Part shown: piece by piece, positions 1-64,000 of the stretch | How the letters are laid out: every line of letters starts with the position of its first letter | How positions within the stretch are numbered: the first letter of the stretch is position 1 | NCBI GenBank assembly: GCA_017511865.1 | Contig: JAFWIQ010000015.1 | Location: 1-64,000, forward strand | Direction of reading: 5' to 3' | DNA from: Candidatus Saccharimonadota bacterium | GTDB lineage: Bacteria > Patescibacteriota > Saccharimonadia > Saccharimonadales > Saccharimonadaceae | DNA: 64,000 bases | Position numbers and translations under genes: made by a program | Notes under the pieces: generated by a model | Databases searched by the model: none | Told to the model about the DNA's origin: nothing | The model's input: only the letters and a program-made list of their open reading frames with translations

Positions 1-822
1 ATTCCGTATCTTGAATTTGACTCTGGCAATGAAGAATACGATGATGGCTCGTTGGTAGTGCCGGCTGGAGCAACAATAACCGTGCGAGTAATACCGGATT
101 ATGGCTATCAAGTAATGAATGTAAACATGGCAGACCTTGAGGTAAGTGATGATGGAATAGGTGAGTTTACGTTTACGGTGCCTGGCGGTGCAGCATACTT
201 CGTGGCCGATGTAATACCCGTGGAGGATGTTGTAAACGTAGCAACTGACAAAGTCGCGGGCGGTTCAATTAGTTTAGGCGAAGATCAGACCACCCTTAAC
301 CATGGTTCAGCCAGACTAGACATAAATGATGCAGATTTGACCAATGAAGATATTGAAGGCTTTGAGGGTGCGGCCGGAGATTATGAAATTAAGAATTTCC
401 TAGAGATTTCGCTATTCAATGTAACTTGTAAGGGGGCCGAGGTCTGTACTGGTAGCGATGAGGACTCATGGAATGAGCAAATAGAAGATTTGAATGAGCC
501 AGCGACCATTACATTACAGCTCGAAGATGGGGTAGATGGCAACGAAATCGTTATCGTACACCAAAAGCATGACGGAACTTACGAAGTAATACCAACTACT
601 TATAATGCGGGAACAAATACTATTACCTTCACCACCTCAAGCTTCTCTAACTACGCGATTGCTTCACGCACGGTAGAGGAAGATGGCACCACGTTAAGCG
701 TACCAGATACTGGCCTATTTATTACTACATCTGGCGGTGCCATTGCTAGTATTGCTGGTACTTTATCATTAATCTTGGGTGTTAGTGCGTTTATGTTATG
801 GCGACGAAACACCAGAAAATAA
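1..822 (+). CDS. Surface protein with C-terminal sortase-type signal, 5' end outside window
   Basis: The reading frame is open from base 1, so the gene starts upstream; the first in-window start-like codon (TTG at 52) is internal. The 273 visible residues are an acidic beta-rich extracellular region ending in VPDTG, a hydrophobic segment and an RRNTRK tail. That is the layout of a sortase-anchored wall protein with V in place of L in LPxTG. The C-terminal half (GFEGAAGDY, DGVDGN, GTYEVIPTTY) closely parallels the next gene at 967-2733, so the two are tandem paralogues. The function is unknown; adhesion or host contact is only inferred. Confidence 0.85.
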   Translation: MPYLEFDSGNEEYDDGSLVVPAGATITVRVIPDYGYQVMNVNMADLEVSDDGIGEFTFTVPGGAAYFVADVIPVEDVVNVATDKVAGGSISLGEDQTTLNHGSARLDINDADLTNEDIEGFEGAAGDYEIKNFLEISLFNVTCKGAEVCTGSDEDSWNEQIEDLNEPATITLQLEDGVDGNEIVIVHQKHDGTYEVIPTTYNAGTNTITFTTSSFSNYAIASRTVEEDGTTLSVPDTGLFITTSGGAIASIAGTLSLILGVSAFMLWRRNTRK

Positions 823-836
823 AATACCCTTAAACA

Positions 837-880
837 AGACAGCCGACATATACAAAAGTCGGCTGTCTTTTGTGTTTTTT
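837..880 (+). terminator. Rho-independent terminator after the first surface-protein gene
   Basis: Perfect 11-bp stem (837-847 with 858-868), 10-nt loop, then a T-rich tract interrupted by a few G residues. Confidence 0.9.
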
Positions 881-893
881 TAGAATAAAACTA

Positions 894-922
894 TTGTCTA
901 AATCAAAATGATTATGTATAAT
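894..922 (+). promoter_or_regulatory. Promoter of the second surface-protein gene
   Basis: TTGTCT at 894-899 and TATAAT at 917-922 are separated by exactly 17 bp. The expected start near 929 leaves a leader of about 38 nt, with an AGGAAA-type ribosome site before the ATG at 967. Confidence 0.75.
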
Positions 923-966
923 TGTAAGTATAAAGGTCACACACAAAAATAAACAGGAAAAAATTT

Positions 967-2733
967 ATGAAAATAGACAATTTTATTAAAAATAAAAAGC
1001 TCCGCAGGACGCTTTGCAATAAGGCGGCGGTCGTTACCGCAGTGGCTGTGTTGGGTGGTGCGGGGTTGGTGCCGATATTACAAACTTTAGCGGCAACGCC
1101 GCCAAATCCAGAGAATTACGCTCGGGTGTGTCTGCTTGATTTTGATGGGGCATCTTTCCCAGATCTTAATGCTCATCCGCTTGGCTTCGATTTTGAATAT
1201 GCAAATGGAACTTTACAGGTATACACGAATGACAACAACCCGATAAATACGGCTGAAAATGTGGATGGTTGTGCCCATCTTGTATACGTTCCTGGTGCTA
1301 GCCAACTTCATATTTATGCCATAGCTAATACTGGCTATACGGCGAAATTGTATATAAACGGCAATCCTATATCAAGTAATAAATATATAGATGATAACGC
1401 ACAGAACGGAGAATTAATTAATGTAGGTCTCACTTTTACGAATGAGGATGATCCGACTCCAGATCCAGATCCGACTCCAGATCCAGAACCGGGCGAGACC
1501 ACGGTGACGTCGACTATTGGTCACACAGATAGCGGAGAGGGTGGAGCTAAGGTGGTTTCTATAAATGGTGTTGAGCCCGACAGCAATGGCAACGTAGAAT
1601 ATATATATGACAATAGTGGGAACGTTACGATGACATTCGAAACGGAGTCTGATAAGATTATTACCGATTTGTCCGTCAATGGCACATTATACAGCGATCA
1701 ACTACCATCTACTCAAGATGAAATCCTTGGAAATATGAAGGATGGGGTGATCACTTTTGATATACAGGTGCCGTATGCAGCTGCCTACAACGTAGAAACG
1801 ACAACTGCCGAGAATGATGCCGTAGGAAGATTCTCATGGTCATACACCAACGAGGAGGCGGGTAGTAGTTATATACAAAATGGCAGTTTTGATCTGGTTA
1901 GCGTTGCCTGGGGCCAGTACGTCTACCCACCGAGCACGATAATAAATGTAGATAGAGAGGACTACCTCAAATGGCAGCAAGACGACAATGGTGGTTTTGC
2001 AGTACTGCCGACTGGCGCCCTAGTGACCGTTAAAATATTGCCAGACGCTGGATATGAATTAGCCGAGAATGGGATTATCACACCACAAGAAACACAAGAC
2101 GCAGGGACATATACTTTCTCTGTCCCAGGTGGTAAATTCGATTTGGGAATCAAGTTCATAAAATCTGAAAATCTAATTATAATATCGTCCGACATCATAA
2201 AGTCTAGTACGATTGAGCTTAGCGACGATGAATTAGGACACGGTACGGTGTCGTTGGTAATAATGGATGCAGCCCCTAGTGATGAGGAAGCTGAAGGTTT
2301 TGAGAAGGCGGCAAAAGATTATGATATCGCTGGCTATCTTAGCCTTAATCCTGCCCATGTCATCAGCCAAAGATGGAGTTCACCAATTGATGAACTAGAA
2401 GAAGGCGCAGTTATCACTCTGACGCTCAAAGAAGGCGTGGACGGAAACAAAGTCGTGATGGTGTATCAAAAGGATGATGGTACGTATGAGATTATCCCGA
2501 CGACATATGACGCCGAAAGCCACACTATCACGTTCAAGGCATATGATTTTGTAAACAATTACGCAATCGCCTACCGCACGGTAAGTGACAGCAATAGTGA
2601 CGACGAGGACATAGTTATACCAAACACTGGTCAGTTTACTGCAGCTGAAAGCGGAGCAACCGTGGGGGTGACCGGTGTAGCATTGGCTATAATCGGAGCG
2701 GTAATATTTGCCTTCAAGCGACGAAGATATTAA
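967..2733 (+). CDS. Secreted surface protein with VIPNTG sorting signal
   Basis: 588 residues. The basic N-terminus and hydrophobic stretch (about residues 20-42) ending LAATPP form a signal peptide. A Pro/Asp linker (DPTPDPDP, near residue 165) separates an N-terminal domain from the C-terminal domains. The C-terminus is VIPNTG, a hydrophobic helix and FKRRRY, a sortase-type anchor. Residues from about 340 onward repeat the plan of the preceding gene (ALVTVKILPDAGYEL, GFEKAAKDY, DGVDGNK, GTYEIIPTTYD), so the pair arose by duplication. It has its own promoter and terminator. The molecular function is not recognisable; binding to host or neighbouring cells is an inference from location only. 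Confidence 0.9.
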   Translation: MKIDNFIKNKKLRRTLCNKAAVVTAVAVLGGAGLVPILQTLAATPPNPENYARVCLLDFDGASFPDLNAHPLGFDFEYANGTLQVYTNDNNPINTAENVDGCAHLVYVPGASQLHIYAIANTGYTAKLYINGNPISSNKYIDDNAQNGELINVGLTFTNEDDPTPDPDPTPDPEPGETTVTSTIGHTDSGEGGAKVVSINGVEPDSNGNVEYIYDNSGNVTMTFETESDKIITDLSVNGTLYSDQLPSTQDEILGNMKDGVITFDIQVPYAAAYNVETTTAENDAVGRFSWSYTNEEAGSSYIQNGSFDLVSVAWGQYVYPPSTIINVDREDYLKWQQDDNGGFAVLPTGALVTVKILPDAGYELAENGIITPQETQDAGTYTFSVPGGKFDLGIKFIKSENLIIISSDIIKSSTIELSDDELGHGTVSLVIMDAAPSDEEAEGFEKAAKDYDIAGYLSLNPAHVISQRWSSPIDELEEGAVITLTLKEGVDGNKVVMVYQKDDGTYEIIPTTYDAESHTITFKAYDFVNNYAIAYRTVSDSNSDDEDIVIPNTGQFTAAESGATVGVTGVALAIIGAVIFAFKRRRY

Positions 2734-2751
2734 TAAAGAACACCCTTAACC

Positions 2752-2782
2752 AAAACAGCCAGCCACAAGCTGGCTGTTTTTA
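2752..2782 (+). terminator. Rho-independent terminator
   Basis: 12-bp stem (2752-2763 with 2769-2780), 5-nt loop; the 3' arm itself ends in the T run. Confidence 0.88.
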
Positions 2783-2829
2783 TGACTATTACCGTTGAAT
2801 ATTCTGTGATTTTTGTCAAGCACAACCTC

Positions 2830-2858
2830 TAGACTTTGGCGCTAAAATATGCTAGAAT
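2830..2858 (+). promoter_or_regulatory. Extended -10 promoter of typA, predicting a leaderless transcript
   Basis: TAGACT at 2830-2835, 17-bp spacer, then TGC-TAGAAT ending at 2858. The ATG at 2866 follows after 7 nt, about where transcription should begin, and there is no Shine-Dalgarno sequence. Confidence 0.7.
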
Positions 2859-2865
2859 TACCCTT

Positions 2866-4674
2866 ATGACTTTGAATAAAGATTTAATTCGCAATGTGGC
2901 GATTATTGCACATGTTGACCACGGCAAGACTACTTTGGTTGATGGCTTACTTAAGCAATCGCATACTTTTCGCGACAATCAAGCAGAGATGAACCAAACG
3001 CTTATCATGGATTCCATGGACCAAGAGCACGAGCGTGGTATCACGATCACGGCAAAACAGACCTGTGTTTATTATGATGGCTACAAGATTAATATTATTG
3101 ACACACCGGGGCACGCTGATTTTTCTGGAGAAGTAGAGCGTACGCTCAATATGGCAGATGGGGTGCTTTTGATTGTAGATGCACAGGAAGGACCGATGCC
3201 TCAAACTAAATTCGTACTCAAAAAAGCGCTGGAGTTAAACCTGAAGCCGGTAGTAATAATTAATAAGATTGATAAGCCGGCCGCCAGGATTAATGAAGTA
3301 TTAAGCGAAGTAGAGAGTTTGTTTTTGGAGCTCGCCACGGACGAATCCCAGTTGTTTTATCCTGTATATTATGCAATTGCGCGCGAGGGGAAAGCCGGAA
3401 AAACCACCGATCTTGATGATGATTTACATGTGATATTTGAATCAATTATCAACGATATTCCAGCCCCCAGCGTGGATTCTGATTCCGAATCAGCCCAACT
3501 CTTGGTAGCAGCATTGGCTGCCGATAATTATCTTGGTAAATATTGTATTGGAAAAATCTTTCGTGGGAAATTAAAAAAAGGACAGAGTATCACTATCTTG
3601 CCCGCAAACCAAAAGGGCAAAATTGATCGCTTGTTTTCTTATCGTGGACTGTCCAAGGAAGAGGTGCAGGAAGCGATTGCAGGGGATATTGTGGCAATTA
3701 CTGGGGTTTCTGAAGCAAACATTGGCGACACGATTGCGACCGGTGACAATCCGGAAGCACTACCAACGATTGAGCTTGAAGCGCCTACGTTGTCTATTTA
3801 TATTGGCCCGAATACGTCACCCCTTAAGGGGCGTGAAGGCGAATTTACGACTTCACGACAAATTGCCGAAAGACTGGAGCGCGAGCTCGAAACCAACATC
3901 GCCCTAAAAATTCAACCAGATGGACTCGGGTACAAAGTTTCTGGACGTGGAGAGTTACACTTGTCCGTCTTGATTGAAACCATGAGGAGAGAAGGATATG
4001 AGCTAGAAGTGGGCAGGCCAGAGGTGGTATATCGGGAAATTGACGGGCAAAAATGCGAGCCAATGGAGGATTTGACCATAGAGGTAGCGCCAGAATTTGT
4101 AGGGGCCGTGTCACAAGAATTAGGAATTAGAAAGGCAGAACTCAAGTCGCAAGAGATAACGACTTCTGGCACCACTAGATTTGTTTATGAAATTTCTACT
4201 GCGGCGCTGATTGGTTTGAGAAATAATTTGTTGACCGCCACCAAAGGAACCGTAATTATGTCTAGTATTTCTAGCGGATATCGCCCAGTAGAAGGCAAAT
4301 ACAGGCCGGAGCGAAATGGAGCTTTGGTATCGTTTGAGGATGGAACTTCTACGGCTTATGCGCTAGATACGGCGCAAGCGCGTGGTGTTTTGTATATTCC
4401 GCCTGGAGTATCGGTTTATCGGGGAATGATTGTAGGGTTATCCAATAAGAAGGACGATTTAGATATTAATGTTTGTCGCGAAAAACAGCTCACAAACATG
4501 CGGACGCATGCCTCGGATGGCGCAATCCAGCTTACCCCTTATACGCAATTGTCGCTAGAACAGTGTTTGGATTTCTTGCTTGATGACGAACTACTAGAAG
4601 TAACGCCAAAATCTTTGCGGCTACGCAAGCGCCAGCTTGACCCAACCAAGCGAAAACGAGAGAATAGAGCTTAA
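2866..4674 (+). CDS. typA: Ribosome-associated translational GTPase TypA/BipA
   Basis: 602 residues, full family length. The G domain comes first, with P-loop HVDHGKT, the RGITI switch I, DTPGH and NKID. Beta-barrel domain 2, two EF-G-like alpha/beta domains and the BipA-specific C-terminal domain follow ([19 protein letters not shown], ending in a basic tail). TypA acts on the ribosome in 50S assembly and stress or cold adaptation. The start is set at ATG 2866 because an extended -10 ends at 2858; a TTG 30 nt upstream lies inside the promoter. It is followed after 19 nt by tatD, which has its own promoter. Confidence 0.96.
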
Positions 4675-4693
4675 GCGGTGATATAATAATTTT

Positions 4694-5419
4694 ATGTTGA
4701 TAGATTCGCATTGCCATTTGCATGATCGGGAATTTTTTACTGAGGCTCAGGCTGAAGAAATGATTAAACGAGCACATGAAAAAAACGTAGAAAAAATCAT
4801 CTGTATTGGCACATCGCATGAAGATTCATTGGTGGCGCGTGATTTTGCGAATACTCATAATGACATTTACTGGACTTATGGCATACACCCAGAGAACGCC
4901 GACAAACAGTTGGAAACACGCCTTGAGGGGGATTTGCCTATTGCTATTGGGGAAGTAGGCCTAGATTATCATTATGATGGCTATAATCGTGAAGCGCAAA
5001 TTAGACTGTTTGAGCAAATGTTGCAATTGGCAGTTGACAACGATTTACCCATATCGTTTCATGTGCGGGAAGCATTTGATGATTTTTTCCCAGTGGTGGC
5101 CAATTTCCCGAAAGTGCGAGGGGCGGTACACTCTTTTACGGATAGCAAAAAAATCCTAAAGCGGATTCTAGATGAGACAGATTTTTATATTGGGGTAAAT
5201 GGCCTCGCCACTTATTCGACCCTGCCGATTCCTCCACTAGATAGGATTTTGCTAGAAACAGATGCTCCCTTCTTGACTCCTGTGCCATTTCGTGGTATAA
5301 TTAACGAACCCCGCTATATTTACAATATAGCCGAGTGGTTAAGCAATAGGCTTAGTCTGGAGTTTAAAATTATAGAGGAGGAGACTACTAAAAATGCAAG
5401 AAAGTTATTTAAGTTTTAG
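4694..5419 (+). CDS. tatD: TatD-family metal-dependent deoxyribonuclease
   Basis: 241 residues, slightly short for the family (about 255-265). Metal ligands sit in DSHCHLH (residue 4 on), GEVGLDYH, SFHVRE, AVHSFTDS and LLETDAP, all in the expected order for a TIM-barrel amidohydrolase-type hydrolase. The loop before LLETDAP is a few residues shorter than usual. The family has 3'-5' exonuclease activity on DNA and RNA and is cytosolic. TGATATAAT (4679-4687) ends 6 nt before the ATG and there is no Shine-Dalgarno site, so a leaderless message is likely. The 3' end overlaps the small ORF at 5394. Confidence 0.93.
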   Translation: MLIDSHCHLHDREFFTEAQAEEMIKRAHEKNVEKIICIGTSHEDSLVARDFANTHNDIYWTYGIHPENADKQLETRLEGDLPIAIGEVGLDYHYDGYNREAQIRLFEQMLQLAVDNDLPISFHVREAFDDFFPVVANFPKVRGAVHSFTDSKKILKRILDETDFYIGVNGLATYSTLPIPPLDRILLETDAPFLTPVPFRGIINEPRYIYNIAEWLSNRLSLEFKIIEEETTKNARKLFKF

Positions 5420-5543
5420 AATCCCATCCTTCAACCAAGAAGGAAACAGTAATGCAGATACCACAGATGAGAGCTTGGCTATTTATCAAGAACTTAATCA
5501 GATTGCCGAGGAGATAGAGACATGTCGTTTGCGAAATTGTTAG
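5394..5543 (+). CDS. Small 49-residue ORF of unknown function between tatD and the next gene
   Basis: ATG at 5394 follows a GAGGAGGAG ribosome site by 9 nt. The ORF overlaps tatD by 26 nt and the next gene by 22 nt, a chain typical of translational coupling. It encodes a polar peptide (starts MQESYLSF, ends CRLRNC) with no membrane segment and no recognisable domain. The strong ribosome site is the main argument that it is real. The alternative is that the site only helps re-initiation at 5522. Confidence 0.5.
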   Translation: MQESYLSFRIPSFNQEGNSNADTTDESLAIYQELNQIAEEIETCRLRNC

Positions 5544-5908
5544 AAAAATTCACCTTTGCGCCAAAAGGTTGGCCAAGTGGACAAAAACCTTACTCTAACA
5601 GGTTGACCTACGAAGATTTAATAAACGCTGAATCGGAACTCGGAAAGACACTATTTGGGCCAATCCCGATGGGCCATCAGAGAGAATTCTTTAAGCATAA
5701 AAATAATGTTTGGATTTGGCACGAAGGATGGACCGACCAAGCTGGAACGCCACAAGAGATTACGATTCGCTACGAGGTAAGGCCGACCGGGGTTTTCAAG
5801 AAGAATGCCGGTGGTGATTATCAAAAAATTGAAGGAGAGGAATTAGATAATTTCCGTAGGGCGGCGAAGTCTTATCTTGAACTTGTCAAATCAAAACTCT
5901 ATTGCTAA
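5522..5908 (+). CDS. Conserved-looking hypothetical protein, 128 residues
   Basis: GAGGAG lies 8 nt before the ATG. The protein is soluble, with aromatic/glycine patches (GWPSGQKPYSN, near residue 17; FGPIPMGHQREFF; VWIWHEGWTDQ) that read like a compact beta-rich domain, and a C-terminal helix (residues about 105-125). No known family is recognised. Position after tatD and the 49-residue ORF suggests one transcript; the next gene at 5918 has its own promoter overlapping this gene's stop codon. Confidence 0.75.
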   Translation: MSFAKLLEKFTFAPKGWPSGQKPYSNRLTYEDLINAESELGKTLFGPIPMGHQREFFKHKNNVWIWHEGWTDQAGTPQEITIRYEVRPTGVFKKNAGGDYQKIEGEELDNFRRAAKSYLELVKSKLYC

Positions 5909-5917
5909 AATAAAGTC

Positions 5918-6403
5918 ATGGATAATATTGAAAATGACTTTGTGGGCAAAAAACCAAAAAGTCCAAAAAATAAGAAGACCATTATTGCGGTCATTGTATT
6001 TATCATTGGTATAGCCACCTTAGTTACTGGGGTGGTGTTTTTGGTGTTAAAATTAGTCCAATCGCCAGCGATAGCAGATGGAGAATATCTGATATCGGCA
6101 AAAAACTGGGTGTTAGAGGGCGATTCGAGTTGTTCTACAGAGGAAGCAGAAACTACAGATTGCACTCCTGGTGTGATTTGGGATTTTACCGAAATTGGCA
6201 AGGGGACTTTGACCACCAATAATCACATCAATGATTATGATTTTATCTGGGCTCTAGAAGACGGAAAGCTAAAAATTGAAACCAAGTGGCTATATGACCT
6301 GGAGAATGAATACGAGTATACCCTAAATCAAAGCGATGGAATATTGACTCTTACGAGTGGCGACGAAACTATAGTATTCAAAGCCGTTCTTGAAACTGAG
6401 TAA
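5918..6403 (+). CDS. Single-pass membrane protein with small extracellular domain
   Basis: 161 residues: a Lys-rich cytosolic N-terminus (KKPKSPKNKK), one transmembrane helix (about residues 22-48), then an acidic beta-rich domain with a Cys pair (SSCS, TDCTPG) and repeated strand patterns (DFIWALEDGKLKIETKW, YEYTLNQSDGILTLTSG). This is reminiscent of lipocalin-like or DUF-type ligand domains, but no family is assigned. TGC-TAAAAT (5903-5911) ends 6 nt before the ATG, so it is predicted leaderless. Confidence 0.78.
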   Translation: MDNIENDFVGKKPKSPKNKKTIIAVIVFIIGIATLVTGVVFLVLKLVQSPAIADGEYLISAKNWVLEGDSSCSTEEAETTDCTPGVIWDFTEIGKGTLTTNNHINDYDFIWALEDGKLKIETKWLYDLENEYEYTLNQSDGILTLTSGDETIVFKAVLETE

Positions 6404-6423
6404 AAATATGTTATAATATTATT

Positions 6424-7674
6424 ATGATTTATCTTGATCATGCGGCGGCAACGCCAGTGTCTCGGAAAGTTTTTGAGGCGATGGAGCCATATTTTTTGAG
6501 TGATTTTTTTAATCCGTCAGCGGCATATTTGCCGGCAAAAAAAGTAGCAGCTGATTATGAAGCCGCCAAAGCGACAATAGCGCATGCGATTGGCGCCAAG
6601 ACCTCCGATCTCGTTATTACCGCCGGTGCCACCGAGGCGAATAATCTTGCGTTTACAGCCATAAATGCGCGAGGACGAGTAGGCGATTTTTCGGGGACCG
6701 GCGTCGCTCCGGCCCGTCGTTACGGGCGGAGCGCGCCTTCATTCTCGGTCGTAACCTCCGGACATCCCCTCAAAATACCTACTCGCCCTCGCATTTTATA
6801 TCTTGTGACCGAACATGATTCGGTGCGGCGTGTGGCGGAGCAATACGGCGGAGAAGCGATTAGGGTTCTTCCGTCTGGACTAATCGATCTGGATGACTTA
6901 AAGACAAAAATTACCGATGAGACAGAGTTAATTTCAATTAGCCTGGCCAATAATGAGCTCGGCACGATTCAACCTCTGGCGGAGGTGGCCGGGATTATTC
7001 GTGAAGTCAAAATAGACAGAATGAAGCGAGGAATAAAGACTCAACTGCTACTACATTCAGATGCTTCGCAGGCTTTGAATTTACTGGATATTAACGTAGC
7101 AAGATTGGGGGTGGACTTATTGACCCTTAATGCGGCGAAAATCTATGGCCCGAAGGGAGTGGGAGCCTTATATGTATCGCACGATACCAAATTAAAGCCC
7201 CTAACGATGGGGGGTGGGCAGGAAAAAGGCTTGCGCAGCGGCACAGAAAATGTACCTGGAGTAATTGGTTTTGCAAAAGCAACAGAACTTGCAAGGGAGC
7301 ACCTAAACGGGAACCGCAAAAAATATGCATCTTGGCGAAAAATTTTGTTATCTGAATTACAGGGGTGCGAAATTATCAATAAAAAGCATACGCTTGACAA
7401 TTTTGTAGTTTTGTGCTATAATGGTATAGATGCAGAAAGATTAATCTTTCTTCTTGAAGAAAAAGGGGTGTATGTGGCGACTGGGGCAGCCTGTGCGGCT
7501 AGTAAAGGCCGAAAGTCACATGTACTAAAGGCGATTGGATTATCCGATGCGCAAATTGCAGGATCTTTAAGGATTTCTTTGGGCGAAACAAACACAGATG
7601 AGCAAATTCACGAGGCGGCAGAGATTATTAATTCAGTAGTGCAGTCCGAATACGAAAGGATTCGCCATGCCTAA
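6424..7674 (+). CDS. iscS: Cysteine desulfurase (NifS/IscS class V aminotransferase family)
   Basis: 416 residues. PLP-enzyme landmarks: YLDHAAATP at the start, GATEANNLA, SDASQA, the PLP lysine in AAKIYGPKG (the usual His before Lys is Ala here), RSGTENVPG, and the sulfur-accepting Cys in ATGAACAAS. It releases sulfur from cysteine as a persulfide. The next gene, mnmA, overlaps by 8 nt, so the likely job is feeding sulfur to tRNA 2-thiouridine. An extra segment of about 40 residues after NNLAFTAINA is encoded by a palindromic insert at 6669-6792. TGT-TATAAT ends 6 nt before the ATG (leaderless). Confidence 0.93.
   Translation: MIYLDHAAATPVSRKVFEAMEPYFLSDFFNPSAAYLPAKKVAADYEAAKATIAHAIGAKTSDLVITAGATEANNLAFTAINARGRVGDFSGTGVAPARRYGRSAPSFSVVTSGHPLKIPTRPRILYLVTEHDSVRRVAEQYGGEAIRVLPSGLIDLDDLKTKITDETELISISLANNELGTIQPLAEVAGIIREVKIDRMKRGIKTQLLLHSDASQALNLLDINVARLGVDLLTLNAAKIYGPKGVGALYVSHDTKLKPLTMGGGQEKGLRSGTENVPGVIGFAKATELAREHLNGNRKKYASWRKILLSELQGCEIINKKHTLDNFVVLCYNGIDAERLIFLLEEKGVYVATGAACAASKGRKSHVLKAIGLSDAQIAGSLRISLGETNTDEQIHEAAEIINSVVQSEYERIRHA
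6669..6792 (+). repeat. Palindromic element inserted in frame in the cysteine desulfurase gene
   Basis: Outer arms 6669-6696 and 6766-6792 are imperfect inverted repeats (about 24 of 28 positions pair). Inside is a second hairpin at 6705-6733 with the core CCCGTCGTTACGGG (6713-6726). The segment is GC-rich and low-complexity in translation (Arg/Gly/Ser/Pro). It falls where family members have only a short loop, so it adds residues without breaking the frame. The same 14-nt core occurs in an insert in obgE (22123-22136). Confidence 0.8.
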
Positions 7675-8716
7675 AACTGTTTTTGTGGGAATGAGTGGCG
7701 GAGTAGATTCGAGCACGTCGGCACTACTACTTAAGGAGCAAGGATATCGGGTGGTGGGGGTATACATGAAAAACTGGTCCAAAGACTTACCTGGCATGAA
7801 ATGCCCCTGGGCGGAAGATTTGGCTGATGCCAAACGAGTCGCCGTGAAGCTGGGAATTGATTTTGAGGTGTGGGATTTTGAAGATGCTTACCGAGAAAAA
7901 GTGGTGGACTATATGCTTGCAGAGTTTAAAAAAGGTAACACGCCGAATCCAGACATTATGTGCAACCAAGAAATCAAGTTCAAGTTGTTTTATGAAAAAG
8001 CGATGGAGGCTGGGGCGGATTTTATTGCTACTGGGCATTATGCAAGAGTAAAACAATCATCCTTACTTAGAGCGGCGGATGAAAACAAGGACCAAACCTA
8101 CTTTTTGTACCGAATACCTGAAGAGGCGTTGGCGCATACGATTTTCCCGATTGGCGAGATGGTAAAGCCCGAGGTGAAAAAAATGGCCGAAAAACATGGA
8201 CTACACAATGCCTACAAGAAAGAGTCAATGGGCGTATGTTTTGTGGGGGAAGTAGGGATGCGAGATTTTTTGAAAGAATATATAGATGTCCAGCCTGGCG
8301 AAATCCAAGAGGTTGAGACCGAAAAGACCTTAGGCTATCACGAGGGGGCGGTATTCTATACGATAGGGCAGCGGCATGGGCTTTATTTGAACGGCGAAAA
8401 GGGAGCCATTAATGACGGATTGCCTTACTACGTAGTAAAAAAAGACCTAAAAAATAATGTGGTTTATGTTTCGAAGAACTTAAATGATAAAAACCTTTGG
8501 ACCAACGAATTAAAGCTCAAAGATATTTTTTTGCGTAGGGAAATGGGGGCTTCGCAGCCAGTTTTTGCTCGCCTGCGGCACCGAGCGCCACTAATTCCGG
8601 CAAAATTTGACGGAAAAAAACTGATTTTTGAGAACGAAATTAAGCGTCCTGCCCCTGGGCAAAGCGCGGTGATTTATGATGGCGAAGTTTGTCTTGGTGG
8701 TGGTATTATCGAATAA
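7667..8716 (+). CDS. mnmA: tRNA-uridine 2-sulfurtransferase MnmA
   Basis: 349 residues. PP-loop MSGGVDSS binds ATP. NPDIMCN carries the first catalytic Cys, ATGHYARV and KDQTYFLYR the tRNA/ATP contacts, and MGVCFVGE the second Cys that receives persulfide. It thiolates U34 of tRNAs for Glu, Gln and Lys. The ATG lies inside the last codons of the cysteine desulfurase gene (8-nt overlap), so translation is coupled and sulfur donor and acceptor are made together. The C-terminal beta-barrel is complete. Confidence 0.96.
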   Translation: MPKTVFVGMSGGVDSSTSALLLKEQGYRVVGVYMKNWSKDLPGMKCPWAEDLADAKRVAVKLGIDFEVWDFEDAYREKVVDYMLAEFKKGNTPNPDIMCNQEIKFKLFYEKAMEAGADFIATGHYARVKQSSLLRAADENKDQTYFLYRIPEEALAHTIFPIGEMVKPEVKKMAEKHGLHNAYKKESMGVCFVGEVGMRDFLKEYIDVQPGEIQEVETEKTLGYHEGAVFYTIGQRHGLYLNGEKGAINDGLPYYVVKKDLKNNVVYVSKNLNDKNLWTNELKLKDIFLRREMGASQPVFARLRHRAPLIPAKFDGKKLIFENEIKRPAPGQSAVIYDGEVCLGGGIIE

Positions 8717-8726
8717 TCAAGATATA

Positions 8727-8762
8727 AAAAAATAACCCCTCTTCTAAGAGGGGTTATTTTTT
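8727..8762. terminator. Bidirectional terminator between mnmA and the convergent small gene
   Basis: 15-bp stem (8727-8741 with 8748-8762), with A run on one side and T run on the other, so it can stop transcription from both strands. Confidence 0.88.
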
Positions 8763-8763
8763 A

Positions 8764-8955
8764 TTAGGCATTCATCATGAGCAAGTTTGCAAAAAGCAGT
8801 GTAGCAGCTAAAAAGCTCATCGAAACTACAAAGAACATGTTGGATTTTTGTTCTTGAGCTTGCTTGCTGGTGCGAGTGTTGCTCTTGCTACCAGATTGCT
8901 GTCTTTTGACAGTTTTCTTGGTCTTGGTCGCAGTTTTTCTTTTCGCTTGTGCCAT
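8764..8955 (-). CDS. Small basic single-pass membrane protein, 63 residues
   Basis: The N-terminal 40 residues are very rich in Lys, Arg, Thr, Ser and Gln (MAQAKRKTATKTKKTV). One transmembrane helix (about residues 40-60) follows, ending in MMNA. An AAGGAG site 6 nt before the ATG and an upstream TGCTAAAAT box near 8996 support it as a real gene. The N-in topology puts the basic arm in the cytosol, where it could touch RNA, DNA or ribosomes (inference). No family is recognised. Confidence 0.75.
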   Translation of the reverse strand: MAQAKRKTATKTKKTVKRQQSGSKSNTRTSKQAQEQKSNMFFVVSMSFLAATLLFANLLMMNA

Positions 8956-9073
8956 TTTGGCTCCTTTTTAATTAATAGTGTTTAAGTTTATTTTAGCAAA
9001 ATTATTTTTTTATTCAAGTCTTTTACTTTTTTAATTCTCATGCTAAAATGGTGGATAAGGAGCGACAAACAGC

Positions 9074-10846
9074 ATGTTGTTGATAAAAACAAGAGTTAAT
9101 CTTAGTAAGGTTATTGGTATTATTGCTGTTGTTTTGGTTTGTGTTACTTTTTTGTCAGCGTATTCGCTAAGTGCCGATATTGTATCTGCGGAAGAATCTG
9201 TAGTGGACAGAGTTATTCTTGACATACCGGATTCTTGTACTATGTCTGCCAATATAGAGACAGGTGAAGAGCACGAGGCCAACTTAATGACTAGCACGTA
9301 TACGGAGGATATCGGTACGACTACTTTTACAACGTTCTGCAACGATCTCCAGGGGTATGCGATTTATGCGGTGGGGCACTCTGACGATACGTATGGCAAC
9401 ACCCAGATGATTAGCGATGACGCAAATGTGTCTAATATTGTAACTGGAACCAGCACGAGCGGAGACGTTTCGAACTGGGCGATGAAATTGGCTTCTGTAA
9501 GTGGTACATATGCGCCCACCATCCATTCCGATACCAGTGGAAGCTATAGTGCTTACCATATAGTGCCAAACGCGTATACCAAAGTGGCGAGTTTCCCCTC
9601 TGTTACTTCTTATGCTACAGGTAGTCAGGGGTCGCAGATGGAGTCTACTTATGCGGTATACATATCGCCATCGCAAGGGGCTGCTACTTATATTGGTAAA
9701 GTAAGATATACTTTGGTACACCCGTCTGGTAGCGCAGCTCCACCAGCGCCAATTACTTGTGCAGCAAATAAGATTTGTTATGCGCCAGACGCTACTGGAG
9801 TGACGGACACGATGGGAGACCAAACTGTTAGTTCCAATGCGACCGCAACGTTATGGCCGTCTAACTTCCAAAGGCCAGGATACGGTTTTGCGGGATGGAA
9901 CACCGAGTACGATTATTCGGGAGACTACTATGGTCCCAATGAGTTAATTAGCATAGGGGACGTCTCTACGGCTGGCATTCCGCTCTACGCAGTATGGGTA
10001 AAGTCCGCTGGATATTTCCAAACTTGGAGTGGTTGTGGCTCTATGAGTATAGGTGAGGTAACCGCTCTTACTGATATTCGCGACAATAATACCTATGCGA
10101 TTGCCAAATTAGCAGATGGACACTGTTGGATGATAGAAAATTTGAGGTTGGATAATACTGCGGAATTGTCGGCCGATAACACAGACCACCCGTCATTACC
10201 ATTAACGAATGATGGAACACTTGGTACTACCAGTAATCATCTATCTGCAAGTTCTAATAATTGGTGCTATTCGGCTACGGATTCCTGTCTCAATCAGTCA
10301 CTCATCAACACAGACAATACGGCTAATGCTGTAGCCAATATGACTACAAGAAATACAAATGTATATTCTTATGGCAATTATTACAACTGGTATTCGGCTA
10401 CGGCTGGGACCGGCACATATAGCGTAGGGACAAATAATACTTCGGTGAATGGTAGTATTTGCCCATCTGGTTGGGTGCTACCTAGAGGTGGAGATATAGA
10501 TAACTCCCTAAATAGCGATTATTATAAATTGGGCTTTGCTATCACTGGCGAGGCGCCTGTATTAAATAGCGATAACAATCGTTACTGGTATAAGTATTCT
10601 GATGGCGGTAATGTCCCATTCCGGGTTTATCCGAATAACTTTATATATGCTGCTCTTTATAATGCCGATACCAATACTACCACCAGTGGTACATCTTCCA
10701 CATATTATACAACAGCCACTGCAGGGAGTGGCGCGATGAGATATTCTGTCGGCTATAGCAGCACTTTATTCTATCCTGGAACCTTTACCAATAGCAAAGC
10801 CCACGGCTTTGTAGTGAGATGTCTGCAAGATTACGTGGGTAGATAA
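9074..10846 (+). CDS. Secreted FISUMP-domain surface protein with InlB B-type repeat
   Basis: 590 residues. The signal peptide (residues about 10-35, ending SLSADIVSA) is followed by an N-terminal domain with a Cys pair, then ITCAANKICYAPDATG. A Listeria-Bacteroides/InlB B repeat follows (RPGYGFAGWNTEYDYSG), then a FISUMP (TIGR02145-type) domain from about residue 325: TYAIAKLADGHCWMIENLRL, YYNWYSATAG, CPSGWVLPRGGD, and a C-terminal GFVVRC. Such proteins are common on Saccharibacteria and Bacteroidetes surfaces; the ligand is unknown. No wall-sorting motif is visible. TGC-TAAAAT (9041-9049) and an AAGGAG site precede the ATG. Confidence 0.88.
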   Translation: MLLIKTRVNLSKVIGIIAVVLVCVTFLSAYSLSADIVSAEESVVDRVILDIPDSCTMSANIETGEEHEANLMTSTYTEDIGTTTFTTFCNDLQGYAIYAVGHSDDTYGNTQMISDDANVSNIVTGTSTSGDVSNWAMKLASVSGTYAPTIHSDTSGSYSAYHIVPNAYTKVASFPSVTSYATGSQGSQMESTYAVYISPSQGAATYIGKVRYTLVHPSGSAAPPAPITCAANKICYAPDATGVTDTMGDQTVSSNATATLWPSNFQRPGYGFAGWNTEYDYSGDYYGPNELISIGDVSTAGIPLYAVWVKSAGYFQTWSGCGSMSIGEVTALTDIRDNNTYAIAKLADGHCWMIENLRLDNTAELSADNTDHPSLPLTNDGTLGTTSNHLSASSNNWCYSATDSCLNQSLINTDNTANAVANMTTRNTNVYSYGNYYNWYSATAGTGTYSVGTNNTSVNGSICPSGWVLPRGGDIDNSLNSDYYKLGFAITGEAPVLNSDNNRYWYKYSDGGNVPFRVYPNNFIYAALYNADTNTTTSGTSSTYYTTATAGSGAMRYSVGYSSTLFYPGTFTNSKAHGFVVRCLQDYVGR

Positions 10847-10905
10847 TTATATATCATCTGGGTAGCATACCATAAAAATGAACTCCATATGGTATAATTA
10901 TCTGT

Positions 10906-12795
10906 ATGGATGCAAATACGATTAGACAAAAATTTTTAGATTTTCAGGTAAAGAAAGGGCATAAGATAATTCAGCCGGCGCCTTTAGTACTAGAAGGCGA
11001 CCCAACCACGTTGTTTACCGGCTCTGGCATGCAGCCACTCTTGCCATACTTGCTTGGCAAAGAGCACCCAGAAGGAAAGCGTCTTTGCGATTCGCAGCCT
11101 TCGATGAGACTACAAGATATTGAGGACGTGGGTGATTCTAGGCACACCACCGTGTTTGAAATGTTGGGAAATTGGTCCTTGGGTGATTACTTTAAGGAAG
11201 AGCAAATTCGGAATTTTTTTGAGTTTTTGACCAAAGAAGTTGGGTTAGACCCTAATAAAATTTATGTAACTTGCTTTATTGGTAACGAAAAATATGGCAT
11301 ACCCAAAGACACCGAAGCTGCAGAAATTTGGCAAAAGGTATTTAAGGAGGCTGAGGTTGAGGCGAAAATTGCCGAAATCGGCTCGGCCGCCGAGGGTGAT
11401 AAACGTGGCATCAAGCCGGGGGAGAGAATCTTCTTTTATGATGATAAAGAAAACTGGTGGAGCCGGGGTGGTGGCTGCGATACTACACCGATTGGGGATC
11501 CGTGTGGTCCAGATTCGGAAGTGTTTTATGATTTTGGTGAAGATAAACAAGACGAGGAAAAATACGGTTTGGCGCATCCGGCTTCGGATGGGGCGAGATT
11601 CATGGAGATTGGCAATCAGGTATTTATGCAATACCGTCGGAACGAAGACGGAACTTTTGCGGAACTAGAGAAGAAAAATGTGGATTTTGGCGGGGGGCTG
11701 GAGCGTATTGCGGCGGCGGCAATTGGGAGTTTTGATGTCTTTAAAATTTCGCTCATGAAGCCAATTATAGATAAGTTGGAGGCTATCTCGGGGAAGTCTT
11801 ATGAAACCAACACAGACGAAATGCGGGTAATTGCTGACCATATTCGCGGAGCATATCTCTTGGCGGCGCAGGGACTAATGCCGTCAAATAAAACGCAAGG
11901 TTATGCGATGCGAAGATTGCTACGCCGAGCAATTTTGAGAGCGTTGGACCTTGGAATTTCTGACAATTTTTTGGCCGAGATTATACCAATCGTAGCCAAA
12001 AATTATGCAGAATTACCAGATTCCATTTTGACTCACCGTGAAAACGCTTTGGGAGTAATGTTAAAAGAAGAAACTGCATTCAGAAAGACTTTAAGCAAGG
12101 GGCTTAGGGAATTACATAAACTTTCTGGGCGAAAAGAAAACACCCAAAAGCTTTCTGGATACGATTTGTTTAAATTGCAGGATACTTATGGTTTTCCAAT
12201 GGAATTATCCGTGGAAGAGTGTTATCGTGAGGGAATTGAATTGTCCGAAAAATACCTGGAAGAATTTAAAGAGGCTTTAAAAGAGCAGCGGGAACGTAGC
12301 CAGACTGCTAGCAAAGGTATGTTTAAGGGTGGACTCGAAGACCATGGCGAGCAAACAGTAAAATATCATACCGCCACACATTTACTCTTGGCAGCCCTAC
12401 AAAAGCTGGTGGATTCTGGTATTTGCCAGAAGGGGTCCAATATTACGGCCGACCGCGTGCGATTTGATTTCAACCTTGACCACAAGATGACTCCGGAAGA
12501 AATTAAATCCGTAGAAGATCAGGTGAACGAGTGGATTGAGGCGGATTTGCCGGTGGTATTTGACGAATATGATAAGAATTTTGCAAAGAACACCCTAAAA
12601 GCACATGGACAATTTTGGAATAAATATCCAGAAAAATTAAAAGTCTATACGATTGGCGATTTTGATAACCCGATTTCTAGAGAGGTTTGTGGTGGGCCGC
12701 ACGTAGAGCATACTGGGCTGATTGGCAAGTTTAAGATCAAAAAAGAGGAATCTTCTTCGGCTGGAGTGCGAAGAATCAAAGCGGTGTTGGAATAG
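10906..12795 (+). CDS. alaS: Alanyl-tRNA synthetase lacking the C-Ala domain
   Basis: 629 residues against about 870 in E. coli. The class II aminoacylation domain is complete (TLFTGSGMQPLLPYL, RHTTVFEMLGNWS, GGGLERIAAA). The tRNA-recognition helices and the editing domain also remain, with its zinc ligands HTATHLL and CGGPHVEHTG. The protein stops at SSAGVRRIKAVLE, so the dimerising C-Ala/DHHA1 region is absent. It charges tRNA-Ala and clears mischarged Ser/Gly. TGG-TATAAT (10890-10898) ends 7 nt before the ATG, so it is likely leaderless. Confidence 0.95.
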   Translation: MDANTIRQKFLDFQVKKGHKIIQPAPLVLEGDPTTLFTGSGMQPLLPYLLGKEHPEGKRLCDSQPSMRLQDIEDVGDSRHTTVFEMLGNWSLGDYFKEEQIRNFFEFLTKEVGLDPNKIYVTCFIGNEKYGIPKDTEAAEIWQKVFKEAEVEAKIAEIGSAAEGDKRGIKPGERIFFYDDKENWWSRGGGCDTTPIGDPCGPDSEVFYDFGEDKQDEEKYGLAHPASDGARFMEIGNQVFMQYRRNEDGTFAELEKKNVDFGGGLERIAAAAIGSFDVFKISLMKPIIDKLEAISGKSYETNTDEMRVIADHIRGAYLLAAQGLMPSNKTQGYAMRRLLRRAILRALDLGISDNFLAEIIPIVAKNYAELPDSILTHRENALGVMLKEETAFRKTLSKGLRELHKLSGRKENTQKLSGYDLFKLQDTYGFPMELSVEECYREGIELSEKYLEEFKEALKEQRERSQTASKGMFKGGLEDHGEQTVKYHTATHLLLAALQKLVDSGICQKGSNITADRVRFDFNLDHKMTPEEIKSVEDQVNEWIEADLPVVFDEYDKNFAKNTLKAHGQFWNKYPEKLKVYTIGDFDNPISREVCGGPHVEHTGLIGKFKIKKEESSSAGVRRIKAVLE

Positions 12796-12796
12796 T

Positions 12797-14020
12797 TTAG
12801 TTTTGAAGCAGTTTGGCGATTTTGGCGCGTATTTTGTTTTCTTCTGGAGCGCCGACCAAGGTATCTGCGCCAACTCGGAGTAGCCCCAGAGCCGTGGCAA
12901 ATGAGTGGTCGAGCTTGGTATCGTTTTCAATGGTTAAATTTGGGAGACTTTCAACATCGATAAGATGAATAACTGGACGACGAGAAAAAGGTAGATTTTG
13001 ATACCAGTCAGAAATAGCCAAAGTTTCTTGGAGAAGAGATAAGCTGGCTCCACCGCCGCAGAGCAAGATGTTTCTGGGCAGACTGCCTAAATCCTTAAAT
13101 TCCTCGAGGGTCACTTCTACTCCAGCTAGCCAAACTGATAGATTGTGCGAAATCGACGTTTCTACTTTGGCCTTGATGCGGTCGTCTAATTTGCCGGAAT
13201 CAAAATCAAGCTTGTAATTTTCGGCGGTGTCAAAATCCACACCTAAGGATTCGGCGATTTGGCGGGTGAAGCTGCGACCACCAATGCCGAACATCTTGGT
13301 GCCCTCTACGCCACCGTCTTCTATGATAGCGATATCGGTAGTGCCACCACCGATATCCATAACAATACTGGATAAGTTTGACTCTGAATCGTCGCCTAGG
13401 CAAGCCCGACAAACCGCAAAAGGCTCTACGGCCACCGTGAGCAAATCTAGATTTAGTTCTGCGCAGACTTTTTCGATAGCGGCAACATGAATCATTGGAG
13501 CAAAAGCGGTATAGAACTGAATCGCCACATCGGAGCCCTTGAAATCGATTGGATTACTGATTTTGTAGCCATCGATGGTTAGGGATACGATAGCTGAATT
13601 AATCAGCCTAATTTCTACATTATTATTGCCAGTCTCTAAGGCTACTGCTTTTTGGGCGACTTCTTTGGATTTTTGTTGAACTTTTTTGATGATTTCGTTC
13701 ATTTCTGACTCGGTGATTGGTTTGTTGGGATTTTTGCGGCTATAGTTTACTGAGGTAGTGTTACCCTTAACAAGCTCTCCAGCTATGCCGACCACGGTAA
13801 GACTTGCTCGCTCACCGGCCTGTTCTTCGACCTGGACGAGGGCATCTTCACAAACGGAAACTACTGCTGGGATATCCGCCACGGCTCCGGCGTGCATATT
13901 GCTTTCGGCTTGCTTGGCTTTGCCGACGCCTAAGATTTCGAGATTGCCCTTTTTGGTAGGCTTAGCTAAGATCGCTTTTACAAATTCGGTGCCGATATCT
14001 AGTGCCAGAATAGTGCTCAT
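12797..14020 (-). CDS. FtsA/PilM-type actin-fold ATPase
   Basis: 407 residues. Phosphate-1 motif ALDIGTEFVKA at the N-terminus, an SHS2-like insert (about residues 75-160), phosphate-2 VMDIGGGTTDIAI near 220 and the adenosine motif LLCGGGASL near 320. The pattern around AGAVADIPAV and VVGIAGELVKG resembles FtsA, which tethers FtsZ to the membrane. PilM of type IV pili is the main alternative. No clear amphipathic membrane-targeting helix is seen at the C-terminus. A TGT-TATAAT box (minus strand, 14036-14027) ends 6 nt before the ATG, inside the end of the upstream gene, giving an internal leaderless start. Confidence 0.8.
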   Translation of the reverse strand: MSTILALDIGTEFVKAILAKPTKKGNLEILGVGKAKQAESNMHAGAVADIPAVVSVCEDALVQVEEQAGERASLTVVGIAGELVKGNTTSVNYSRKNPNKPITESEMNEIIKKVQQKSKEVAQKAVALETGNNNVEIRLINSAIVSLTIDGYKISNPIDFKGSDVAIQFYTAFAPMIHVAAIEKVCAELNLDLLTVAVEPFAVCRACLGDDSESNLSSIVMDIGGGTTDIAIIEDGGVEGTKMFGIGGRSFTRQIAESLGVDFDTAENYKLDFDSGKLDDRIKAKVETSISHNLSVWLAGVEVTLEEFKDLGSLPRNILLCGGGASLSLLQETLAISDWYQNLPFSRRPVIHLIDVESLPNLTIENDTKLDHSFATALGLLRVGADTLVGAPEENKIRAKIAKLLQN

Positions 14021-14709
14021 GGTTCGATTATAACATATTTTTTCGGCTTTAGATTCCCAAGCTCATATTTACCGAAGTGAGTGCGGTGGAGTTTGGTAAC
14101 TTTATATCCGAGTGCGGCAAAAGTGCGGCGGATTTGACGGTTGCGACCTTCGGTTAGAATAACTGTGTATCCAGAAGAAGGCAACTGAGTGCTATTGTCT
14201 CGTATTATCTTAAAACGGGAAACGCCATCTTCAAGCATGACTCCGTAATCGGAAATCATTTGTTGATGGAGTGGCTCTAAGGGTTTATCCAGTTCGATTT
14301 CATAAACCTTGGTTTTACGAAATTTAGGATGAGTCATTTGGTAGGCAAAATTACCATCGTTAGTTAAAAGAATTAAGCCTGAAGAGTTTTTATCTAGTCG
14401 GCCTACGGTTTTTAATTTTTGATATTTTGCCGGCAACAAATCATATAGGGTAGGAGAATCACCCTGGGCGCGCCTAGAACAAACATAGCCAACCGGCTTA
14501 TTAAAAGCTAAATATAAAAAATCCGTCTGAAACGGTATCGTCCTCTCATTATAGCACACTTTTGAAGAATTGTCAACTTTGGCCCCTATTTTGGCGGTTT
14601 TTCCATCGACTTTTATCTTGCCGGAAGAGATTAAATCGTCGGCTTCCCGGCGAGACACGCCTAGGCGTTCTGCTAGGAATTTATTAAGCCGAAGACTTGA
14701 GTTTTGCAT
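14017..14709 (-). CDS. RsuA/RluB-family rRNA pseudouridine synthase
   Basis: 230 residues. An N-terminal S4 RNA-binding domain (LNKFLAERLGVSRREADDLI, SGKIKVDG) is followed by the catalytic domain with FNKPVGYVCSRR, the catalytic Asp in TVGRLDKNSSGLILLTNDG, and LTEGRNRQIRR near the C-terminus. The family modifies a uridine in 16S or 23S rRNA; which site cannot be told from sequence alone. It shares 4 nt with the FtsA-like gene and follows the response regulator by 16 nt. There is no clear ribosome site upstream. Confidence 0.92.
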   Translation of the reverse strand: MQNSSLRLNKFLAERLGVSRREADDLISSGKIKVDGKTAKIGAKVDNSSKVCYNERTIPFQTDFLYLAFNKPVGYVCSRRAQGDSPTLYDLLPAKYQKLKTVGRLDKNSSGLILLTNDGNFAYQMTHPKFRKTKVYEIELDKPLEPLHQQMISDYGVMLEDGVSRFKIIRDNSTQLPSSGYTVILTEGRNRQIRRTFAALGYKVTKLHRTHFGKYELGNLKPKKYVIIEP

Positions 14710-14725
14710 ACTTAATTAGGGTTGG

Positions 14726-15202
14726 TTATTTTGCGACATTTGGTTGATTCGCAGGAGGGTTGACGGCGAAGGGTGCCGGCGCTGGTTGCGTAGAGGCTGG
14801 TTCTGGCTGAGCAGCATCTTTGGCATTTGCGGGGCGATCGCCAAGAACCTCATGTATAACATTGACGACGTCTTCTATGCCCACCTGGGATTTTACCAAA
14901 TAACGATCGGCCCCTAGGCGCTCACCACGCTGACGCTGATCTTCAGCCGAGAGGGCCGTCATCATAACGACTTTGATTTTGGCGGTTTCTGGAGTTGAGC
15001 GGAGAATATCCAACATATCAAATCCTGATATTTTTGGCATCATAACATCAGATAAGATTAAATCTGGCTTCTCGCGCACTGCAACGGCCAAAGCTTCCTC
15101 TCCGTCGCCGGCCGAAACTACGTTGTAACCTTCGGCTGTGATACGAATGCTGTAAATTTCGCGTAGACTTGCATCATCTTCGACTACCATTATTTTACTC
15201 AT
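14726..15202 (-). CDS. Response regulator with receiver domain only and Pro/Ala tail
   Basis: 158 residues. A CheY-like receiver: acidic pair VVEDD, phospho-accepting Asp52 in LILSDVMMP, Thr in MMTALS, and Lys in YLVKSQ. No DNA-binding or enzymatic output domain follows. The last 35 residues are Pro/Ala-rich (PEPASTQPAPAPF), like the end of the partner kinase. The ATG overlaps the kinase stop (ATGA), so the pair is translationally coupled. Output is probably by protein-protein contact; the target is unknown. Confidence 0.93.
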   Translation of the reverse strand: MSKIMVVEDDASLREIYSIRITAEGYNVVSAGDGEEALAVAVREKPDLILSDVMMPKISGFDMLDILRSTPETAKIKVVMMTALSAEDQRQRGERLGADRYLVKSQVGIEDVVNVIHEVLGDRPANAKDAAQPEPASTQPAPAPFAVNPPANQPNVAK

Positions 15203-16674
15203 TTTACTTCTCCGTTTAAGTTGTTATTGATTTGATTTTGAACAGGGGTTGTAGTTGGCGATATTGGTGGGGTGGGGGAAATGGGTGCGGACGCGGGCGT
15301 AGGTGATGCTGGTGCGGGTGCAGGCGTGGGTGATGTCGGTGCAGGTGCAGGCATAGGCGATGCTGGCGTCGGTGGAGCCGATGCCGGCTGTGGAACCGGT
15401 TGGGGTGCGGGGGCCATTTGGGACACAGGTGGCATTTGGGGTGTAGCGGCTGGTTGGGGGGATTGAGGATTTGATAGTTGTTCTTGCATTTGTTGATTGC
15501 GAACCATAATCATGCGTTTTTCATACTCATCGCCAGACAGACGTGGCAAGGAGACGTAAAAAGTTGACCCTTCGCCAAAGGCGGATTCAGCCCAGACTTT
15601 ACCACCCATAGCCTCCACGCGTTGCTTAACCAAATAGAGACCGAGACCATTGCCACCAATTGTACGGGTGTCAGAATTATCTGAACGATAGAATTTTTGG
15701 AATATATGACCAATGTCATCGGCCGAGATGCCTATACCGGTATCTGTCACATTGATTAAGACACGATCGCCATCGCCTCTTACATTGACGTAGATCGATC
15801 CCCCTTCCGGAGTATATTTAATGGCGTTATCGATGAGGTTGTCGAGTATCTCGCGCATAAAATTGGTATCCACAAAGCCATAAACAACTTGATCCATGTG
15901 GTGACTTTCACCAAACTGGGAAGGTTCGTTCGAACCAAAACTAAAGGAAATTTTGGCTTCTTTGGCGCGGACTATATAATCATCAGAAATCGTTTTGACC
16001 AACCCAACCATCTCGACTGGCTCAAAATGGAGTTTGATACGGTTGTCGTCTAGCTTTGTCACATCTAATAAATCTCGGAAAAGTTTACCAAGATGTTGAG
16101 ACGCCGCATGTGCAGCCGCCAAATATCCCCTGGCGCGGTCGTCTATCGTAGCGGTCTGAGGATTAAGTGCCAAAGACAAATACCCCTCAATTGATGCTAC
16201 CGGAGTACGCATTTCGTGAGAGGCGGTAGAAATAAATTCGGTTTGCTCGCCCTCCTCTTCTAATTCTTTAGTAATATTGCGAAAGGTAATGATGCGATTT
16301 TGCTGGATTCCCTCTACCGGAAGTACAGAGATTGCGACCGGAATACGCTTGTCGGATTGGCCAGCGATAAGACTAGCTTGGAAAGATTCAAGTGGCTGCC
16401 CAGTATTCATTGCCTGGATGAGGGGGTTTTCTGCTTCGGACAATTCACGTCCCTCTTTAGACTCTAGTTTAACAACTAGACCATAATCTAAGCCAACAGC
16501 ATTGTTTACTGAGCCACATTCGGTCATGGTGACAGCTGCTGGGTTTATAAATTCAATAATGCCAGATTTGTTGGTCATGATGACGCCATCGTTAATCGCC
16601 TTAAGAGCCAGCTCAGCTAAAGCTGATTGATTATTGGCGCCGTCCTTGGTGCTGCTGTGTTTAAATAATTTCAT
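15199..16674 (-). CDS. Soluble PAS-containing sensor histidine kinase
   Basis: 491 residues, no transmembrane helix or signal peptide, so a cytosolic sensor. PAS domain at about residues 20-135. HisKA with His153 in STASHEMRTP. HATPase with N box DNAIKYTPEG, G1 DTGIGIS, F box FQKFYRS and G2 GNGLGLYLVK. The C-terminal 100 residues are a Pro/Ala/Ser/Thr low-complexity tail (repeats of PTPAPAP) whose DNA is a short tandem-repeat tract at about 15250-15460. Its cognate receiver protein overlaps downstream. The signal is unknown. Confidence 0.93.
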   Translation of the reverse strand: MKLFKHSSTKDGANNQSALAELALKAINDGVIMTNKSGIIEFINPAAVTMTECGSVNNAVGLDYGLVVKLESKEGRELSEAENPLIQAMNTGQPLESFQASLIAGQSDKRIPVAISVLPVEGIQQNRIITFRNITKELEEEGEQTEFISTASHEMRTPVASIEGYLSLALNPQTATIDDRARGYLAAAHAASQHLGKLFRDLLDVTKLDDNRIKLHFEPVEMVGLVKTISDDYIVRAKEAKISFSFGSNEPSQFGESHHMDQVVYGFVDTNFMREILDNLIDNAIKYTPEGGSIYVNVRGDGDRVLINVTDTGIGISADDIGHIFQKFYRSDNSDTRTIGGNGLGLYLVKQRVEAMGGKVWAESAFGEGSTFYVSLPRLSGDEYEKRMIMVRNQQMQEQLSNPQSPQPAATPQMPPVSQMAPAPQPVPQPASAPPTPASPMPAPAPTSPTPAPAPASPTPASAPISPTPPISPTTTPVQNQINNNLNGEVK

Positions 16675-16722
16675 CCATACTTATTTTAACACAAGCAGGA
16701 AAAAATGTGATATATTTTATAT

Positions 16723-18495
16723 ATGAATAAAGATGTCATTTATATCGAACCGGAAGATGATATCACTGATATCATTACTAAAATCGAAAATTCAAAATCA
16801 AAAATAGTGGCCTTGGTTCCACCCAAGAAGGCTGGGGTCTTTAGGAGCGTTGTTAATATAAAATTGATTGCCAAGGTTGGGGCTAGTGCTAAAAAGACGA
16901 TTGTCCTAGTGACGACTGACCCATCAATTGTCAAGATAGCTGCGGTCACGAAGATTCCTGTCGCAAAGAATTTACAGTCGGCACCGGTAGTGCCGGTTGC
17001 CGAAGTCGAGACAAATGACACCACCGAGTCCGTAGAAGAGCCAGAAGAAGAAGAGGAGGGGGAGAAAGGTGACGACGATAAAGCCGGCGAAGAGAATACC
17101 GAAGATGCCGAAAAAGGCAACGACGAAGAAGAGCCAGAAGAAGACGAAAAAGCAGAAGAGAAAAAGCCTAGCAAAAAGAAATCCGGAAAAACTTCTAACA
17201 AATTTGTGGGTTGGATTAAAGATCATAAAAAAATCGCTATTTTTGCCGGAGTAGGTATCGTTGTTTTGATTTTGTTTCTGATTTGGGCGCTAGCGATTGC
17301 TCCAGCCGCCACCCTAACGATAGAAATTAAAACAAATTTGAATAATTTTTCGGAAGGGATTAGTTTCACGACCAAATTAGATGAAGAAAATATAGAGGAA
17401 GGAAAGTTTTACCTTGACGAAAAGAAGATAGAGTCGGTACAGGAGACTAAGTTTGAAGCGACAGGTAAAAAGAAAGTTGGTGAAAAGGCGAGGGGAGAGG
17501 TAGTTATTTATACATATTTCCCGCTAAATGTAAAAGGTACGGCAGTCGTTAATGCTGGAGAAAAATTCACAATTTCTGGGTTAGCGTATGTCGCGGATGC
17601 ATCGGTTGCTCTAGTTTATAACGGGAACAGTACTGAAGGGTGCGACAATAAAGAAAATAGCAAAGAACTGGTCGAATTGGGATGTCAAGTTTCAGCACGC
17701 GTAGATGTAGTAGCTGCCGAGCCAGGTTCGGACTATAATATAGCTGCTTCTAGCTCTGGCTGGAGCGCCGCCGGAGTTAGGGCCTATTCCGATAAGGCCA
17801 TGAGCGGCGGTACGGATGACACCATCACGGTAGTTCAGCAATCGGATATAGATAAAGCCAAGGCGGAACTTGCCACCGTTGATGAGACAAAAAATAAGGA
17901 AGATTTAATAGAGCAGGCAGGGAAAGATGCATTGATAATTACTTCTAGCTTTATTCAAACCACGTCAGAGGCATCTTCAACCCCAGCAGTTGGCGAAGAG
18001 GTCAAAGAGGGGACGGAGCCAGTATTAAAAGCAACGACGGTCGCTTCAATTTATGTCATAGACAAAGTAAAGGTTGAAGAGTTTATCACCAAAAAGGCTA
18101 ATCTTGGCGACAACCAAAAGATTTATGATATGAAAGATCCGTTTATCGAGAACTTTATGAAGACTGATTCTGGTTTTAGCGGCAAATTAAAAACTTCTTA
18201 TTCTGTAGGACCAAAGATTACAGAGAATGATGTGATTGCGATTGTTAAGGGCAAGGGCAAGGGAGAAGCACAGCATGATTTGAAGGATATAAACGGAATT
18301 GGCCCGGTAAGGATCGATACTTCTTTCCCTTGGGTAATGAGTATCCCAAATGATCCTAATAAGATAACAATTATCTTTGAGATAAAAGACCAAAATGGCA
18401 ATAAGATTGAACAGAAAAAAGATGACTCAAAGAGCACCGAAACAAACGACGAAGATAGTACCAAAGATAACACAGACAAAGAAGAAAAGAAATAA
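16723..18495 (+). CDS. Membrane-anchored baseplate-J-like protein, first gene of an envelope operon
   Basis: 590 residues. A cytosolic N-terminal domain (residues 1-90, starting MNKDVIYIEPEDD) is followed by a strongly acidic stretch rich in E, K and D (95-160), one transmembrane helix (about 172-200) and an extracellular beta-rich region. The GKKKVGEKARGEVVIY pattern and repeated strands resemble the baseplate-J-like domains common in CPR membrane proteins. The tail is Lys/Asp/Glu-rich. TGA-TATATT (16708-16716) ends 6 nt before the ATG. The stop codon abuts the next ATG (18496), so it is co-translated with the RuvX-MltG fusion. Function unknown; an envelope scaffold role is inferred from context. 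Confidence 0.82.
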   Translation: MNKDVIYIEPEDDITDIITKIENSKSKIVALVPPKKAGVFRSVVNIKLIAKVGASAKKTIVLVTTDPSIVKIAAVTKIPVAKNLQSAPVVPVAEVETNDTTESVEEPEEEEEGEKGDDDKAGEENTEDAEKGNDEEEPEEDEKAEEKKPSKKKSGKTSNKFVGWIKDHKKIAIFAGVGIVVLILFLIWALAIAPAATLTIEIKTNLNNFSEGISFTTKLDEENIEEGKFYLDEKKIESVQETKFEATGKKKVGEKARGEVVIYTYFPLNVKGTAVVNAGEKFTISGLAYVADASVALVYNGNSTEGCDNKENSKELVELGCQVSARVDVVAAEPGSDYNIAASSSGWSAAGVRAYSDKAMSGGTDDTITVVQQSDIDKAKAELATVDETKNKEDLIEQAGKDALIITSSFIQTTSEASSTPAVGEEVKEGTEPVLKATTVASIYVIDKVKVEEFITKKANLGDNQKIYDMKDPFIENFMKTDSGFSGKLKTSYSVGPKITENDVIAIVKGKGKGEAQHDLKDINGIGPVRIDTSFPWVMSIPNDPNKITIIFEIKDQNGNKIEQKKDDSKSTETNDEDSTKDNTDKEEKK

Positions 18496-19824
18496 ATGCG
18501 AATAATTGGACTTGACGTAGGCGAAAAACGTATTGGCGTGGCCAGGGTGGATTCTGATACTAAAATCGCCGTTCCAATGGGCTTTATCAATGTGGATGGT
18601 TCGGAATGGCAGGAGATTGCCCGTATTGCCAATGTGAATAATACTAGTTTCTTTGTCTTGGGGCTGCCTAGGAGCAATGAGGGCAATGAAACAGCGCAGT
18701 CTTTATATGTGAGAAATTTTGCCAAAGTTTTAACGAGCAAAACACCGGGGGCTAAAATTAGACTTCAAGATGAAAGCTTGACGTCGGTGATGGCAGAGGA
18801 ACGTCTAAAAAGGCGCAAAAAACGCTACGAAAAAGGAGAAATTGATGCCGAAGCAGCTACAATTATCCTGCAAGACTTCATCGAAAGTTTTAGTGAACCC
18901 AAGCAAAAAATAGTAGAGGAAACTAGCTTAGTAGAGAAAGAGGTTAAGAAAGTGAAGAGAAAAACCAAAAAAGCCACTAAGTGGATTTCTGGCATTATGG
19001 CCCTTTTGATTTTGGTTTTATTAGGAGTGGGGGGTTACCTTTGGCTCAAAGACATGAGAGCCAAAGAACGAGCAGAAGAATATGCAAGACAGGAAGCAGA
19101 AATGCAAGCAGAGGTATTTAATTTTACCATCCGACCAGGAGAAACAATTTTTGACATAAAAAAGAATCTGGTGGATTTAGGATATAGTTCTGCGGATGTA
19201 GAGCAGGCGTTTGTGGCAGATTATGATTTTGATTTTTTAAAAAACCGACCAGAAGATGCCACCCTGGAAGGCTATTTGTATGGCGAGACGCATGAATTTT
19301 ATAAAGATGAAGCCGTAACGGAAATTATAAAGGTTTTTTTGACAGGAATGGAGCACGTAATCAAGGAAAATAATCTGGAAACAAGATACGCAGAAAAAGG
19401 GCTGTCATTATATGAAGGCATCACTTTGGCTTCTGTTGTCCAAAAAGAATCTCCTACCCAAGAAATGCCGACGGTGGCTCAGGTATTTTTGTCAAGGCTT
19501 TCCTACGGACTGCCTATGGGTAGCGACGTCACGGTATCTTATGCCGTTGATAAAGTTGACCCCGACAGACAGATTTATATCGATAACCAAACGGCTCTTA
19601 AGATAGATTCTTGTTATAATACACGACTTTATGCCGGTTTACCGTGCGGCCCTATTTCTAACCCTGGCTTAGCCGCTTTGCTTGCTGTAGCGGAGCCATC
19701 GGATACAGCTTATCTTTATTTCTTGACAGGAGATGACGGTTTGATGTATTATAGTTATACAGAGGCGGAGCACAATCAGAACGCTTACAGTCATTGCCGC
19801 GACCTCTGTAATGTATCATTATGA
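18496..19824 (+). CDS. Fusion of YqgF/RuvX-type nuclease with MltG-type endolytic transglycosylase
   Basis: 442 residues in one uninterrupted frame. Residues 1-140 are YqgF/RuvX: GLDVGEKRIGVA with Asp7, LGLPRS, QDESLTS with Glu, and DAEAATIIL with Asp, the RNase-H-like acidic triad. A basic linker and transmembrane helix (about 162-185) follow. Residues 205-442 are MltG/YceG: RPGETIFDI, EGYLYGETHEF, the catalytic region ASVVQKES and GLPCGPISNPG. MltG cuts nascent glycan strands outside the membrane; YqgF-type proteins act on pre-16S rRNA or Holliday junctions in the cytosol. The topology fits both. It overlaps the LysM-CHAP gene by 4 nt. Confidence 0.9.
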   Translation: MRIIGLDVGEKRIGVARVDSDTKIAVPMGFINVDGSEWQEIARIANVNNTSFFVLGLPRSNEGNETAQSLYVRNFAKVLTSKTPGAKIRLQDESLTSVMAEERLKRRKKRYEKGEIDAEAATIILQDFIESFSEPKQKIVEETSLVEKEVKKVKRKTKKATKWISGIMALLILVLLGVGGYLWLKDMRAKERAEEYARQEAEMQAEVFNFTIRPGETIFDIKKNLVDLGYSSADVEQAFVADYDFDFLKNRPEDATLEGYLYGETHEFYKDEAVTEIIKVFLTGMEHVIKENNLETRYAEKGLSLYEGITLASVVQKESPTQEMPTVAQVFLSRLSYGLPMGSDVTVSYAVDKVDPDRQIYIDNQTALKIDSCYNTRLYAGLPCGPISNPGLAALLAVAEPSDTAYLYFLTGDDGLMYYSYTEAEHNQNAYSHCRDLCNVSL

Positions 19825-20957
19825 CGAAAAAGAAGCAAAAATTTGATTTCGAAAAACTCAAGGGGGTATTACCGTATTTTGTGGCCGGCTTGATTACTTT
19901 GGCTTTGGTTTTTGTTGGGTCACTTAATAAAAATAATTCAGACACAAATTTTAGCCTTGATACTTTTGCCGCGAACGATTACAAAATATCTGTTGATCAA
20001 TTGTCAGAACTTTATGTAGTGGCGGATCTTTCTGACGCTCTTAATCTAGCTAGCGCTCAAGAAGTGGCATCCAATTACGTAGTTACGACTACCCTGTATG
20101 ATTCTGGACAAACATCAGTGGGTAAGTTGGAAAAACCAAACTTAACAGACGTGGGGGAACGAGAGTGGGTGATATCCTATACTGTTGGAGAAGGTGAATC
20201 GATGGAGAGTATTGCTAGTAAATACGGCATTACAACAGACCAAATCAGATGGTCAAACGGCTTAAAGAACACTGATGTCGCAGCTGGCACAGTTTTGTAT
20301 ATACCGAAAGAGCCAGGAATTATATATACTGTCAAAGCTGACGACACAATCGAATCCATTGCTTCTACGTATGGTTCCAATGTTGAAGAGATTACGATTT
20401 TTAATGATCTTGATGTTTCCGAGTTGGCAGAAGGAAACAAAATCTTTATTAAAGGCGGGAGTTTGCCGGAAAAAGAACGACCAGAATACGTGCCGCCAGT
20501 GGTTAGACCGACTTATACCCAGACCACAACATACACATACACATATCTTGGTAATTCGTCTTCACGAGAAAACGTGCAGGTGATAGCGACAGGGTTCTTT
20601 GATGCTAGCTATGGTTATCCAAATCCCAACCCTGGTGTACCTGGTTGGTGTACTTGGTATGCGTGGTATTGGCGCGCTACCAGTCCGCTATCCCTCGGTA
20701 CCCTTGGGCACGAAGGGCGAAACGCCAATACATGGCACATCAATTATGCTTATCGCGGCGTTGGTAGAACCCCGGCCGTTGGTGCAGTCTTCCAGTCGCC
20801 TTATGGTGGCGGTGGCTTTGGTCACGTAGGAGTAGTGGTAGGCATGAATGATGACGGATCGATCACTGTACAAGAAATGAATTACGCCGGAAGATACGTA
20901 GTTACCCAAGCTACTATTCCGGCCAGTGCTGTAGGTAATTTCAACTACATCTATTAG
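19821..20957 (+). CDS. Membrane-anchored LysM-LysM-CHAP peptidoglycan hydrolase
   Basis: 378 residues. N-terminal transmembrane anchor (about 18-38). Two LysM domains (VISYTVGEGESMESIASKYG near 118 and IIYTVKADDTIESIASTYG near 168) bind glycan. A Tyr/Thr/Pro linker leads to a CHAP domain whose Cys lies in GWCTWYAW, His in GFGHVGVVV and polar residue in EMNYAG. CHAP enzymes cleave peptide or amide bonds in peptidoglycan. The ATGA overlap with the MltG fusion suggests the two wall enzymes are made together, for growth or for attacking a neighbour's wall (inference). Confidence 0.93.
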   Translation: MTKKKQKFDFEKLKGVLPYFVAGLITLALVFVGSLNKNNSDTNFSLDTFAANDYKISVDQLSELYVVADLSDALNLASAQEVASNYVVTTTLYDSGQTSVGKLEKPNLTDVGEREWVISYTVGEGESMESIASKYGITTDQIRWSNGLKNTDVAAGTVLYIPKEPGIIYTVKADDTIESIASTYGSNVEEITIFNDLDVSELAEGNKIFIKGGSLPEKERPEYVPPVVRPTYTQTTTYTYTYLGNSSSRENVQVIATGFFDASYGYPNPNPGVPGWCTWYAWYWRATSPLSLGTLGHEGRNANTWHINYAYRGVGRTPAVGAVFQSPYGGGGFGHVGVVVGMNDDGSITVQEMNYAGRYVVTQATIPASAVGNFNYIY

Positions 20958-20976
20958 ATATCTATTAGGCCTTTTA

Positions 20977-22555
<1,579 letters not shown>

Positions 22556-22562
22556 TAGCTTA

Positions 22563-22713
22563 AGCTGGTATGCTTCACAGGGGTTCCACTGATTGAAAAA
22601 AGAGTGGAGTGTGGAGACTACATGATAAAAACAAACAGCGGATTAAAACAAAACAATGTGCCCCGTAGGGTGGGCGCGTATCAGCGGGGAAAGCGACCGA
22701 AAGGTCGTTTTTT
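22563..22713 (+). ncRNA. Candidate structured non-coding RNA of about 150 nt
   Basis: It is bracketed by a near-consensus promoter and a rho-independent terminator (stem 22693-22698 with 22703-22708, then T run) and has no plausible ORF. The 5' half folds as a long hairpin (CTTCACA pairs with TGTGGAG; TCCACT with AGTGGA). The middle is an A-rich single strand. The 3' half has GTGCCC/GGGCGC and an alternative CCCCG/CGGGG pairing. It lacks the SRP GGAAGGAAGCAG loop, the RNase P signature and closing ends like 6S RNA, so no known class is assigned. Confidence 0.6.
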
Positions 22714-22730
22714 CATGATATAATAAGCGT

Positions 22731-23426
22731 ATGATTAAATTTACAATTATCACTTTGTTTCGCGAGGCGATTGAGCCTTATCTAAAAACCTCGATGATGT
22801 GGAAAGCCACGGAAAAAGGTTTGGCTCAATTTGATTTTGTAAATTTGCGAGATTTTGGCCTGGGCCCGCACAAGTCAGTAGATGATACCCCTTATGGTGG
22901 GGGCGACGGGATGCTGCTTAGGTGTGAACCAGTTTTTGCGGCGATTGAGTCGGTCAAAAAGACCGATCCGTCTGCGAAAGTAATTTTGCCTACTCCGGTC
23001 GGAGAAATATGGGAACAGAGCCGAGCGAGGGCAATGGCTGATGGGAAATTGGGGATAGATGACGAGAAAAACGAAACCCAACATTATATTATTTTGTGTC
23101 CACACTATGAAGGTTACGATGAGAGGATTTTGAGTATCGTAGATTACAAAATTTCACTGGGAAAATATGTGTTGACTGGAGGAGAATTGCCAGCACTTAT
23201 TATTATTGATTCCGTTGTAAGGTTAATCCCTGGAGTTTTAGGCGGTGAAAATTCTGCAGAGATTGAATCGTTTTCGGATGGAGATAATCTAGAATATCCA
23301 CAATATACGCGGCCAGAAGAATTCCGCGGAATGAGAGTACCGGAAATTCTATTATCTGGCAACCATGGCGAAATTGCCAAATGGCGGGAGAGTCACTCGG
23401 GAAAAGTTGACCCAGACGGTGCCTAG
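22731..23426 (+). CDS. trmD: tRNA (guanine-37-N1)-methyltransferase TrmD
   Basis: 231 residues, usual length. SPOUT trefoil-knot signatures: DDTPYGGGDGMLL, LPTPVGEIW, LCPHYEGYDERI, YVLTGGELPALI and RLIPGVLGG. The C-terminal helical domain carries YTRPEEFRG and LLSGNHGEIAKWR. It methylates G37 of several tRNAs with SAM and prevents frameshifting. TGA-TATAAT (22716-22724) ends 6 nt before the ATG, directly after the ncRNA terminator. Confidence 0.97.
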   Translation: MIKFTIITLFREAIEPYLKTSMMWKATEKGLAQFDFVNLRDFGLGPHKSVDDTPYGGGDGMLLRCEPVFAAIESVKKTDPSAKVILPTPVGEIWEQSRARAMADGKLGIDDEKNETQHYIILCPHYEGYDERILSIVDYKISLGKYVLTGGELPALIIIDSVVRLIPGVLGGENSAEIESFSDGDNLEYPQYTRPEEFRGMRVPEILLSGNHGEIAKWRESHSGKVDPDGA

Positions 23427-23446
23427 ATATTCTGTGCTCTTATATT

Positions 23447-23572
23447 TTGACAAAAGCTATAAATATGGTAGAATACGAAAGACGCCAAGCACTACACTAG
23501 GTGCAAGTCTGGCGGTTAGCTCTTTGATATGATTGGTTCTTGCTCATATTACTGTGTATAGGAGGTTGCAAG
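23447..23572 (+). promoter_or_regulatory. Promoter and structured leader of the beta-helix protein gene
   Basis: TTGACA (23447-23452), 16 bp, TGG-TAGAAT (23466-23474). The leader of about 90 nt folds near its 5' end: CGCCA pairs with TGGCG, and inside it GCAC pairs with GTGC. The AGGAGG ribosome site lies before the ATG at 23573. A leader this long is unusual in this window. Confidence 0.65.
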
Positions 23573-24349
23573 ATGAATAAGTTATGGAAAAAGTATGAGT
23601 TAACGGACGAAACGATCGAAATTTCTGGGCATACATTGTATCGTATTCGTGCACTTCGTTCGTTTGGCGTAATTGAGGCTGGACAACTTGGAGGATTCAT
23701 TGAAAAAGAAGAAAATCTTTCTCACGATGGAGACTGTTGGGTATTCAACGATGCTGCGGTATACGACAATGCGATGGTCTGCGATGATGCTTTTATTGCA
23801 GACGATGCAAAAATTTTTGACAATGCCGTAGTCCGTGGTGGAGCCTCAGTTTGTGGTAGGGCTTGGATTTTTGGCAATGCCAAAATTTTTGGCATTGCCA
23901 AGGTGCTCGACGATGTACACATCTCCGACTATGCTAGAGTGCACGATCGAGCCTGGATCGAAAACTGGGCACTCATTTGTGGCCATGCCAGAGTGCATGA
24001 TTGTGCCAAAATTAGCAATCATGCTACAATTGATGGGTTTGCTAGGATCTATAATAATGCCGAGATTTACGATTATGCAAAGGTCCAAGACGATGCTAGT
24101 GTGGGTGGCAATGCTCGGGTCCATGGAGATGCTTGCATCTACGAATGCGCCAAAGTGTATACGCGCGCCGAGGTATATGGACAGGCCAAGGTTTGTGGCT
24201 GTGCCGAAGTTTATGGTTACTCTGTGGTTTTTGATGACGCTATGATTTGCGACTCTGCTCAGGTTTATGATGACGCAAGGATTCTTTATAGATCTAGAGT
24301 GGGGGGCAAAAGACACGTTATTAGCGTTGTAGCAAGTAACGATATGTAA
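23573..24349 (+). CDS. Left-handed beta-helix repeat protein of phage/Firmicutes type
   Basis: 258 residues. The N-terminal cap (LWKKYELTDETIEISG, then IRALRSFGVIEAGQLGGFIEKEENLSHDGDCWV cut by short variants) matches the start of a protein family often seen in phages and gut or oral Firmicutes. It is followed by about 28 six-residue turns of the form A-x-V/I-x-D/G-N/D (residues 55-245), a left-handed beta-helix. No catalytic insert is visible, so enzymatic function is doubtful. The start at 23573 is set by GGAGG 8 nt upstream. It has its own promoter and terminator and no operon partners, and is likely acquired by transfer. Confidence 0.82.
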   Translation: MNKLWKKYELTDETIEISGHTLYRIRALRSFGVIEAGQLGGFIEKEENLSHDGDCWVFNDAAVYDNAMVCDDAFIADDAKIFDNAVVRGGASVCGRAWIFGNAKIFGIAKVLDDVHISDYARVHDRAWIENWALICGHARVHDCAKISNHATIDGFARIYNNAEIYDYAKVQDDASVGGNARVHGDACIYECAKVYTRAEVYGQAKVCGCAEVYGYSVVFDDAMICDSAQVYDDARILYRSRVGGKRHVISVVASNDM

Positions 24350-24394
24350 TTTTGACGCACAAAAACAAAATTTAAGAACCAAAAGCAAAAAAAG

Positions 24395-24420
24395 AGCGCC
24401 GCTTCTAGCGGTGCTTTTTT
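24395..24420 (+). terminator. Rho-independent terminator after the beta-helix gene
   Basis: 8-bp stem (24395-24402 with 24408-24415), TTCTA loop, T run. Confidence 0.88.
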
Positions 24421-24493
24421 GTATGCCACAAAATAATATTTTAGTAACAGGGGTCAAGGTCGCAAATCGGCCCAAGAAATTATAAGCAGGGTA

Positions 24494-24570
24494 TTCAAGA
24501 TAACCAGTGAAGGTTACCTTGAAGCTTTTCGCTAAGCCTAAATCCCACGGGAAAACCGTGGGATTTTTTC
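24494..24570 (+). terminator. Two hairpins upstream of recG: a 12-bp stem, then a terminator
   Basis: First hairpin 24494-24505 with 24512-24523 (one mismatch). Second, 24543-24550 with 24556-24563, followed by six T, is a good terminator. No gene precedes them on this strand after the terminator at 24420, so they probably end a short unidentified RNA beginning between about 24430 and 24490. Confidence 0.6.
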
Positions 24571-24586
24571 ATGCTATAATTTGAAT

Positions 24587-26674
24587 ATGAATTTATTGGA
24601 TTCCGTGGAGGAATTGAAGGGCGTTGGCCCAAAGACAGCGAAAATTTTATACAAGTATGGCATTCGGACGGTGAAAGATTTTTTTTATAATCTACCGCGA
24701 GATTATGAAAATTTTGAAGCGCCAACCTCAATTTCTGAAATTCGGCCAGGGAAGGTAGTAATAAGAGGCAAAATTGACTCTTTGACTACTAGGCGAGCCA
24801 GAAAACGCAATTTATCGATTACGGAGGGAGTGATAAGGGATAAAACTGGGGCGATTAAAACTATCTGGTTTAACCAAAGTTATCGCATGAGGCAATTTGA
24901 TCCAGATAAGGAATATTATTTTACTGGAAATTATGAATTCAAAAATGGCCGTTATAGCCTCATTTCACCTTCGGCCGCCTTGGTATCCGATATTGACCCT
25001 TCTTCTGGTCTTAGCCCCGTCTACGTGGCTCATGGCAGTCTAAAATCGCACGATTTTAAGCGTCTGATGGAAAAATCTCGGGATCAATTTGCAAAAATAC
25101 CAGATTTATTACCCACTGTACGCACGGGAATAAGAAAAGATGCACTGTTTTTTGCACATTTTCCCAATTCTCTAAAATCTGCCCAGGGAGCGAGAGATTA
25201 TTTGGCTTACGAGGAATTGTTTGAGCTAATTTTGGCAGCAAGACTCAATCGCCGAGAAAACGAAAAATTAAAAGCGACCAGCATTCCGTTTGATGCCAGT
25301 AGGGTTAAAGATTTTGTGGGTAGGTTACCGTTTAAACTAACTAACGCCCAGAGATTGGCTAGTTGGGAAATTTTTCAAGATATGGAGAAAGACACTCCGA
25401 TGAACCGACTCTTGCAGGGGGATGTGGGGTCGGGGAAGACGATGGTCGCAGCAATGGCAGCATACGAGGCAGTATTGTCAGGAGCGCAGGTAGCACTGCT
25501 AGCACCAACTGCCATTCTAGCTACACAGCATTACGAAAAATTACGCGATTTATTGGAGCCCTTCAAAATAACTGTGGCTCTCCTCACCGGGGCCAGCAAA
25601 AATAAGAAAAATCTCAAAGAAAACATCAAAAATGGCAAAATTAGCCTCGTAATTGGCACCCATGCATTACTCACCGATGATACGGAATTTTTGGCGCTCG
25701 GGTTGGTGATTATTGACGAGCAGCATCGCTTTGGGGTAGAGCAAAGGCAAAAATTAGTATTAAAATCACCGTCTGAGCTTGCTCCGCATCTTTTGGCGAT
25801 GACGGCGACGCCGATTCCGCGCTCATTACAGTTGACGTTGTTTGGGGATTTGGACGTCTCGGTATTAAATGAGCTCCCCAAGGGGCGCCAACCGATTTCA
25901 ACCAAAATCATAACTGAGGTAGAGACAAAAACCGAGCTTTACCCGAAGATGCAAGAAGTACTAAATAAAAAACCTGATCCAAAAGGCAAATCCACTAAGG
26001 CGCATGGGCAACAAATTTATTGGATTTGTAAAACGATTGAAGATGGTGGTGCATCTTTGGGCATGGATGGTAGCAAACTGGGTGGCGGATCGGAAGTGGT
26101 CTCAGTTAAAAAACGCACCAAAAGGCTGCAGGAGGTGTTCCCGGATAAGGTAGTAGAATTTTTGCACGGCAAAATGAAACCGGCAGAGAAGGACGAGGTG
26201 ATGGGGCGGTTTGCAAATGGCAAAATCGACATTCTGGTCTCTACTACCGTGGTAGAAGTGGGAGTAGACGTACCGAATGCTACGCTTATGGTGATAGAAA
26301 ATGCAGAAAGTTATGGCCTGGCACAATTACACCAACTGAGGGGCAGGGTAGGGCGAGGTTCCTCGATGTCTTTTTGCTACTTACTGACCAGCGGAGATAT
26401 ACCACCATCTAGGCGACTGCGAGAACTAGAGAAGTCTTCTGATGGTTTTTATTTGGCGGAAATAGATTTAAAATTACGGGGGCCAGGGGAAATATATGGC
26501 TCCCTGCAGCATGGGGCTCTAGATTTAAAAATTGCTTCACTAGCGGATACAAAATTAATCCATCGCGCCCAGGTAGACGTTGAGAAATTTTTACAAAACC
26601 CAGAAAATATGTTAAAATATAAAGAACTAATGGATGGGATGGTCAAATATCAACAATTAACGACATTGAATTAA
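24587..26674 (+). CDS. recG: ATP-dependent DNA helicase RecG
   Basis: 695 residues, full length. The N-terminal wedge/OB domain includes LKGVGPKTAKILYKYGI and RGKIDSL. Helicase motifs: GDVGSGKTMVA (Walker A), DEQHRFGVEQR (DExH), MTATPIPRSL, then DILVSTTVVEVGVDVPNA and QLRGRVGRG. The C-terminal RecG wedge-clamp is present. It reverses stalled replication forks and branch-migrates Holliday junctions. The start is ATG 24587, since TGC-TATAAT ends at 24580, 6 nt before; a TTG at 24581 would fall before the likely transcript start. Confidence 0.96.
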   Translation: MNLLDSVEELKGVGPKTAKILYKYGIRTVKDFFYNLPRDYENFEAPTSISEIRPGKVVIRGKIDSLTTRRARKRNLSITEGVIRDKTGAIKTIWFNQSYRMRQFDPDKEYYFTGNYEFKNGRYSLISPSAALVSDIDPSSGLSPVYVAHGSLKSHDFKRLMEKSRDQFAKIPDLLPTVRTGIRKDALFFAHFPNSLKSAQGARDYLAYEELFELILAARLNRRENEKLKATSIPFDASRVKDFVGRLPFKLTNAQRLASWEIFQDMEKDTPMNRLLQGDVGSGKTMVAAMAAYEAVLSGAQVALLAPTAILATQHYEKLRDLLEPFKITVALLTGASKNKKNLKENIKNGKISLVIGTHALLTDDTEFLALGLVIIDEQHRFGVEQRQKLVLKSPSELAPHLLAMTATPIPRSLQLTLFGDLDVSVLNELPKGRQPISTKIITEVETKTELYPKMQEVLNKKPDPKGKSTKAHGQQIYWICKTIEDGGASLGMDGSKLGGGSEVVSVKKRTKRLQEVFPDKVVEFLHGKMKPAEKDEVMGRFANGKIDILVSTTVVEVGVDVPNATLMVIENAESYGLAQLHQLRGRVGRGSSMSFCYLLTSGDIPPSRRLRELEKSSDGFYLAEIDLKLRGPGEIYGSLQHGALDLKIASLADTKLIHRAQVDVEKFLQNPENMLKYKELMDGMVKYQQLTTLN

Positions 26675-26676
26675 AA

Positions 26677-27198
26677 ATGGATACTATCAAAATCACATCA
26701 GGAATATTTCGGGGTCGGAGCATCAAAAGTCCCAAGTCTAACCTTACGCATCCAATGGGGGCACGAGAAAAGTTAGCACTTTTTAACATGATTGTAGATG
26801 ATTTACCCGGCTCCTTAGTACTAGATGCCTTCGCCGGTTCTGGCGCCCTAGGAATAGAAGCTTTGTCTAGAGGATCTTCAGGGGTAGTTTTTATAGAAAA
26901 GGGGACTTCAGCTAGCAAAATTATAAGACAAAATCTGGAGACTCTAGGCATTCAAGCTGAGATTTTTGTAGGTGATGTTGTAAATTTTGCAGCCGAACAG
27001 TTATTTGATGTAATCTTGGCGGATCCGCCGTATGATAATTTTGACCCAAAAAAGATTATAAATTTGCCAAAATTCTTAAAAAAAGACGGGGTACTGGCAC
27101 TATCTCATCCTGGAGAAGCCCCGGAAATACCAGGGGTAAAACTAGAAAAAACCCGAAAATACGCTCAGGCACATATTTCTATCTATAAAAGATTGTAA
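26677..27198 (+). CDS. rsmD: 16S rRNA (guanine-966-N2)-methyltransferase RsmD
   Basis: 173 residues. TSGIFRGRSI at the N-terminus, SAM-binding LDAFAGSGALGIEALSRG, FIEKG, and the catalytic ADPPYDNF near residue 115. It methylates G966 of 16S rRNA in the 30S body. It starts 2 nt after the recG stop, so it is co-transcribed, probably with re-initiation since no ribosome site is obvious. Confidence 0.95.
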   Translation: MDTIKITSGIFRGRSIKSPKSNLTHPMGAREKLALFNMIVDDLPGSLVLDAFAGSGALGIEALSRGSSGVVFIEKGTSASKIIRQNLETLGIQAEIFVGDVVNFAAEQLFDVILADPPYDNFDPKKIINLPKFLKKDGVLALSHPGEAPEIPGVKLEKTRKYAQAHISIYKRL

Positions 27199-27290
27199 TA
27201 TTGCTAAGCGTAATTAATAAGACAGCCTTGCTAAAAACTTGCGTTTTTAGCAAAAGTGTGATATAATGGGCTTATAAGGAGTTTTTTATT

Positions 27291-27737
27291 ATGTATTATC
27301 AGGGAGAAGAGGAGAAAAAAGAACGCCGCAAAATCATTACCGTAGCAACAATAGCTGTGGTGATTATTTTGATTTTGATTGTCGCCATTATAGTTGTGGC
27401 AACCAAAAAATCAGCAAAAACCAATATCGGTGGTACCGACAATACTTCTTTTGAAATTTCGGAAAAAACCGAAAATGGAGAGAAGACGGAGACTAAGGAT
27501 GAATCTACATCCAAGGAGTCCGAGAACAAGTCTACGGTTGGTAGTTTGTCGACAGAGACAAACAATAACAACACGAAGAACAACGCTACCGATGCGGCAG
27601 CTTCGGCGTCGGCTTCGAGCACTAACAGTGCCAACATGCCGAATACCGGCCCAGAGGATATCTTGCCGGTAGCTCTAATGGTAGGAGCATTGGTAACCTA
27701 TCTTTCCTCGGCGGCTTTGGCCAAAAGAGAAGCTTAA
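27291..27737 (+). CDS. Small surface protein with N-terminal membrane anchor and MPNTG-type C-terminus
   Basis: 148 residues. A charged N-terminus (EEEKKERRK) is followed by a transmembrane helix (about 17-38), a Thr/Ser/Asn/Lys/Glu low-complexity stalk, then MPNTGPEDILP, a hydrophobic helix and AKREA. The C-terminus resembles a sortase signal with M in place of L. With both ends hydrophobic it could also be a two-pass protein. TGA-TATAAT (27260-27268 region) and an AAGGAG site drive it. Function unknown. Confidence 0.78.
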   Translation: MYYQGEEEKKERRKIITVATIAVVIILILIVAIIVVATKKSAKTNIGGTDNTSFEISEKTENGEKTETKDESTSKESENKSTVGSLSTETNNNNTKNNATDAAASASASSTNSANMPNTGPEDILPVALMVGALVTYLSSAALAKREA

Positions 27738-27761
27738 TTCGTTTTTATCAATATAACGATT

Positions 27762-27794
27762 ATCAAAAAAGCGAGACAGTCTCGCTTTTTTGAT
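27762..27794 (+). terminator. Rho-independent terminator before tRNA-Leu
   Basis: 15-bp stem (27762-27776 with 27780-27794), 3-nt loop, with six T in the 3' arm. Confidence 0.9.
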
Positions 27795-27817
27795 TGTTTA
27801 TGATATAATTGCAACAG

Positions 27818-27902
27818 GCCCGTGTGGTGAAATTGGTATACACGTATGCCTTAGGAGCATATGCCGTAAGGCGTGAGAGTTCAAGTCTCTCCGCGGGCAC
27901 CA
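27818..27902 (+). tRNA. tRNA-Leu (anticodon UAG), CCA encoded
   Basis: 7-bp acceptor stem (GCCCGTG with CGCGGGC), D arm, anticodon stem TATGC/GCATA with loop CTTAGGA giving anticodon TAG. A long variable arm (TGCC-GTAA-GGCG), T arm GAGAG-TTCAAGT-CTCTC and encoded CCA at 27900-27902 complete it. A TGATATAAT box lies 9 nt upstream (27801-27809). Confidence 0.95.
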
Positions 27903-27986
27903 GCTTGACTATTACTTATAAAAATAGTATAATATATTTAGATATTTGAGAATATTGGTACATTAAAAAATAAGGGGGGTGCTTTA

Positions 27987-28631
27987 ATGAATAATATCCG
28001 TGTGCGAGGGGCTAGGTTTTTTATAGTTAGGCATGCAGAGGCTTTAAAAAATATCGAGAAAATGCATGGTGGCGGAACGCAGGATCTTACCATTAGAGGA
28101 GTTAGTCAACTCCTAAAGTCAATCGACGACTTAAGACCAGAGATACTCGAGCGTAAAGTTAATATATTATATCAAAAAGAAGGACGCAGCAAAAAAACAG
28201 CAGAGATTATCGGGCAAAAGTTTGAAGCTGAGACTAGGATAGCAAAACAAATCTATGGTGTAGGCCTTGGAGTTATTGCCGACCTTAATGAAGATGAACT
28301 AAAAGTTCAATATCCAGAAGTTTCACGAATATTGGAAGCTTGGAAGAATAACGGAGCGAAGCTTGACGATTATCCCGATGTTCCAGGAAGAGAGCATATG
28401 GTGGATTTCGCCGATAGAATAAGGAGTGGGTTATTTAATATATTAATGCCCGATATCGATACTATTTTGGTCGGAACCACCTCTACTATTAATATGTTAA
28501 ATCATCTCATGTTGACAGACGGCGAATTTATTCACGATAAGTATGATTTTGTTTCTTTTCCGTTTTCTGGGATCAACGGATGGCACTTATCGAGTAATGA
28601 GGCGCCAAGGAAAATATTCTCAAATTTCTAA
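27987..28631 (+). CDS. Histidine-phosphatase-superfamily protein with altered active site
   Basis: 214 residues. RHAEA near residue 15 is the catalytic His motif of the phosphoglycerate-mutase-like superfamily; GRSKKTAEIIG corresponds to the second arginine region. The second catalytic His motif (usually SHG) appears as VGTTSTINML, so His is missing and activity may be weak or different. A strong GGGGGG-type ribosome site precedes the ATG. It is convergent with the sugar cassette at 28671-32886 and probably part of the same acquired island; a phosphatase for a sugar phosphate is inferred. Confidence 0.78.
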   Translation: MNNIRVRGARFFIVRHAEALKNIEKMHGGGTQDLTIRGVSQLLKSIDDLRPEILERKVNILYQKEGRSKKTAEIIGQKFEAETRIAKQIYGVGLGVIADLNEDELKVQYPEVSRILEAWKNNGAKLDDYPDVPGREHMVDFADRIRSGLFNILMPDIDTILVGTTSTINMLNHLMLTDGEFIHDKYDFVSFPFSGINGWHLSSNEAPRKIFSNF

Positions 28632-28637
28632 ACCCTA

Positions 28638-28664
28638 GGTCGAGCCTATAAAGCTCGGCCTTTT
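28638..28664. terminator. Terminator between the convergent phosphatase and GT-NUDIX genes
   Basis: 8-bp stem (28638-28645 with 28653-28660), 7-nt loop, then TTTTC. Confidence 0.78.
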
Positions 28665-28670
28665 CTCATG

Positions 28671-30161
28671 TTAAAAATTCGTTCTCATGTAATTTTTGTA
28701 CAAATCAGAATAATCAACCGTATCAGAAACGTCGCTAAAATCAAACCATTTTATCTCGATACCTTCTGACGGATTCAATATTACATTGTCTTCTATGACG
28801 AATTCGGAAACGATAAATATAAGTGGTCGATCAGCCGATTTGTCTATCATTTTAAATATTTTTGGAGAAGTTTCAATTCGAAAATCAATAAGTCCGATCT
28901 CTTCTTTTAGCTCTCTTTTTAATGCCTCCTCAATAGTTTCATTATGCTCTAATCCACCACCTGGAAGATCCCATTTTTTGCCATCTTCTTTTACTAGTAA
29001 AATTTTATCATTTTGTTTTATTTTTGCTTTGACTGATACTCTATAGTATGCATTCTTTATTCGTTCTTTATCTAGGAATTCTTCTAGATAATTAGCGATT
29101 TCGCTCGCCCCATCTTTACCGAGCGGAAATCTATTTTTTACTTCATGGTCGTCAATAAGATACTTCGACATCGTATTGACCGCTTCATTAAAAATTTGTA
29201 CATTTTTTAATGCTTCCATAGTATATTCTTCGACCTTCATACTTAATCCGCTTAAATGATCCGTTCCCGCCTCGAATTGCTCAGCTCCACGGTTAAATGT
29301 CTCGCTGAGCTCAATACCGACATTCGACATTCTATCTGCGATTAATTGCGGTATATGACTACCGTTGAATGCGGGTGTAAACAAGGGGTTAATGCCTGAA
29401 GCTAACGACTCCAAAGTCGTTTCTATCCCTGGCGAAATGAAAGCATGGGTAGCTGGGAGAAAATATTCGGCAGTATTAGTACAATTAATGAGATACTTAA
29501 TTCCTAATGAATCCAGTTCGGCAAGTACATCCTTTTTGTTTAATTGCGGTGGTAAAATAAAAATAAAATCATCATATTCCCATCTAGCTCGTTTGGCAGA
29601 TTCAACAATAACCGCAAGGCACCAATCGTAGTACGCTCTTCCATAGGCATCTCCTAAGTATGGAGATCTTAACCCGCCAGGATAGAATACTAACTTTTTA
29701 TGCTTCTTTGGTAAATCCGCCAAAAAACCAGGGGATAATATTGCACCCACCTCATGAAACTCTTTTGTCCTATTAATTTCTTCCAGTAACGGGTCCTTAA
29801 AAAATTTTTGCGATAAAGTTAATATGGCTGGATAATTATATTCTCTTTCGAACCATCCCCGAAGCCAAAATAAGGAGTCTGCGAAAACTAATGGAGTGTT
29901 TGACGGATTGATTATTTTTGTGCTTATATCTAAATACGAAACTACAACTTTAGATCTTAAATCGGCAAGGTTTATTTCGGTTCTATATCTATACTCATAC
30001 GCCAATACGCCAGCATCATTTGTTAGTTTTAGTGTATTTTTGTCGCCCAAGATTTTTACACTATAACCTCGTTTTATCAATTCTCGCGCAATGGCAAGTG
30101 ATTTTCCGGTTGGGCCAAAGCCAAACGGCGCAGCAATAATAGTTACATCTGTTGATTTCAT
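28671..30161 (-). CDS. GT-B-type glycosyltransferase fused to a NUDIX hydrolase domain
   Basis: 496 residues. The first 350 or so have a GT-B look: N-terminal GFGPTGKSLAIA, a Rossmann-like half, and a C-terminal half with HAFISPGIETTLESLASG, the place where nucleotide-sugar donors bind. Residues about 370-496 form a NUDIX domain with the box GGGLEHNETIEEALKREL then KEEIGL, matching GX5EX7REUXEEXGU. NUDIX enzymes split nucleoside diphosphates linked to another moiety, for example nucleotide sugars. The start is at 30161 (AAAGGAA 6 nt before); the frame is open 24 nt further up. It is last in a four-gene minus-strand operon, 2 nt after the kinase gene. Confidence 0.8.
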   Translation of the reverse strand: MKSTDVTIIAAPFGFGPTGKSLAIARELIKRGYSVKILGDKNTLKLTNDAGVLAYEYRYRTEINLADLRSKVVVSYLDISTKIINPSNTPLVFADSLFWLRGWFEREYNYPAILTLSQKFFKDPLLEEINRTKEFHEVGAILSPGFLADLPKKHKKLVFYPGGLRSPYLGDAYGRAYYDWCLAVIVESAKRARWEYDDFIFILPPQLNKKDVLAELDSLGIKYLINCTNTAEYFLPATHAFISPGIETTLESLASGINPLFTPAFNGSHIPQLIADRMSNVGIELSETFNRGAEQFEAGTDHLSGLSMKVEEYTMEALKNVQIFNEAVNTMSKYLIDDHEVKNRFPLGKDGASEIANYLEEFLDKERIKNAYYRVSVKAKIKQNDKILLVKEDGKKWDLPGGGLEHNETIEEALKRELKEEIGLIDFRIETSPKIFKMIDKSADRPLIFIVSEFVIEDNVILNPSEGIEIKWFDFSDVSDTVDYSDLYKNYMRTNF

Positions 30162-30163
30162 TT

Positions 30164-30844
30164 TTATTCCTTTATCCAATCCCATTTTTTATAACTTGGT
30201 AAACTTAAATCATAAACCAATCTATAATACTCTAATCTCTTATCGCGAGAGCTTATTCCCAGCTCATTTAGAAACATGCTTTCGTATTTCTTTCCAAAAT
30301 TTCCTCTAATTGTCCACGATAAAATAGCAATGTCTAGCATTTTGTCGCCAATATGCATATCTCCTAGGTCGATTACCCCAATAGCATGTCCGTCATTATC
30401 GAAGACTATATTTACTGGACATAAATCACCATGCACGACTCGCAAATCTTCACTTGCACAAGTTGGTCTTTGTTGAAGTATTTTAAGAAGTTCGTTTTTT
30501 GTCTTGCTCTTAAAATCTGGATGTAAATGGCTTCTATTTTCTAAATTAGGTAACTTTAGCCATTCTGGGGTTAAATCTATTTCGGTATCGAGTTTTTCAT
30601 CCCAGAGTTTAAAAATAATTTTTATATATTCTTTAATAAAGTGCTCTGGAGGATATTGTTGTTTGAAACATGTCGAGTCGCCTGCTCCAATTCTTTCCGT
30701 AAAAAGAGTTGAATTTTTGAGCTCAAACTTTTGCGGAGTGAGTAGCTGGCAAAATGAATCTTTAGCGATTTTTAATCTTTTATACTCATTTTCGAGCTCA
30801 TATTTATACTCTGCCGGTCTTCGTTTTTTATATATCATTTGCAT
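30164..30844 (-). CDS. Aminoglycoside-phosphotransferase-like small-molecule kinase
   Basis: 226 residues. The C-terminal kinase lobe carries the catalytic loop VVHGDLCPVNIVF and the metal-binding IDLGDMHIGDK, the APH/choline-kinase signature. The N-lobe is short (family usually about 260 or more). The substrate could be a sugar, an amino-alcohol or an aminoglycoside. In this cassette with an epimerase and glycosyltransferase a sugar is the more natural guess. It overlaps the 2-epimerase gene by 10 nt. Confidence 0.82.
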   Translation of the reverse strand: MQMIYKKRRPAEYKYELENEYKRLKIAKDSFCQLLTPQKFELKNSTLFTERIGAGDSTCFKQQYPPEHFIKEYIKIIFKLWDEKLDTEIDLTPEWLKLPNLENRSHLHPDFKSKTKNELLKILQQRPTCASEDLRVVHGDLCPVNIVFDNDGHAIGVIDLGDMHIGDKMLDIAILSWTIRGNFGKKYESMFLNELGISSRDKRLEYYRLVYDLSLPSYKKWDWIKE

Positions 30845-32154
30845 AATAAATCCAATCTTTGTTCTTCGGTTTTAAAAAGCCCATTATTGTTGTCTACATG
30901 TTCAAGAACATAGTCGACAATCTTCCGGGAAACATTATTACCGTATAAAGGCTCTGCGATGCCAGTATCGATGCCTACTATCTCGTTGATGATTTTTGTG
31001 ACAAAAACATCATTAATTAACGGAATAAGTATATTATTTCCATAAATGATACTCTCAATTCTATCGGTTCCGTAACGCAAGGTAACGCATTGTTTATGTA
31101 ATATATTTGTTTCTTCTTGGAGACCTCCGGAATCTGTAACCACAAGTTTGCTATTGTTTATTATTTTTACCGTATCAGAATGGTGTGCTATTGGTTTTAG
31201 CGCCATAAATGTATTTTTATACTTTTCTTCAATTTTCTTAAATTCGATTTCACTACACATTCTAACACCGCGATTAAACATAGGGTGCATTATTAATAAA
31301 ACTTTGTGACCATTATATAAGATTCCTTCTAGAGTTTTGAGGACGATTTTGAAGCGTTTTGGGTTCTCGCATGTTTCCCGTCTATGTATTGTGAAAAATA
31401 TATAATCCGATAAGTGTAATCTGGATATTTTCTTATCGTAAAATGGTTTTTCTAGCGCAGAATATACTGCGTCACTTATCGTATTACCTATTGTCGTAGT
31501 ACCACTAGTAAGGCCACGCTCGGAAATAATATTTTGGTAGTTTATTTCATTTGGAGCTAGTCTTATAGCGGAAACAACATCTATCATGCGCGTATCAATT
31601 TGTTCCGGGAATGGCTCAAATGAACCATATTCATAATTTTTTATGTCTTTTAAATCCTTTAAATAATCAGCTATATTAAATTTGTTATTATTAATTGCGG
31701 AAATATGTTTCTGATAAACACTTGATTTCGGAGTCATTGTCCTCAAGCCGGCCTCAACGTGGACCGGTGCGATTTTCTGAAGAATTGATCCAAGCGCAGC
31801 GCCGCAAGCCGTTAGCGTATCACCATGAACGTATGGTACGATAATTTTGCGAGTCTTTTTTAGGCTAGACATGAGTAAATCTGTTTGCTGGATGATTTGG
31901 CCAAGTTTTTCATTTAAGGTCCCTCGTATCTTAAAATTTATATCCACGGTTATTTTAAGCTCAGCAAGAATACCTCTTGAGTTACTGAAGTCATAATGTT
32001 GACCAGAATGACACGCTATAACTAACTCGGATCTTTTTTGAAGCTCATGATAAAGTGGTGCCATTTTTATGATGTCTGGCTTTGTGCCAATAAAAATTAG
32101 ATGGATAACATTATTGTCGCTAGCATTTATTCGCCTAATCAGTTTTTTATTCAC
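30835..32154 (-). CDS. UDP-N-acetylglucosamine 2-epimerase-like protein
   Basis: 439 residues, longer than the usual 370-380. Motifs: FIGTKPDIIKMAPLY, CHSGQHYD, VPYVHGDTLTACGAALG, HVEAGLRT, TIHRRETCENP, LIMHPM and VVTDSGGLQEE. An extra stretch of about 35 residues (starting KSSVYQKHIS) separates HVEAGLRT from the segment that normally follows it. The reaction is UDP-GlcNAc to UDP-ManNAc or release of ManNAc. The start is GTG at 32154; a TATAAT (minus, 32167-32162) ends 7 nt upstream, so the message is leaderless. Confidence 0.88.
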   Translation of the reverse strand: MNKKLIRRINASDNNVIHLIFIGTKPDIIKMAPLYHELQKRSELVIACHSGQHYDFSNSRGILAELKITVDINFKIRGTLNEKLGQIIQQTDLLMSSLKKTRKIIVPYVHGDTLTACGAALGSILQKIAPVHVEAGLRTMTPKSSVYQKHISAINNNKFNIADYLKDLKDIKNYEYGSFEPFPEQIDTRMIDVVSAIRLAPNEINYQNIISERGLTSGTTTIGNTISDAVYSALEKPFYDKKISRLHLSDYIFFTIHRRETCENPKRFKIVLKTLEGILYNGHKVLLIMHPMFNRGVRMCSEIEFKKIEEKYKNTFMALKPIAHHSDTVKIINNSKLVVTDSGGLQEETNILHKQCVTLRYGTDRIESIIYGNNILIPLINDVFVTKIINEIVGIDTGIAEPLYGNNVSRKIVDYVLEHVDNNNGLFKTEEQRLDLLCK

Positions 32155-32202
32155 AATGATAATTATACTAAATTTTCATAAAAAATATCAGAGTCTCTCT
32201 AG

Positions 32203-32230
32203 AAAAAAGGCGCCAAATTATGGCGCCTTT
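32203..32230 (-). terminator. Terminator overlapping the end of the HAD gene
   Basis: On the minus strand AAAGGCGCC (32230-32222) pairs with GGCGCCTTT (32214-32206), followed by a T run to 32203. The stop codon of the HAD gene lies in the loop. Confidence 0.75.
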
Positions 32231-32886
32231 GAGGTGAAAGAAAAACCAAGTTTTAACAAATCTTCTTTCAGCGTTTCGCTGCTACTAAAATGAATCGATA
32301 GAATATTAGACCTATTGGCATTGTCGATATTTTGCCTAGAATCATCTATAAAAATGACATCATTACTACTTATACTATTATCCTGAAAAAAAATTGTAAA
32401 AAAGTCATCGTCGCGCTTAATTCTGCCGCAATCATATGACCAATACGCTTTATCAATCAAGTTAAATATATCGCGATGCCAATTCGTAATATGCTCACGA
32501 TATTCTTTAATATGATCAGACACAATGTAGTATTTCGGAGAGCAACCATTAGGTAAGATTAATCTACTATATAAATCAAGTGTTCCAGGTATGGTCTTTT
32601 TCATATTTAATGTGAAAAGATCTCTCATATCAGCTATAGAGAGTATATCGCCCCACAGACCATCTAAATATAAACACTCCCAATATTCTTCTTCAGAAAT
32701 TCTCCCACGCATTAAATCATTGAAAGCTGAATATGTGCTAGCAAATCTAATTGAGAATTCATTTCCGAAGCTCTCGCCGTATTTATTCGATATAGCATCA
32801 TCTAATCCGATTATTCCGCCAATCAGAACATCCGATAAATCCGTTAGTATAGTAGTAACGGACATTAAATTTAATTCACCGTTCAT
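32218..32886 (-). CDS. HAD-superfamily hydrolase-like protein
   Basis: 222 residues. Motif I is LTDLSDVLIGG (Asp present, second position Leu-Ser-Asp). A helical cap follows (about residues 25-100), then motif II YIVSDH, a Lys region GRIKRDD and motif IV VIFIDDSRQNIDNA. This is the haloacid-dehalogenase/phosphatase layout. AAAGGAGG before the ATG is a strong ribosome site, and TGATATAAT lies upstream near 32940 on this strand. It heads the sugar cassette; a phosphatase role for a phosphorylated sugar is inferred. Confidence 0.82.
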   Translation of the reverse strand: MNGELNLMSVTTILTDLSDVLIGGIIGLDDAISNKYGESFGNEFSIRFASTYSAFNDLMRGRISEEEYWECLYLDGLWGDILSIADMRDLFTLNMKKTIPGTLDLYSRLILPNGCSPKYYIVSDHIKEYREHITNWHRDIFNLIDKAYWSYDCGRIKRDDDFFTIFFQDNSISSNDVIFIDDSRQNIDNANRSNILSIHFSSSETLKEDLLKLGFSFTSKAP

Positions 32887-33189
32887 AAATACCTCCTTTT
32901 AATGTGCGTAATTTTGCTAAATTAATATATGCTATATTATATCACATCCTAGAGTGAACTAATCGACTAAAAAAGTTCAAAAGTTTTACTCTGAATTTAT
33001 TGATTTTTCCGGCGGGGCGGGCGCTGAGGCGCCCCGCCGGAAGCGACCTTTTAGGCCGCTAGGGGGCTTTTGATCGGGCTTAGGTCGGGGGTAAACCCGT
33101 CAAAAGCCCTCTTTGTCCTATTCTGCTTTTGTGCTAAAATAAGTTCGGATGGTGTTATATAAATGCACTAGACTACGCAAAGGAGGTCC
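32887..33189. other. Intergenic stretch of 303 nt with a GC-rich three-hairpin block
   Basis: 33007-33042 is a perfect 13-bp GC stem with a 10-nt loop. 33042-33060 is a small hairpin. 33064-33109 closes with a perfect 10-bp stem (33064-33073 with 33100-33109) around a CGGG/CCCG inner stem and runs into CTCTTTG. The block is far richer in G+C than its surroundings. The left part holds the minus-strand promoter of the HAD gene. The right part (TGCTAAAAT near 33131-33139) is the likely promoter of the gene at 33190. No ORF is seen. The hairpins could be an ncRNA or a REP-like element. Confidence 0.6.
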
Positions 33190-33384
33190 ATGGAATTTGT
33201 GCGATTGAAATATGCAAACAATAAGTTAATTAATGCCAACCTAAAAGAGCATCGCGAGATAATTGAAGAATATATTAGCAAGAAAGGTTATACTTATTTG
33301 GGATTTGTGCCAGTTTTGTTTGGGCCAAGCGGGAAAACTTTGGAAATTGATTTAATTTTTAAAAAACCAGAACTTAAAAAATAA
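33190..33384 (+). CDS. Small hypothetical protein, 64 residues
   Basis: A perfect AAAGGAGGT site 5 nt before the ATG makes this a real gene. The fold suggestion is strand (MEFVRLKYANNK), helix (HREIIEEYISKKG), strand (YTYLGFVPVLF) and strand (KTLEIDLIFKK). That resembles small DUF4177-like proteins, a weak match by eye. It is soluble and has no partner gene apart from the oxidase 33 nt downstream. Confidence 0.75.
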   Translation: MEFVRLKYANNKLINANLKEHREIIEEYISKKGYTYLGFVPVLFGPSGKTLEIDLIFKKPELKK

Positions 33385-33417
33385 TTAGCTAAATTTTATG
33401 TTATAATCGTTAGCAGT

Positions 33418-35004
33418 ATGGGTAAAATCGCGAAATACCTAAATCAGTTAACGGTCGGTAACGTTTTTGACAATCCAGAAATTTTGGAGGCTTATTCTAC
33501 TGACCAGTCAGTACTAAAGATTAAACCGAAATTTGTGGCTTTTCCGGAATCTACCGAAGATATTCAAAAATTACTGAAGTTTTTTAGTCAACTTGCCAGT
33601 AAGGATATCAAAGTCGCCGTAACGGCTCGGGGGTCGGGGCTTGATGAGGGTGGAGCCGATCTTACCAACGGGATTATCGTCTCTACGGAAAAATTAAATA
33701 GGTTGCTTGAAATTGACCCAAGGGAAAGATTGGTGCGAGTGCAGTCGGGAATTACCTTGAAAGAGTTGAATACCGCACTTTCTGTTTCTGGACTAACGAT
33801 ACCGGTTGGCGGTAATAGCAATGAAACAATCGGTGGGCTGATTTCGAATTGTAAAAAAGATGAATACATGGGCAAATATGGTGGCATTATGAATTATGTC
33901 GAGCGGATTGAAGTGATCCTTGCAAATGGGGAATGCCTACAAACCGAGCGCCTAAAAAAATACGCAGTGGCCAAAAAAGCCACAGAAAAAACTTTTGAAG
34001 GGGAGATTTATCGTAAAGTTTCCAAAATTCTAAGAGAAAAGGAAGCCTTAATTCAAGAGATAGCAAAAACCAACAAAGGCCTAGCCGGATACCCGATGTT
34101 GACTAGAGTTCTAAAACGTGAAACCTTGGATTTGGCGCCGCTGTTTTTTGGTGCGCAAGGAACACTCGGGATAATTTCGGAGGTAATTTTAAAGGCGGTG
34201 CCAAGGCGAAAGCGTGCCGCTAGAGTAGTTGCTACCTTTAAGGAGATTGGCTCGGCCATGAAATATCTAGAAAAAGTAGCCGAGATGTCTCCACGTAAGC
34301 TTAATATCTATGATTTAAAAATTATCATGGAGGCTAGGGAGTCTGGTAAAAATCTTGATGGAGTCATCAGAAAGCTCGATGATGGATTTGCAGTGTTAGC
34401 GAGTTTTGACGAAAGAAGTAATGGTGCCATGAAAAAAATCATGAACCTAAGAGAAAAACTGCCGCGCAATGCAAAATTCATTTTTGAGTCTTTAGAAAAT
34501 CAGGCCATTCTGAACGAATTTGAAAATTCTTTAATTAATTATATAGGATACGTTAAAAATGGCGAACGGGTGCCGATTTTGACGGATTTCTATTTGCCAA
34601 AATACAATATTGAGAATTTTTTGAGCGATTTAAAAATTTTGGAAGAAAAGTTGGGCCTAGACATGGCATTATTTGGCTCCTTTAGCTCCTCAAACTATAG
34701 TTTAAGGCCTAAATTCGATCTGAAAGATAAAGATTTCAACAAAAAGGCAGCAACATTCCTAAAGGCGGGCGCCTTTATTGTCGATCGGCAAGGAGGCAAG
34801 ATAACTGGTGGAGCGCCAGAGGGCAGGCTCAAGGCCGTAGTTTCCAATATAGAGATGCCGGATGCCGAGAGGAGTCTGTATGAAGGAATCAAAAATATTT
34901 TTGATAGAAATGGTATTCTAAACCCAGACGTAAAACTCGGGGCAAATTCTAAATTTACTTTGACGCATTTTCGGAATACGAATCTGCCGAAGATTATGAT
35001 ATAA
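33418..35004 (+). CDS. FAD-linked oxidase (GlcD / D-lactate dehydrogenase-like)
   Basis: 528 residues. PCMH-type FAD-binding domain with KPKFVAFPESTEDIQ, TARGSGLDEGGADL and VGGNSNETIGGLISN, then a cap domain with FFGAQGTLGIISEV and the C-terminal RNGILNPDVKLG. The closest functional types are glycolate or D-lactate oxidoreductases; the substrate and electron acceptor cannot be read from sequence. TGT-TATAAT ends at 33407, 10 nt before the ATG, and there is no ribosome site. Confidence 0.87.
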   Translation: MGKIAKYLNQLTVGNVFDNPEILEAYSTDQSVLKIKPKFVAFPESTEDIQKLLKFFSQLASKDIKVAVTARGSGLDEGGADLTNGIIVSTEKLNRLLEIDPRERLVRVQSGITLKELNTALSVSGLTIPVGGNSNETIGGLISNCKKDEYMGKYGGIMNYVERIEVILANGECLQTERLKKYAVAKKATEKTFEGEIYRKVSKILREKEALIQEIAKTNKGLAGYPMLTRVLKRETLDLAPLFFGAQGTLGIISEVILKAVPRRKRAARVVATFKEIGSAMKYLEKVAEMSPRKLNIYDLKIIMEARESGKNLDGVIRKLDDGFAVLASFDERSNGAMKKIMNLREKLPRNAKFIFESLENQAILNEFENSLINYIGYVKNGERVPILTDFYLPKYNIENFLSDLKILEEKLGLDMALFGSFSSSNYSLRPKFDLKDKDFNKKAATFLKAGAFIVDRQGGKITGGAPEGRLKAVVSNIEMPDAERSLYEGIKNIFDRNGILNPDVKLGANSKFTLTHFRNTNLPKIMI

Positions 35005-35028
35005 TATACACAATATATAGGAGTTATT

Positions 35029-36309
35029 ATGAAAACAAAGTCTAAAAAACTTTCTGATTCGCGCGTAGAAATTACTGTTACTCTAGATAGTAACGATTTG
35101 AAGCCGGCTCGTAAAAAGGCGTTAGAAAAACTAGCAAAAGAAATAAAAGTTGAAGGATTCCGAAAAGGCAAGGTTCCGGTGGAAGTTGCCAAAAAATTTA
35201 TTCCAGAAAACGATCTAAATGCGGAGACCATTGATTTTGCCGTCAGAACTACAGTAATTGAGGCTTTTAAGCAAGCCGAGAAGTCACCCTTGGTGCTACC
35301 TAGCGTCAATGTCACCAAGTATGTTCCAGGGGAAATGGCTGAATATACCGCAACGGCAGATATTATCCCAGAGATTAAGTTGGGTGATTACAAGAAACTG
35401 GGCGTCAAAAAACCAGAAGCAAAAGTTACCGCTAAGGATATTGATGGGGTACTTAATAATCTCGCCAGTTCATTTGCAGAAAAAAAGGTGGTCAGGCGTG
35501 CAGCCAAGTTAGATGACGAGGTAATTATTGATTTTGTTGGCAAAAAAGACGGTGAGCCCTTTAAGGGCGGGTCAGCCAAGGATTATCATTTGGTTTTGGG
35601 ATCAAAATCTTTTATCCCTGGTTTTGAGGATGGTATCGTAGGTCATGAATCAGGCGACAAGTTTGAGCTGAAATTAACCTTCCCAAAAGATTATGGCGTG
35701 AAAGACCTCGCGGGCGCGAAAACGGTATTCGAGGTGCTTTTGAAGCAAGTTAATGAAGTGACTAAAGCCAAGATTGATGACGAAATGGCAAAAAAGTGTG
35801 GACCTTTTGATACGTTGGATGCTTTAAAAGCCGACATCAAGAAAAACTTAGAAGCACAAAATGAGCATCGTTTGGGTGAGAAGTTTAAAGATGAATTAAT
35901 TAAAGCCTTGGTAAAGGTTTCAAAGATTCCGGCCCCAGAAGTTTTGATTGATGACCAAATGCGCGTAATTCGCGACGATGTATCTAGAAACGCCGCCTCA
36001 CAAGGGATGAGTTTTGAAGATTTCTTGGAGCGAAACAACGAAACGGCGGAAAGCTGGGAGAAAGAAGCTCGCAAGATAGCCGAAGAGAGAGTGAGAGCCT
36101 CATTGGCGCTGCAAACTTTGGCCGTTGAACAAAAAATTACCGTATCAGATGATTTGGTAGCCGCAAAAATAGCCGAACTTAAAGATGTCTATAAAAAATC
36201 TCCCGAGGCACTAAAAAGCTTGAAGGACCCAAACGTAAAAATGGATATCAAGAATCGGATGATTATTGAAAACACTATAGACTTTTTGGTAAAAGAAAAC
36301 AGCAAGTAG
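35029..36309 (+). CDS. tig: Trigger factor, ribosome-bound chaperone and PPIase
   Basis: 426 residues. N-terminal ribosome-binding domain with signature VEGFRKGKVP (near residue 42), an FKBP-type PPIase domain (about 160-245: DEVIIDFVGKKDGEPFKGG, FIPGFEDGIVGHESG), then the helical C-terminal cradle. It meets nascent chains at the ribosome exit. TGATATAAT upstream and an AGGAG site 7 nt before the ATG give a short normal leader. Confidence 0.95.
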   Translation: MKTKSKKLSDSRVEITVTLDSNDLKPARKKALEKLAKEIKVEGFRKGKVPVEVAKKFIPENDLNAETIDFAVRTTVIEAFKQAEKSPLVLPSVNVTKYVPGEMAEYTATADIIPEIKLGDYKKLGVKKPEAKVTAKDIDGVLNNLASSFAEKKVVRRAAKLDDEVIIDFVGKKDGEPFKGGSAKDYHLVLGSKSFIPGFEDGIVGHESGDKFELKLTFPKDYGVKDLAGAKTVFEVLLKQVNEVTKAKIDDEMAKKCGPFDTLDALKADIKKNLEAQNEHRLGEKFKDELIKALVKVSKIPAPEVLIDDQMRVIRDDVSRNAASQGMSFEDFLERNNETAESWEKEARKIAEERVRASLALQTLAVEQKITVSDDLVAAKIAELKDVYKKSPEALKSLKDPNVKMDIKNRMIIENTIDFLVKENSK

Positions 36310-36336
36310 GGTAATATTGCAAACTTATACATAATC

Positions 36337-36528
36337 TTGCTTTTTGGGCGTATATGATGTATAATTTGGGTTAAGAGTTTCGGCTGGTTTGTGATTGCTG
36401 TGAACAAATCGGCAACGTGGCAAACGCTATATGTGTGGTTTTGAGGTGATTTTTGGCTGACAAAACGCTATATATAGCGTGGTATAGTCCACTATATATT
36501 ATATGTTAATCTAAGAAGAGGAATTTTA
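36337..36528 (+). promoter_or_regulatory. Promoter and long leader of the rpsL-rpsG operon
   Basis: TTGCTT (36337-36342), 17 bp, TATAAT (36360-36365); start near 36372. The leader of about 157 nt contains a perfect 16-bp palindrome (36465-36480) whose left half is also present at 36424-36432, plus several weaker stems near 36385-36420. A second AT-rich -10-like stretch lies at about 36490-36505. Ribosomal-protein leaders often bind an operon product; S7 is the usual repressor of this operon (family knowledge), so autoregulation here is an inference. Confidence 0.65.
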
Positions 36529-36942
36529 ATGCCAACTATTAATCAGTTGATTCGTAAGCCTCGCAAAAAGGCTCACAAAAAATCCAAATCTCCAGCACTT
36601 GGTTCTATTGTAAACACCTTGAAAACCAAGCGCTACGAGAAAGCCGCCCCTTTGAAGCGTGGGGTATGTATAAAAGTTACAACTAAGACACCGAAAAAAC
36701 CGAACTCCGCTATGCGAAAGGTAGCACGTGTACGTCTAACTAATGGTCAGGAAGTTTGGGCATATATCGGAGGAGAAGGTCACAATCTCCAAGAGCACGC
36801 AGTGGTCTTGGTGCGTGGTGGGCGTGTGCCAGATCTTCCTGGTGTTCGTTATCACATTGTACGTGGCACACTTGATTTGCAGGGCGTACAAGGTCGTAAA
36901 CAAGGCCGTTCTAAATACGGCGCAAAGAAGGAGGATAAGTAA
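36529..36942 (+). CDS. rpsL: Small-subunit ribosomal protein S12
   Basis: 137 residues. Decoding-centre loops: [17 protein letters not shown] (Lys equivalent to E. coli K42 present) and [19 protein letters not shown] then [10 protein letters not shown]. coli has Lys87 in VKDLPG where this protein has Pro101. An insert of about 13 residues near position 27-40 resembles the one in Firmicutes. GAGGAAT-type ribosome site. It heads the S12-S7 operon; EF-G and EF-Tu genes, often next, are absent here. Confidence 0.97.
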
Positions 36943-36944
36943 TT

Positions 36945-37421
36945 ATGCCGCGCAAAACTACTAAGTCCTTAGCTCGTAAGGTTAATCCAGATCGCAAATA
37001 CCAATCAATCTTGGTGCAAAGATTAATAAATAAATCAATGCTAAATGGAAAAAAGCAAGTTGCTGAACGAGCCGTTTATTCCGCAATTGAGGGCGCTGCT
37101 AAAAAATTGAAGTCAGAAAACCCAGTGGAAGTATTAGAAAAAGCGATTGCCAATGTATCTCCGGATTTTGAAGTAAAGTCTCGTCGTGTTGGTGGGGCAA
37201 ATTACCAAATCCCATTCCCAATTGCTGGACATCGTCAACTCCATTTTGCGTTTTCTTGGTTGGTGCAATCAGCAAGGGATCGCAAAGGCATGCCATACAC
37301 AAAGCGTTTGGAGGCAGAAATTATTGATGCCTACAACGAAACCGGTGCAGCTTTCAAGAAAAAAGAAGATTGCCACCGCATGGCAGAGGCAAACAGAGCA
37401 TTCGCTCACTTTGCGAGATAA
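36945..37421 (+). CDS. rpsG: Small-subunit ribosomal protein S7
   Basis: 158 residues, typical length. Basic N-terminus (MPRKTTKSLARKVNPD), LINKSMLNGKKQVAERAVYSA, ANVSPDFEVKSRRVGGANYQIP (in parts) and a C-terminal HRMAEANRAFAHF. It nucleates assembly of the 30S head by binding the 3' domain of 16S rRNA. It lies 2 nt after rpsL, with a GGAGG site inside the end of rpsL, and is followed by a terminator. Confidence 0.97.
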   Translation: MPRKTTKSLARKVNPDRKYQSILVQRLINKSMLNGKKQVAERAVYSAIEGAAKKLKSENPVEVLEKAIANVSPDFEVKSRRVGGANYQIPFPIAGHRQLHFAFSWLVQSARDRKGMPYTKRLEAEIIDAYNETGAAFKKKEDCHRMAEANRAFAHFAR

Positions 37422-37426
37422 CTTAC

Positions 37427-37460
37427 AAAAAAAAGAATCCCATTGGGGATTCTTTTTTTT
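37427..37460 (+). terminator. Rho-independent terminator of rpsL-rpsG
   Basis: Stem about 37428-37441 with 37446-37459, 4-nt loop, eight T. Confidence 0.92.
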
Positions 37461-37516
37461 GTGCGCACATTTGAAAAAACGTGATATAATAGGCATAAGT
37501 AGAATTAGGAGGCAAA

Positions 37517-38521
37517 ATGGTAAAGGTAGCGATTAACGGCTTTGGCAGGATTGGCCGAAACGCACTGAAGATATTATTAGATAGGCGCGATGTGCAAGTC
37601 GTAGCCATCAATGACATTACAGACGCAAAGACTCTGGCTCATCTCCTAAAACATGATTCGTCTTATGGTACTTACGACAAGAAGGTATCTTCTACGGATA
37701 AGTCGTTGATTATTAACACTCGTGAGATTCCGGTTTTTGCCGAAAAGGAACCAGCAAAACTACCATGGAAAAAATTAGACGTAGATGTGGTGATAGAATC
37801 TACTGGCTTCTTTACCAAGCCAGAAGATGCAAAAGCACACCTTGATGCTGGCGCAAAAAGGGTGGTGATTTCTGCTCCAGCAAAAGGCGAAGGAGCAAAA
37901 ACCGTAGTTTTGGGCGTAAATGAAGAAGTGGTGGAAAGTAGCGATAAAATTATCTCCAATGCTTCGTGTACCACTAACTGCATTGCCCCAATTATGAAAG
38001 TCTTGGAGGATACGTTTGGCATAGAAAAAGCCATGATGACAACAGTACATTCTTATACTGGTTCGCAAAAAATTCTTGATGCGCCAGCAAAAGATTTGCG
38101 CGAGGCACGTTCGGCGGCAGAAAATATCGTGCCAACTACTACTGGCGCTTCAAAAGCAGCTGCTCTGACTATTCCGGCTTTAGCTGGCAAGTTTAATGGT
38201 CTGTCAATTAGGGTGCCAACACCGGTAGTTTCTCTTTCTGACATTACAGCCATCATAAAGCGTGATACCACCAAGGAAGAACTAACCAATTTGTTCAAAA
38301 AAATATCCAAGGAGCCTTATTATGAAGGCATTATTGGCGTTACCAATGAAGAATTGGTGTCGTCGGATTTCATCGGCGATCCTCGTTCTTGCATAGTAGA
38401 TTTACCACTAATTGACGTGGTGGGCGGCAATATGATTAAAATTGTGGCCTGGTATGACAACGAATGGGGATACTCAAATCGTTTAGTTGAACTCGCTGTT
38501 GATTTTGGAAAGGAAAACTAA
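37517..38521 (+). CDS. gapA: Glyceraldehyde-3-phosphate dehydrogenase
   Basis: 334 residues. NAD-binding GFGRIGRNA, Asp32 in AINDITD (favours NAD), catalytic Cys151 in SNASCTTNCIAP, the His in VHSYTGSQ, and the substrate-binding IVPTTTGA and WYDNEWGYSNR. It converts glyceraldehyde-3-phosphate to 1,3-bisphosphoglycerate. TGA-TATAAT and a TTAGGAGG ribosome site precede the ATG. Its stop overlaps the ATG of the next gene (TAATG), starting a carbohydrate operon (37517-41310). Confidence 0.97.
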   Translation: MVKVAINGFGRIGRNALKILLDRRDVQVVAINDITDAKTLAHLLKHDSSYGTYDKKVSSTDKSLIINTREIPVFAEKEPAKLPWKKLDVDVVIESTGFFTKPEDAKAHLDAGAKRVVISAPAKGEGAKTVVLGVNEEVVESSDKIISNASCTTNCIAPIMKVLEDTFGIEKAMMTTVHSYTGSQKILDAPAKDLREARSAAENIVPTTTGASKAAALTIPALAGKFNGLSIRVPTPVVSLSDITAIIKRDTTKEELTNLFKKISKEPYYEGIIGVTNEELVSSDFIGDPRSCIVDLPLIDVVGGNMIKIVAWYDNEWGYSNRLVELAVDFGKEN

Positions 38522-38970
38522 TGGAAGTTTTTGTTGGGGCAGACTACAAAGGGTTTGAAAAAAAACAAAGCCTGTTGAAATTTTTGGCAGAAAATAATTT
38601 TCAGGTGACTGATGAGGGGGCTTATGAATATAACGAAGGAGATGACTTTAATGACCCGGCTATTGCTGTAGCAAAAGATGTTCGCGAGAATATTGGCTCG
38701 ATGGGCATATTGATTTGCGATTCGGCACACGGGGTCACTATACAAGCAAATCGTTTTAAGGGTGTACGGGCGGCACACTGTAGCAACCAAGAATCTGCAC
38801 AGTTGGCCAGAGGGCACGATGATGCGAACGTGCTGTGCTTGTCGGCGCACTTTTTAGACGAAGAAACGATGAGGGGTATCGTCTTAGCATTCTTGAATAC
38901 AAATTTTGTAAGTTTGGAACGCCGAGTAAGGCGAATCAATCGTCTAGATGAAAGGGAAGACTATGATTAG
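38521..38970 (+). CDS. RpiB/LacAB-family sugar-phosphate isomerase
   Basis: 149 residues. GADYKGFEKKQSLL at the N-terminus, the family Cys in ILICDSAHGV (most members read CGTGIG), ANRFKGVRAA, SAQLARGHDDANVLCLSAHF and a C-terminal helix. Ribose-5-phosphate isomerase B is the likely role, joining ribulose-5-phosphate and ribose-5-phosphate. The changed loop after the Cys leaves room for another substrate. It overlaps gapA by 1 nt and the next gene by 8 nt. Confidence 0.85.
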   Translation: MEVFVGADYKGFEKKQSLLKFLAENNFQVTDEGAYEYNEGDDFNDPAIAVAKDVRENIGSMGILICDSAHGVTIQANRFKGVRAAHCSNQESAQLARGHDDANVLCLSAHFLDEETMRGIVLAFLNTNFVSLERRVRRINRLDEREDYD

Positions 38971-39619
38971 AACCGTTTCGATCGTGCCTGCGATCCTAAC
39001 CGACAACAAACAAGATTATCGGATGCAAGTAGAAAGGATAAATGTTTTTACACGCAGGGTGCAGATTGATGTAACAGATGGAGTTCTTACCCCCACCGTG
39101 ACGCTTGATATCACTAATGTCTGGTGGCCAAAAAACTGGGATGCAGATTTACATCTAATGGCCGCTAAACCGTCAGAATATCTAGACACCATACTGAAAC
39201 TGAGTCCCTCTCTCTGCATATTACATGCAGAAGCTAGCGAGGATTTAACACCGATTTTTGCCTCCCTCAAGGAAGCCGGAATAAAGACTGGCGTGGCACT
39301 TTTGCCTGCAACTTTCCCCGGCGCAGTAAAATCATACATAGACATGGTTGATCATGTATTAGTTTTTGCTGGTCAGCTTGGCACGCAGGGGTCGGCCGCT
39401 GATTTGATGCAAATGGAAAAAATTCCTTTAATACGCAACATGAAGCCTGAAGTTGAAATCGGTTGGGATGGGGGAGCCAACATGACAAACGTTCGTGCAC
39501 TTGCACATGCCGATTTGGACGTAATTAATGTAGGTTCTGCTATTTCGAAGGCCGAAAATCCAGCGGCGGCTTTCCAGGAGCTAGTGGCAGAAATTGACAA
39601 AAACGGAGTGGTAATTTAA
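38963..39619 (+). CDS. Ribulose-phosphate 3-epimerase-like TIM-barrel protein
   Basis: 218 residues from ATG 38963, chosen because AAGGG lies 6 nt upstream; an ATG at 38948 is possible. Motifs: SIVPAILTDN, VQIDVTDGVLTPT, DLHLMAAKP (His metal ligand), ILHAEAS, GVALLPATFP, VLVFAGQLGTQGS and EIGWDGGANMTNV. The order is that of Rpe, with some loop residues changed (MTVNPGFGGQ becomes VFAGQLGTQG). It probably interconverts ribulose-5-phosphate and xylulose-5-phosphate, matching its RpiB-like neighbour. Confidence 0.83.
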   Translation: MIRTVSIVPAILTDNKQDYRMQVERINVFTRRVQIDVTDGVLTPTVTLDITNVWWPKNWDADLHLMAAKPSEYLDTILKLSPSLCILHAEASEDLTPIFASLKEAGIKTGVALLPATFPGAVKSYIDMVDHVLVFAGQLGTQGSAADLMQMEKIPLIRNMKPEVEIGWDGGANMTNVRALAHADLDVINVGSAISKAENPAAAFQELVAEIDKNGVVI

Positions 39620-40581
39620 TGGCGCGTATTGTCTCATTGGGATCTGCTTTGCAGGATATTTATTTGATCGATCACGATGATTTGGTTCCGACAGAAATTG
39701 GTGAGTCGGCGATTTTGGGTAAAGTAATTGTTGGCTCAAAAGTTGACATCGACAGAATTCGCTACGAAGTTGGGGGCGGTGGGGTAAATTCTTCTATAGA
39801 ATTTGCTAGGCATGGTCACGAAGCAGTCTTCTTGGGGAACATAGCGCGTGATCCGGCAGGAGCTCTAATCATAAAAACGCTTAATCGAGAAGGCGTCGAT
39901 ACAAGCTATATAAATTTCTTGGAGCGTAAATCTACTGGAACTTCCGTAATTTTGCTAGATTCAAAAAGTGGGGAAAGAACAATTTTGACTTATCGTGGAG
40001 CGTCTGAACAGTTTGGGAATTTTTATGAAAAAGACTTGGAATTAATACATCCAGATTGGATTTATGCAACAACTTTGCGCGGAGATATGGATACCTTGGC
40101 GAGATTCTTCAAGAAAACCAAAGAGCTAGGTGCCAAAATTATGTTTAACCCGGGCGTAAAAGAACTCGAAAAAAATAAGGAATTGATAGATTTATTGAAA
40201 TATACAGACATCCTCACGGTAAATAAATCCGAGGCGGCCAAAATAGTGCCGGGTACAATTTTAACCGAGCTACTGTATCATCTGTCTGGTTATGTTGACA
40301 CCGCAATCATTACTGATGGAGCCATGGGGGGGATCGCAAGTAATGGAAAAGAAATTTATAGATTTGGCATCTATGAAGACACCAAGATAAAAGATTCCAC
40401 TGGGGCTGGAGATGCTTTTGGGTCCGGATTTTTGGCCCACATGGCGGCTGGACATTCCTTTAAGGATTCTTTGATTTTCGCTTCAGCCAATTCTACTGCC
40501 GTAGTGTCAGAATTTGGAGCCAGTAGAGGGCTGTTGACTGGTAGGGAAAAATTTCATATAATGCCAATTCAAAAGCTATAA
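39619..40581 (+). CDS. PfkB-family carbohydrate kinase
   Basis: 320 residues. First PfkB signature VGGGGVNSSIEFARHGHEAVFLG (in parts, near residue 54), second signature DSTGAGDAFGSGFLAH near 260 with catalytic Asp in GAGD. A lid insert with KVDIDRIRYEV is present. Substrates in this family include ribose, fructose-6-phosphate and nucleosides; placement between pentose-phosphate enzymes fits a ribokinase-like role (inference). The start overlaps the previous stop (TAATG). Confidence 0.87.
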   Translation: MARIVSLGSALQDIYLIDHDDLVPTEIGESAILGKVIVGSKVDIDRIRYEVGGGGVNSSIEFARHGHEAVFLGNIARDPAGALIIKTLNREGVDTSYINFLERKSTGTSVILLDSKSGERTILTYRGASEQFGNFYEKDLELIHPDWIYATTLRGDMDTLARFFKKTKELGAKIMFNPGVKELEKNKELIDLLKYTDILTVNKSEAAKIVPGTILTELLYHLSGYVDTAIITDGAMGGIASNGKEIYRFGIYEDTKIKDSTGAGDAFGSGFLAHMAAGHSFKDSLIFASANSTAVVSEFGASRGLLTGREKFHIMPIQKL

Positions 40582-40590
40582 AGGAGCCAT

Positions 40591-41310
40591 ATGTTAAAAG
40601 TAGAAGAAGAATTATTAAAGAAAATATCTATTGCAGACCTAGAAAGAGCCAATGCCTATGCTAAGGATTTGAGCAGAGGACTACAAATAGTAAGATCTTT
40701 TCCTCAGGGAGTTACTATCTTTGGTTCTGCCAGGTTGCCACAAGATGATAAGTATTGCAAAATGGCTTATAAGCTTGGCGGACTACTCGCAGAAAATGGT
40801 CACGCTGTGGTTACTGGAGGTGGGCCTAGTATTATGGAAGCAGCAAGTCATGGAGCATACGAAATAGGGGGGCGAGTAATTGGCCTAAATATCGCTTTGG
40901 CACACGAACAACACCCAAATCCGTATTTAACAGATTCCTTAACTTTTGAATATTTCTTTGCGCGCAAAGTTTCATTGGTTATGGCCTCTAAGGTATTTGC
41001 CTTCTTTCCGGGAGGATTCGGTACGATGGATGAAGTTTCGGAAGTTTTGTGCTTAATGCAAGAATGTAAGATGCCAAAAATGCCGGTGTTTTTGATTGGC
41101 AAAGATTTTTGGAAAAACTTTGACAAAATTATCCAGAAGATGGTGGAAATGAAATTAATTGCAGCCGAAGATACAAAAATTTTTACGATTACCGATGATG
41201 TGGAAGAAGTAGTAAAAGCAGCCAACAAGATTGGGCATCCAAAAATTTCTGAAAATTTCTATGATGGATTCCAGGAGATGTCAGCTTTAGAAAGGGCTAA
41301 ACAAGCCTAA
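40591..41310 (+). CDS. LOG-family nucleotide phosphoribohydrolase-like protein
   Basis: 239 residues. [27 protein letters not shown] and the signature [14 protein letters not shown] identify the LOG/TIGR00730 (lysine-decarboxylase-like) family, many members of which split nucleotide 5'-monophosphates into base and ribose-5-phosphate. That product would feed the preceding pentose enzymes. AAAGGAG site. The last 24 nt overlap the end of enolase on the other strand. Confidence 0.88.
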
Positions 41311-42567
41311 TCTAGAATTTGCTTCAGCGATGCGAATAAGCTCGTTGTACTTGGCGATACGCTCGGAGCGCGAAAGGGAACCGGTTTTGATTTGACCGGT
41401 GCCGAGTCCGACGGCAAGGTGGGCAATAGAGACATCTTCGGTTTCGCCGGAGCGATGCGACATGACCGTCTTGTAGCCAGATTTCTTGGCCAATAAAACA
41501 GTTTCTATGGTTTCGGACAAAGTACCGATTTGGTTTGGCTTAATTAAAATTGCGTTAGCAATATCCTCCTTAATGCCGCGCTCTAACAGTTCGGGGTTGG
41601 TTACAAAAAGATCATCTCCTACTAGCTGAGTGCGAGAACCAAGCCGTTCAGTAAGTTTTTTCCAGTTTGACCAATCGTTTTCTGCTAAGCCATCTTCGAT
41701 TGAAACTACTGGGTAATTAGATATAATCCAATCGTACCAATTAATAAGGTCATCTGCAGATTTCCAATCGCCATTAGTTTTTAAGACATAGTGATCCTGA
41801 TCATAAAATTCGCTAGCCGCGATGTCCATAGCAATGGCGACATCTTTGCCTAGTTGGTAATTGGCTTTTTCGATAGCGAGCCTGATACATTCTAATGGTT
41901 CATTATTGCCCTCGCGCACCTTGGGGGCATAACCACCCTCATCGCCCACCGTAGTAGGATAATCGCGTTCGGCCAAGACATTTTTGAGAGAATGAAAAAC
42001 TTCAGCCCCCATCCTAACGGCTTCGGCGATATTGCCAGCTCCTTTTGGAATAATCATATATTCCTGAAAATCTGTAGCCCATGATGCGTGAGCGCCACCA
42101 TTCATGACATTCATCATCGGCATCGGAATAGACATATCGTCAGTTGTGCCGGCCAATTCGGCTATGTGTTGATAAAAAGGCGTCTTAGTGGCTACTGCAT
42201 TAGCTTTAGCGTTGGCGAGAGAAACCGCAAGAATCGCATTGGCACCAAGATTACTCTTATTGTCGGTACCATCTAATTCTAGCATCATGTGGTCGACAGT
42301 TTTTTGATCGGAGGTGTTATCGACCAGTATGTCGCGAATCTTGGAATTTACATTCCAAACAGCTTTTAATACGCCTTTGCCAGAAAAATGACGTTCGTCG
42401 CCATCTCTGAGTTCTAGGGCTTCACCGGAACCAGTCGATGCGCCAGATGGCACGATGGCTCTGCCGAATCCACCATTTTTGAGATAGACCTCAGCCTCAA
42501 CGGTGGGGTTGCCCCTAGAATCTAAAACTTGCCTTGCTTTGATGTCAGAAATTATAAAATCATCCAT
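41287..42567 (-). CDS. eno: Enolase
   Basis: 426 residues. [42 protein letters not shown], the metal ligands in [20 protein letters not shown] and [11 protein letters not shown], the catalytic Lys in [10 protein letters not shown], and [10 protein letters not shown]. It converts 2-phosphoglycerate to phosphoenolpyruvate. A TATAAT (minus, 42579-42574) ends 6 nt before the ATG: leaderless. It is convergent with the LOG gene and overlaps it by 24 nt with no terminator between them. Confidence 0.97.
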
Positions 42568-42642
42568 ATTTACATTATATATTATTTTTAAAAAACTTAT
42601 GTTAAAATGAACTTAAGAATTATTAATTTTAAGGAGTTTTTT

Positions 42643-44052
42643 ATGAACGAAAACCCTGGGGAGACCCCGAACCCATTAAATCCGGGTCAGAATCCAGTTG
42701 AGAATGATGGCGCACTGAACGCTAATCCGCCGGAGCCGACGCAGCCGATTGAGGTGCCGACGCAACCGGTCGAGATACCGGTTAATACGCCGGAGGTGAC
42801 CCAACCAACTAATCAAGCAGCGGACTCGGCAAGCCTTGTAACCCCAGCGCAACCTGCTAGTCCAATGGACAGACCTATGCAAGCGGCGCCCGAAGCAGTG
42901 GAAGCAAAGCCCAAGAAAAAGACCGGCCTTATTATAGGCATGATTGTTTCGATTTTTCTAGCGGTCGGATGTGGTGTTGCGGCAATATTGTTGCTTACGA
43001 ATAATAAAAAAGTGGATGCGGTTTCGGCGGCAATGAATAAGGTCATGCGTGGAGAGGTTTCATCCAATGTAGTTATCGACGGAAATATTGAGATACCTGT
43101 CAATATCGAATCCTACCCGATTTCAAACATTAAGATAAACCTCAATTCGCAGCTAAGAGCCAATTCGATGATTAATGCCTCTAATGCTACTGTGAGCCTA
43201 GAAACTGAAGATGGCGATGAATTGTCATTTAAGTTTGACGAGGTATATTCATCGAACGGAGATCTTTATTTTAAGATCGATGGACTGACCAATGCGGTAG
43301 AGGATCTTATGACGACGATAAGTAGCTCAACGAACACATTGACCGACTGTAATACAAACGAGCTAGGTGAAACAAATTGCGAAACCACCACTCAGACTGT
43401 TACCGAGTATGACGGTGCCACAGATTTGACGAACGGCATATTAAATATAATTTCTACCATTGATGGCGAGTGGCTAAGGATTTCACCGGAAGAGTTAGGG
43501 ACGATGACCGGAGGAACGCTCAGTAATAGCACGATGAGCTGTATAGTAGATTTGACCAAAAACATTAACACGAACAGCAATAGCGTCGCCGAGCTTTATG
43601 CTAAAAATCCTTTCGTTTCATCGACAACTGAAGGCGTAACGATTATGAGTAAAGGAAACCCAGTATACAGAGTGGCTGTTGACGGCGAGGGTTTTACGAA
43701 CTACGTAAACTCACTGCAAAGCTCTGAGATTCTAGATGATTTGTATACTTGTCTAGGCGTGGAGGATAACGCCGGTGTTGATGCAGATGATTTGATAAAA
43801 ATGATTTCTCAATTGCCAGAGACCTATGTAGAAATAGATGAAGATTATAATTTTACTAGATTATATCTAGAATCTCAAAAAGAGCCGATGTTCAAGATTG
43901 ACTTGTCATTCACTTATCCAAACAATATCAATGTGGCAGAGCCAACTGAATATACTGATTACTCTAGCATAATTCAGGAGATTTTCTCTGGCATATACGA
44001 TACTGATTATGGCCTTGACATCGACGTTGAGGTTGAGTCAACAGAGGACTAG
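42643..44052 (+). CDS. Membrane-anchored protein with Pro-rich cytosolic arm and extracellular domain
   Basis: 469 residues. Residues 1-95 are a Pro/Thr/Gln/Glu-rich arm (PTQPIEVPTQPVEIP repeats). A KPKKKTG stop-transfer and one transmembrane helix (about 97-120) follow, then a 350-residue extracellular region of alternating beta strands with a Cys-containing loop (LTDCNTNELGETNCETTT). This style is common in Saccharibacteria; no named family is recognised. The start at 42643 is set by AAGGAG 7 nt upstream; TGT-TAAAAT near 42600 is the likely promoter. Confidence 0.82.
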   Translation: MNENPGETPNPLNPGQNPVENDGALNANPPEPTQPIEVPTQPVEIPVNTPEVTQPTNQAADSASLVTPAQPASPMDRPMQAAPEAVEAKPKKKTGLIIGMIVSIFLAVGCGVAAILLLTNNKKVDAVSAAMNKVMRGEVSSNVVIDGNIEIPVNIESYPISNIKINLNSQLRANSMINASNATVSLETEDGDELSFKFDEVYSSNGDLYFKIDGLTNAVEDLMTTISSSTNTLTDCNTNELGETNCETTTQTVTEYDGATDLTNGILNIISTIDGEWLRISPEELGTMTGGTLSNSTMSCIVDLTKNINTNSNSVAELYAKNPFVSSTTEGVTIMSKGNPVYRVAVDGEGFTNYVNSLQSSEILDDLYTCLGVEDNAGVDADDLIKMISQLPETYVEIDEDYNFTRLYLESQKEPMFKIDLSFTYPNNINVAEPTEYTDYSSIIQEIFSGIYDTDYGLDIDVEVESTED

Positions 44053-44053
44053 C

Positions 44054-44082
44054 TTGACTTTTTTAGCTAAGTATGCTATAAT
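44054..44082 (+). promoter_or_regulatory. Near-consensus promoter of uvrC
   Basis: TTGACT (44054-44059), 17 bp, TGC-TATAAT ending 44082; the ATG at 44089 follows after 6 nt, so the transcript should be leaderless. Confidence 0.8.
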
Positions 44083-44088
44083 TGAAAG

Positions 44089-45345
44089 ATGAATGGGGCT
44101 TTGAAACAAAAACTAAATAAACTCCCGGCATCTCCGGGGGTTTATTTTCATAAAAATCAAGCGGGGGAGATTATTTATGTGGGTAAGGCCGCGGTGCTCA
44201 AAAATAGGGTAAGGCAATATTTTCAAAAATCCAAAAAAGATCCAAAAACTGAGGCCTTGATAGCAGAAATAAGTGACACCGACTGGATTGTAGTTGAGAC
44301 AGAAATGGACGCATTGTTTTTGGAATCCGAGATGATAAAAAGGTATATGCCAAAATGGAACATTCTGCTTCGAGACGACAAGACGGTTTCGTATGTGAGG
44401 ATTGATATGAAGTCGGAAGTTCCTTATATATCTTTCACTCGTACTCCTATGGACGATAAGGCTACTTATATTGGGCCATTCTATGGGAAGTCTGCAGTAG
44501 AAAAAGCGGTCCGAATTTTGCGGAGAATTTTTCCATATTACGACAAGCCTTATACTGGAAAAAAGACATTAAATACCGACTTGGGATTGACTCCCGGTAT
44601 CGAAATCAATAAATCTACCCCTGCGGATTACAAACGAAATTTACGAAAATTGATTCGGTATCTAGAAGGGGATCGAGAGAAACTACTGAAAGATCTTGAA
44701 AAAACTATGTTAGATGAGGCCTCGAAAGGTAATTTTGAATTAGCAGCAGAAGCCAGAGATCAGTTATACGGGCTGAGAGAGCTGAAGAAAAAAATTGTTT
44801 TTTCTGATAAGGAATTTTTGGATATCTCGTCGGACCAAGCTCTAAAACAGCTACAAGACCTTTTGAAGTTAGAAAATCCACCGAAGAGAATAGAAGGATA
44901 CGACATATCACATCAATCTGGCACTAATACAGTTGCTAGCATGGTGGTCTTTATAAATGGGGCCGCCGCTAGGAGCGAATATCGAAAATTCAAAATCCGA
45001 ACCTCAACGAACGATGACATCAAGAGCATGAAAGAGATTTTGACTAGAAGATTAAAACATAAGGAATGGAGCTACCCGGATTTAATTATCTTAGATGGCG
45101 GGAAGGCTCAAGTTAATGCAATTTTGCCCTTGGTGGAGCCATATGGTATACCAGTGATTGGCCGAGACAAATCTGGCAATCATAGTAAGTCCGCAGGAGT
45201 ACGTTTGGTGATTCAGGGCACTTCATATCTTGAGCTCCCTAGTAGCTCACACATTGCGCGCCTAATCGCTAGGATTGATGAAGAGGCGCATAGGTTTGCC
45301 GTCACCTATCATTCTTTACTCAAAAGAAAAAATATGATAAAGTAA
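44089..45345 (+). CDS. uvrC: UvrC-type excinuclease subunit, C-terminally shortened
   Basis: 418 residues against about 600. GIY-YIG nuclease domain (SPGVYFHKN, EIIYVGKAAVLKNRV), UVR motif (DEASKGNFELAAEARDQLYGL) and the RNase-H-like endonuclease domain with its acidic residues (EGYDISHQSG, LIILDGGKAQV) and DEEAHRFAVTYH remain. The tandem helix-hairpin-helix domain is missing. The Cys-rich segment after residue 160, usually IGLCxGPC, reads LGLTPGIEIN, so no Cys remain there to hold a metal cluster. It performs dual incision in nucleotide excision repair. Leaderless promoter. It is followed by secG. Confidence 0.93.
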   Translation: MNGALKQKLNKLPASPGVYFHKNQAGEIIYVGKAAVLKNRVRQYFQKSKKDPKTEALIAEISDTDWIVVETEMDALFLESEMIKRYMPKWNILLRDDKTVSYVRIDMKSEVPYISFTRTPMDDKATYIGPFYGKSAVEKAVRILRRIFPYYDKPYTGKKTLNTDLGLTPGIEINKSTPADYKRNLRKLIRYLEGDREKLLKDLEKTMLDEASKGNFELAAEARDQLYGLRELKKKIVFSDKEFLDISSDQALKQLQDLLKLENPPKRIEGYDISHQSGTNTVASMVVFINGAAARSEYRKFKIRTSTNDDIKSMKEILTRRLKHKEWSYPDLIILDGGKAQVNAILPLVEPYGIPVIGRDKSGNHSKSAGVRLVIQGTSYLELPSSSHIARLIARIDEEAHRFAVTYHSLLKRKNMIK

Positions 45346-45360
45346 GAGTAGGAGTTATTT

Positions 45361-45588
45361 ATGCAAATAGGAAGTTTTCTAGAAATTGTAATATTTATTT
45401 CCGCGACATTAGTAGTTATTTTGATACTCTTACAGCAACGCGGAGCTTCGCTCGGCGCTGGATTTGGTAGCTCTGGTGAACTCTACACGACAAGGCGTGG
45501 TCTAGAAAAATCCTTGTTTGTGACAACGATTGTTTCTTCTGTAATATTTGTGGTATCAATTTTAGGTTTATTATTAATTCCAGCGTAA
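45361..45588 (+). CDS. secG: Preprotein translocase subunit SecG
   Basis: 75 residues, two transmembrane helices (about 5-22 and 52-73) around the conserved LLQQRGASLGAGFGSSGEL and TTRRGLEKSLF. It sits beside SecYE in the export channel. AGGAG site 8 nt before the ATG; 15 nt after uvrC. Confidence 0.95.
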   Translation: MQIGSFLEIVIFISATLVVILILLQQRGASLGAGFGSSGELYTTRRGLEKSLFVTTIVSSVIFVVSILGLLLIPA

Positions 45589-45589
45589 T

Positions 45590-47326
45590 ATGGGAAAATC
45601 AATAAAAAAGCGTGGGCAAAAAATCTTGGGGAAGTTTTTTGTGCTCTCCGCCAAAGCGAGCGAAGAAGGAAAGGAACATATCCGCGAGAACCTAATCAAG
45701 CGGCTTTCTCATATCGAGGGCATACGTCTGTTGGTTCTTGAATGGGGGCTACTAGCGGTTGCACTGATTTTGCTTGCGACGGCTCAGGCTTTTTGGTTTG
45801 GTGATTCCTACGCCGAAAATGCCTATACTTCCGGTGGCGCCTACACGGAGGCGAGCATTGGAGACGTCAATTCGATGAACCCACTATTTGCCACGACTGA
45901 TAGTGAGAAAATTCTGAGTAAATTGATGTTTGCCACAATCGCTACGGTTGATTATTCTGGGCATCCCGGCATCGGTCTAGCAAAGACTATCATGCCAAGC
46001 GAAAATGGTAAAGTTTGGACAATAAAATTAAGAGATGGACTAAAGTGGTCTGATGGCGAGCCAATTACAAACGAGGATGTGATTTTTACCGCCGAGCTAA
46101 TCAAAAACCCAGTGGTGAATTCTATTTACAGCTCCAATCTTTCAAATGTAAAAGTATCAGAAAACGAGAACGGCGAAATTGTGTTTAACCTGCCGGCTAC
46201 CTATGCCGATTTTATTTCCGCATTAAACATTCCGGTGGTACCAAAACATATTCTCGGAGACACCGATCCAAAAACTTTAGTAGAAAATAATTTTTCTAAT
46301 TCGCCGGTGACATCTGGAGCATTTAATTTCAACGCCATACAGTCCATTCCTTCTGGTAGCGAAAAGGTTATATATTTATCTTCGAACCCATATTATTATA
46401 AAGGCAAGACATTGTTAAATAGCTTCGCCATACATACTTATAGCGACAAAGAGGGTGTGATTAATGCTATAAATTCTGGAGCTGTTACAGCTACGGCCGA
46501 ATTGTCTGGGGCCGATGCGACAAGAATCACTTCTAGGCAGTTCAATCAGAAGAATTCGAGCCTAAGCTCTGGGGCTTTTATATTCTTTAACACAAAAAAC
46601 GAGTTCTTGAATAATCGTGCGTTTAGAGCAGCGGTTAGACAGGGCATTGATTTGGAGAAAATTCGCGCTTCGGCGCCGGGGACTACAGCATTGGATTATC
46701 CATTACTCAATTCACAAATTGCGATTTCTAGGTACCCCGAAATCCCAGCACGCGATTTTGAAGCCGCAAAGGTAACAATTAGTGAGTTAGCAAACGGAAA
46801 TCCTATAAAAATTGAAATTGCAACAATTAACTCTGGATATTTGCCAGAAGTGACGAATACTATAGCCGAAGAATTAAGGGCTTTGGGGCTTGAGGTAAAC
46901 GTTTCTACCTATGAAGAAAACCAGGATTTTATTACCAATGTGATATCCAGGCGCAATTACGACATCTTGGTGTATGAGGTAGAATTTGGAGCAGATCCAG
47001 ACCTATTGCCATATTACCATTCGTCACAAGCATCGATGGCGGGGCTTAATCTGTCAAACTATCGAGATACGTTGGTTGATGATTTATTGCTTAGTGCCAG
47101 GGACACGCTGGATGAGTCTCTGCGTATAAAAAAATATGAAACTTTTTTGGAATATTGGGTGACCGGTGTGCCTGCAATTGCCCTATACCAACCAAATTTA
47201 ACCTATTTTTACAATAAAAACGTAAGGACTTTTAGTAATGACGTTAGGCTCGTCACCGCAATTGACCGTTTTTCTGATATAGCTGATTGGGCGGTGACAA
47301 AAACTACAAAAAATAAGACTCCTTAG
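45590..47326 (+). CDS. Membrane-anchored family-5 (peptide/oligosaccharide) solute-binding protein
   Basis: 578 residues. A basic cytosolic N-terminus of about 50 residues and one transmembrane helix (about 52-73) replace the usual lipoprotein signal. The SBP_bac_5 fold follows: SIGDVNSMNPLFATT, WTIKLRDGLKWSDGEPITNEDVIFT (in parts), SGAFNFN, FRAAVRQGIDLEKIR, and late SARDTLDESLRIKKYE and PAIALYQPNLTYFY. It would deliver peptides to an ABC importer, whose other genes are not here. It begins 1 nt after the secG stop. Confidence 0.9.
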   Translation: MGKSIKKRGQKILGKFFVLSAKASEEGKEHIRENLIKRLSHIEGIRLLVLEWGLLAVALILLATAQAFWFGDSYAENAYTSGGAYTEASIGDVNSMNPLFATTDSEKILSKLMFATIATVDYSGHPGIGLAKTIMPSENGKVWTIKLRDGLKWSDGEPITNEDVIFTAELIKNPVVNSIYSSNLSNVKVSENENGEIVFNLPATYADFISALNIPVVPKHILGDTDPKTLVENNFSNSPVTSGAFNFNAIQSIPSGSEKVIYLSSNPYYYKGKTLLNSFAIHTYSDKEGVINAINSGAVTATAELSGADATRITSRQFNQKNSSLSSGAFIFFNTKNEFLNNRAFRAAVRQGIDLEKIRASAPGTTALDYPLLNSQIAISRYPEIPARDFEAAKVTISELANGNPIKIEIATINSGYLPEVTNTIAEELRALGLEVNVSTYEENQDFITNVISRRNYDILVYEVEFGADPDLLPYYHSSQASMAGLNLSNYRDTLVDDLLLSARDTLDESLRIKKYETFLEYWVTGVPAIALYQPNLTYFYNKNVRTFSNDVRLVTAIDRFSDIADWAVTKTTKNKTP

Positions 47327-47352
47327 CTTGATTTGTGTTATAATATCGGTAT

Positions 47353-47443
47353 GCGCCTGTGGTGGAATTGGTAGACACGCTACCTTGAGGTGGTAGTGGC
47401 CATATTTACGGCTGTGCTAGTTCGAGTCTAGTCAGGCGCACCA
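47353..47443 (+). tRNA. tRNA-Leu (anticodon GAG), CCA encoded; target of an integrative element
   Basis: Acceptor GCGCCTG with CAGGCGC, anticodon stem CTACC/GGTAG with loop TTGAGGT giving anticodon GAG, long variable arm, T loop TTCGAGT, CCA at 47441-47443. TGT-TATAAT at 47336-47344 is the promoter. The last 21 nt (47423-47443) recur exactly at 56319-56339, and the recombinase gene on the other strand ends inside the tRNA at 47428. Confidence 0.95.
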
Positions 47444-49044
47444 GACCGAAATTCTTTGGTCGAAGCATTGTTGAATATATGCTCTAGAGGTTTCTTCCAT
47501 CTGAAAGAGACCTCATTTTTGTTGTTGATTTCTAGGTTCGTAAGCATATTTCGGACTAACTGGTCTTTTTGCCAAGAATCGGCAGATTTCATCTTTTTAC
47601 CGATGGAATCTAGCTGGTTCGTAAGCTCGTCTAAGATTTCGCGGACTTGGTCCGGATCGAAGATTTTAGTGTCAATTTCGTCGCGCTCGGTCTGTAAAGT
47701 TGCAATATCGTTCCGGCATTCTTCAAGTTGCTCGTTTACCATTTGTTTCGCCTCTTTTGGCGCATCTTTGCCGAGGTCTATGAAAGCCTGGGCAAGTTCG
47801 TCCTGACGGCGTTTCTTGGCTTTAATGGCGGCATTAACGCGGAGTTTTTCCGCAATAAGTTCGTTATGGCGAACATTAATATAATCCGTTAGACTGTTTT
47901 GAATCTTCGCAACATCTCTCTTTGTGAAATGTAGGCTATCTAGTGTTTTGTAGAGTGCATCTAGTACTACTTGTGCGCGGATGTTCTTTTGCTTTCTTGT
48001 GCACTCTGGGTTCCCGCAACGAAAGTAGAGGTATTTCTTGCCAGTACGCGATTTCGAGCGTGCTACGTGCATGAAATTACCGCATTCGCCACATTTAACC
48101 ATTTGACGAAATGGGATAAATACTTTACCTTCTTCGGCTTTTACGGAAGCCGAAACGACCTTTTTAAGATTCCTGCGTTTTGCCTGAATCAATCCGAATT
48201 CTTCTTCGGTGATCATTGGCTTGAAATCTGGTAAGATTTCTCTTAAATCTACCTTTTGTCCGCCTTGGACGAGTATTCCATAGTAAAACGGATCGCTTAA
48301 GATTGAACCCAGCACCGAGATACTATTATAGACAGTGATTTTCCGTTTATTTTTGTTTTTGCGATTGATTTTCGTCATACGGTGGACGTCGTTTTGGCGC
48401 CAGAACTCGATAATATCTCTTTGGCTATATCCCTCAAGATACATATCAAATCCTCGCCTAATGAAGTCGAAATTCTGATCTGGCTCGTAAAAACCTGTTA
48501 CTTCATTGCGGTTATATCCCCATTTTGGCATACCGCCAGATTTTCCTTGGGCGAGGTTAGAATTCACACCACGCTGGACGCTTTCGCTTAAGTGTTCTGA
48601 ATATTGCTTAGACATGGCAAAAACGATATTAAGGAGCAGTTTCGCGTTTGAATCGTTCGTAAAATTAAACATCGGGAATTTTAGGTCCTTAATTACACCG
48701 TTATCGACCATATCAACAATCATCCCGGCTTCTAATGAGTTACGCGCTAAGCGGTCTGGGTGCCAGGTTAGGATTCCATCATATTTACCGGCTTCAAGGT
48801 CTTTTAACATTCTAGAGAATATCGGGCGGCGTCCGGAAATTTTCGCCGAGTGTGATTCTTTTAAAATATCCACGACGACTAAGCCGTGGGTTTCCGCATA
48901 AGCTAAGCAATCTTTGATTTGGTCTGGGAGGGATTTAGCTTGCGCGCCAACATCCTCAGAAGATTTGCGAGCATAAAGAACGTAGCGAAGTAAAGGTTGC
49001 TCGCTCTCGCTGGTTTTTATTGTTGCAATTTGGTTACCTCTCAT
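47428..49044 (-). CDS. Large serine recombinase (site-specific integrase)
   Basis: 538 residues. The resolvase-type catalytic domain has the Ser in YARKSSED and Arg in HPDRLARNSLE. A recombinase domain (KWGYNRNEVTGFYEP to PFYYGILVQGG), a zinc ribbon (CGECGNF, then FRCGNPECTRK) and a long coiled coil (about 385-490) follow. The C-terminal NNASTKEFRSGAPD reads through the att core; residues GAPD and the stop codon come from the tRNA-Leu 3' end. TGA-TATAAT (minus, ending 49052) is 7 nt before the ATG, so it is leaderless. It probably integrates and excises the element. Confidence 0.94.
   Translation of the reverse strand: MRGNQIATIKTSESEQPLLRYVLYARKSSEDVGAQAKSLPDQIKDCLAYAETHGLVVVDILKESHSAKISGRRPIFSRMLKDLEAGKYDGILTWHPDRLARNSLEAGMIVDMVDNGVIKDLKFPMFNFTNDSNAKLLLNIVFAMSKQYSEHLSESVQRGVNSNLAQGKSGGMPKWGYNRNEVTGFYEPDQNFDFIRRGFDMYLEGYSQRDIIEFWRQNDVHRMTKINRKNKNKRKITVYNSISVLGSILSDPFYYGILVQGGQKVDLREILPDFKPMITEEEFGLIQAKRRNLKKVVSASVKAEEGKVFIPFRQMVKCGECGNFMHVARSKSRTGKKYLYFRCGNPECTRKQKNIRAQVVLDALYKTLDSLHFTKRDVAKIQNSLTDYINVRHNELIAEKLRVNAAIKAKKRRQDELAQAFIDLGKDAPKEAKQMVNEQLEECRNDIATLQTERDEIDTKIFDPDQVREILDELTNQLDSIGKKMKSADSWQKDQLVRNMLTNLEINNKNEVSFRWKKPLEHIFNNASTKEFRSGAPD
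47437..47477. repeat. Left attachment-site repeat of the integrative element
   Basis: 41 bp beginning in the tRNA acceptor stem and running into the recombinase gene; matches 54033-54073 with two differences. It contains a short hairpin (GACCGAA-ATTC-TTTGGTC). Confidence 0.85.
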
Positions 49045-49141
49045 TAGTTTTATTATATCATAACAGAGGTGGGAATGCTAGAATAAGGAAAATCTCCGAC
49101 CTTACGACCGGAGATTTTAAGCTATTTGAATCATGTTTATT
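49045..49141. other. Intergenic hairpin between recombinase and the 47-residue gene
   Basis: A 10-bp stem (about 49088-49097 with 49108-49117) with A/T ends could act as a terminator on either strand. The recombinase promoter lies at 49052-49060. No ORF of note. Confidence 0.55.
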
Positions 49142-49285
49142 TTAATAATAGAATTCGACTTCGCCATTTTTACCCACCGATTTCCATTGATTTTGCGCTA
49201 TGCGTTCTGGCGTAACTATAATGCTTTTTAGAACGCTGAATAGACTAGCGATAGCCGCGGACGTTTCTTTAAATTCTTCGTCCAT
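49142..49285 (-). CDS. Small 47-residue protein upstream of the recombinase
   Basis: The ATG at 49285 (minus) has AAGGAG 7 nt upstream. The protein starts MDEEFKETSAAIASLF, continues VLKSIIVTPERIAQNQW and ends GEVEFYY. It is soluble and acidic with helical potential. It lies between the recombinase and a minus-strand TGG-TATAAT promoter near 49440. By position it could be a recombination directionality factor or regulator, but no family is recognised. Confidence 0.62.
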   Translation of the reverse strand: MDEEFKETSAAIASLFSVLKSIIVTPERIAQNQWKSVGKNGEVEFYY

Positions 49286-49576
49286 AAGGTACTCCTTGCG
49301 TAGCTCGAAAGTTTACGAGCTTAGATGTGGCATAAACGCTCCGCAATTAGCATTCATGCGTATAAATAAAAAATGCGCCCATTTTTTAACTGCCGCATTA
49401 CTTGGACTTCGAGAACATCTCTAACTCGAAGCTAGCTCTATTATACCACATCCGTGATGTAGCGCGTACGTACATATGGCATATTGCACGATAATACATT
49501 ATATGGTACAATAAATATTGTCGGAACCTTCCTATAGTACGAAGCATTTTATTATTGTGAAACGGAGGCGAATCTG
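49286..49576. promoter_or_regulatory. Divergent promoter region inside the element
   Basis: On the minus strand a TGG-TATAAT box (about 49446-49438) starts a long leader holding inverted repeats (CTTCGAG with CTCGAAG near 49408-49430; AGCTCG with CGAGCT at 49303-49322) and a T-rich hairpin near 49365-49385 that could be an attenuator. On the plus strand TGG-TACAAT (about 49504-49512) leads, through a leader of about 55 nt with a CGGAGG site, to the gene at 49577. Confidence 0.55.
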
Positions 49577-50095
49577 ATGAGCACAAGCTTCATAATCGCC
49601 CAGATGTTTGGGGTGTTTGGGCTCATTGCAATGGTAATCTCTCTTTTCCAGAAAGACCGCAGTCGAATGTTGTTTTTCGTCGTCTTCAATTGCATATTCT
49701 TCATTGTAGAATATCTGTTGTTGGGGGCTTTCGCCGGAATGGGTGGCAACATTGTTGCATTAGCGAGAACGGTCCTGTTCAAGAAGAAGGACGAAGATGA
49801 GAGATTCAACAAGATTTGGATTTACATCAGTGTCATGGTTGCGTACACAGTGATGACATTTTTAACCTTTGATGGACCGATTAGCCTTCTACCAATTATA
49901 GCGGAATACATTTACGCGACTGCTCTTTGGCAGACGAATGTATCTCACATCCGTTATGGTACGGCAATTATGGTCGTATTTTGGTTAGTATATGACATTA
50001 TTGTCTGCGCTTACCCCTCGGCTATTTGTGATACAATCGTATTCACCTCAACTATTGTTTCAATAGTGAAGTTTTGGAAGAAAACTGATCACTAA
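49577..50095 (+). CDS. YgjV-family inner-membrane protein
   Basis: 172 residues with five to six hydrophobic helices (about 5-22, 28-52, 75-98, 100-118, 122-145, 148-165). The pattern around FGLIAMVISLFQKDRSRML, AFAGMGGNIVALART and WQTNVSHIRYG resembles YgjV/Imp-YgjV integral membrane proteins of unknown function. GGAGG site 9 nt before the ATG, own promoter and terminator. As element cargo it may be a transporter or sensor; no evidence decides. Confidence 0.78.
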   Translation: MSTSFIIAQMFGVFGLIAMVISLFQKDRSRMLFFVVFNCIFFIVEYLLLGAFAGMGGNIVALARTVLFKKKDEDERFNKIWIYISVMVAYTVMTFLTFDGPISLLPIIAEYIYATALWQTNVSHIRYGTAIMVVFWLVYDIIVCAYPSAICDTIVFTSTIVSIVKFWKKTDH

Positions 50096-50102
50096 GCCAC
50101 TA

Positions 50103-50132
50103 AGGGTGCCCAAATGGGTGCCCTGCATTTTT
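50103..50132 (+). terminator. Rho-independent terminator
   Basis: 8-bp stem with two G-U pairs (50104-50111 with 50116-50123), AAAT loop, T run. Confidence 0.78.
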
Positions 50133-50240
50133 AAGGTAATAAAATGTTCTGACACTTGCTTTTATTGTCAGTTTGTGATATTATCTCATAAAGATTTGAT
50201 TGGGATCATTATCTAGTATTTTTATAAGGAGGTTTTGCAT

Positions 50241-51467
50241 ATGACAGAATTGGAGATGCGAACGGAAAAACTTTTGACTGATATCTCAAGGTTGATAGAC
50301 GAGGTGGTTTCACTTGATGAGTTGAGGTCGCTTTTGAATAGTGGCAGAAAGCTTAAGATTAAGTACGGTGTTGACTGTACAGCCCCGTTTCTTCATCTTG
50401 GCCATGCGGTCAATCTTTGGGCCATGAGACGTTTTCAGGAGGATGGACACAAGGTAATTTTTCTCATCGGTAATTTCACCAGTAAAATCGGTGATCCTAC
50501 CGGGAGGAGTACTACCCGCAATATGTTGACCGACGAAGAAATTGCGGTTGCCGCTGATGAATTCGTCAAGCAAGTCAGTACTGTGCTCATTACGGATGAT
50601 CCTGACGTGTTCGAGATTCGGCATAATGCCGATTGGTTTTCTGAGATGCCACTTGCTGACTTTATCGGACTTTGTTCTCAGGTAACTACTTCCAGAATGT
50701 TGTCCAGAGATATGTTCAAAAAGCGCATGCAGAGTGGCGACGAGATTCATCTCAATGAATTACTGTACCCTATTCTTCAGGGTTTCGATTCGGTAAAGCT
50801 TGAATCTGATTTGACGATCGTCGGTACTGACCAGTTGTTCAACGAGATGATGGGAAGAAGTTTTCAGGAAAGATTTGGACAGCCTTCGCAAGTTGTTATG
50901 ACGACTAAAATTACGAAGGGTCTTTGGGGTGAAGAAAAGCAAAGCAAGAGTATCGGAAATTTCGTTGCCCTTACTGATTCTAGCAGGGATAAGTTTGGCA
51001 AGATTATGACCCTCGGTGACGATCGTATTATCGATTGGTTGAAAGTGTACACCGACATAGGCATGGAAAGGATAACATTCCTTGAGCGGTCGATTAAAGA
51101 AGGTATGCTTAATCCGAGAGATGCGAAAGTTGAACTTGCTCACGCTATAGTCAGGAGATATCATGGCGAAGAAATAGCAGATGCCGAACGTAAGTTCTTC
51201 TTCGATACCTTCTCTAAGAAGGCGTTCCCCGACGACGCTCCCGTAATTGCTTTTTCCAAGATGAATACCCCTAACACGGTTTTTGAGCTTGTCAAAGCCT
51301 GTCATCCTGATTTTTCGAGTAGCCAAATTCGCCGACTGATCACTCAGGGAGCAATTGTTCTCAATGACGAAAAAATCACTGATCCGCAAGCCTCAATCAG
51401 TCTTATCGAAGGTGAAAATAATCTCAAGACTGGGAAACGCACCTTCTTCAAGGCCGTAGTTTCCTAA
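50241..51467 (+). CDS. tyrS: Tyrosyl-tRNA synthetase carried on the integrative element
   Basis: 408 residues. Class I signatures: HLGH in TAPFLHLGHAVNL and KQSKSIGNFV (variant KMSKS). Tyrosine-pocket and dimer regions are YPILQGFDSVKLE and VGTDQLFNEMMGR, and there is a C-terminal S4 domain (SSSQIRRLITQGAIVLNDEKI). It charges tRNA-Tyr. The start at 50241 follows AAGGAGG. TTGCTT, 17 bp and TATTAT (near 50155-50185) form the promoter, with a leader of about 50 nt. Carriage on a mobile element next to a TrpRS suggests an auxiliary, perhaps inhibitor-resistant copy (inference). Confidence 0.93.
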   Translation: MTELEMRTEKLLTDISRLIDEVVSLDELRSLLNSGRKLKIKYGVDCTAPFLHLGHAVNLWAMRRFQEDGHKVIFLIGNFTSKIGDPTGRSTTRNMLTDEEIAVAADEFVKQVSTVLITDDPDVFEIRHNADWFSEMPLADFIGLCSQVTTSRMLSRDMFKKRMQSGDEIHLNELLYPILQGFDSVKLESDLTIVGTDQLFNEMMGRSFQERFGQPSQVVMTTKITKGLWGEEKQSKSIGNFVALTDSSRDKFGKIMTLGDDRIIDWLKVYTDIGMERITFLERSIKEGMLNPRDAKVELAHAIVRRYHGEEIADAERKFFFDTFSKKAFPDDAPVIAFSKMNTPNTVFELVKACHPDFSSSQIRRLITQGAIVLNDEKITDPQASISLIEGENNLKTGKRTFFKAVVS

Positions 51468-51473
51468 AAAAAT

Positions 51474-51502
51474 GGGAGAACCGAAAGGTTCTCCCTCTTT
51501 TT
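51474..51502. terminator. Terminator between tyrS and the convergent TrpRS gene
   Basis: 9-bp perfect stem (51474-51482 with 51487-51495), GAAA tetraloop, T run on the plus side and A run on the other. Confidence 0.9.
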
Positions 51503-52514
51503 ATTTGTCCCATTTTTCACAAATTAAGGACAGGTCGTGCGCAAAATCAACCTTATCTTTCGCCCACATGACAGGATCGGAGTCACAGTGTTTAGCGAGT
51601 GTATTAAGCGTTTTGTTATCGTATAACAGAACGTGGCACATGAGTTGATACGCTATGGAATCGTTGTGGTTTACTGCTTCTTCGGGCAATCGCGTAATTA
51701 TCTTTATGATCTCTCTCTCAGTCATACCAGCAGTAATCGAAGAACCACGTAAGCTTTTGCTCATCTTCGGTTGTCCGTTAAGTCCTCTTATTATGGAGGA
51801 GAAAAGACCACAGATATTCACGTCCAGATCGAGTCGCCCAGCTATGTCGTTTGCCTTAGGAACGTACGGGTGTTCATCAATTCCGGAAAGAACAATAATA
51901 TTTTTGTAATTTCCAACAAATCCTTCGTGGATAAAATCGGAAAACATTAATAGAATTGCCTGCTTTACAGCAAAACTCATACCGGAATAGATGCCCAATT
52001 TCTCGTAATACTGGTAGATGCTTTCCTCTACGTCCTGGAAATCTTCATCTTGGACTTTAGGGGAAATAAGAAAAGCTGTTTTCATAATCTCGGCGTGGTC
52101 GAGCTGATTCCGGATTGTACCAAAATTCGCATCGAAACCAAGATTTTTGACAAAATTCGCATATTTCTCTACGTTCTTAGTTACACTAGTGATACTCGAA
52201 GACCGAGAACTATACGAATCGATATCTCCCAGAATAATCTGGACTTTATATCCTCTCTTCTGAAAATAAATCCCGCGAAGAATCTGAGAGATTGTTCCAA
52301 TGTGCGGTTCATGATTTGTTCCTACTCCGAGGATAATGAGCGTGTTTTCTTTTGAAATTCCGTGAATGACTTCAGTGTTCAGATTGTACCCGCAAAGCCA
52401 GTTTTGCATTTCGTCGAATGAGAATCCCGGAAGCAAATCCGTCATCTCATTGCAGAACTTGTAGCCGAACCTTTCGACTATGTCTTGGTAGTAAAATTCA
52501 TCATAACGCAACAT
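51501..52514 (-). CDS. Tryptophanyl-tRNA synthetase of archaeal/eukaryotic type
   Basis: 337 residues. Class I PHIGT in TNHEPHIGTISQIL and PKMSKSLRGSSI (KMSKS). SGIDEHPYVPKANDIAGRLD corresponds to the GxDQ-PY-R-DIA region of archaeal and eukaryotic TrpRS rather than the bacterial GxDQ-xHLEL form. An N-terminal domain (RFGYKFCNEM, LPGFSFDEMQNWL) is present. The start is 52514, because AAAGGGGGA precedes that ATG; two in-frame ATGs lie further up. It would charge tRNA-Trp. Convergent with tyrS across a shared terminator. Confidence 0.86.
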   Translation of the reverse strand: MLRYDEFYYQDIVERFGYKFCNEMTDLLPGFSFDEMQNWLCGYNLNTEVIHGISKENTLIILGVGTNHEPHIGTISQILRGIYFQKRGYKVQIILGDIDSYSSRSSSITSVTKNVEKYANFVKNLGFDANFGTIRNQLDHAEIMKTAFLISPKVQDEDFQDVEESIYQYYEKLGIYSGMSFAVKQAILLMFSDFIHEGFVGNYKNIIVLSGIDEHPYVPKANDIAGRLDLDVNICGLFSSIIRGLNGQPKMSKSLRGSSITAGMTEREIIKIITRLPEEAVNHNDSIAYQLMCHVLLYDNKTLNTLAKHCDSDPVMWAKDKVDFAHDLSLICEKWDK

Positions 52515-52615
52515 AGGATTTCCCCCTTTCATTATTTTGCGCGTGTAAAAGTACATCCCTTATAGAACTAGACAAATTATAACATATAATGCAGAAATAT
52601 GCTATAATAAAGACT

Positions 52616-53719
52616 ATGCAAGTCAAAAATAATTACAATGAATGTTTAACCAATTTAGCATGTTCAATTAGAAATTATTTTGGGCTACCTTTTAATCATA
52701 AAACTCTAGAGTTTATCGATGAGTATCTAGAAGAACACGAACCTACTAATGTTGTTGTGATTTTACTTGATGGTATGGGGACGAAAATTATTGAGCGAAC
52801 CCTGCCAGAAGATTCTTTTTTCCGCAAAAATTTAGCAAAGTCTATTACTACTGTTTTTCCAGCAACTACAACTGCTGCTACTACTTCAATTCGCACTGGG
52901 CTAAATCCAGTTGAACATGGGTGGCTAGGTTGGACTACATATATCAAGCCGATTGATAAAGTTATAACTCTTTTTATGAATTCCGAAAAAGGTCATGACG
53001 GAGAGACCTGTGAGGAATTTTTGGGCGTAAAAAATAAGTTGGCTTCAGAGACTATAGTAGATGAAATAAATAAGCAAGGCAAATTTAAGGGTCTGGAATT
53101 AATGCCGTTTGGCGAAAATGCCTATAATAGCCTAGACGATATGCTCGAGAAAATCAAGGCAGAGACGAAAAAGCCTGGCAAGAAATATATTTATGCGTAT
53201 GATGTTGAGCCGGACGGAACCATGCACGAAACCGGGCCTGATAGTGGAGCTTCGAAGAAACTAATCATTGAAAGAAATGATAAAATTGAACAATTAGCAA
53301 AAGAGTTAAAAGATACATTGTTGATTGTTCTATCTGATCACGGTCATATTAAAGTTAAGAACATCTTCTTAAATAAATATCCTGACATCTTAGATTTGCT
53401 CGACCGTAAAACTTCAATCGACCAGAGAGCCGTTGCTTTTAAAGTTAAAGATGGCAAGAAAGAAGAATTCAGGAACAAATTCGAAAATTATTTTGGCAAT
53501 ACCTCCTATGATTTATACGATACTAAAGACGTTGTTGAATCAAAATTGTTCGGCGATGGACTAGAAAATGAACTATTCGAGCCTGCACTCGGTGATTTTC
53601 TAGCTATTGCAAAAAGCACTGAATGTTTAGTCGCTCCAGGCGACGAAGTACTTGTTTCTCACCACGCAGGCTATACTGATGACGAGGTATATGTACCAAT
53701 TATTGTTAAACAATGCTAG
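52616..53719 (+). CDS. Alkaline-phosphatase-superfamily phosphodiesterase
   Basis: 367 residues. Metal site ILLDGMG, nucleophile Thr in TTVFPATTTAATTSIRTG, DVEPDGTMHETGPDS, LIVLSDHGHIKV and LVSHHAGYTD: the order of type I phosphodiesterase/nucleotide pyrophosphatases. There is no signal peptide, so it is cytosolic. It would split phosphodiester or pyrophosphate bonds of nucleotides or nucleotide sugars. The start at 52616 is set by TGC-TATAAT ending 7 nt upstream; an ATG at 52589 precedes the promoter. Confidence 0.88.
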   Translation: MQVKNNYNECLTNLACSIRNYFGLPFNHKTLEFIDEYLEEHEPTNVVVILLDGMGTKIIERTLPEDSFFRKNLAKSITTVFPATTTAATTSIRTGLNPVEHGWLGWTTYIKPIDKVITLFMNSEKGHDGETCEEFLGVKNKLASETIVDEINKQGKFKGLELMPFGENAYNSLDDMLEKIKAETKKPGKKYIYAYDVEPDGTMHETGPDSGASKKLIIERNDKIEQLAKELKDTLLIVLSDHGHIKVKNIFLNKYPDILDLLDRKTSIDQRAVAFKVKDGKKEEFRNKFENYFGNTSYDLYDTKDVVESKLFGDGLENELFEPALGDFLAIAKSTECLVAPGDEVLVSHHAGYTDDEVYVPIIVKQC

Positions 53720-54023
53720 ATAACGTTATAAGATAAATAAACTAGAACAAAAAAGCTCGAGCTTAAATTCATTATATAGTATGTAGCATATGCATATTGC
53801 AGTAGGCCTCTCGCCGGCAAAGCCAGCATGGCTAATAAAATAGGTGCTTTCGTCTTCTGGGGCTTAAAGCAATGGCAGCCCCAGCAGATTTAGGAGACTA
53901 TAAACCAATAGGCTTACGCTTTCAGATCTAGCCTTCTAAAGTTTTGCTCGCTTTTGGCGAGCTAACGAAGGCGCCCATACTTTTATTTTTTAATGCTTTG
54001 TACTAAACTAGGTTCTAGCGACA
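53720..54023. other. Non-coding right end of element 1 with several stable hairpins
   Basis: A 12-bp palindrome (AAGCTCGAGCTT, near 53749). Hairpins at 53821-53833 (5 bp), 53857-53884 (perfect 8-bp stem) and 53931-53972 (6-bp outer stem 53931-53936/53967-53972, and 6-bp inner stem 53946-53951/53957-53962). A T-rich tract follows at 53980-53990. ORFs here are at most about 20 codons. It could be a structured RNA or a regulatory/transfer region of the element. Confidence 0.55.
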
Positions 54024-54083
54024 TCATAAAGTCGCACCAGACCGAAATTCTTCGGTCGAAGCATTATTGAATACGTGTTCTGA
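54024..54083 (-). pseudogene. C-terminal remnant of a second serine recombinase
   Basis: On the minus strand this reads SEHVFNNASTEEFRSGATL then stop. It matches the end of the recombinase at 47428 (EHIFNNASTKEFRSG) up to the att core. A stop codon lies directly upstream and no other recombinase sequence remains. Confidence 0.75.
54033..54073. repeat. Internal attachment-site repeat
   Basis: 41-bp direct repeat of 47437-47477 with two differences (T to C, G to A). It holds the 7-bp tRNA end CGCACCA and the hairpin GACCGAA-ATTC-TTCGGTC. Confidence 0.85.
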
Positions 54084-54122
54084 AACTTACGCCCAAGCCT
54101 CCTTTTATTCTGGGGGCTCTTT

Positions 54123-54734
54123 TTATAAAATTGTGCAAGAAACCCCGTCAAAAAACAAAACATCGTCATCGGTCAGCGGATGTACTTTATACCCCTTAGA
54201 CTCCAGCTCCTTAGTTGCCTTTTTTACGCGCTCGAAGTACTTTTTCTTATGTGCATGTGGAATTATTACATCTTTGAAAACCCCCATCCCATCAAAATTA
54301 TCCAGTTTGGGTGCCAGGCTTTGGTCATCAAATTCTTCTGCCCCCTCGATTGTCGGACAGCAAACAATAGAGCCAGCACTTGAGCCAATATATATACCAT
54401 CCTTCTCTATAAATTCCTTTATAACCTTATCTGCTCCACTTTCTTTCAGTTTCTCCATTAGGTAAAAAGTATCTCCACCCGCAACCAAGACAACGTCAGC
54501 TCTATCAATAGCTTTTCGGATTTCTTCTTCATTTTTATTTTTTATATCCATCTCAACAACGTTAAGACCATATTTTTCGAGCGCAAGTTTATCAGCTTCA
54601 ACAAAATCTTTATTATCAAACGGATCGCCAGCGGTTGGGATAAAAACTGCTTTCTTTCCAACAAAATCGCGACCCCCATGTTCAATGATTTTCGCCATGG
54701 TAACCATAGCATAAGACGCAAGATATAGCCTCAC
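54123..54734 (-). CDS. Peptidase family S51 (dipeptidase E-like) protein
   Basis: 203 residues. LVAGGDTFYLMEKL and the nucleophile elbow IGSSAGSIV with Ser near 120 are the S51 signatures; a His in VIIPHAHKK is the probable catalytic partner. Members hydrolyse Asp-X dipeptides or cyanophycin fragments. GTG start at 54734 with GGAG 5 nt upstream. It begins 2 nt after the GNAT stop, so the two form an operon in element 2. Confidence 0.9.
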   Translation of the reverse strand: MRLYLASYAMVTMAKIIEHGGRDFVGKKAVFIPTAGDPFDNKDFVEADKLALEKYGLNVVEMDIKNKNEEEIRKAIDRADVVLVAGGDTFYLMEKLKESGADKVIKEFIEKDGIYIGSSAGSIVCCPTIEGAEEFDDQSLAPKLDNFDGMGVFKDVIIPHAHKKKYFERVKKATKELESKGYKVHPLTDDDVLFFDGVSCTIL

Positions 54735-54736
54735 AA

Positions 54737-55249
54737 TTACTCCTTAATTTTCATTATCATCTCTAAATCATGAGCCATAAACCCACTCTTTTTGTAAAAA
54801 TCTACGGCACTAACGTTGTCCGACAAAACTAGTAATTTAATACTGGTACATCCATGGGCTATGAAATAATCTTTCATTTTATCTAATAATTCTCGGCCCA
54901 CGCCACACCCTCTGTGGCCTGGCTTCACATACAGCAAGCCGATCCAGCCTTCTTTTGATGGGTTATGAGACAAATCATAAATTTCATCATCTCCTTTTTC
55001 ATGTTCGATGATGACGCCCTGAATAAAACCAACTATAACACCATTCTCTTCAGTAACAAATATTTTACCATTCATATTCTTGACGTCATCTATCATTTTT
55101 TGCATATAGCGATGTGCATCATTAACGCTTCTATATGGTAAAGATTCGCGAGACTGGTCAATCTCAGAAAAATATTTCTGCAATTCAAACTGCATCTCGT
55201 CTATTCTTTTGTAGTCGTTTTCGTTTACTTCCCTAATCATGTCTTTCAT
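54737..55249 (-). CDS. GNAT-family N-acetyltransferase
   Basis: 170 residues from ATG 55249. Acetyl-CoA loop LYVKPGHRGCGVGRELLDKM (R-x-x-G-x-G/A), then SIKLLVLSDNVSAVDFYKKSGF, the classic last motif. The frame is open 54 nt further up, but those codons contain a minus-strand TGC-TATAAT (about 55269-55261), so the start must be downstream; ATG 55240 is also possible. Substrate unknown; detoxification or resistance is a common role for mobile GNATs (inference). Confidence 0.88.
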   Translation of the reverse strand: MKDMIREVNENDYKRIDEMQFELQKYFSEIDQSRESLPYRSVNDAHRYMQKMIDDVKNMNGKIFVTEENGVIVGFIQGVIIEHEKGDDEIYDLSHNPSKEGWIGLLYVKPGHRGCGVGRELLDKMKDYFIAHGCTSIKLLVLSDNVSAVDFYKKSGFMAHDLEMIMKIKE

Positions 55250-55432
55250 AACTTTCAATACAATTATAGCACGACGACCACTGCTTGTTTGAATTGAAAA
55301 CATTGTTTAAAAAACAATACTTTCCTATTCTCGTCAAGAAAAATTTATACCTCTGTTTTCTGCACGAAACATGACGGAACACTGTTTGTGTACAAGTGGA
55401 CGCTTTCCGTTGACTTATTATCGTTTTATTTT

Positions 55433-55873
55433 CTAAAAATCGTTACCGTAGTTTGGCGTGATATCAATTGGTTCAGCCCATAAAAAGCGTTTCTCAACCG
55501 ACCAACGTCGGACAAAATACATGCGAAGAATTGCTTCGTTTACGTCGCGGTCGTTTAGGGCACGTGGAATATAAGCGAGAGAGAAGTAATATTTATCTTC
55601 ATCTTCGTGGTCTAAATGGATATAAATACGTTTTCCGTAGCCGTAACGCATTTCTTTATCCCAAGTTCCGAGCAAAGTTTCATCATCAAACTCCCTAAGC
55701 GCCCATTTGGCGTCTCGGACACTTGAATCAACAAGCACCATCTCTTTTAAGTCTTTATATTGATACGAAGCCAATATACCCTCGTGTTTTTCGTATAATT
55801 CAGTTAGTTGCCTTGCGGTAACTTCTATTGGTCCACCATTTTTTGGCTTTTTGTAGGGGCGACGTTTTGCCAT
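55433..55873 (-). CDS. Hypothetical protein, 146 residues
   Basis: Basic N-terminus (MAKRRPYKKPKNGG), helix (TARQLTELYEKHEG), then a strand-rich part with YGKRIYIHLDHEDEDKYYFSLAYIP and RRWSVEKRFLWAEP. AGAGG 6 nt before the ATG and a minus-strand TATAAT near 55925 support expression. No recognised family. It sits in element 2 and is likely cargo. Confidence 0.7.
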   Translation of the reverse strand: MAKRRPYKKPKNGGPIEVTARQLTELYEKHEGILASYQYKDLKEMVLVDSSVRDAKWALREFDDETLLGTWDKEMRYGYGKRIYIHLDHEDEDKYYFSLAYIPRALNDRDVNEAILRMYFVRRWSVEKRFLWAEPIDITPNYGNDF

Positions 55874-56140
55874 ATTGCCTCTTTTCTTTTAGCGGTGCGC
55901 CCGAAAGCGGTATTACTTATATTATACCTCTTTAGCAACAAAAAAAGAGAGTGTCGCCAGCTCCATACAGTGCCTTGTTTCACTCTATACTGTTATTATA
56001 TCACTAGTTACACAATTCATTGACATTGTTAGCTCTAAGGAGAGCTTTTATAATGATAATGGCGACATTTGGCTGTCTCGCCCGACATCTTTTACTTAAT
56101 TTTATACTACTGGTTCGTAAATGCGTTGGTTGTCGTGACT
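55874..56140. other. Non-coding stretch inside element 2
   Basis: Holds the minus-strand promoter of the gene at 55433 (TATAAT near 55925) and a short GCTCT-AAGG-AGAGC hairpin near 56031. A 32-codon plus-strand ORF (56052-56150) has no convincing support. Nothing else recognised. Confidence 0.5.
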
Positions 56141-56323
56141 CTAATATATAAAATCCCGTTCATTGACAATAATATTACTTTCGACTAGAATATAGGTGGG
56201 GCGGTAGTCCGAATGCGAAATTATGTAATCAATTGCATTACAGAGTGGTTCGTAAAGATCTAGATTACGCGCACCATTAAAAATATTGCGACCCAGAACC
56301 GACTCGGACCTTCGGTGCGAGTC
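56141..56323 (-). pseudogene. 5'-truncated gene remnant at the right end of the element
   Basis: The minus strand is open for about 60 codons with no start codon. The last 46 residues (GARNLDLYEPLCNA, then HSDYRPTYILVESNI and NERDFIY) have a normal protein composition, while the upstream part falls in repeat-like DNA. The protein-like part begins next to a 14-bp sequence (56269-56282) that repeats at the right attachment site (56332-56345). A gene cut by recombination at an att copy would look like this. Confidence 0.4.
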
Positions 56324-56339
56324 TAGTCAGGCGCACCAT
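56319..56339 (+). repeat. Right attachment site: displaced copy of the tRNA-Leu(GAG) 3' end
   Basis: Exact 21-bp match to 47423-47443, including CCA. Beyond it lies resident sequence leading to the gene at 56371. Confidence 0.88.
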
Positions 56340-56370
56340 TAAAATTTAGGGGCAAAAAAATAGGAGGTAA

Positions 56371-57387
56371 ATGAAGAAGAATTTTGGAAAGATTTCGCTG
56401 ATGATTTTGGCGATTTTTTTAGGTTTTGGTTTTTTTAACGTTGCAGATATTTACGCGGAAGAGCAAACGGGCGAGTCGGTGGACGAGTCGGCGGTAACGT
56501 CTGGGACTAGTATTAGTTTGATGCCGGTTAGTAAGTTTTTGCAGATTTCGTCAAATTCTATTTATGACAATACACTCACGGTTAGCAATGACGGCGGTAC
56601 TCCCATAAGAATTGAGGTGTATGCAGCCCCCTATTCGTATATATACTCAGATGAAGAAAATGCGTACAAGCTAGGATTTAATAATGAGAATAATTTCACG
56701 CAGATTTCGCGCTGGATTTCGTTTAAAAATACTGAAGGCAACTATGTAAGTAAAGCATTTTTTGACATTGACCCAAACAGCTCATTGGAGGTTTCGTATA
56801 GAATTTCAACTCCTGACAATATTCCTAGTGGTGGGCAATATGCAGTGATTTTTGCGCATACTTTGACTGGCGTGGTTTCTACGAGCGGAATAAAAACAGA
56901 GGCTAGTCCAGGACTAGTCGTATATGGTCGCTCTACGGAAGGTGAAGCCGTGGTGTCGGCAGAAATTTCCGACTTAATAATAGGTCAAGGCAACCTTGAT
57001 GGAAGTGCCAATAAAAATAATTTCTACGGCGTAGCAAAAGTAAAAAACAACGGAAATGTAGATTTTACGGCGATGGGGACACTAAAGGTTGATGCGATTT
57101 TGGGTGGTTCAAGCTACGAAACACCGAGCACTATGGGTAGGGTATCGATAATCCCTGGGGCTGAGCTGGCGGTTACGGACGAGTGGACAGACACCCCAAG
57201 TTTTGGGATTTATAAGGTTACCTGGACAGTAAAGGCGGGTGAGCAGGTGGAGACCATAGATAAGATAGTATTTCTGATTCCGCCCTTTGTGATTATCACT
57301 TCAATAATACTCTTGACATTTCTTATTGCTTGGATTATAGTTATGTTTAGGAGACGTAAAGAACGCCGTTCTAGATTGGCTGTCTAG
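56371..57387 (+). CDS. Secreted DUF916-like surface protein with C-terminal membrane anchor
   Basis: 338 residues. Signal peptide (about 5-30, ending DIYAEEQ), a beta-rich extracellular region (ISLMPVSKFLQIS, DNTLTVSNDGGTPI, SYRISTPDNIPSGGQYAVIFAH) resembling WxL-associated DUF916 proteins, then one transmembrane helix (about 305-328) and RRRKERR. The AGGAGG site is 5 nt before the ATG. Only 31 bp separates it from the right att copy, so before the insertion it lay directly behind tRNA-Leu(GAG). Confidence 0.85.
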   Translation: MKKNFGKISLMILAIFLGFGFFNVADIYAEEQTGESVDESAVTSGTSISLMPVSKFLQISSNSIYDNTLTVSNDGGTPIRIEVYAAPYSYIYSDEENAYKLGFNNENNFTQISRWISFKNTEGNYVSKAFFDIDPNSSLEVSYRISTPDNIPSGGQYAVIFAHTLTGVVSTSGIKTEASPGLVVYGRSTEGEAVVSAEISDLIIGQGNLDGSANKNNFYGVAKVKNNGNVDFTAMGTLKVDAILGGSSYETPSTMGRVSIIPGAELAVTDEWTDTPSFGIYKVTWTVKAGEQVETIDKIVFLIPPFVIITSIILLTFLIAWIIVMFRRRKERRSRLAV

Positions 57388-57463
57388 TAGGTGGTCTGTT
57401 GCGAGCAGATACATCTTTACGAAACCAAAATAAAAAATTAAATACAAAAAGAGAGTGTAGAGT

Positions 57464-58366
57464 ATGAAAAGAACACACAAAAAAGCACTTGGTTTTCTGG
57501 GGCTTTCTTTGGTCGTGGCAACTACGATTTTTGCTGCGTCCCTTCCAGGCCCGGAGGCTTTAGCGGCGACCTCTACCGCTTTTACTGACACCATAGTTGT
57601 AAGAGTGGTAGGTGATGCGCCGAACGTAAACATAACCAGTCCAGCAAATAATGCAGTTTACGTTAACCCCAGTCAAAACATATCGTTTATTTATGAAAAT
57701 GTGGAAAGAGTGAAGGTGACCTTAGAATATACGGATGTAGATGGAAATGTCCATAATTATGATTTGGATACCATTATCGCAGACTACAAGCCTGGCTCCG
57801 CTTCTTATGATATCGATCTCTCAAATCCACCTTATGGCTATGGAGAATACGTCGTTAGAATAACTGGGACTTCAGAAGTGGATATAGATGTAGAGGATTC
57901 AATCTCGTTCTCTTATTATCCAGTAACCGCCACCGTAGAGAAGGACGATACTACTGGTAAAATTTATGCAGATTTAAATTACAACAGCGACAGCACAGAC
58001 ATAGATAGATTTGAAATCACCGTCTACGACGAAAATGGCGACAAAGTGACAAAAATCCCAACCATTACGACTGCGCCACCAACCAAAAGAGTAGAGCTAC
58101 CTATAGCGGAAAATGTTTTGGCTGCAGGAAAATACAGTATCGTAATAACAACTTACGGAACAGATGGTAAAGCATTGTACAAATCTTATGCCACTTTGTT
58201 TGTATATGACCCGGAACCAATCGTAGTGCCGAATACCGGTAGTTTTTCTGGCGGACTAAATATTTCACAAACAGATTATTTAATAACTGGCTTATTCGTT
58301 TTCTTCCTGGTTGGGATTAGCGGTTTAATTTGGGTTGGCAAAGATAGAAAGAGTTCAAGAAAATAA
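57464..58366 (+). CDS. Secreted surface protein with VPNTG sorting signal
   Basis: 300 residues. Signal peptide (about 10-35, ending EALAAT), three Ig-like beta regions (VNITSPANNAVYVNP, YDIDLSNPPYGYGEY, RFEITVYDENGDKV), then VVPNTG, a stalk of about 18 residues, a transmembrane helix (270-290) and GKDRKSSRK. It probably works together with the DUF916-like neighbour, in a way reminiscent of WxL clusters (inference). Confidence 0.87.
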   Translation: MKRTHKKALGFLGLSLVVATTIFAASLPGPEALAATSTAFTDTIVVRVVGDAPNVNITSPANNAVYVNPSQNISFIYENVERVKVTLEYTDVDGNVHNYDLDTIIADYKPGSASYDIDLSNPPYGYGEYVVRITGTSEVDIDVEDSISFSYYPVTATVEKDDTTGKIYADLNYNSDSTDIDRFEITVYDENGDKVTKIPTITTAPPTKRVELPIAENVLAAGKYSIVITTYGTDGKALYKSYATLFVYDPEPIVVPNTGSFSGGLNISQTDYLITGLFVFFLVGISGLIWVGKDRKSSRK

Positions 58367-58384
58367 TAAAAATATACTCTACAT

Positions 58385-58412
58385 AAAAAATAGCCCCTAG
58401 GGGCTATTTTTT
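58385..58412. terminator. Bidirectional terminator between the surface protein and rpmE2
   Basis: Perfect 28-bp palindrome with A/T runs at both ends around TAGCCCCTAGGGGCTA. Confidence 0.88.
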
Positions 58413-58743
58413 ATTTTTCATTAGCTTTGGCTTTTTTCTTGGCCTCTTTGGCAGCTTTTTTGGCCTTGTTCTCTAAGGCTTCTTTTAGTGCTTTGGCTTT
58501 CTCGGCGCGAGCCTTGAAGCGATCGACGCGGCCTTCGGTATCGATAATCTTCTCTTCACCAGTAAAGAATGGGTGAGAAGCAGAGGAAATCTGTATCTTA
58601 ACTAGTGGATATTCGTTTCCGTCTTCCCATTTAATGGTTTCTTCACTTTTCGCTGTGGATTTGGTCAAAAACGAAAAGCCTGCCGCTTCATCAGAAAAAA
58701 CAACAAAGCGATAATCTTTAGGATGCAATTCTTTTTTACTCAT
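58411..58743 (-). CDS. rpmE2: Large-subunit ribosomal protein L31, type B
   Basis: 110 residues from ATG 58743. [24 protein letters not shown] (in parts), [29 protein letters not shown] (in parts) is the type B (Zn-free, no CxxC) L31 signature; the extra C-terminal tail is Lys/Ala-rich. It bridges the subunits at the 50S central protuberance. The frame runs 60 nt further up but that part contains the TGA-TATACT box, 10 nt before the chosen ATG. Confidence 0.93.
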
Positions 58744-58808
58744 AATTGCTCTAAGTATATCAGAAAAATGAAAAAAGTAAAGATATAAGAGATAAATTTC
58801 CAAGCAGG

Positions 58809-58832
58809 AAAAAAGGCGAACCTGGGTTCGCC
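58809..58832 (-). terminator. Terminator of the minus-strand gene at 58843
   Basis: GGCGAACC (58832-58825 minus) pairs with 58822-58815 around a 2-nt gap in an 8-bp stem, followed on the minus strand by six T. Confidence 0.8.
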
Positions 58833-58842
58833 TAGTATTATC

Positions 58843-59193
58843 CTAGTGCGCTGACTTTCTTCTGTGCATTTTTAGCGCCAATGGCACTTTGAAACGCACA
58901 TTACCTTTATCCTCACCATTGAGAATAATCCTTATCGGCACTTTGGCTTTCTTCGCTTCAGAGCGAAGACTTAAATACTCAAGGTTAGTGATGCCATAAT
59001 ATAAGATTATGTTTACCGTATCCCGGTCTTCAAACGGAATACCAGCCTCATCGTCAATATGACCATAACGCCTAATAGATTCAATAGCCTCAGCTACTGG
59101 GTCGATTGATGCGATATCGCTATACGAATCTATCGGCAGCATCAACCTTAAGTGAATAAATCTACGATCAGGTCTTTTTTCTTTATTGTCCAT
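58843..59193 (-). CDS. Hypothetical protein, 116 residues
   Basis: GGAGGGG before the ATG. An Arg-rich N-terminus (MDNKEKRPDRRFIHLRL) and a basic C-terminus (ALKMHRRKSAH) flank an acidic middle (IDPVAEAIESIRRYG, GIPFEDRDTVNII). Charge pattern and position between ribosomal-protein genes suggest, weakly, an RNA or ribosome link; no family recognised. Confidence 0.72.
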   Translation of the reverse strand: MDNKEKRPDRRFIHLRLMLPIDSYSDIASIDPVAEAIESIRRYGHIDDEAGIPFEDRDTVNIILYYGITNLEYLSLRSEAKKAKVPIRIILNGEDKGNVRFKVPLALKMHRRKSAH

Positions 59194-59247
59194 TTTAACC
59201 CCTCCAATAAAAAATCCTTGATTGTTGTTATATTGTAACAGATATTG

Positions 59248-59368
59248 TTGTTTTTTTCAAGTGTGTGTGTTATAATGTTGGGGTAATATTAAAAATGAAG
59301 CAGTTTCTGGGAGGTTTCCTGGTGGCGTGGGCCCCTAAAACCCAGAGATGAAGAAGAAAGGAAATCAT
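59248..59368 (+). promoter_or_regulatory. Promoter and folded leader of rpsB
   Basis: TTGTTT (59248-59253), 17 bp, TGT-TATAAT ending 59276. The leader of about 85 nt contains a stem CTGGG (about 59308) with CCCAG (about 59341) enclosing GC-rich inner pairs, just before the AAAGGAA ribosome site. S2 leaders are regulated by S2 in other bacteria, so autoregulation is plausible. An 18-codon ORF (59295-59351) overlaps it but lacks a ribosome site. Confidence 0.6.
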
Positions 59369-60055
59369 ATGGCAATAAATGTCGATATGAAAGCTTTGCT
59401 TGAAGCTGGTGCGCATTTTGGTCATAAAACCAGTCGTTGGCATCCAAAAATGGCTCCGTATATTCACTCCAAGCAGCAAAACGCACATATTATTAATTTG
59501 GAGAAGACGGTAGATGCGCTCGAAGTCGCCTTGCCAAAAATCACCGAAATCGCTAAGAGTGGGAAAAAGATTTTGTTTGTAGGCACAAAAAAGCAGATGA
59601 AAGACATCGTAAAAGAGGTTGCTGAGTCTGTAGAAATGCCGTACGTAACGGTTCGCTGGGTTGGCGGTACACTTACGAACGTAGAAACAGTTAATCGTCA
59701 AATTAAAAAATTGAAGGATTTGGAGCGTCGCATGGCTTCTGGTGAGTTGGAAAATCGCTACTCGAAGTTGGAAGTCCAAAGATTTCAGGAAGAGATTGAC
59801 TTGCTAAATGAACGCTATGGCGGAATCAAAGATATGACCGAGCAGCCAGCAGCAATTATCGTGGTGGATGCTAACGAGGACAAAAATGCCATCAAAGAGG
59901 CAAAAACTTTGAAGATTCCAGTATTTGCGCTAGTAGACACCAACGTCGACCCGACCAACATTGACTACGTAATTCCAGCCAATGATGATGCGATAAAGGC
60001 AACAAAATTAATTCTCGATTACTTTGTCGAGGCAATCAAAGAAGGTAAAAAATAA
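59369..60055 (+). CDS. rpsB: Small-subunit ribosomal protein S2
   Basis: 228 residues from ATG 59369 (AAGGAAA 6 nt upstream; an in-frame ATG 21 nt earlier is less likely). LLEAGAHFGHKTSRWHPKM (in parts), ILFVGTKKQ, VRWVGGTLTN, LNERYGGIKDM and PVFALVDTNVDP are S2 signatures. It sits on the solvent side of the 30S. It forms the usual pair with tsf, 14 nt downstream. Confidence 0.97.
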   Translation: MAINVDMKALLEAGAHFGHKTSRWHPKMAPYIHSKQQNAHIINLEKTVDALEVALPKITEIAKSGKKILFVGTKKQMKDIVKEVAESVEMPYVTVRWVGGTLTNVETVNRQIKKLKDLERRMASGELENRYSKLEVQRFQEEIDLLNERYGGIKDMTEQPAAIIVVDANEDKNAIKEAKTLKIPVFALVDTNVDPTNIDYVIPANDDAIKATKLILDYFVEAIKEGKK

Positions 60056-60069
60056 TTTAGGAGGCAAAA

Positions 60070-60666
60070 ATGGCAAAAACCGAAGTAACAATCGAACAAA
60101 TTAAAAAGCTAAAAGAACTTTCTGGTGCAGGACTTACTGATGCAAAGAAAGCATTAGTAGAAGCAGAAGGTGATTTTGACAAAGCTCTTGAAGCTATGCG
60201 CAAGAAGGGCTTAACCAAGGCTGAGAAGCGTGGCGACCGTGAAACTCGTGAAGGCCTGATTGATGCCTATATTCACGACGGTAGGCTTGGCGCAATCGTA
60301 GAAGTAAACTGTGAAACTTCTTTTGTAGCCAAAACCGACGAATTTAAGACTTTGGCTCATCAGATTGCGATGCAAGTAGCGTCAATGGCTCCTCTTTACG
60401 TATCTGAAGATGATATTCCAGAAGAAGCTCGCAAAGCTAAGATTAAAGAATTAGAAGAAAATTTCAAAGGTCCAGAAAATATGAAGGAAAAAATTTTAGA
60501 GGGCCAAATGAAAAAAGCTTTTGCAGACAAGGTTTTGATGAACCAACCTTATATTTTGGATGATTCCAAGACAGTAGAACAGTTTATTAAAGAGGCTATT
60601 GCAAAAACTGGCGAAAACATCACCGTACGACAATTCAAGCGCATCGAGCTTGGAGTGACCGAATAG
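60070..60666 (+). CDS. tsf: Elongation factor Ts
   Basis: 198 residues, the short form. N-terminal UBA-like domain IKKLKELSGAGLTDAKKAL, TRKGL-like AMRKKGLTKAEK, TDF-like core GAIVEVNCETSFVAKTDEF (in parts) and the C-terminal NITVRQFKRIELG. It exchanges GDP for GTP on EF-Tu. AGGAGG site; terminator follows. Confidence 0.96.
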   Translation: MAKTEVTIEQIKKLKELSGAGLTDAKKALVEAEGDFDKALEAMRKKGLTKAEKRGDRETREGLIDAYIHDGRLGAIVEVNCETSFVAKTDEFKTLAHQIAMQVASMAPLYVSEDDIPEEARKAKIKELEENFKGPENMKEKILEGQMKKAFADKVLMNQPYILDDSKTVEQFIKEAIAKTGENITVRQFKRIELGVTE

Positions 60667-60677
60667 TTATACGAATA

Positions 60678-60711
60678 AAAAAAATAACCTCCGTAACGGA
60701 GGTTATTTTTT
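60678..60711. terminator. Bidirectional terminator between tsf and the convergent LRR gene
   Basis: Long AT-flanked stem around AACCTCCG-TAA-CGGAGGTT, A run left and T run right. Confidence 0.9.
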
Positions 60712-60717
60712 GGTGGG

Positions 60718-61887
60718 TTAGAATTTAACGTGGTGTCTAGTTAATTTCATGATTGCGAATATAGATACGGAAGCGCCCAATAAAGCTAGCGATAGATAAG
60801 TGATGACACTGGCAATATTTACGCCATTAGCATTATTGGTGTCGCCGGCAAAATTACCACCGGTACTGGGCGCGTTAATATTTTTTGAAGAATCTTTACT
60901 ATCAGAATCTGATTTATCCTGGGCATCAGTGGCCGTTCCACCATCAAGATATATAGGAATAGGAAGCGTATGGGGTGTCTCCGAATCACATAGATTGTTG
61001 TCAATAAGTGTCTCATCATGAGTCTCCGTTCTTAGGCACAGCGAGAGAACACGATCACTGTCATCATCTACGCCTCTAGCTTGCACATATCCACGAGTAG
61101 CACCAAGGTCAAGGACGGTTAAAATCCTATTTTCGGTGTCATAGGTATATACATCGGTGTCTGAAATAGCATACGAAAAATCCTGATAATCTGGATCTAG
61201 GAATTTGAGACCTGAAAGGTCAAACGTATATACTTCATCTTCTTTGTTCCCGATGACATTGGTCTCAATAAAAGTAGTACTATCTGCTGTAAGGCTTGCT
61301 ATGTCTGGATTGTTTGAGATATCTAAGGAATGTAAGTTAGGGTTGCCTTCAACATAGAGCTCTGTTAATTTTGTGTTCGCCGATACATCAAGGCTAGAAA
61401 GATTATCGTCAGAAACGGATAAAGTTTTTAGATTGATATTATTTGATACATCGATAGACGTGAGTGGATTCGATATAACATCTAATGTGGTTAAAGCTTC
61501 ATTATGCGAAACGTCTATAGAAGAGATGGCGTTGTGCCAAAATTGTAGAGATCTAAGTTTTGGCATCGTCTCTAGACCAGAGACGTCACTAATGGACGCT
61601 AAGTCAATATCCACAAATACATGTTGGTCTATACATGATAACTTTGTCATCCCTTGTAGTTGCTCATCTGTTAAGTTTGGTAGAGTATCTACCCCTTCTC
61701 CGTCGCTAATACCCGACGACGAAAACATGTAATAACTGGACTTTATGCATCTATAAAAGTTCATATCTTTAAACGGGGCTGGAGCCTCTATCGCGTTCGT
61801 AGGTACCCCCGTCAATATCGGAATGGCCACCACCCCCATGAACACACCAATATGCGCCAAATATTTATATCGATTAAATATTTTCAT
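60718..61887 (-). CDS. Secreted leucine-rich-repeat surface protein with APSTGG-type C-terminus
   Basis: 389 residues. Signal peptide (about 8-32). Leucine-rich repeats at about residues 90-200 (LRSLQFWHNAISSIDVSHN, LTTLDVISNPLTSIDVSNN, LKTLSVSDDNLSSLDVS, about 21 residues each) of internalin/BspA style. A Ser/Asp/Lys stalk, APSTGG, a hydrophobic helix and LTRHHVKF follow, a plausible but less canonical sorting signal. It is likely to bind protein on another cell (inference). TTGACT, 16 bp and TATAAT (minus, near 61960-61935) and AAAGGA precede the ATG. Confidence 0.87.
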   Translation of the reverse strand: MKIFNRYKYLAHIGVFMGVVAIPILTGVPTNAIEAPAPFKDMNFYRCIKSSYYMFSSSGISDGEGVDTLPNLTDEQLQGMTKLSCIDQHVFVDIDLASISDVSGLETMPKLRSLQFWHNAISSIDVSHNEALTTLDVISNPLTSIDVSNNINLKTLSVSDDNLSSLDVSANTKLTELYVEGNPNLHSLDISNNPDIASLTADSTTFIETNVIGNKEDEVYTFDLSGLKFLDPDYQDFSYAISDTDVYTYDTENRILTVLDLGATRGYVQARGVDDDSDRVLSLCLRTETHDETLIDNNLCDSETPHTLPIPIYLDGGTATDAQDKSDSDSKDSSKNINAPSTGGNFAGDTNNANGVNIASVITYLSLALLGASVSIFAIMKLTRHHVKF

Positions 61888-62018
61888 TATTTTTTCCTTT
61901 TTTTGTTTTTATGTATAACCTTTATGCTTTTAATTATACCTGTACATATACAAAAGTCAAGGGGCTTTTTTAAAGAATCTTTGTGTGTTAGAATTTAGAT
62001 AGATAATAAGGAGTTTTT

Positions 62019-62564
62019 ATGTTTGACACCAAGGAAGATCGCAAAAAGATGGAAAGTGTAGTGGAGCGGTTTAACAGCGAGATGAAGAAGGTACGTACTG
62101 GGCGGGCACATCCAGACATGTTGGCTGGCATAAAGGTGGAGGTTTATGGACAATTTATGCCGCTAAATCAAGCTGCAAACGTAACTGCGGCGGACGCGAC
62201 TTTGCTCGTCATAACGCCATTTGACCCGACCAATATTAAAGCTATTAGTGAGGCGATTCGTAGCGATCAGTCTTTGGGGCTAAATCCTGCCGATGATGGA
62301 CGCATAATCAGAGTGCCAATTCCAGCCTTGACCGAAGAGCGCCGTAAAGAGATTGTAAAAAACGCTTCGGCTAAGGTTGAAGAGGCAAAGGTGGCACTAC
62401 GTAACATCCGCGAAGATGCCAGAAAAACTCTTAAAATTGCTACCGAGATGGGCGAAGACGTGAAGAAGCGCGCCGAGAAAAAAATTGACGATTTAACCAA
62501 AGAATTTAGCGAAAAAATAGATTCCGAATTTAAATCGAAATCTGATGAGATAATGAAGATATAG
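62019..62564 (+). CDS. frr: Ribosome recycling factor
   Basis: 181 residues. RTGRAHPDML, VEVYGQFMPLNQAANV, NPADDGRIIRVPIPALTEERR (in parts) and the three-helix bundle ending ID-SEFKSKSDEIMKI. It splits post-termination ribosomes with EF-G. AAGGAG 7 nt before the ATG. First of frr-uppS-rseP. Confidence 0.97.
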   Translation: MFDTKEDRKKMESVVERFNSEMKKVRTGRAHPDMLAGIKVEVYGQFMPLNQAANVTAADATLLVITPFDPTNIKAISEAIRSDQSLGLNPADDGRIIRVPIPALTEERRKEIVKNASAKVEEAKVALRNIREDARKTLKIATEMGEDVKKRAEKKIDDLTKEFSEKIDSEFKSKSDEIMKI

Positions 62565-62598
62565 TTCTATTATACCACACTTTAAAGGAAATGTCAAT

Positions 62599-63270
62599 AT
62601 GAGTCTAACACATTTAGGGGTGATTGCCGATGGAAATCGGCGATGGGCAAAGGAAAATGGCCTACCAAAAATTGAAGGCCACAAAAAAGGATTAAAAACA
62701 ATTGAGATTTTGGTAGCGGCGGCCGCCAAGGCTAAAATTCCTTATATCACTTTTTATGTTTTTAGCACGGAAAACTGGGGGAGAGAAGAAGCAGAAGTTT
62801 CTTATATTATGAAACTAGCCGAAACAAAGATTATGTCTATGGCTAAAAAAATGGCGGAGAACAATGTAAGATTGTTGATTCTTGGAACGAGAGGGAAGGT
62901 AAATCCCACCCTTACTTCGCTGGGCGAGAAGGCTGAGAAGATAACAGCTGATTGTACTGGCACGACGGTATGTTTTTGCTTTAACTATGGCGGCGAGCAG
63001 GAAATTGCCGATGCAGCAAATATTGCTATGGAAACTGATGGCGAGATTACGCCGGCGACAATTAGAAAGCACCTATATCATCCAGAAGTACCAGACTTGG
63101 ATATGGTGGTACGAACTTCGGGTGAAGAACGGATTTCTGGTTTTATGTTGTGGCGATCGGCATATGCGGAATTTATGTTTATTAAAAAATATTTCCCAGA
63201 GATGAAGGCTGAAGATATTGGAGAAATCCTAGCGGAATACGAAAAACGCAACCGACGTTTTGGTAAATAA
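62599..63270 (+). CDS. uppS: Isoprenyl transferase (undecaprenyl diphosphate synthase)
   Basis: 223 residues. IADGNRRWAKENG with catalytic Asp and Asn, GHKKGLKTIE, FYVFSTENWGRE, CFNYGGEQEI and RTSGEERISGFMLWRSAYAEF (in parts). It makes the C55 (or similar) lipid carrier for peptidoglycan and wall polymers from IPP. AAAGGAA site, 34 nt after frr. cdsA, often next in other bacteria, is absent and rseP follows. Confidence 0.96.
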   Translation: MSLTHLGVIADGNRRWAKENGLPKIEGHKKGLKTIEILVAAAAKAKIPYITFYVFSTENWGREEAEVSYIMKLAETKIMSMAKKMAENNVRLLILGTRGKVNPTLTSLGEKAEKITADCTGTTVCFCFNYGGEQEIADAANIAMETDGEITPATIRKHLYHPEVPDLDMVVRTSGEERISGFMLWRSAYAEFMFIKKYFPEMKAEDIGEILAEYEKRNRRFGK

Positions 63271-63286
63271 TGTTATAATTGAGTTT

Positions 63287-64000
63287 ATGGATATATTTAT
63301 CGGTGTAATTATCGGGTTATTGGTTTTAGTGGCTCTTGTAACCGTGCATGAGTTTGGGCATTTTTTGGCGGCCAGACGCAGTGGCGTTAATGTTTTAGAG
63401 TTTGGAATTGGCTTTCCGCCACGAGCAATTGCCTGGATTAAGGACCCCAAAACTGGCAAGTGGAGAAGATTGCCAAAGAGCGAATGGAAGAAGGAGAAAC
63501 TTTCCAAAGTAGTCTATTCTGATACCAAAGATAAGAAGCTTGCGCAGAAAGGCATGATTTTTAGCTTAAATTGGCTACCGATTGGAGGTTTTTGCCAGAT
63601 GGATGGGGAATCGGCAGAAGACGAAAGAGTAGGTACTTTTGGAAAAGCTGGATTTTGGGCCAAGACAAAGATTTTGTTTGCTGGCGTAGCGATGAACTGG
63701 CTAGTGGCCTTTATTATTTTTACAGTTTTGGCCTGGACCGGAATGCCGGAATTTTTGGAGGGACAATTTACTGTGCCGGTTGACACCGTGACAGAATCTA
63801 CGCCGGTGGAAATCATCGAAGTGGCAGAAGGTTCACCAGCTGAGCAGGCCGGGATTAAGGAGGGTGACCGCATCGTGTCTGTAGATTATAACGAATATAC
63901 ACATGCTAGCGAGATTACGGACTACAATGAAGCGCACATGGGAGAAAAAGTACATTATACGATTCAGAGAGACGAGACCGTTTGCTTGAATCAGCCTGAG
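63287..64000 (+). CDS. rseP: RseP-type site-2 membrane metalloprotease, 3' end outside window
   Basis: The first 238 codons are present and open to the last base. Zinc motif VTVHEFGHFLAARRSG in the first transmembrane helix, an M50 conserved GFPPRAIAW loop, LNWLPIGGFCQMDGE, AGVAMNWLVAFIIF (second helix), and a PDZ domain with EGSPAEQAGIKEGDRIVSVD. The C-terminal LDG motif lies outside. It cleaves membrane-bound anti-sigma factors or signal peptides. TGT-TATAAT (63271-63279) ends 7 nt before the ATG: leaderless start despite its place behind uppS. Confidence 0.95.
   Translation, partial: MDIFIGVIIGLLVLVALVTVHEFGHFLAARRSGVNVLEFGIGFPPRAIAWIKDPKTGKWRRLPKSEWKKEKLSKVVYSDTKDKKLAQKGMIFSLNWLPIGGFCQMDGESAEDERVGTFGKAGFWAKTKILFAGVAMNWLVAFIIFTVLAWTGMPEFLEGQFTVPVDTVTESTPVEIIEVAEGSPAEQAGIKEGDRIVSVDYNEYTHASEITDYNEAHMGEKVHYTIQRDETVCLNQPE

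Follow-up and report, generated by a model that had tools for sequence, protein, structure and literature searches.

How a gene for a conserved enzyme comes to carry a long palindrome within its reading frame, and whether that palindrome belongs to the gene or to a dispersed family, is the question raised by positions 6669-6792 of the window (the whole stretch of 64,000 nucleotides analyzed here). An earlier note had described there a 124-bp palindrome lying within the reading frame of a cysteine desulfurase gene. The genome of the window has 600,719 bases and is 86% complete; most related records are Candidatus Saccharibacteria from the ruminant gut, and Ca. Nanosyncoccus alces is the closest one with a name. 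The reading that we lean towards, with some reserve, is that the palindrome represents a family of small, non-autonomous, palindromic elements confined to this genus, with several related cores of roughly 60-90 bp, and that its arms originate by template switching.

The palindrome is real. Its outer arms (6669-6683 and 6778-6792) are 93% complementary over 15 nt and the two sides of the nested hairpin (6705-6714 and 6724-6733) are 90% complementary. Folded as DNA, the 134-nt stretch reaches -42.1 kcal/mol (z -6.0, with 0 of 200 dinucleotide shuffles as good), and as RNA -70.3 (z -6.5 against dinucleotide shuffles). The stem of the element runs from 6669 to 6697, paired with the 3' side. A GC-rich core of about 81 bp is flanked by the complementary arms, a small TC/TC internal loop (6691-6692, 6770-6771) being the border between locus-specific arms and shared core; the same loop is read from the alignment at the arm-core border of family A copies. 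The long outer arms, taken by the earlier note as parts of the element, are indeed paired, but they are private to the site and lie outside the repeated unit (Table 1).

The host gene is of the NifS/IscS type and its ORF (6424-7674) is open throughout; the insertion is in frame, as had been claimed. In the alignment with A. fulgidus IscS2, query residues 82-123 stand opposite only residues 82-90, between a helix and a strand. Since some nine residues correspond there to the whole query segment, the insert does add residues, but the net gain is nearer 33 than the approximately 40 first proposed. The AlphaFold model of the enzyme has a moderate mean pLDDT of 64.9, with residues 83-118 without structure, and the insert is predicted to form an unstructured loop. 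Another element is found in the same window at 22087-22194, in frame in Obg, with 20-bp arms that are perfectly complementary and a fold z of -7.1.

Table 1. Coordinates of the two elements and their host genes in the window.
Feature	Position	Strand	Basis or remark
Cysteine desulfurase (NifS/IscS type), host gene, 416 aa	6424..7674	+	ORF open throughout, reads across element
5' locus-specific arm	6669..6690	+	Pairing and fold; all other copies have another sequence here
Conserved mobile core, family A (TCGGGG ... CCCCTC)	6691..6771	+	96% identical copy in priA of own genome
Nested hairpin	6705..6733	+	Inverted-repeat pairing and fold
Apical hairpin CCCGTCGTTACGGG, common to core families A, B and C	6713..6726	+	Pattern searches and fold
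Second small core hairpin CTCGGTCGTAACCTCCGG, diagnostic of family A	6743..6762	+	Fold; common to family A copies
3' locus-specific arm	6772..6792	+	Pairing and fold
GTPase Obg/CgtA, second host gene, reads across another copy	21022..22533	-	ORF and identification
Second element, arm; coding-strand 3' arm = native Obg codons KILIV(D)	22087..22109	.	Alignment; fold
Second element, core; CCCGTCGTTACGGG at 22123-22136	22110..22170	.	Alignment and pattern search
Second element, other arm; coding-strand 5' arm = inverse of native codons	22171..22194	.	Alignment

The supposition that this is a dispersed palindromic element in the genes of a patescibacterium is borne out by further copies in the window's own genome. 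A DNA search with the 6669-6792 stretch recovered seven further sites there, the best with 96% identity over 85 bp in priA (C14:20034-20118). In the genomes sampled, this search gave matches in 22 of 23 other members of the genus, whereas the 16 genomes from other families gave none. Of 174 genus genomes, 151 contain the pattern CCCGTCGNNACGGG of the apical hairpin, reaching 39 matches per genome; the 12 matches in the window's genome answer the search for other core copies that the earlier note had suggested. As a control, the same pattern read backwards gives 0-1 matches in genus genomes. Outside the genus, in the order sample, most genomes have no match or a single one, and the maximum of 4 is reached in genera g24 and g34. 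These two genera are of the same family, a few of their genomes containing 2-4 matches. Six matches from outside the genus, none of them from g24 or g34, were inspected, presented neither arms nor core, and are chance matches. Among the genomes sampled and the outside matches inspected, the element family is restricted to the genus. Within one genome, identical 80-bp cores are found in different genes with a flank identity of 29%, which indicates that the core has spread recently. The sample of copies is defined by the 14-nt pattern, which under-counts core families D and E. The copies, taken as sequence stretches around the matches, come from a handful of rich genomes and of genes; because related copies lack independence, the counts are descriptive rather than a test.

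Among 172 distinct copies, 155 lie inside frames that stay open for 150 aa or more. Both orientations and five of the six frames are used; in the sixth, a stop codon would arise from the common cores. The hosts include cysteine desulfurase, PriA, TruB, IleRS, ValRS, a UvrD-like helicase, an M1-type aminopeptidase, Obg, MnmA, TrmD and TypA, all but three of them named from sequence motifs recognised by eye. The elements sit in essential genes, and the proteins would be lengthened without breakage. Orthologues that lack the insert are known for cysteine desulfurase, Obg, MnmA, TrmD, TypA and ValRS; the comparison with relatives proposed in the earlier note has therefore yielded insert-free alleles, and the segment is not an ordinary conserved loop. 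Intergenic copies exist and likewise have arms. Selection for open frames in the core was considered and rejected, with 2-5 of 6 frames open and only core C above its shuffles.

The arms pair within their own site and are unlike those of other sites. With strict arm scoring, the median score of own pairs is 14 against 6 for arms crossed between loci (n=172 copies), and 140 of the 172 exceed the 99th percentile of mismatched arm pairs; a looser test on 151 copies agrees. Aligned arms have a median length of 21, with about 95% of the aligned bases Watson-Crick, arm length being about 20 bp and sometimes 45. Some arms repeat native codons in inverse. At the Obg site, the conserved LIADLT coding sequence itself makes up the 3' arm, and its synonymous changes across species are mirrored in the 5' arm. 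In L047, the cysteine desulfurase stop and the mnmA start are inside one arm and the other arm is its inverse, while in TrmD of L089 the native 5' flank is altered and now matches the native 3' flank. At 10 of 53 testable sites, at least 3 conserved native residues fall within an arm (5' only in 4, 3' only in 2, both in 4), and at the remaining 43 neither arm has as many, so that a native source is shown for a minority of arms. This test relies on protein conservation, the DNA alignment of filled and empty sites being uninformative at these divergences. The possibility that the cores generally enter pre-existing hairpins was rejected at Obg and at the MnmA start, where one arm is native and the other an extra copy; it is possible at one intergenic terminator-like site (L019).

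The arms also change in pairs. Nine family B inserts at one cysteine desulfurase codon align over 135 columns with no gap; 94.2% of their cells are paired, and 52 changed on both sides, against 20.1 in shuffles. Their covariation score is 0.425 against 0.180 for shuffled data, with 0 of 500 shuffles as high, falling to 0.04-0.11 when the pairing is slid by 1-3 columns; for the arms alone it is 0.576 against 0.276. On the coding strand, the arm cells comprise 107 Watson-Crick pairs, 1 G.T and 6 A.C, mispairs that make selection for mRNA pairing a poor explanation. The exchanges include A-T to T-A and G-C to C-G, for which there is no wobble path. Considering all copies, wobble mismatches on the coding strand are not above A.C; under strict scoring, G.T and A.C number 7 and 27 in same-strand copies and 27 and 14 in opposite-strand copies. 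When the strict arms are counted in core orientation, A.C reaches 54 and G.T 21, a strand asymmetry that does not depend on the strand of the gene; most of these mismatches lie no more than 16 nt from the core.

What occupies this codon varies among close relatives. A tree of 86 cysteine desulfurases, built with the insert excluded and from the nearest relatives rather than a random sample, was labelled by core (A, B, C, D, E, reversed A or B, fragment, none, unclassified) and requires 36 label changes, against a mean of 39.2 for shuffled labels. Sister species have different cores or none (L028/L037, L035/L044, L033/L056). In L040, the family B core stands reversed between arms similar to those of relatives whose copy at this codon is forward; this is a single flipped-core case, and its arm identity with L044 is moderate (14/26 and 22/36). 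Core fragments persist in some short loops, as in L284, and in L252 a single arm and part of a B core are left at the place that core A occupies in its relative L049. A longer insert, type E, with long AT-rich arms, occupies the same codon in L048, L050, L068 and L237; in L068 there are 104 residues between the motifs.

Inverse copies of flanks, homogenised arms and whole-pair changes, with a possible spacer inversion in L040, suggest that the core is a switch point that makes and rewrites its own stem. Template switching is known to create stems, to produce instantaneous compensatory changes and to invert loops or spacers (PMC8794818, PMC8604942), and multi-base paired changes with almost no wobble intermediates are what we found here. 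We consider it somewhat more probable than its competitors taken together that a core family has spread mostly in genes and that template switching makes and rewrites the arms. The element would persist at tolerant surface loops that it has entered in frame. Its GC-rich core would lead the nascent strand to fold back or switch strands during replication, and one flank, copied in inverse onto the other, would become the arms, sometimes from native codons. Later switches would rewrite the arms as whole base pairs and occasionally flip the core, and together with deletion they could produce the fast turnover at the same codon. We infer that template switching is both maker and keeper of the arms, although several observations weigh against it. 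At 43 of the 53 sites neither arm holds three or more conserved native residues, which leaves many arms with no visible source. The spacer of 60-90 nt is longer than typical template-switch substrates, though self-folding. The family B inserts of equal length could partly be repeated independent insertions instead of one inherited copy, and the excess of A.C over G.T in core orientation is not predicted by the model. SbcD is part of a nuclease that cuts hairpins, and none of 148 order genomes has a match above the curated cut-off, whereas 13 of 14 control genomes do. Its absence may let long palindromes persist. It was rejected as the cause of the genus restriction, since SbcD is missing across the whole sampled order.

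A dedicated enzyme could instead insert the core and leave an inverted target copy of about 20 bp, for example if the core hairpin caps a break and is then opened off-centre, the arms being made once, at insertion. The similar arm length (median 21 bp) in every family and both orientations, the native codons forming one arm at Obg, the MnmA start and TrmD, the TC/TC loop at the family A border and the turnover of core types at one codon would all suit such an enzyme. However, the searches made yielded no candidate: the Y1 transposase (PF01797) was found in only 8 of 170 genus genomes and not in the window's own, and no viral carrier was found, the four matches considered being chance ones in unrelated GC-rich phage contigs. 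Furthermore, arms of apparently homologous copies still change in pairs after insertion, and most tested sites have no arm that is visibly native. We regard this enzyme as rather unlikely, and a mobile element whose insertion reaction inversely duplicates the target, giving private arms, as slightly more doubtful still; if true, inverted target duplication would be a transposition chemistry undescribed in the literature searched. It is very unlikely that these are REP or other IS200/IS605-type elements moved by a REP-associated tyrosine transposase (RAYT). They are short palindromic repeats in many copies and their core contains CGTC, the tag of one REP superfamily (PMC3733652), but this motif lies within stem and loop rather than as an unpaired terminal tag, RAYT-type transposases are nearly absent from the genus, and the elements are mainly intragenic.

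Very stable folds and strong covariation would also be expected of a functional mRNA structure (regulation, ribosome bypass or excision) with pairing under transcript selection. We find this improbable, because the coding strand has no wobble excess, both orientations and five frames are used, intergenic copies have arms too, sister species do without the element, and the inserts are stop-free and in frame, as expected if they are translated. An Rfam search returned no relevant match. Most of the genomes are metagenome-assembled and the loop is variable, which could speak for an artefact of bin assembly or for a protein loop that simply varies. Nevertheless, one and the same DNA core is found between genes as well as in unrelated genes, on both strands and in many independent assemblies, and inserts at one codon are of exactly equal length and change in pairs. 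The shared DNA core refutes the ordinary loop, and loop and artefact together are barely credible. Template switching at a dispersed core remains our preferred reading: the private complementary arms point to replication copying errors rather than to a known transposon. Judging from the sequences, we infer that whole-pair exchange, the flipped core and native-codon arms would be the signature of template switching and not of selection on mRNA structure.

Known systems resemble the element to different degrees. Rickettsia palindromic elements (RPEs) and Wolbachia protein-coding palindromes are about 100-150 bp, strongly palindromic, of several families, present in many copies, and translated in frame with conserved genes, different groups occurring at the same locus in different species (PMC3767692, PMC10969869, PMC2229807). 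The Saccharibacteria element is likewise dispersed, palindromic, in frame, of several families and varied in type per locus; core and arms make about 124 bp, with many copies per genome, most of them in open frames with insert-free orthologues known. RPEs belong to a different phylum, have 12-bp terminal inverted repeats with no known target duplication (PMC2229807), and end in CGTC (PMC3733652). In the present element the outer arms are private and only the inner core stem is common, and private co-evolving arms are absent from the RPE descriptions in the literature surveyed. The likeness to RPEs first proposed is therefore fair as to mode of life but does not extend to the arms; the element appears to work like RPEs, compared side by side through published descriptions, and we do not file it as a member. 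Bacterial MITEs (Correia/NEMIS, ERIC, RUP, YPAL) are also small non-autonomous dispersed palindromic repeats, most having direct target-site duplications and terminal inverted repeats (PMC2229807). Here, in contrast, the flanks are inverted copies of each other, no direct duplication was noticed in the filled and empty alignments inspected, and the PF01797 search detected a transposase in only 8 of 170 genus genomes. REP elements with RAYT (GTAG and CGTC superfamilies) share short palindromes, high copy number and some copies in genes, but the present core is larger and more complex, has no unpaired tag, and is found where the Y1 transposase is nearly absent.

Quasipalindrome correction by template switch homogenises arms, produces multi-base compensatory changes and inverts spacers (PMC8604942, PMC8794818). 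Homogenised arms and paired multi-base changes are shared by our element, and the single reversed core of L040 may be an inverted spacer; known cases concern pre-existing short inverted repeats, while here the process is apparently tied to a dispersed mobile core. In Nematomorpha, mitochondrial genes contain coding palindromes in which both arms encode conserved protein regions (PMC6649704); these are similarly long inverted repeats in translated genes with both arms coding, and a dispersed core, as we see it in Saccharibacteria, is not mentioned for them. Our literature search found no report of such elements in Saccharibacteria. Protein-coding palindromes were previously described as a peculiarity of Rickettsia and Wolbachia, and Saccharibacteria offer an independent large case, with 174 genomes, up to 39 exact-core copies in one genome and essential genes as hosts. 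This case offers numerous natural experiments in the acceptance of foreign loops by proteins. Its arms seem to record template switching in coding DNA, from which rate, tract length and direction could be read by comparison. If so, covariation, normally read as proof of a functional RNA, can arise in plain coding DNA through mutation alone.

The gene neighbouring the cysteine desulfurase, mnmA, is insert-free in the window. In other genomes, including L028, L031, L045, L049, L224 and L258, it has been inserted repeatedly, by several core types, at two loops, one after HYAR and one before VRLRHRAPL.

Follow-up and report, generated by a model that had tools for sequence, protein, structure and literature searches.

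A composite integrative island at the tRNA-Leu(GAG) gene of a Saccharibacterium, with an attachment site predicted to lie within its serine recombinase gene

The window analysed here (the whole stretch of DNA under study, 64,000 nucleotides) very probably holds, at positions 47444-56276, a composite integrative island of 8,833 bp that was inserted by a large serine recombinase (LSR) at the CCA end of tRNA-Leu(GAG). In the reconstructed circle the attachment site falls within the coding region of the LSR itself, and each insertion appears to remove the last 44 amino acids of the protein. The features of the locus are listed in Table 1.

Table 1. Features of the island at tRNA-Leu(GAG) and of its flanks.
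Feature	Position	Strand	Evidence or remark
Core gene of the left (upstream) flank, solute-binding protein family 5	45590..47326	+	Pfam SBP_bac_5; adjoins tRNA-Leu(GAG) in many congeneric genomes
tRNA-Leu(GAG), target gene	47353..47443	+	Called by ARAGORN, Rfam tRNA match agrees; 3' part serves as B half of attL
LSR; integrated form 538 aa, predicted circle form 578 aa	47428..49044	-	Pfam Resolvase, Recombinase, Zn_ribbon_recom
attL core GCGCACCA, acceptor end and CCA	47436..47443	+	Sequence; identical to 56269-56276
Conserved segment upstream of LSR	49045..49449	.	blastn 73-83% in L141, L113, L143, L144, L002; alignment
Unit A cargo: YgjV-like inner membrane protein	49577..50095	+	Pfam Imp-YgjV, E 5e-31
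Unit A cargo: second tyrosyl-tRNA synthetase (TyrRS)	50235..51467	+	TIGR00234; ATG at 50241 is a possible start
Unit A cargo: TrpRS-like class I synthetase	51501..52556	-	Pfam tRNA-synt_1b
Unit A cargo: phosphodiesterase / nucleotide pyrophosphatase	52589..53719	+	Pfam Phosphodiest
Decayed right end of unit A, boundary with unit B	54011..54039	+	GGTTC at 29 nt, no tail
LSR 3'-end relic, left end of unit B	54033..54119	-	55% identity, 2 stops
Unit B cargo: peptidase S51 / PepE-like	54123..54734	-	Pfam Peptidase_S51
Unit B cargo: GNAT acetyltransferase	54737..55303	-	Pfam Acetyltransf_1
U146, protein without Pfam family	55433..55873	-	Conserved in related elements, close to their right ends
LSR C-terminal tail, 44 codons and stop	56141..56275	-	Joined to LSR only in circle
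Right end, P arm and core, GGTTCGTAAAGATCTAGATTACGCGCACCA	56247..56276	+	Sequence
Older scar: hairpin GACTCG..CTTCG..CGAGTC and exact 21-bp copy of tRNA 3' end (56318-56338)	56277..56338	+	
Downstream core gene (right flank)	56371..57387	+	Directly 3' of tRNA-Leu in G025, G003, G010, G004

An earlier, sequence-only reading of this DNA had placed an integrative element in tRNA-Leu(GAG) between two flanks of core genome, and had proposed a comparison with strains lacking the insert. Both claims were borne out by that comparison: in four congeneric genomes (G025, G003, G010 and G004) a bare tRNA-Leu(GAG) is followed directly by the homologue of the gene at 56371, and these are empty sites, while in G026, G009, G018 and G019 the same tRNA gene is occupied by other elements. 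We also checked whether the gene order is conserved throughout and empty sites are absent; this is not the case. When the island was scanned for RNA structure with Rfam, the tRNA and one chance match only were returned. The host of the island belongs to the Saccharibacteria and is a tiny parasitic bacterium.

Sequence comparison revealed an 8-bp core, GCGCACCA, at the end of the tRNA gene and again at 56269-56276, giving the arrangement of a tRNA-gene island (an intact tRNA, the island and a far-end copy of the tRNA 3' end), with a copy that at 8 bp is short and weaker than usual. It had been noted previously that the tRNA 3' end recurs exactly over 21 bp; it does so, one base to the left of the 56319-56339 that had been given. 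However, this copy is not the end of the recombinase element, as had been supposed. In G029 and G035 the 62-bp scar unit that contains it directly follows the tRNA, with neither a recombinase nor any island present; in three further genomes (G018, G026 and G009) the unit is found beyond a distinct right end, one that has the RGTTC/tail signature described below. We therefore rejected the 21-bp repeat as attR and set the right boundary at 56276, not 56338. That the tRNA end nevertheless has its real partner in this copy, with crossover in the T-loop and an element spanning 47444-56338, would agree with the exactness of the repeat and with the 20-bp repeats, starting in the T-loop, of the Dehalococcoides DsiB islands (PMC3146451), but the two placements of the scar unit make this reading improbable.

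The recombinase and accessory genes that had been recognised in the interval were confirmed as a minus-strand LSR with cargo. The LSR scored over the Pfam cut-offs for PF00239, PF07508 and PF13408 (Resolvase, Recombinase and zinc-ribbon), and the N-terminal Resolvase domain, the Recombinase and zinc-ribbon domains and a long coiled coil place it in the LSR class; it also matches a PHROG integrase family. R26, K27, S28, R98 and R101, which we take to be the catalytic serine and arginines, are invariant in an alignment of 31 LSR sequences. An AlphaFold model of the truncated LSR of the window, that is, of the integrated form, had a pLDDT of 80 with long helices at 375-460, and the canonical LSR fold in this model extends to about residue 516-528, short of the tail. 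The segment just upstream (49045-49449) is common to closely related elements. At its 3' end the LSR gene overlaps tRNA-Leu(GAG) by 16 bp, reading into the tRNA antisense.

When 56276 was joined to 47444 in silico, an uninterrupted LSR of 578 residues with a conserved tail was obtained, the predicted circle junction reading ...GATTACGCGCACCA up to 56276 and GACCGAAATTC... from 47444. In the integrated form the 44 tail codons are cut off from the gene, and the stop of the LSR is provided by the antisense strand of the tRNA. Joining the right end of unit A (54039) to the LSR gave no tail, the protein ending in FRSGATL. A circle joining about 54032 to 47437, as proposed earlier, is thus not the best reading, since its LSR is tail-less whereas the junction of 56276 with 47444 restores the tailed protein of 578 aa. 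A search of viral contigs for the circle junction gave no match, which says little because the pattern used the 21-bp sequence of the scar.

In all right ends of the genus that matched the pattern with one mismatch or fewer, the LSR frame stays open through the tail as far as one and the same stop, and in eight more distant elements the tail is 44-58 codons long, again in the LSR frame. The pN/pS ratio of the tail is 0.11-0.56 in that frame and mostly above 1 in the others. We conclude from this pattern of substitution that the conserved 44-residue tail is under purifying selection. Contiguous ORFs of LSR plus tail were also found in tandem arrays of relatives; one of them is intact (L112), and the tailed LSR copy of L155 appears frameshifted. 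A potential explanation that would give the tail no role is that it is dispensable read-through, the overlap of LSR and attP being without function and the tail-less form being the working enzyme. The end of the canonical fold before the tail would fit this, as would the view of McMurdie et al. that low-efficiency translation with a variable C-terminus was possible for DsiB (PMC3146451); however, the purifying selection, the fixed position of the stop and a constant register between LSR frame and tRNA in 38 of 39 cases make it unlikely. The integrated, tail-less LSR may still be fully active, because its canonical domains are complete without the tail.

We conclude that the interval is composite, with a unit A (intact LSR and cargo) followed by a unit B (an LSR relic and a working-looking right end) and then the scar. 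Its tandem nature had been proposed before and is backed by the repeated left end, which had been given as 41 bp at 54033-54073; the repeat lies at 54030-54081 and is similar rather than identical (88% over 52 nt). We regard it as rather doubtful that the two units are independent tandem elements, each mobile alone (A, 47444-54039, with the LSR; B, 54040-56276, a decayed neighbour). The recurring left end, the right-end-like sequence that unit A has of its own and the tandem arrays of relatives all speak for such a pair, but the right end of unit A has its motif one base off and yields no tail, whereas that of unit B fits the consensus and encodes the tail.

The synthetase genes of the cargo have core counterparts elsewhere in the genome (TyrRS at G000:C6, TrpRS at G000:C11). 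What looked like a stop in the core TyrRS was discounted, as it falls outside the ORF; the core gene is intact. A search of the other 196 related genomes gave no relative of the TrpRS-like gene at E<=1e-30. In G023 an S51 peptidase gene 88% identical to that of unit B adjoins the remnant of an LSR at tRNA-Leu(TAA). The protein U146, for which the predicted structure was of poor quality, is a candidate accessory or directionality factor.

Elements of like build were found across the Patescibacteria at many tRNA genes and at one tmRNA gene (L168). Of 74 related LSRs, 59 terminate within the 3' end of a convergent tRNA or tmRNA gene; among 656 other ORFs, 3 do. Any tail copy was present within the available sequence at 28 of 60 related loci, many loci having no visible right end. 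In tRNA genes the distance of the motif RGTTC from the CCA end is 25 nt, and in the right end of the elements it is 30 nt; among 69 tail copies 13 have the motif at 30, and two or fewer at any other distance except 25. No clear mirrored motif was seen in the P' arm. RGTTC also encodes conserved tail residues (Glu-Pro/Leu), and its DNA-binding role is for this reason not separable from its coding role.

The related elements are 3-11 kb long and have defence or unknown cargo, the former including type III restriction, an ApeA-like HEPN protein, a cytosine methylase with Z1 and a PifA-like protein. That the island is the remnant of a prophage or conjugative element is very improbable: LSRs are common in prophages, and the PHROG match of this one would be in keeping with such an origin, but the size and cargo of the related elements are not, and neither relaxase nor conjugation genes were present among the Pfam/NCBIfam matches in the island, nor any virion structural gene, its PHROGs matches being to integrase, TyrRS and acetyltransferase families only. 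The 14 related LSRs in IMG/VR are, moreover, distant (most 24-32%, with two short segments at 41%), and no tRNA was seen at the end of any of the 11 that were inspected (L221-L231).

For the composite island we suggest that the zinc-ribbon domain of the LSR would read the T-loop motif RGTTC, and that the spacings of 25 nt in the tRNA and 30 nt in the right end would represent the 5-bp difference between attB and attP of serine integrases. Full-length LSR, expressed from the circle or a tandem array, would carry out integration, which would swap the tailed LSR for the tail-less form and might thereby block or change excision. As no phage or conjugation genes were found, transfer is not encoded in the island; passage from cell to cell is likely to be by passive DNA uptake or a helper element. 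Tentatively, and with somewhat more doubt than confidence, we extend this to the Patescibacteria: serine-integrase islands would be widespread at their tRNA/tmRNA genes, their attP having a T-loop-like motif displaced outward by 5 bp, and recombination would switch the integrase from tailed (circle) to tail-less (integrated), a built-in control of directionality without a separate factor. Should the tail govern the direction of recombination, the product of recombination would itself encode a simple switch, which would be a bacterial counterpart of the archaeal suicidal integrases. Serine integrases are genome-engineering tools, and the LSRs described here are a source of numerous natural enzymes directed at conserved tRNA 3' ends, whose attP sites can be predicted. 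They also supply a rule for the ends of islands in CPR genomes (tRNA tail, RGTTC at -30 and LSR-frame tail), and some of these islands have defence genes.

In a 2015 description serine integrases were not known to target tRNA genes, and we found only one precedent in the literature for an LSR directed at an RNA gene, the tmRNA of Dehalococcoides. The ssrA-specific islands of that genus have at their left end DsiB, an LSR of ~540 aa whose 3' end invariably overlaps attL, and the authors suggested that DsiB is maybe fully functional only in the circle or beside another island (PMC3146451). An LSR at the left end overlapping attL, insertion at the 3' end of an RNA gene and tandem islands are shared with the present system. 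The DsiB islands differ in targeting tmRNA only, where the target here is tRNA-Leu(GAG) and, among the relatives, many tRNA genes and one tmRNA; in a T-loop crossover with a 20-bp repeat, against an 8-bp core at the CCA end; and in a second, small recombinase, DsiA, with a six-gene module, no DsiA-like small serine recombinase gene being found in 49045-56276. A right-end tail was found here, and there is no report of one for the DsiB islands (PMC3146451).

In serine integrases the outer motif is shifted 5 bp outward in attP (PMC3783163), and the phage large serine integrases of the A118, Bxb1 and phiC31 type share with our LSR both this shift and the domain layout. Most described LSRs use protein-coding sites, and we found no report of gene splitting among those of phages, whereas here the LSR gene is split. 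The match of the LSR to the CcrB profile of the staphylococcal SCC elements is weak (65 of 900 bits, far below the curated cut-off). SCC elements integrate at the rlmH site and use the recombinase pair CcrA/CcrB, in contrast to the single LSR here.

The target of the SSV1 integrase is a tRNA gene. In the 'suicidal' tyrosine integrases of SSV1, pTN3 and pT26-2, described as exclusively archaeal, attP lies inside the integrase gene, which is split by integration (PMC8371274). The sequence predicts the same for the present island, with attP inside the integrase gene, the gene split on integration and a tRNA gene as target. The archaeal integrases belong to an unrelated enzyme family with a different mechanism and have their catalytic domain separated, whereas the enzyme here is a serine recombinase, not an SSV-type tyrosine recombinase, and the loss is of the 44-aa C-terminal tail only. 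By analogy, then, the splitting of the LSR gene resembles that of the archaeal 'suicidal' integrases, but in a bacterial serine integrase.

In the sequence-only reading an integrative element had been placed in tRNA-Leu(GAG), with an empty site expected in relatives, and bare sites were indeed found in four congeneric species (G025, G003, G010 and G004), where a solute-binding protein gene, the tRNA and the homologue of the gene at 56371 are contiguous, with a tRNA-to-gene gap of 30-83 bp. Other large serine recombinase (LSR) elements or remnants follow the same tRNA in G026, G009, G018 and G019. Judged from these gene orders, the island is an insertion at tRNA-Leu(GAG); its GC content is close to that of its flanks. 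The window comes from a contig of 67.6 kb; the genome, that of a Saccharibacteria-like CPR bacterium, is incomplete at 0.6 Mb, and the close relatives of the window's LSR are from Saccharibacteria. As a separate observation, tRNA-Leu(GAG) plus its promoter is inverted relative to the neighbouring genes in about one-third of congeneric genomes (G001, G002, G007, G008, G018, G023, G030, G032 and G035; for example loci L099, L100 and L101), an inversion that apparently arose several times.

Features of the island and its flanks in the window
Feature	Coordinates	Strand	Description
tRNA-Leu(GAG)	47353-47443		
LSR	47428-49044	-	538 aa; Resolvase, Recombinase and Zn-ribbon domains
8-bp core GCGCACCA	47436-47443 and 56269-56276		
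Direct repeat, 24 nt	47420-47443 / 56315-56338		one mismatch; 21 nt exact at 56318-56338
Direct repeat, 52 nt	47434-47485 / 54030-54081		88%
Unit A	47444-54039		intact LSR, YgjV-like protein, second TyrRS, TrpRS-like protein, phosphodiesterase
Unit B	54040-56276		LSR relic, PepE-like peptidase, GNAT protein, U146, consensus right end
U146	55433-55873	-	
Right end	56247-56276		
Scar unit, 62 bp	56277-56338		hairpin and the 21-bp tRNA copy

The exact 21-bp copy of the tRNA 3' end had been proposed as the far end of the element. The copy is present, but it sits in a unit whose counterparts stand after the tRNA in G029 and G035, where no recombinase accompanies them; the 62-bp unit is therefore a scar of older date, now flanking the island, and the copy was ruled out as the right end. 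Such units (also in G018, G026 and G009) combine an exact 21-bp tRNA-Leu 3' copy with a hairpin, GACTCG-N-CTTCG-N-CGAGTC, whose inner stem shows compensating changes between genomes, and were perhaps left by another integrase.

When elements with different LSRs and different tRNAs were compared, a common right end emerged: 30 nt, opening with RGTTC and closing with the final 8-10 nt of the target tRNA. In a scan near LSR elements, RGTTC stood at distance 30 in 13 of 69 tRNA-tail copies (12 distinct places) and at any other distance in at most two, except for distance 25, where the four instances are copies of tRNA 3' ends. In a tRNA gene RGTTC is the T-loop motif and lies at 25 nt from the CCA end. 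Serine integrases are known to have the zinc-ribbon motif 5 bp further out in attP than in attB (PMC3783163), and the spacing of 30 in the right end versus 25 in the tRNA matches this shift, which places the probable crossover in the acceptor end, within the core.

Read through the core into the right ends of the genus (pattern matches with at most one mismatch, one of them cut by a contig end), the LSR frame gains 43-44 codons and stops at nearly the same place; one further near-match reads alike. Tails of 44-58 codons were found at eight loci from other lineages with other tRNAs (L151, L152, L154, L164, L166, L167, L168 and L176), and in the window the joined frame encodes 578 aa. In the LSR frame the tail has a pN/pS of 0.11-0.56, indicating purifying selection, which the other frames mostly lack. 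Sequence comparison thus indicates that the LSR gene spans attP. No LSR ORF precedes the tail at solitary right ends; where elements stand in tandem, the LSR of the next one runs into it, giving contiguous ORFs, one of them intact (L112/L275). Since the tail is selected though it has no LSR start when integrated, it would be expressed from circles or tandems, and mobility would thus recur. No circular form was seen; a junction search of viral contigs with the 21-bp scar sequence gave no hit. When the integrated form (538 aa) was modelled with AlphaFold, the canonical LSR finished near residue 516-528, so that the lost tail is predicted to lie outside the canonical fold. RGTTC also encodes a conserved Glu-Pro/Leu of the tail, and its DNA role is therefore not separable from coding here.

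The left end recurs within the island, as had been claimed, at 88% over 52 nt, and the island is a composite of two units. Unit A's own right end has decayed, with the motif at 29 nt and no tail. The mobile second TyrRS gene and the TrpRS-like gene (50235-52556) are adjacent and on opposite strands; the genome has its core TyrRS and TrpRS genes at other places, so the island's synthetases are extra to them, and one might speculate that they confer resistance to synthetase inhibitors. A search of the other 196 related genomes brought up no relative of the TrpRS-like gene at E<=1e-30. About 290 bp at the end of unit A (53720-54010) lack an ORF, with no relatives among the related loci compared and no Rfam match. 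U146 is conserved next to the right end; it has relatives in 39 further related genomes, almost all from the same genus and sometimes with several copies, and it may mark these islands. Elsewhere in the CPR, related islands (L143, L152, L154 and L164) carry anti-phage defence genes: type III restriction-modification, ApeA-like HEPN, a C5 methylase with Z1 helicase and a PifA-like KAP ATPase.

The last 16 bp of the LSR gene, stop included, are antisense to the tRNA. We compared 80 loci with related LSRs, all in named genomes and mostly Patescibacteria of many lineages, 74 of them with at least 100 bp past the LSR stop. tRNA targeting is general among related LSRs: 59 of these 74 LSR genes run up to or into the 3' end of a convergently oriented tRNA or tmRNA gene, compared with 3 of 656 other ORFs (200 aa or longer) on the same contigs (Fisher p about 1e-68). 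The frame relative to the tRNA is identical in 38 of 39 LSRs of the main group; a more distant group (L180-L220; targets Gln, Ser, Asn and others), also ending in tRNA 3' ends, has another common frame in 17 of 19. The stop codon is often provided by the tRNA itself, for example TGA from the antisense of TTCAA (overlap 22), which we interpret as the T-loop. The LSR tree requires several target switches, and near-identical LSRs occur at both Leu(GAG) and Leu(TAG).

The insertion, its ends, the frame across attP and the conservation of the tail, as established at the sequence level, suggest a cycle in which the zinc ribbon would recognise the T-loop motif, the tailed LSR from the predicted circle would integrate, and the tail-less form would be altered for excision, with U146 possibly acting as a directionality factor.

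In a survey of mycobacterial prophages, tRNA and tmRNA attB sites were ascribed to tyrosine integrases (PMC10654092), and the word tRNA is absent from a large LSR survey (PMC10083194). The sole exception that we found in the openly readable literature is DsiB of Dehalococcoides, an LSR acting at tmRNA (PMC3146451), although tRNA-targeting LSRs may have been reported since; the window island works like the DsiB island. By domain tests the window enzyme is a large serine recombinase, and it belongs to neither the SSV-type nor the SCC family. Its gene is split by its own integration, as are those of the archaeal suicidal integrases, a class that a 2021 review called exclusive to archaea (PMC8371274).
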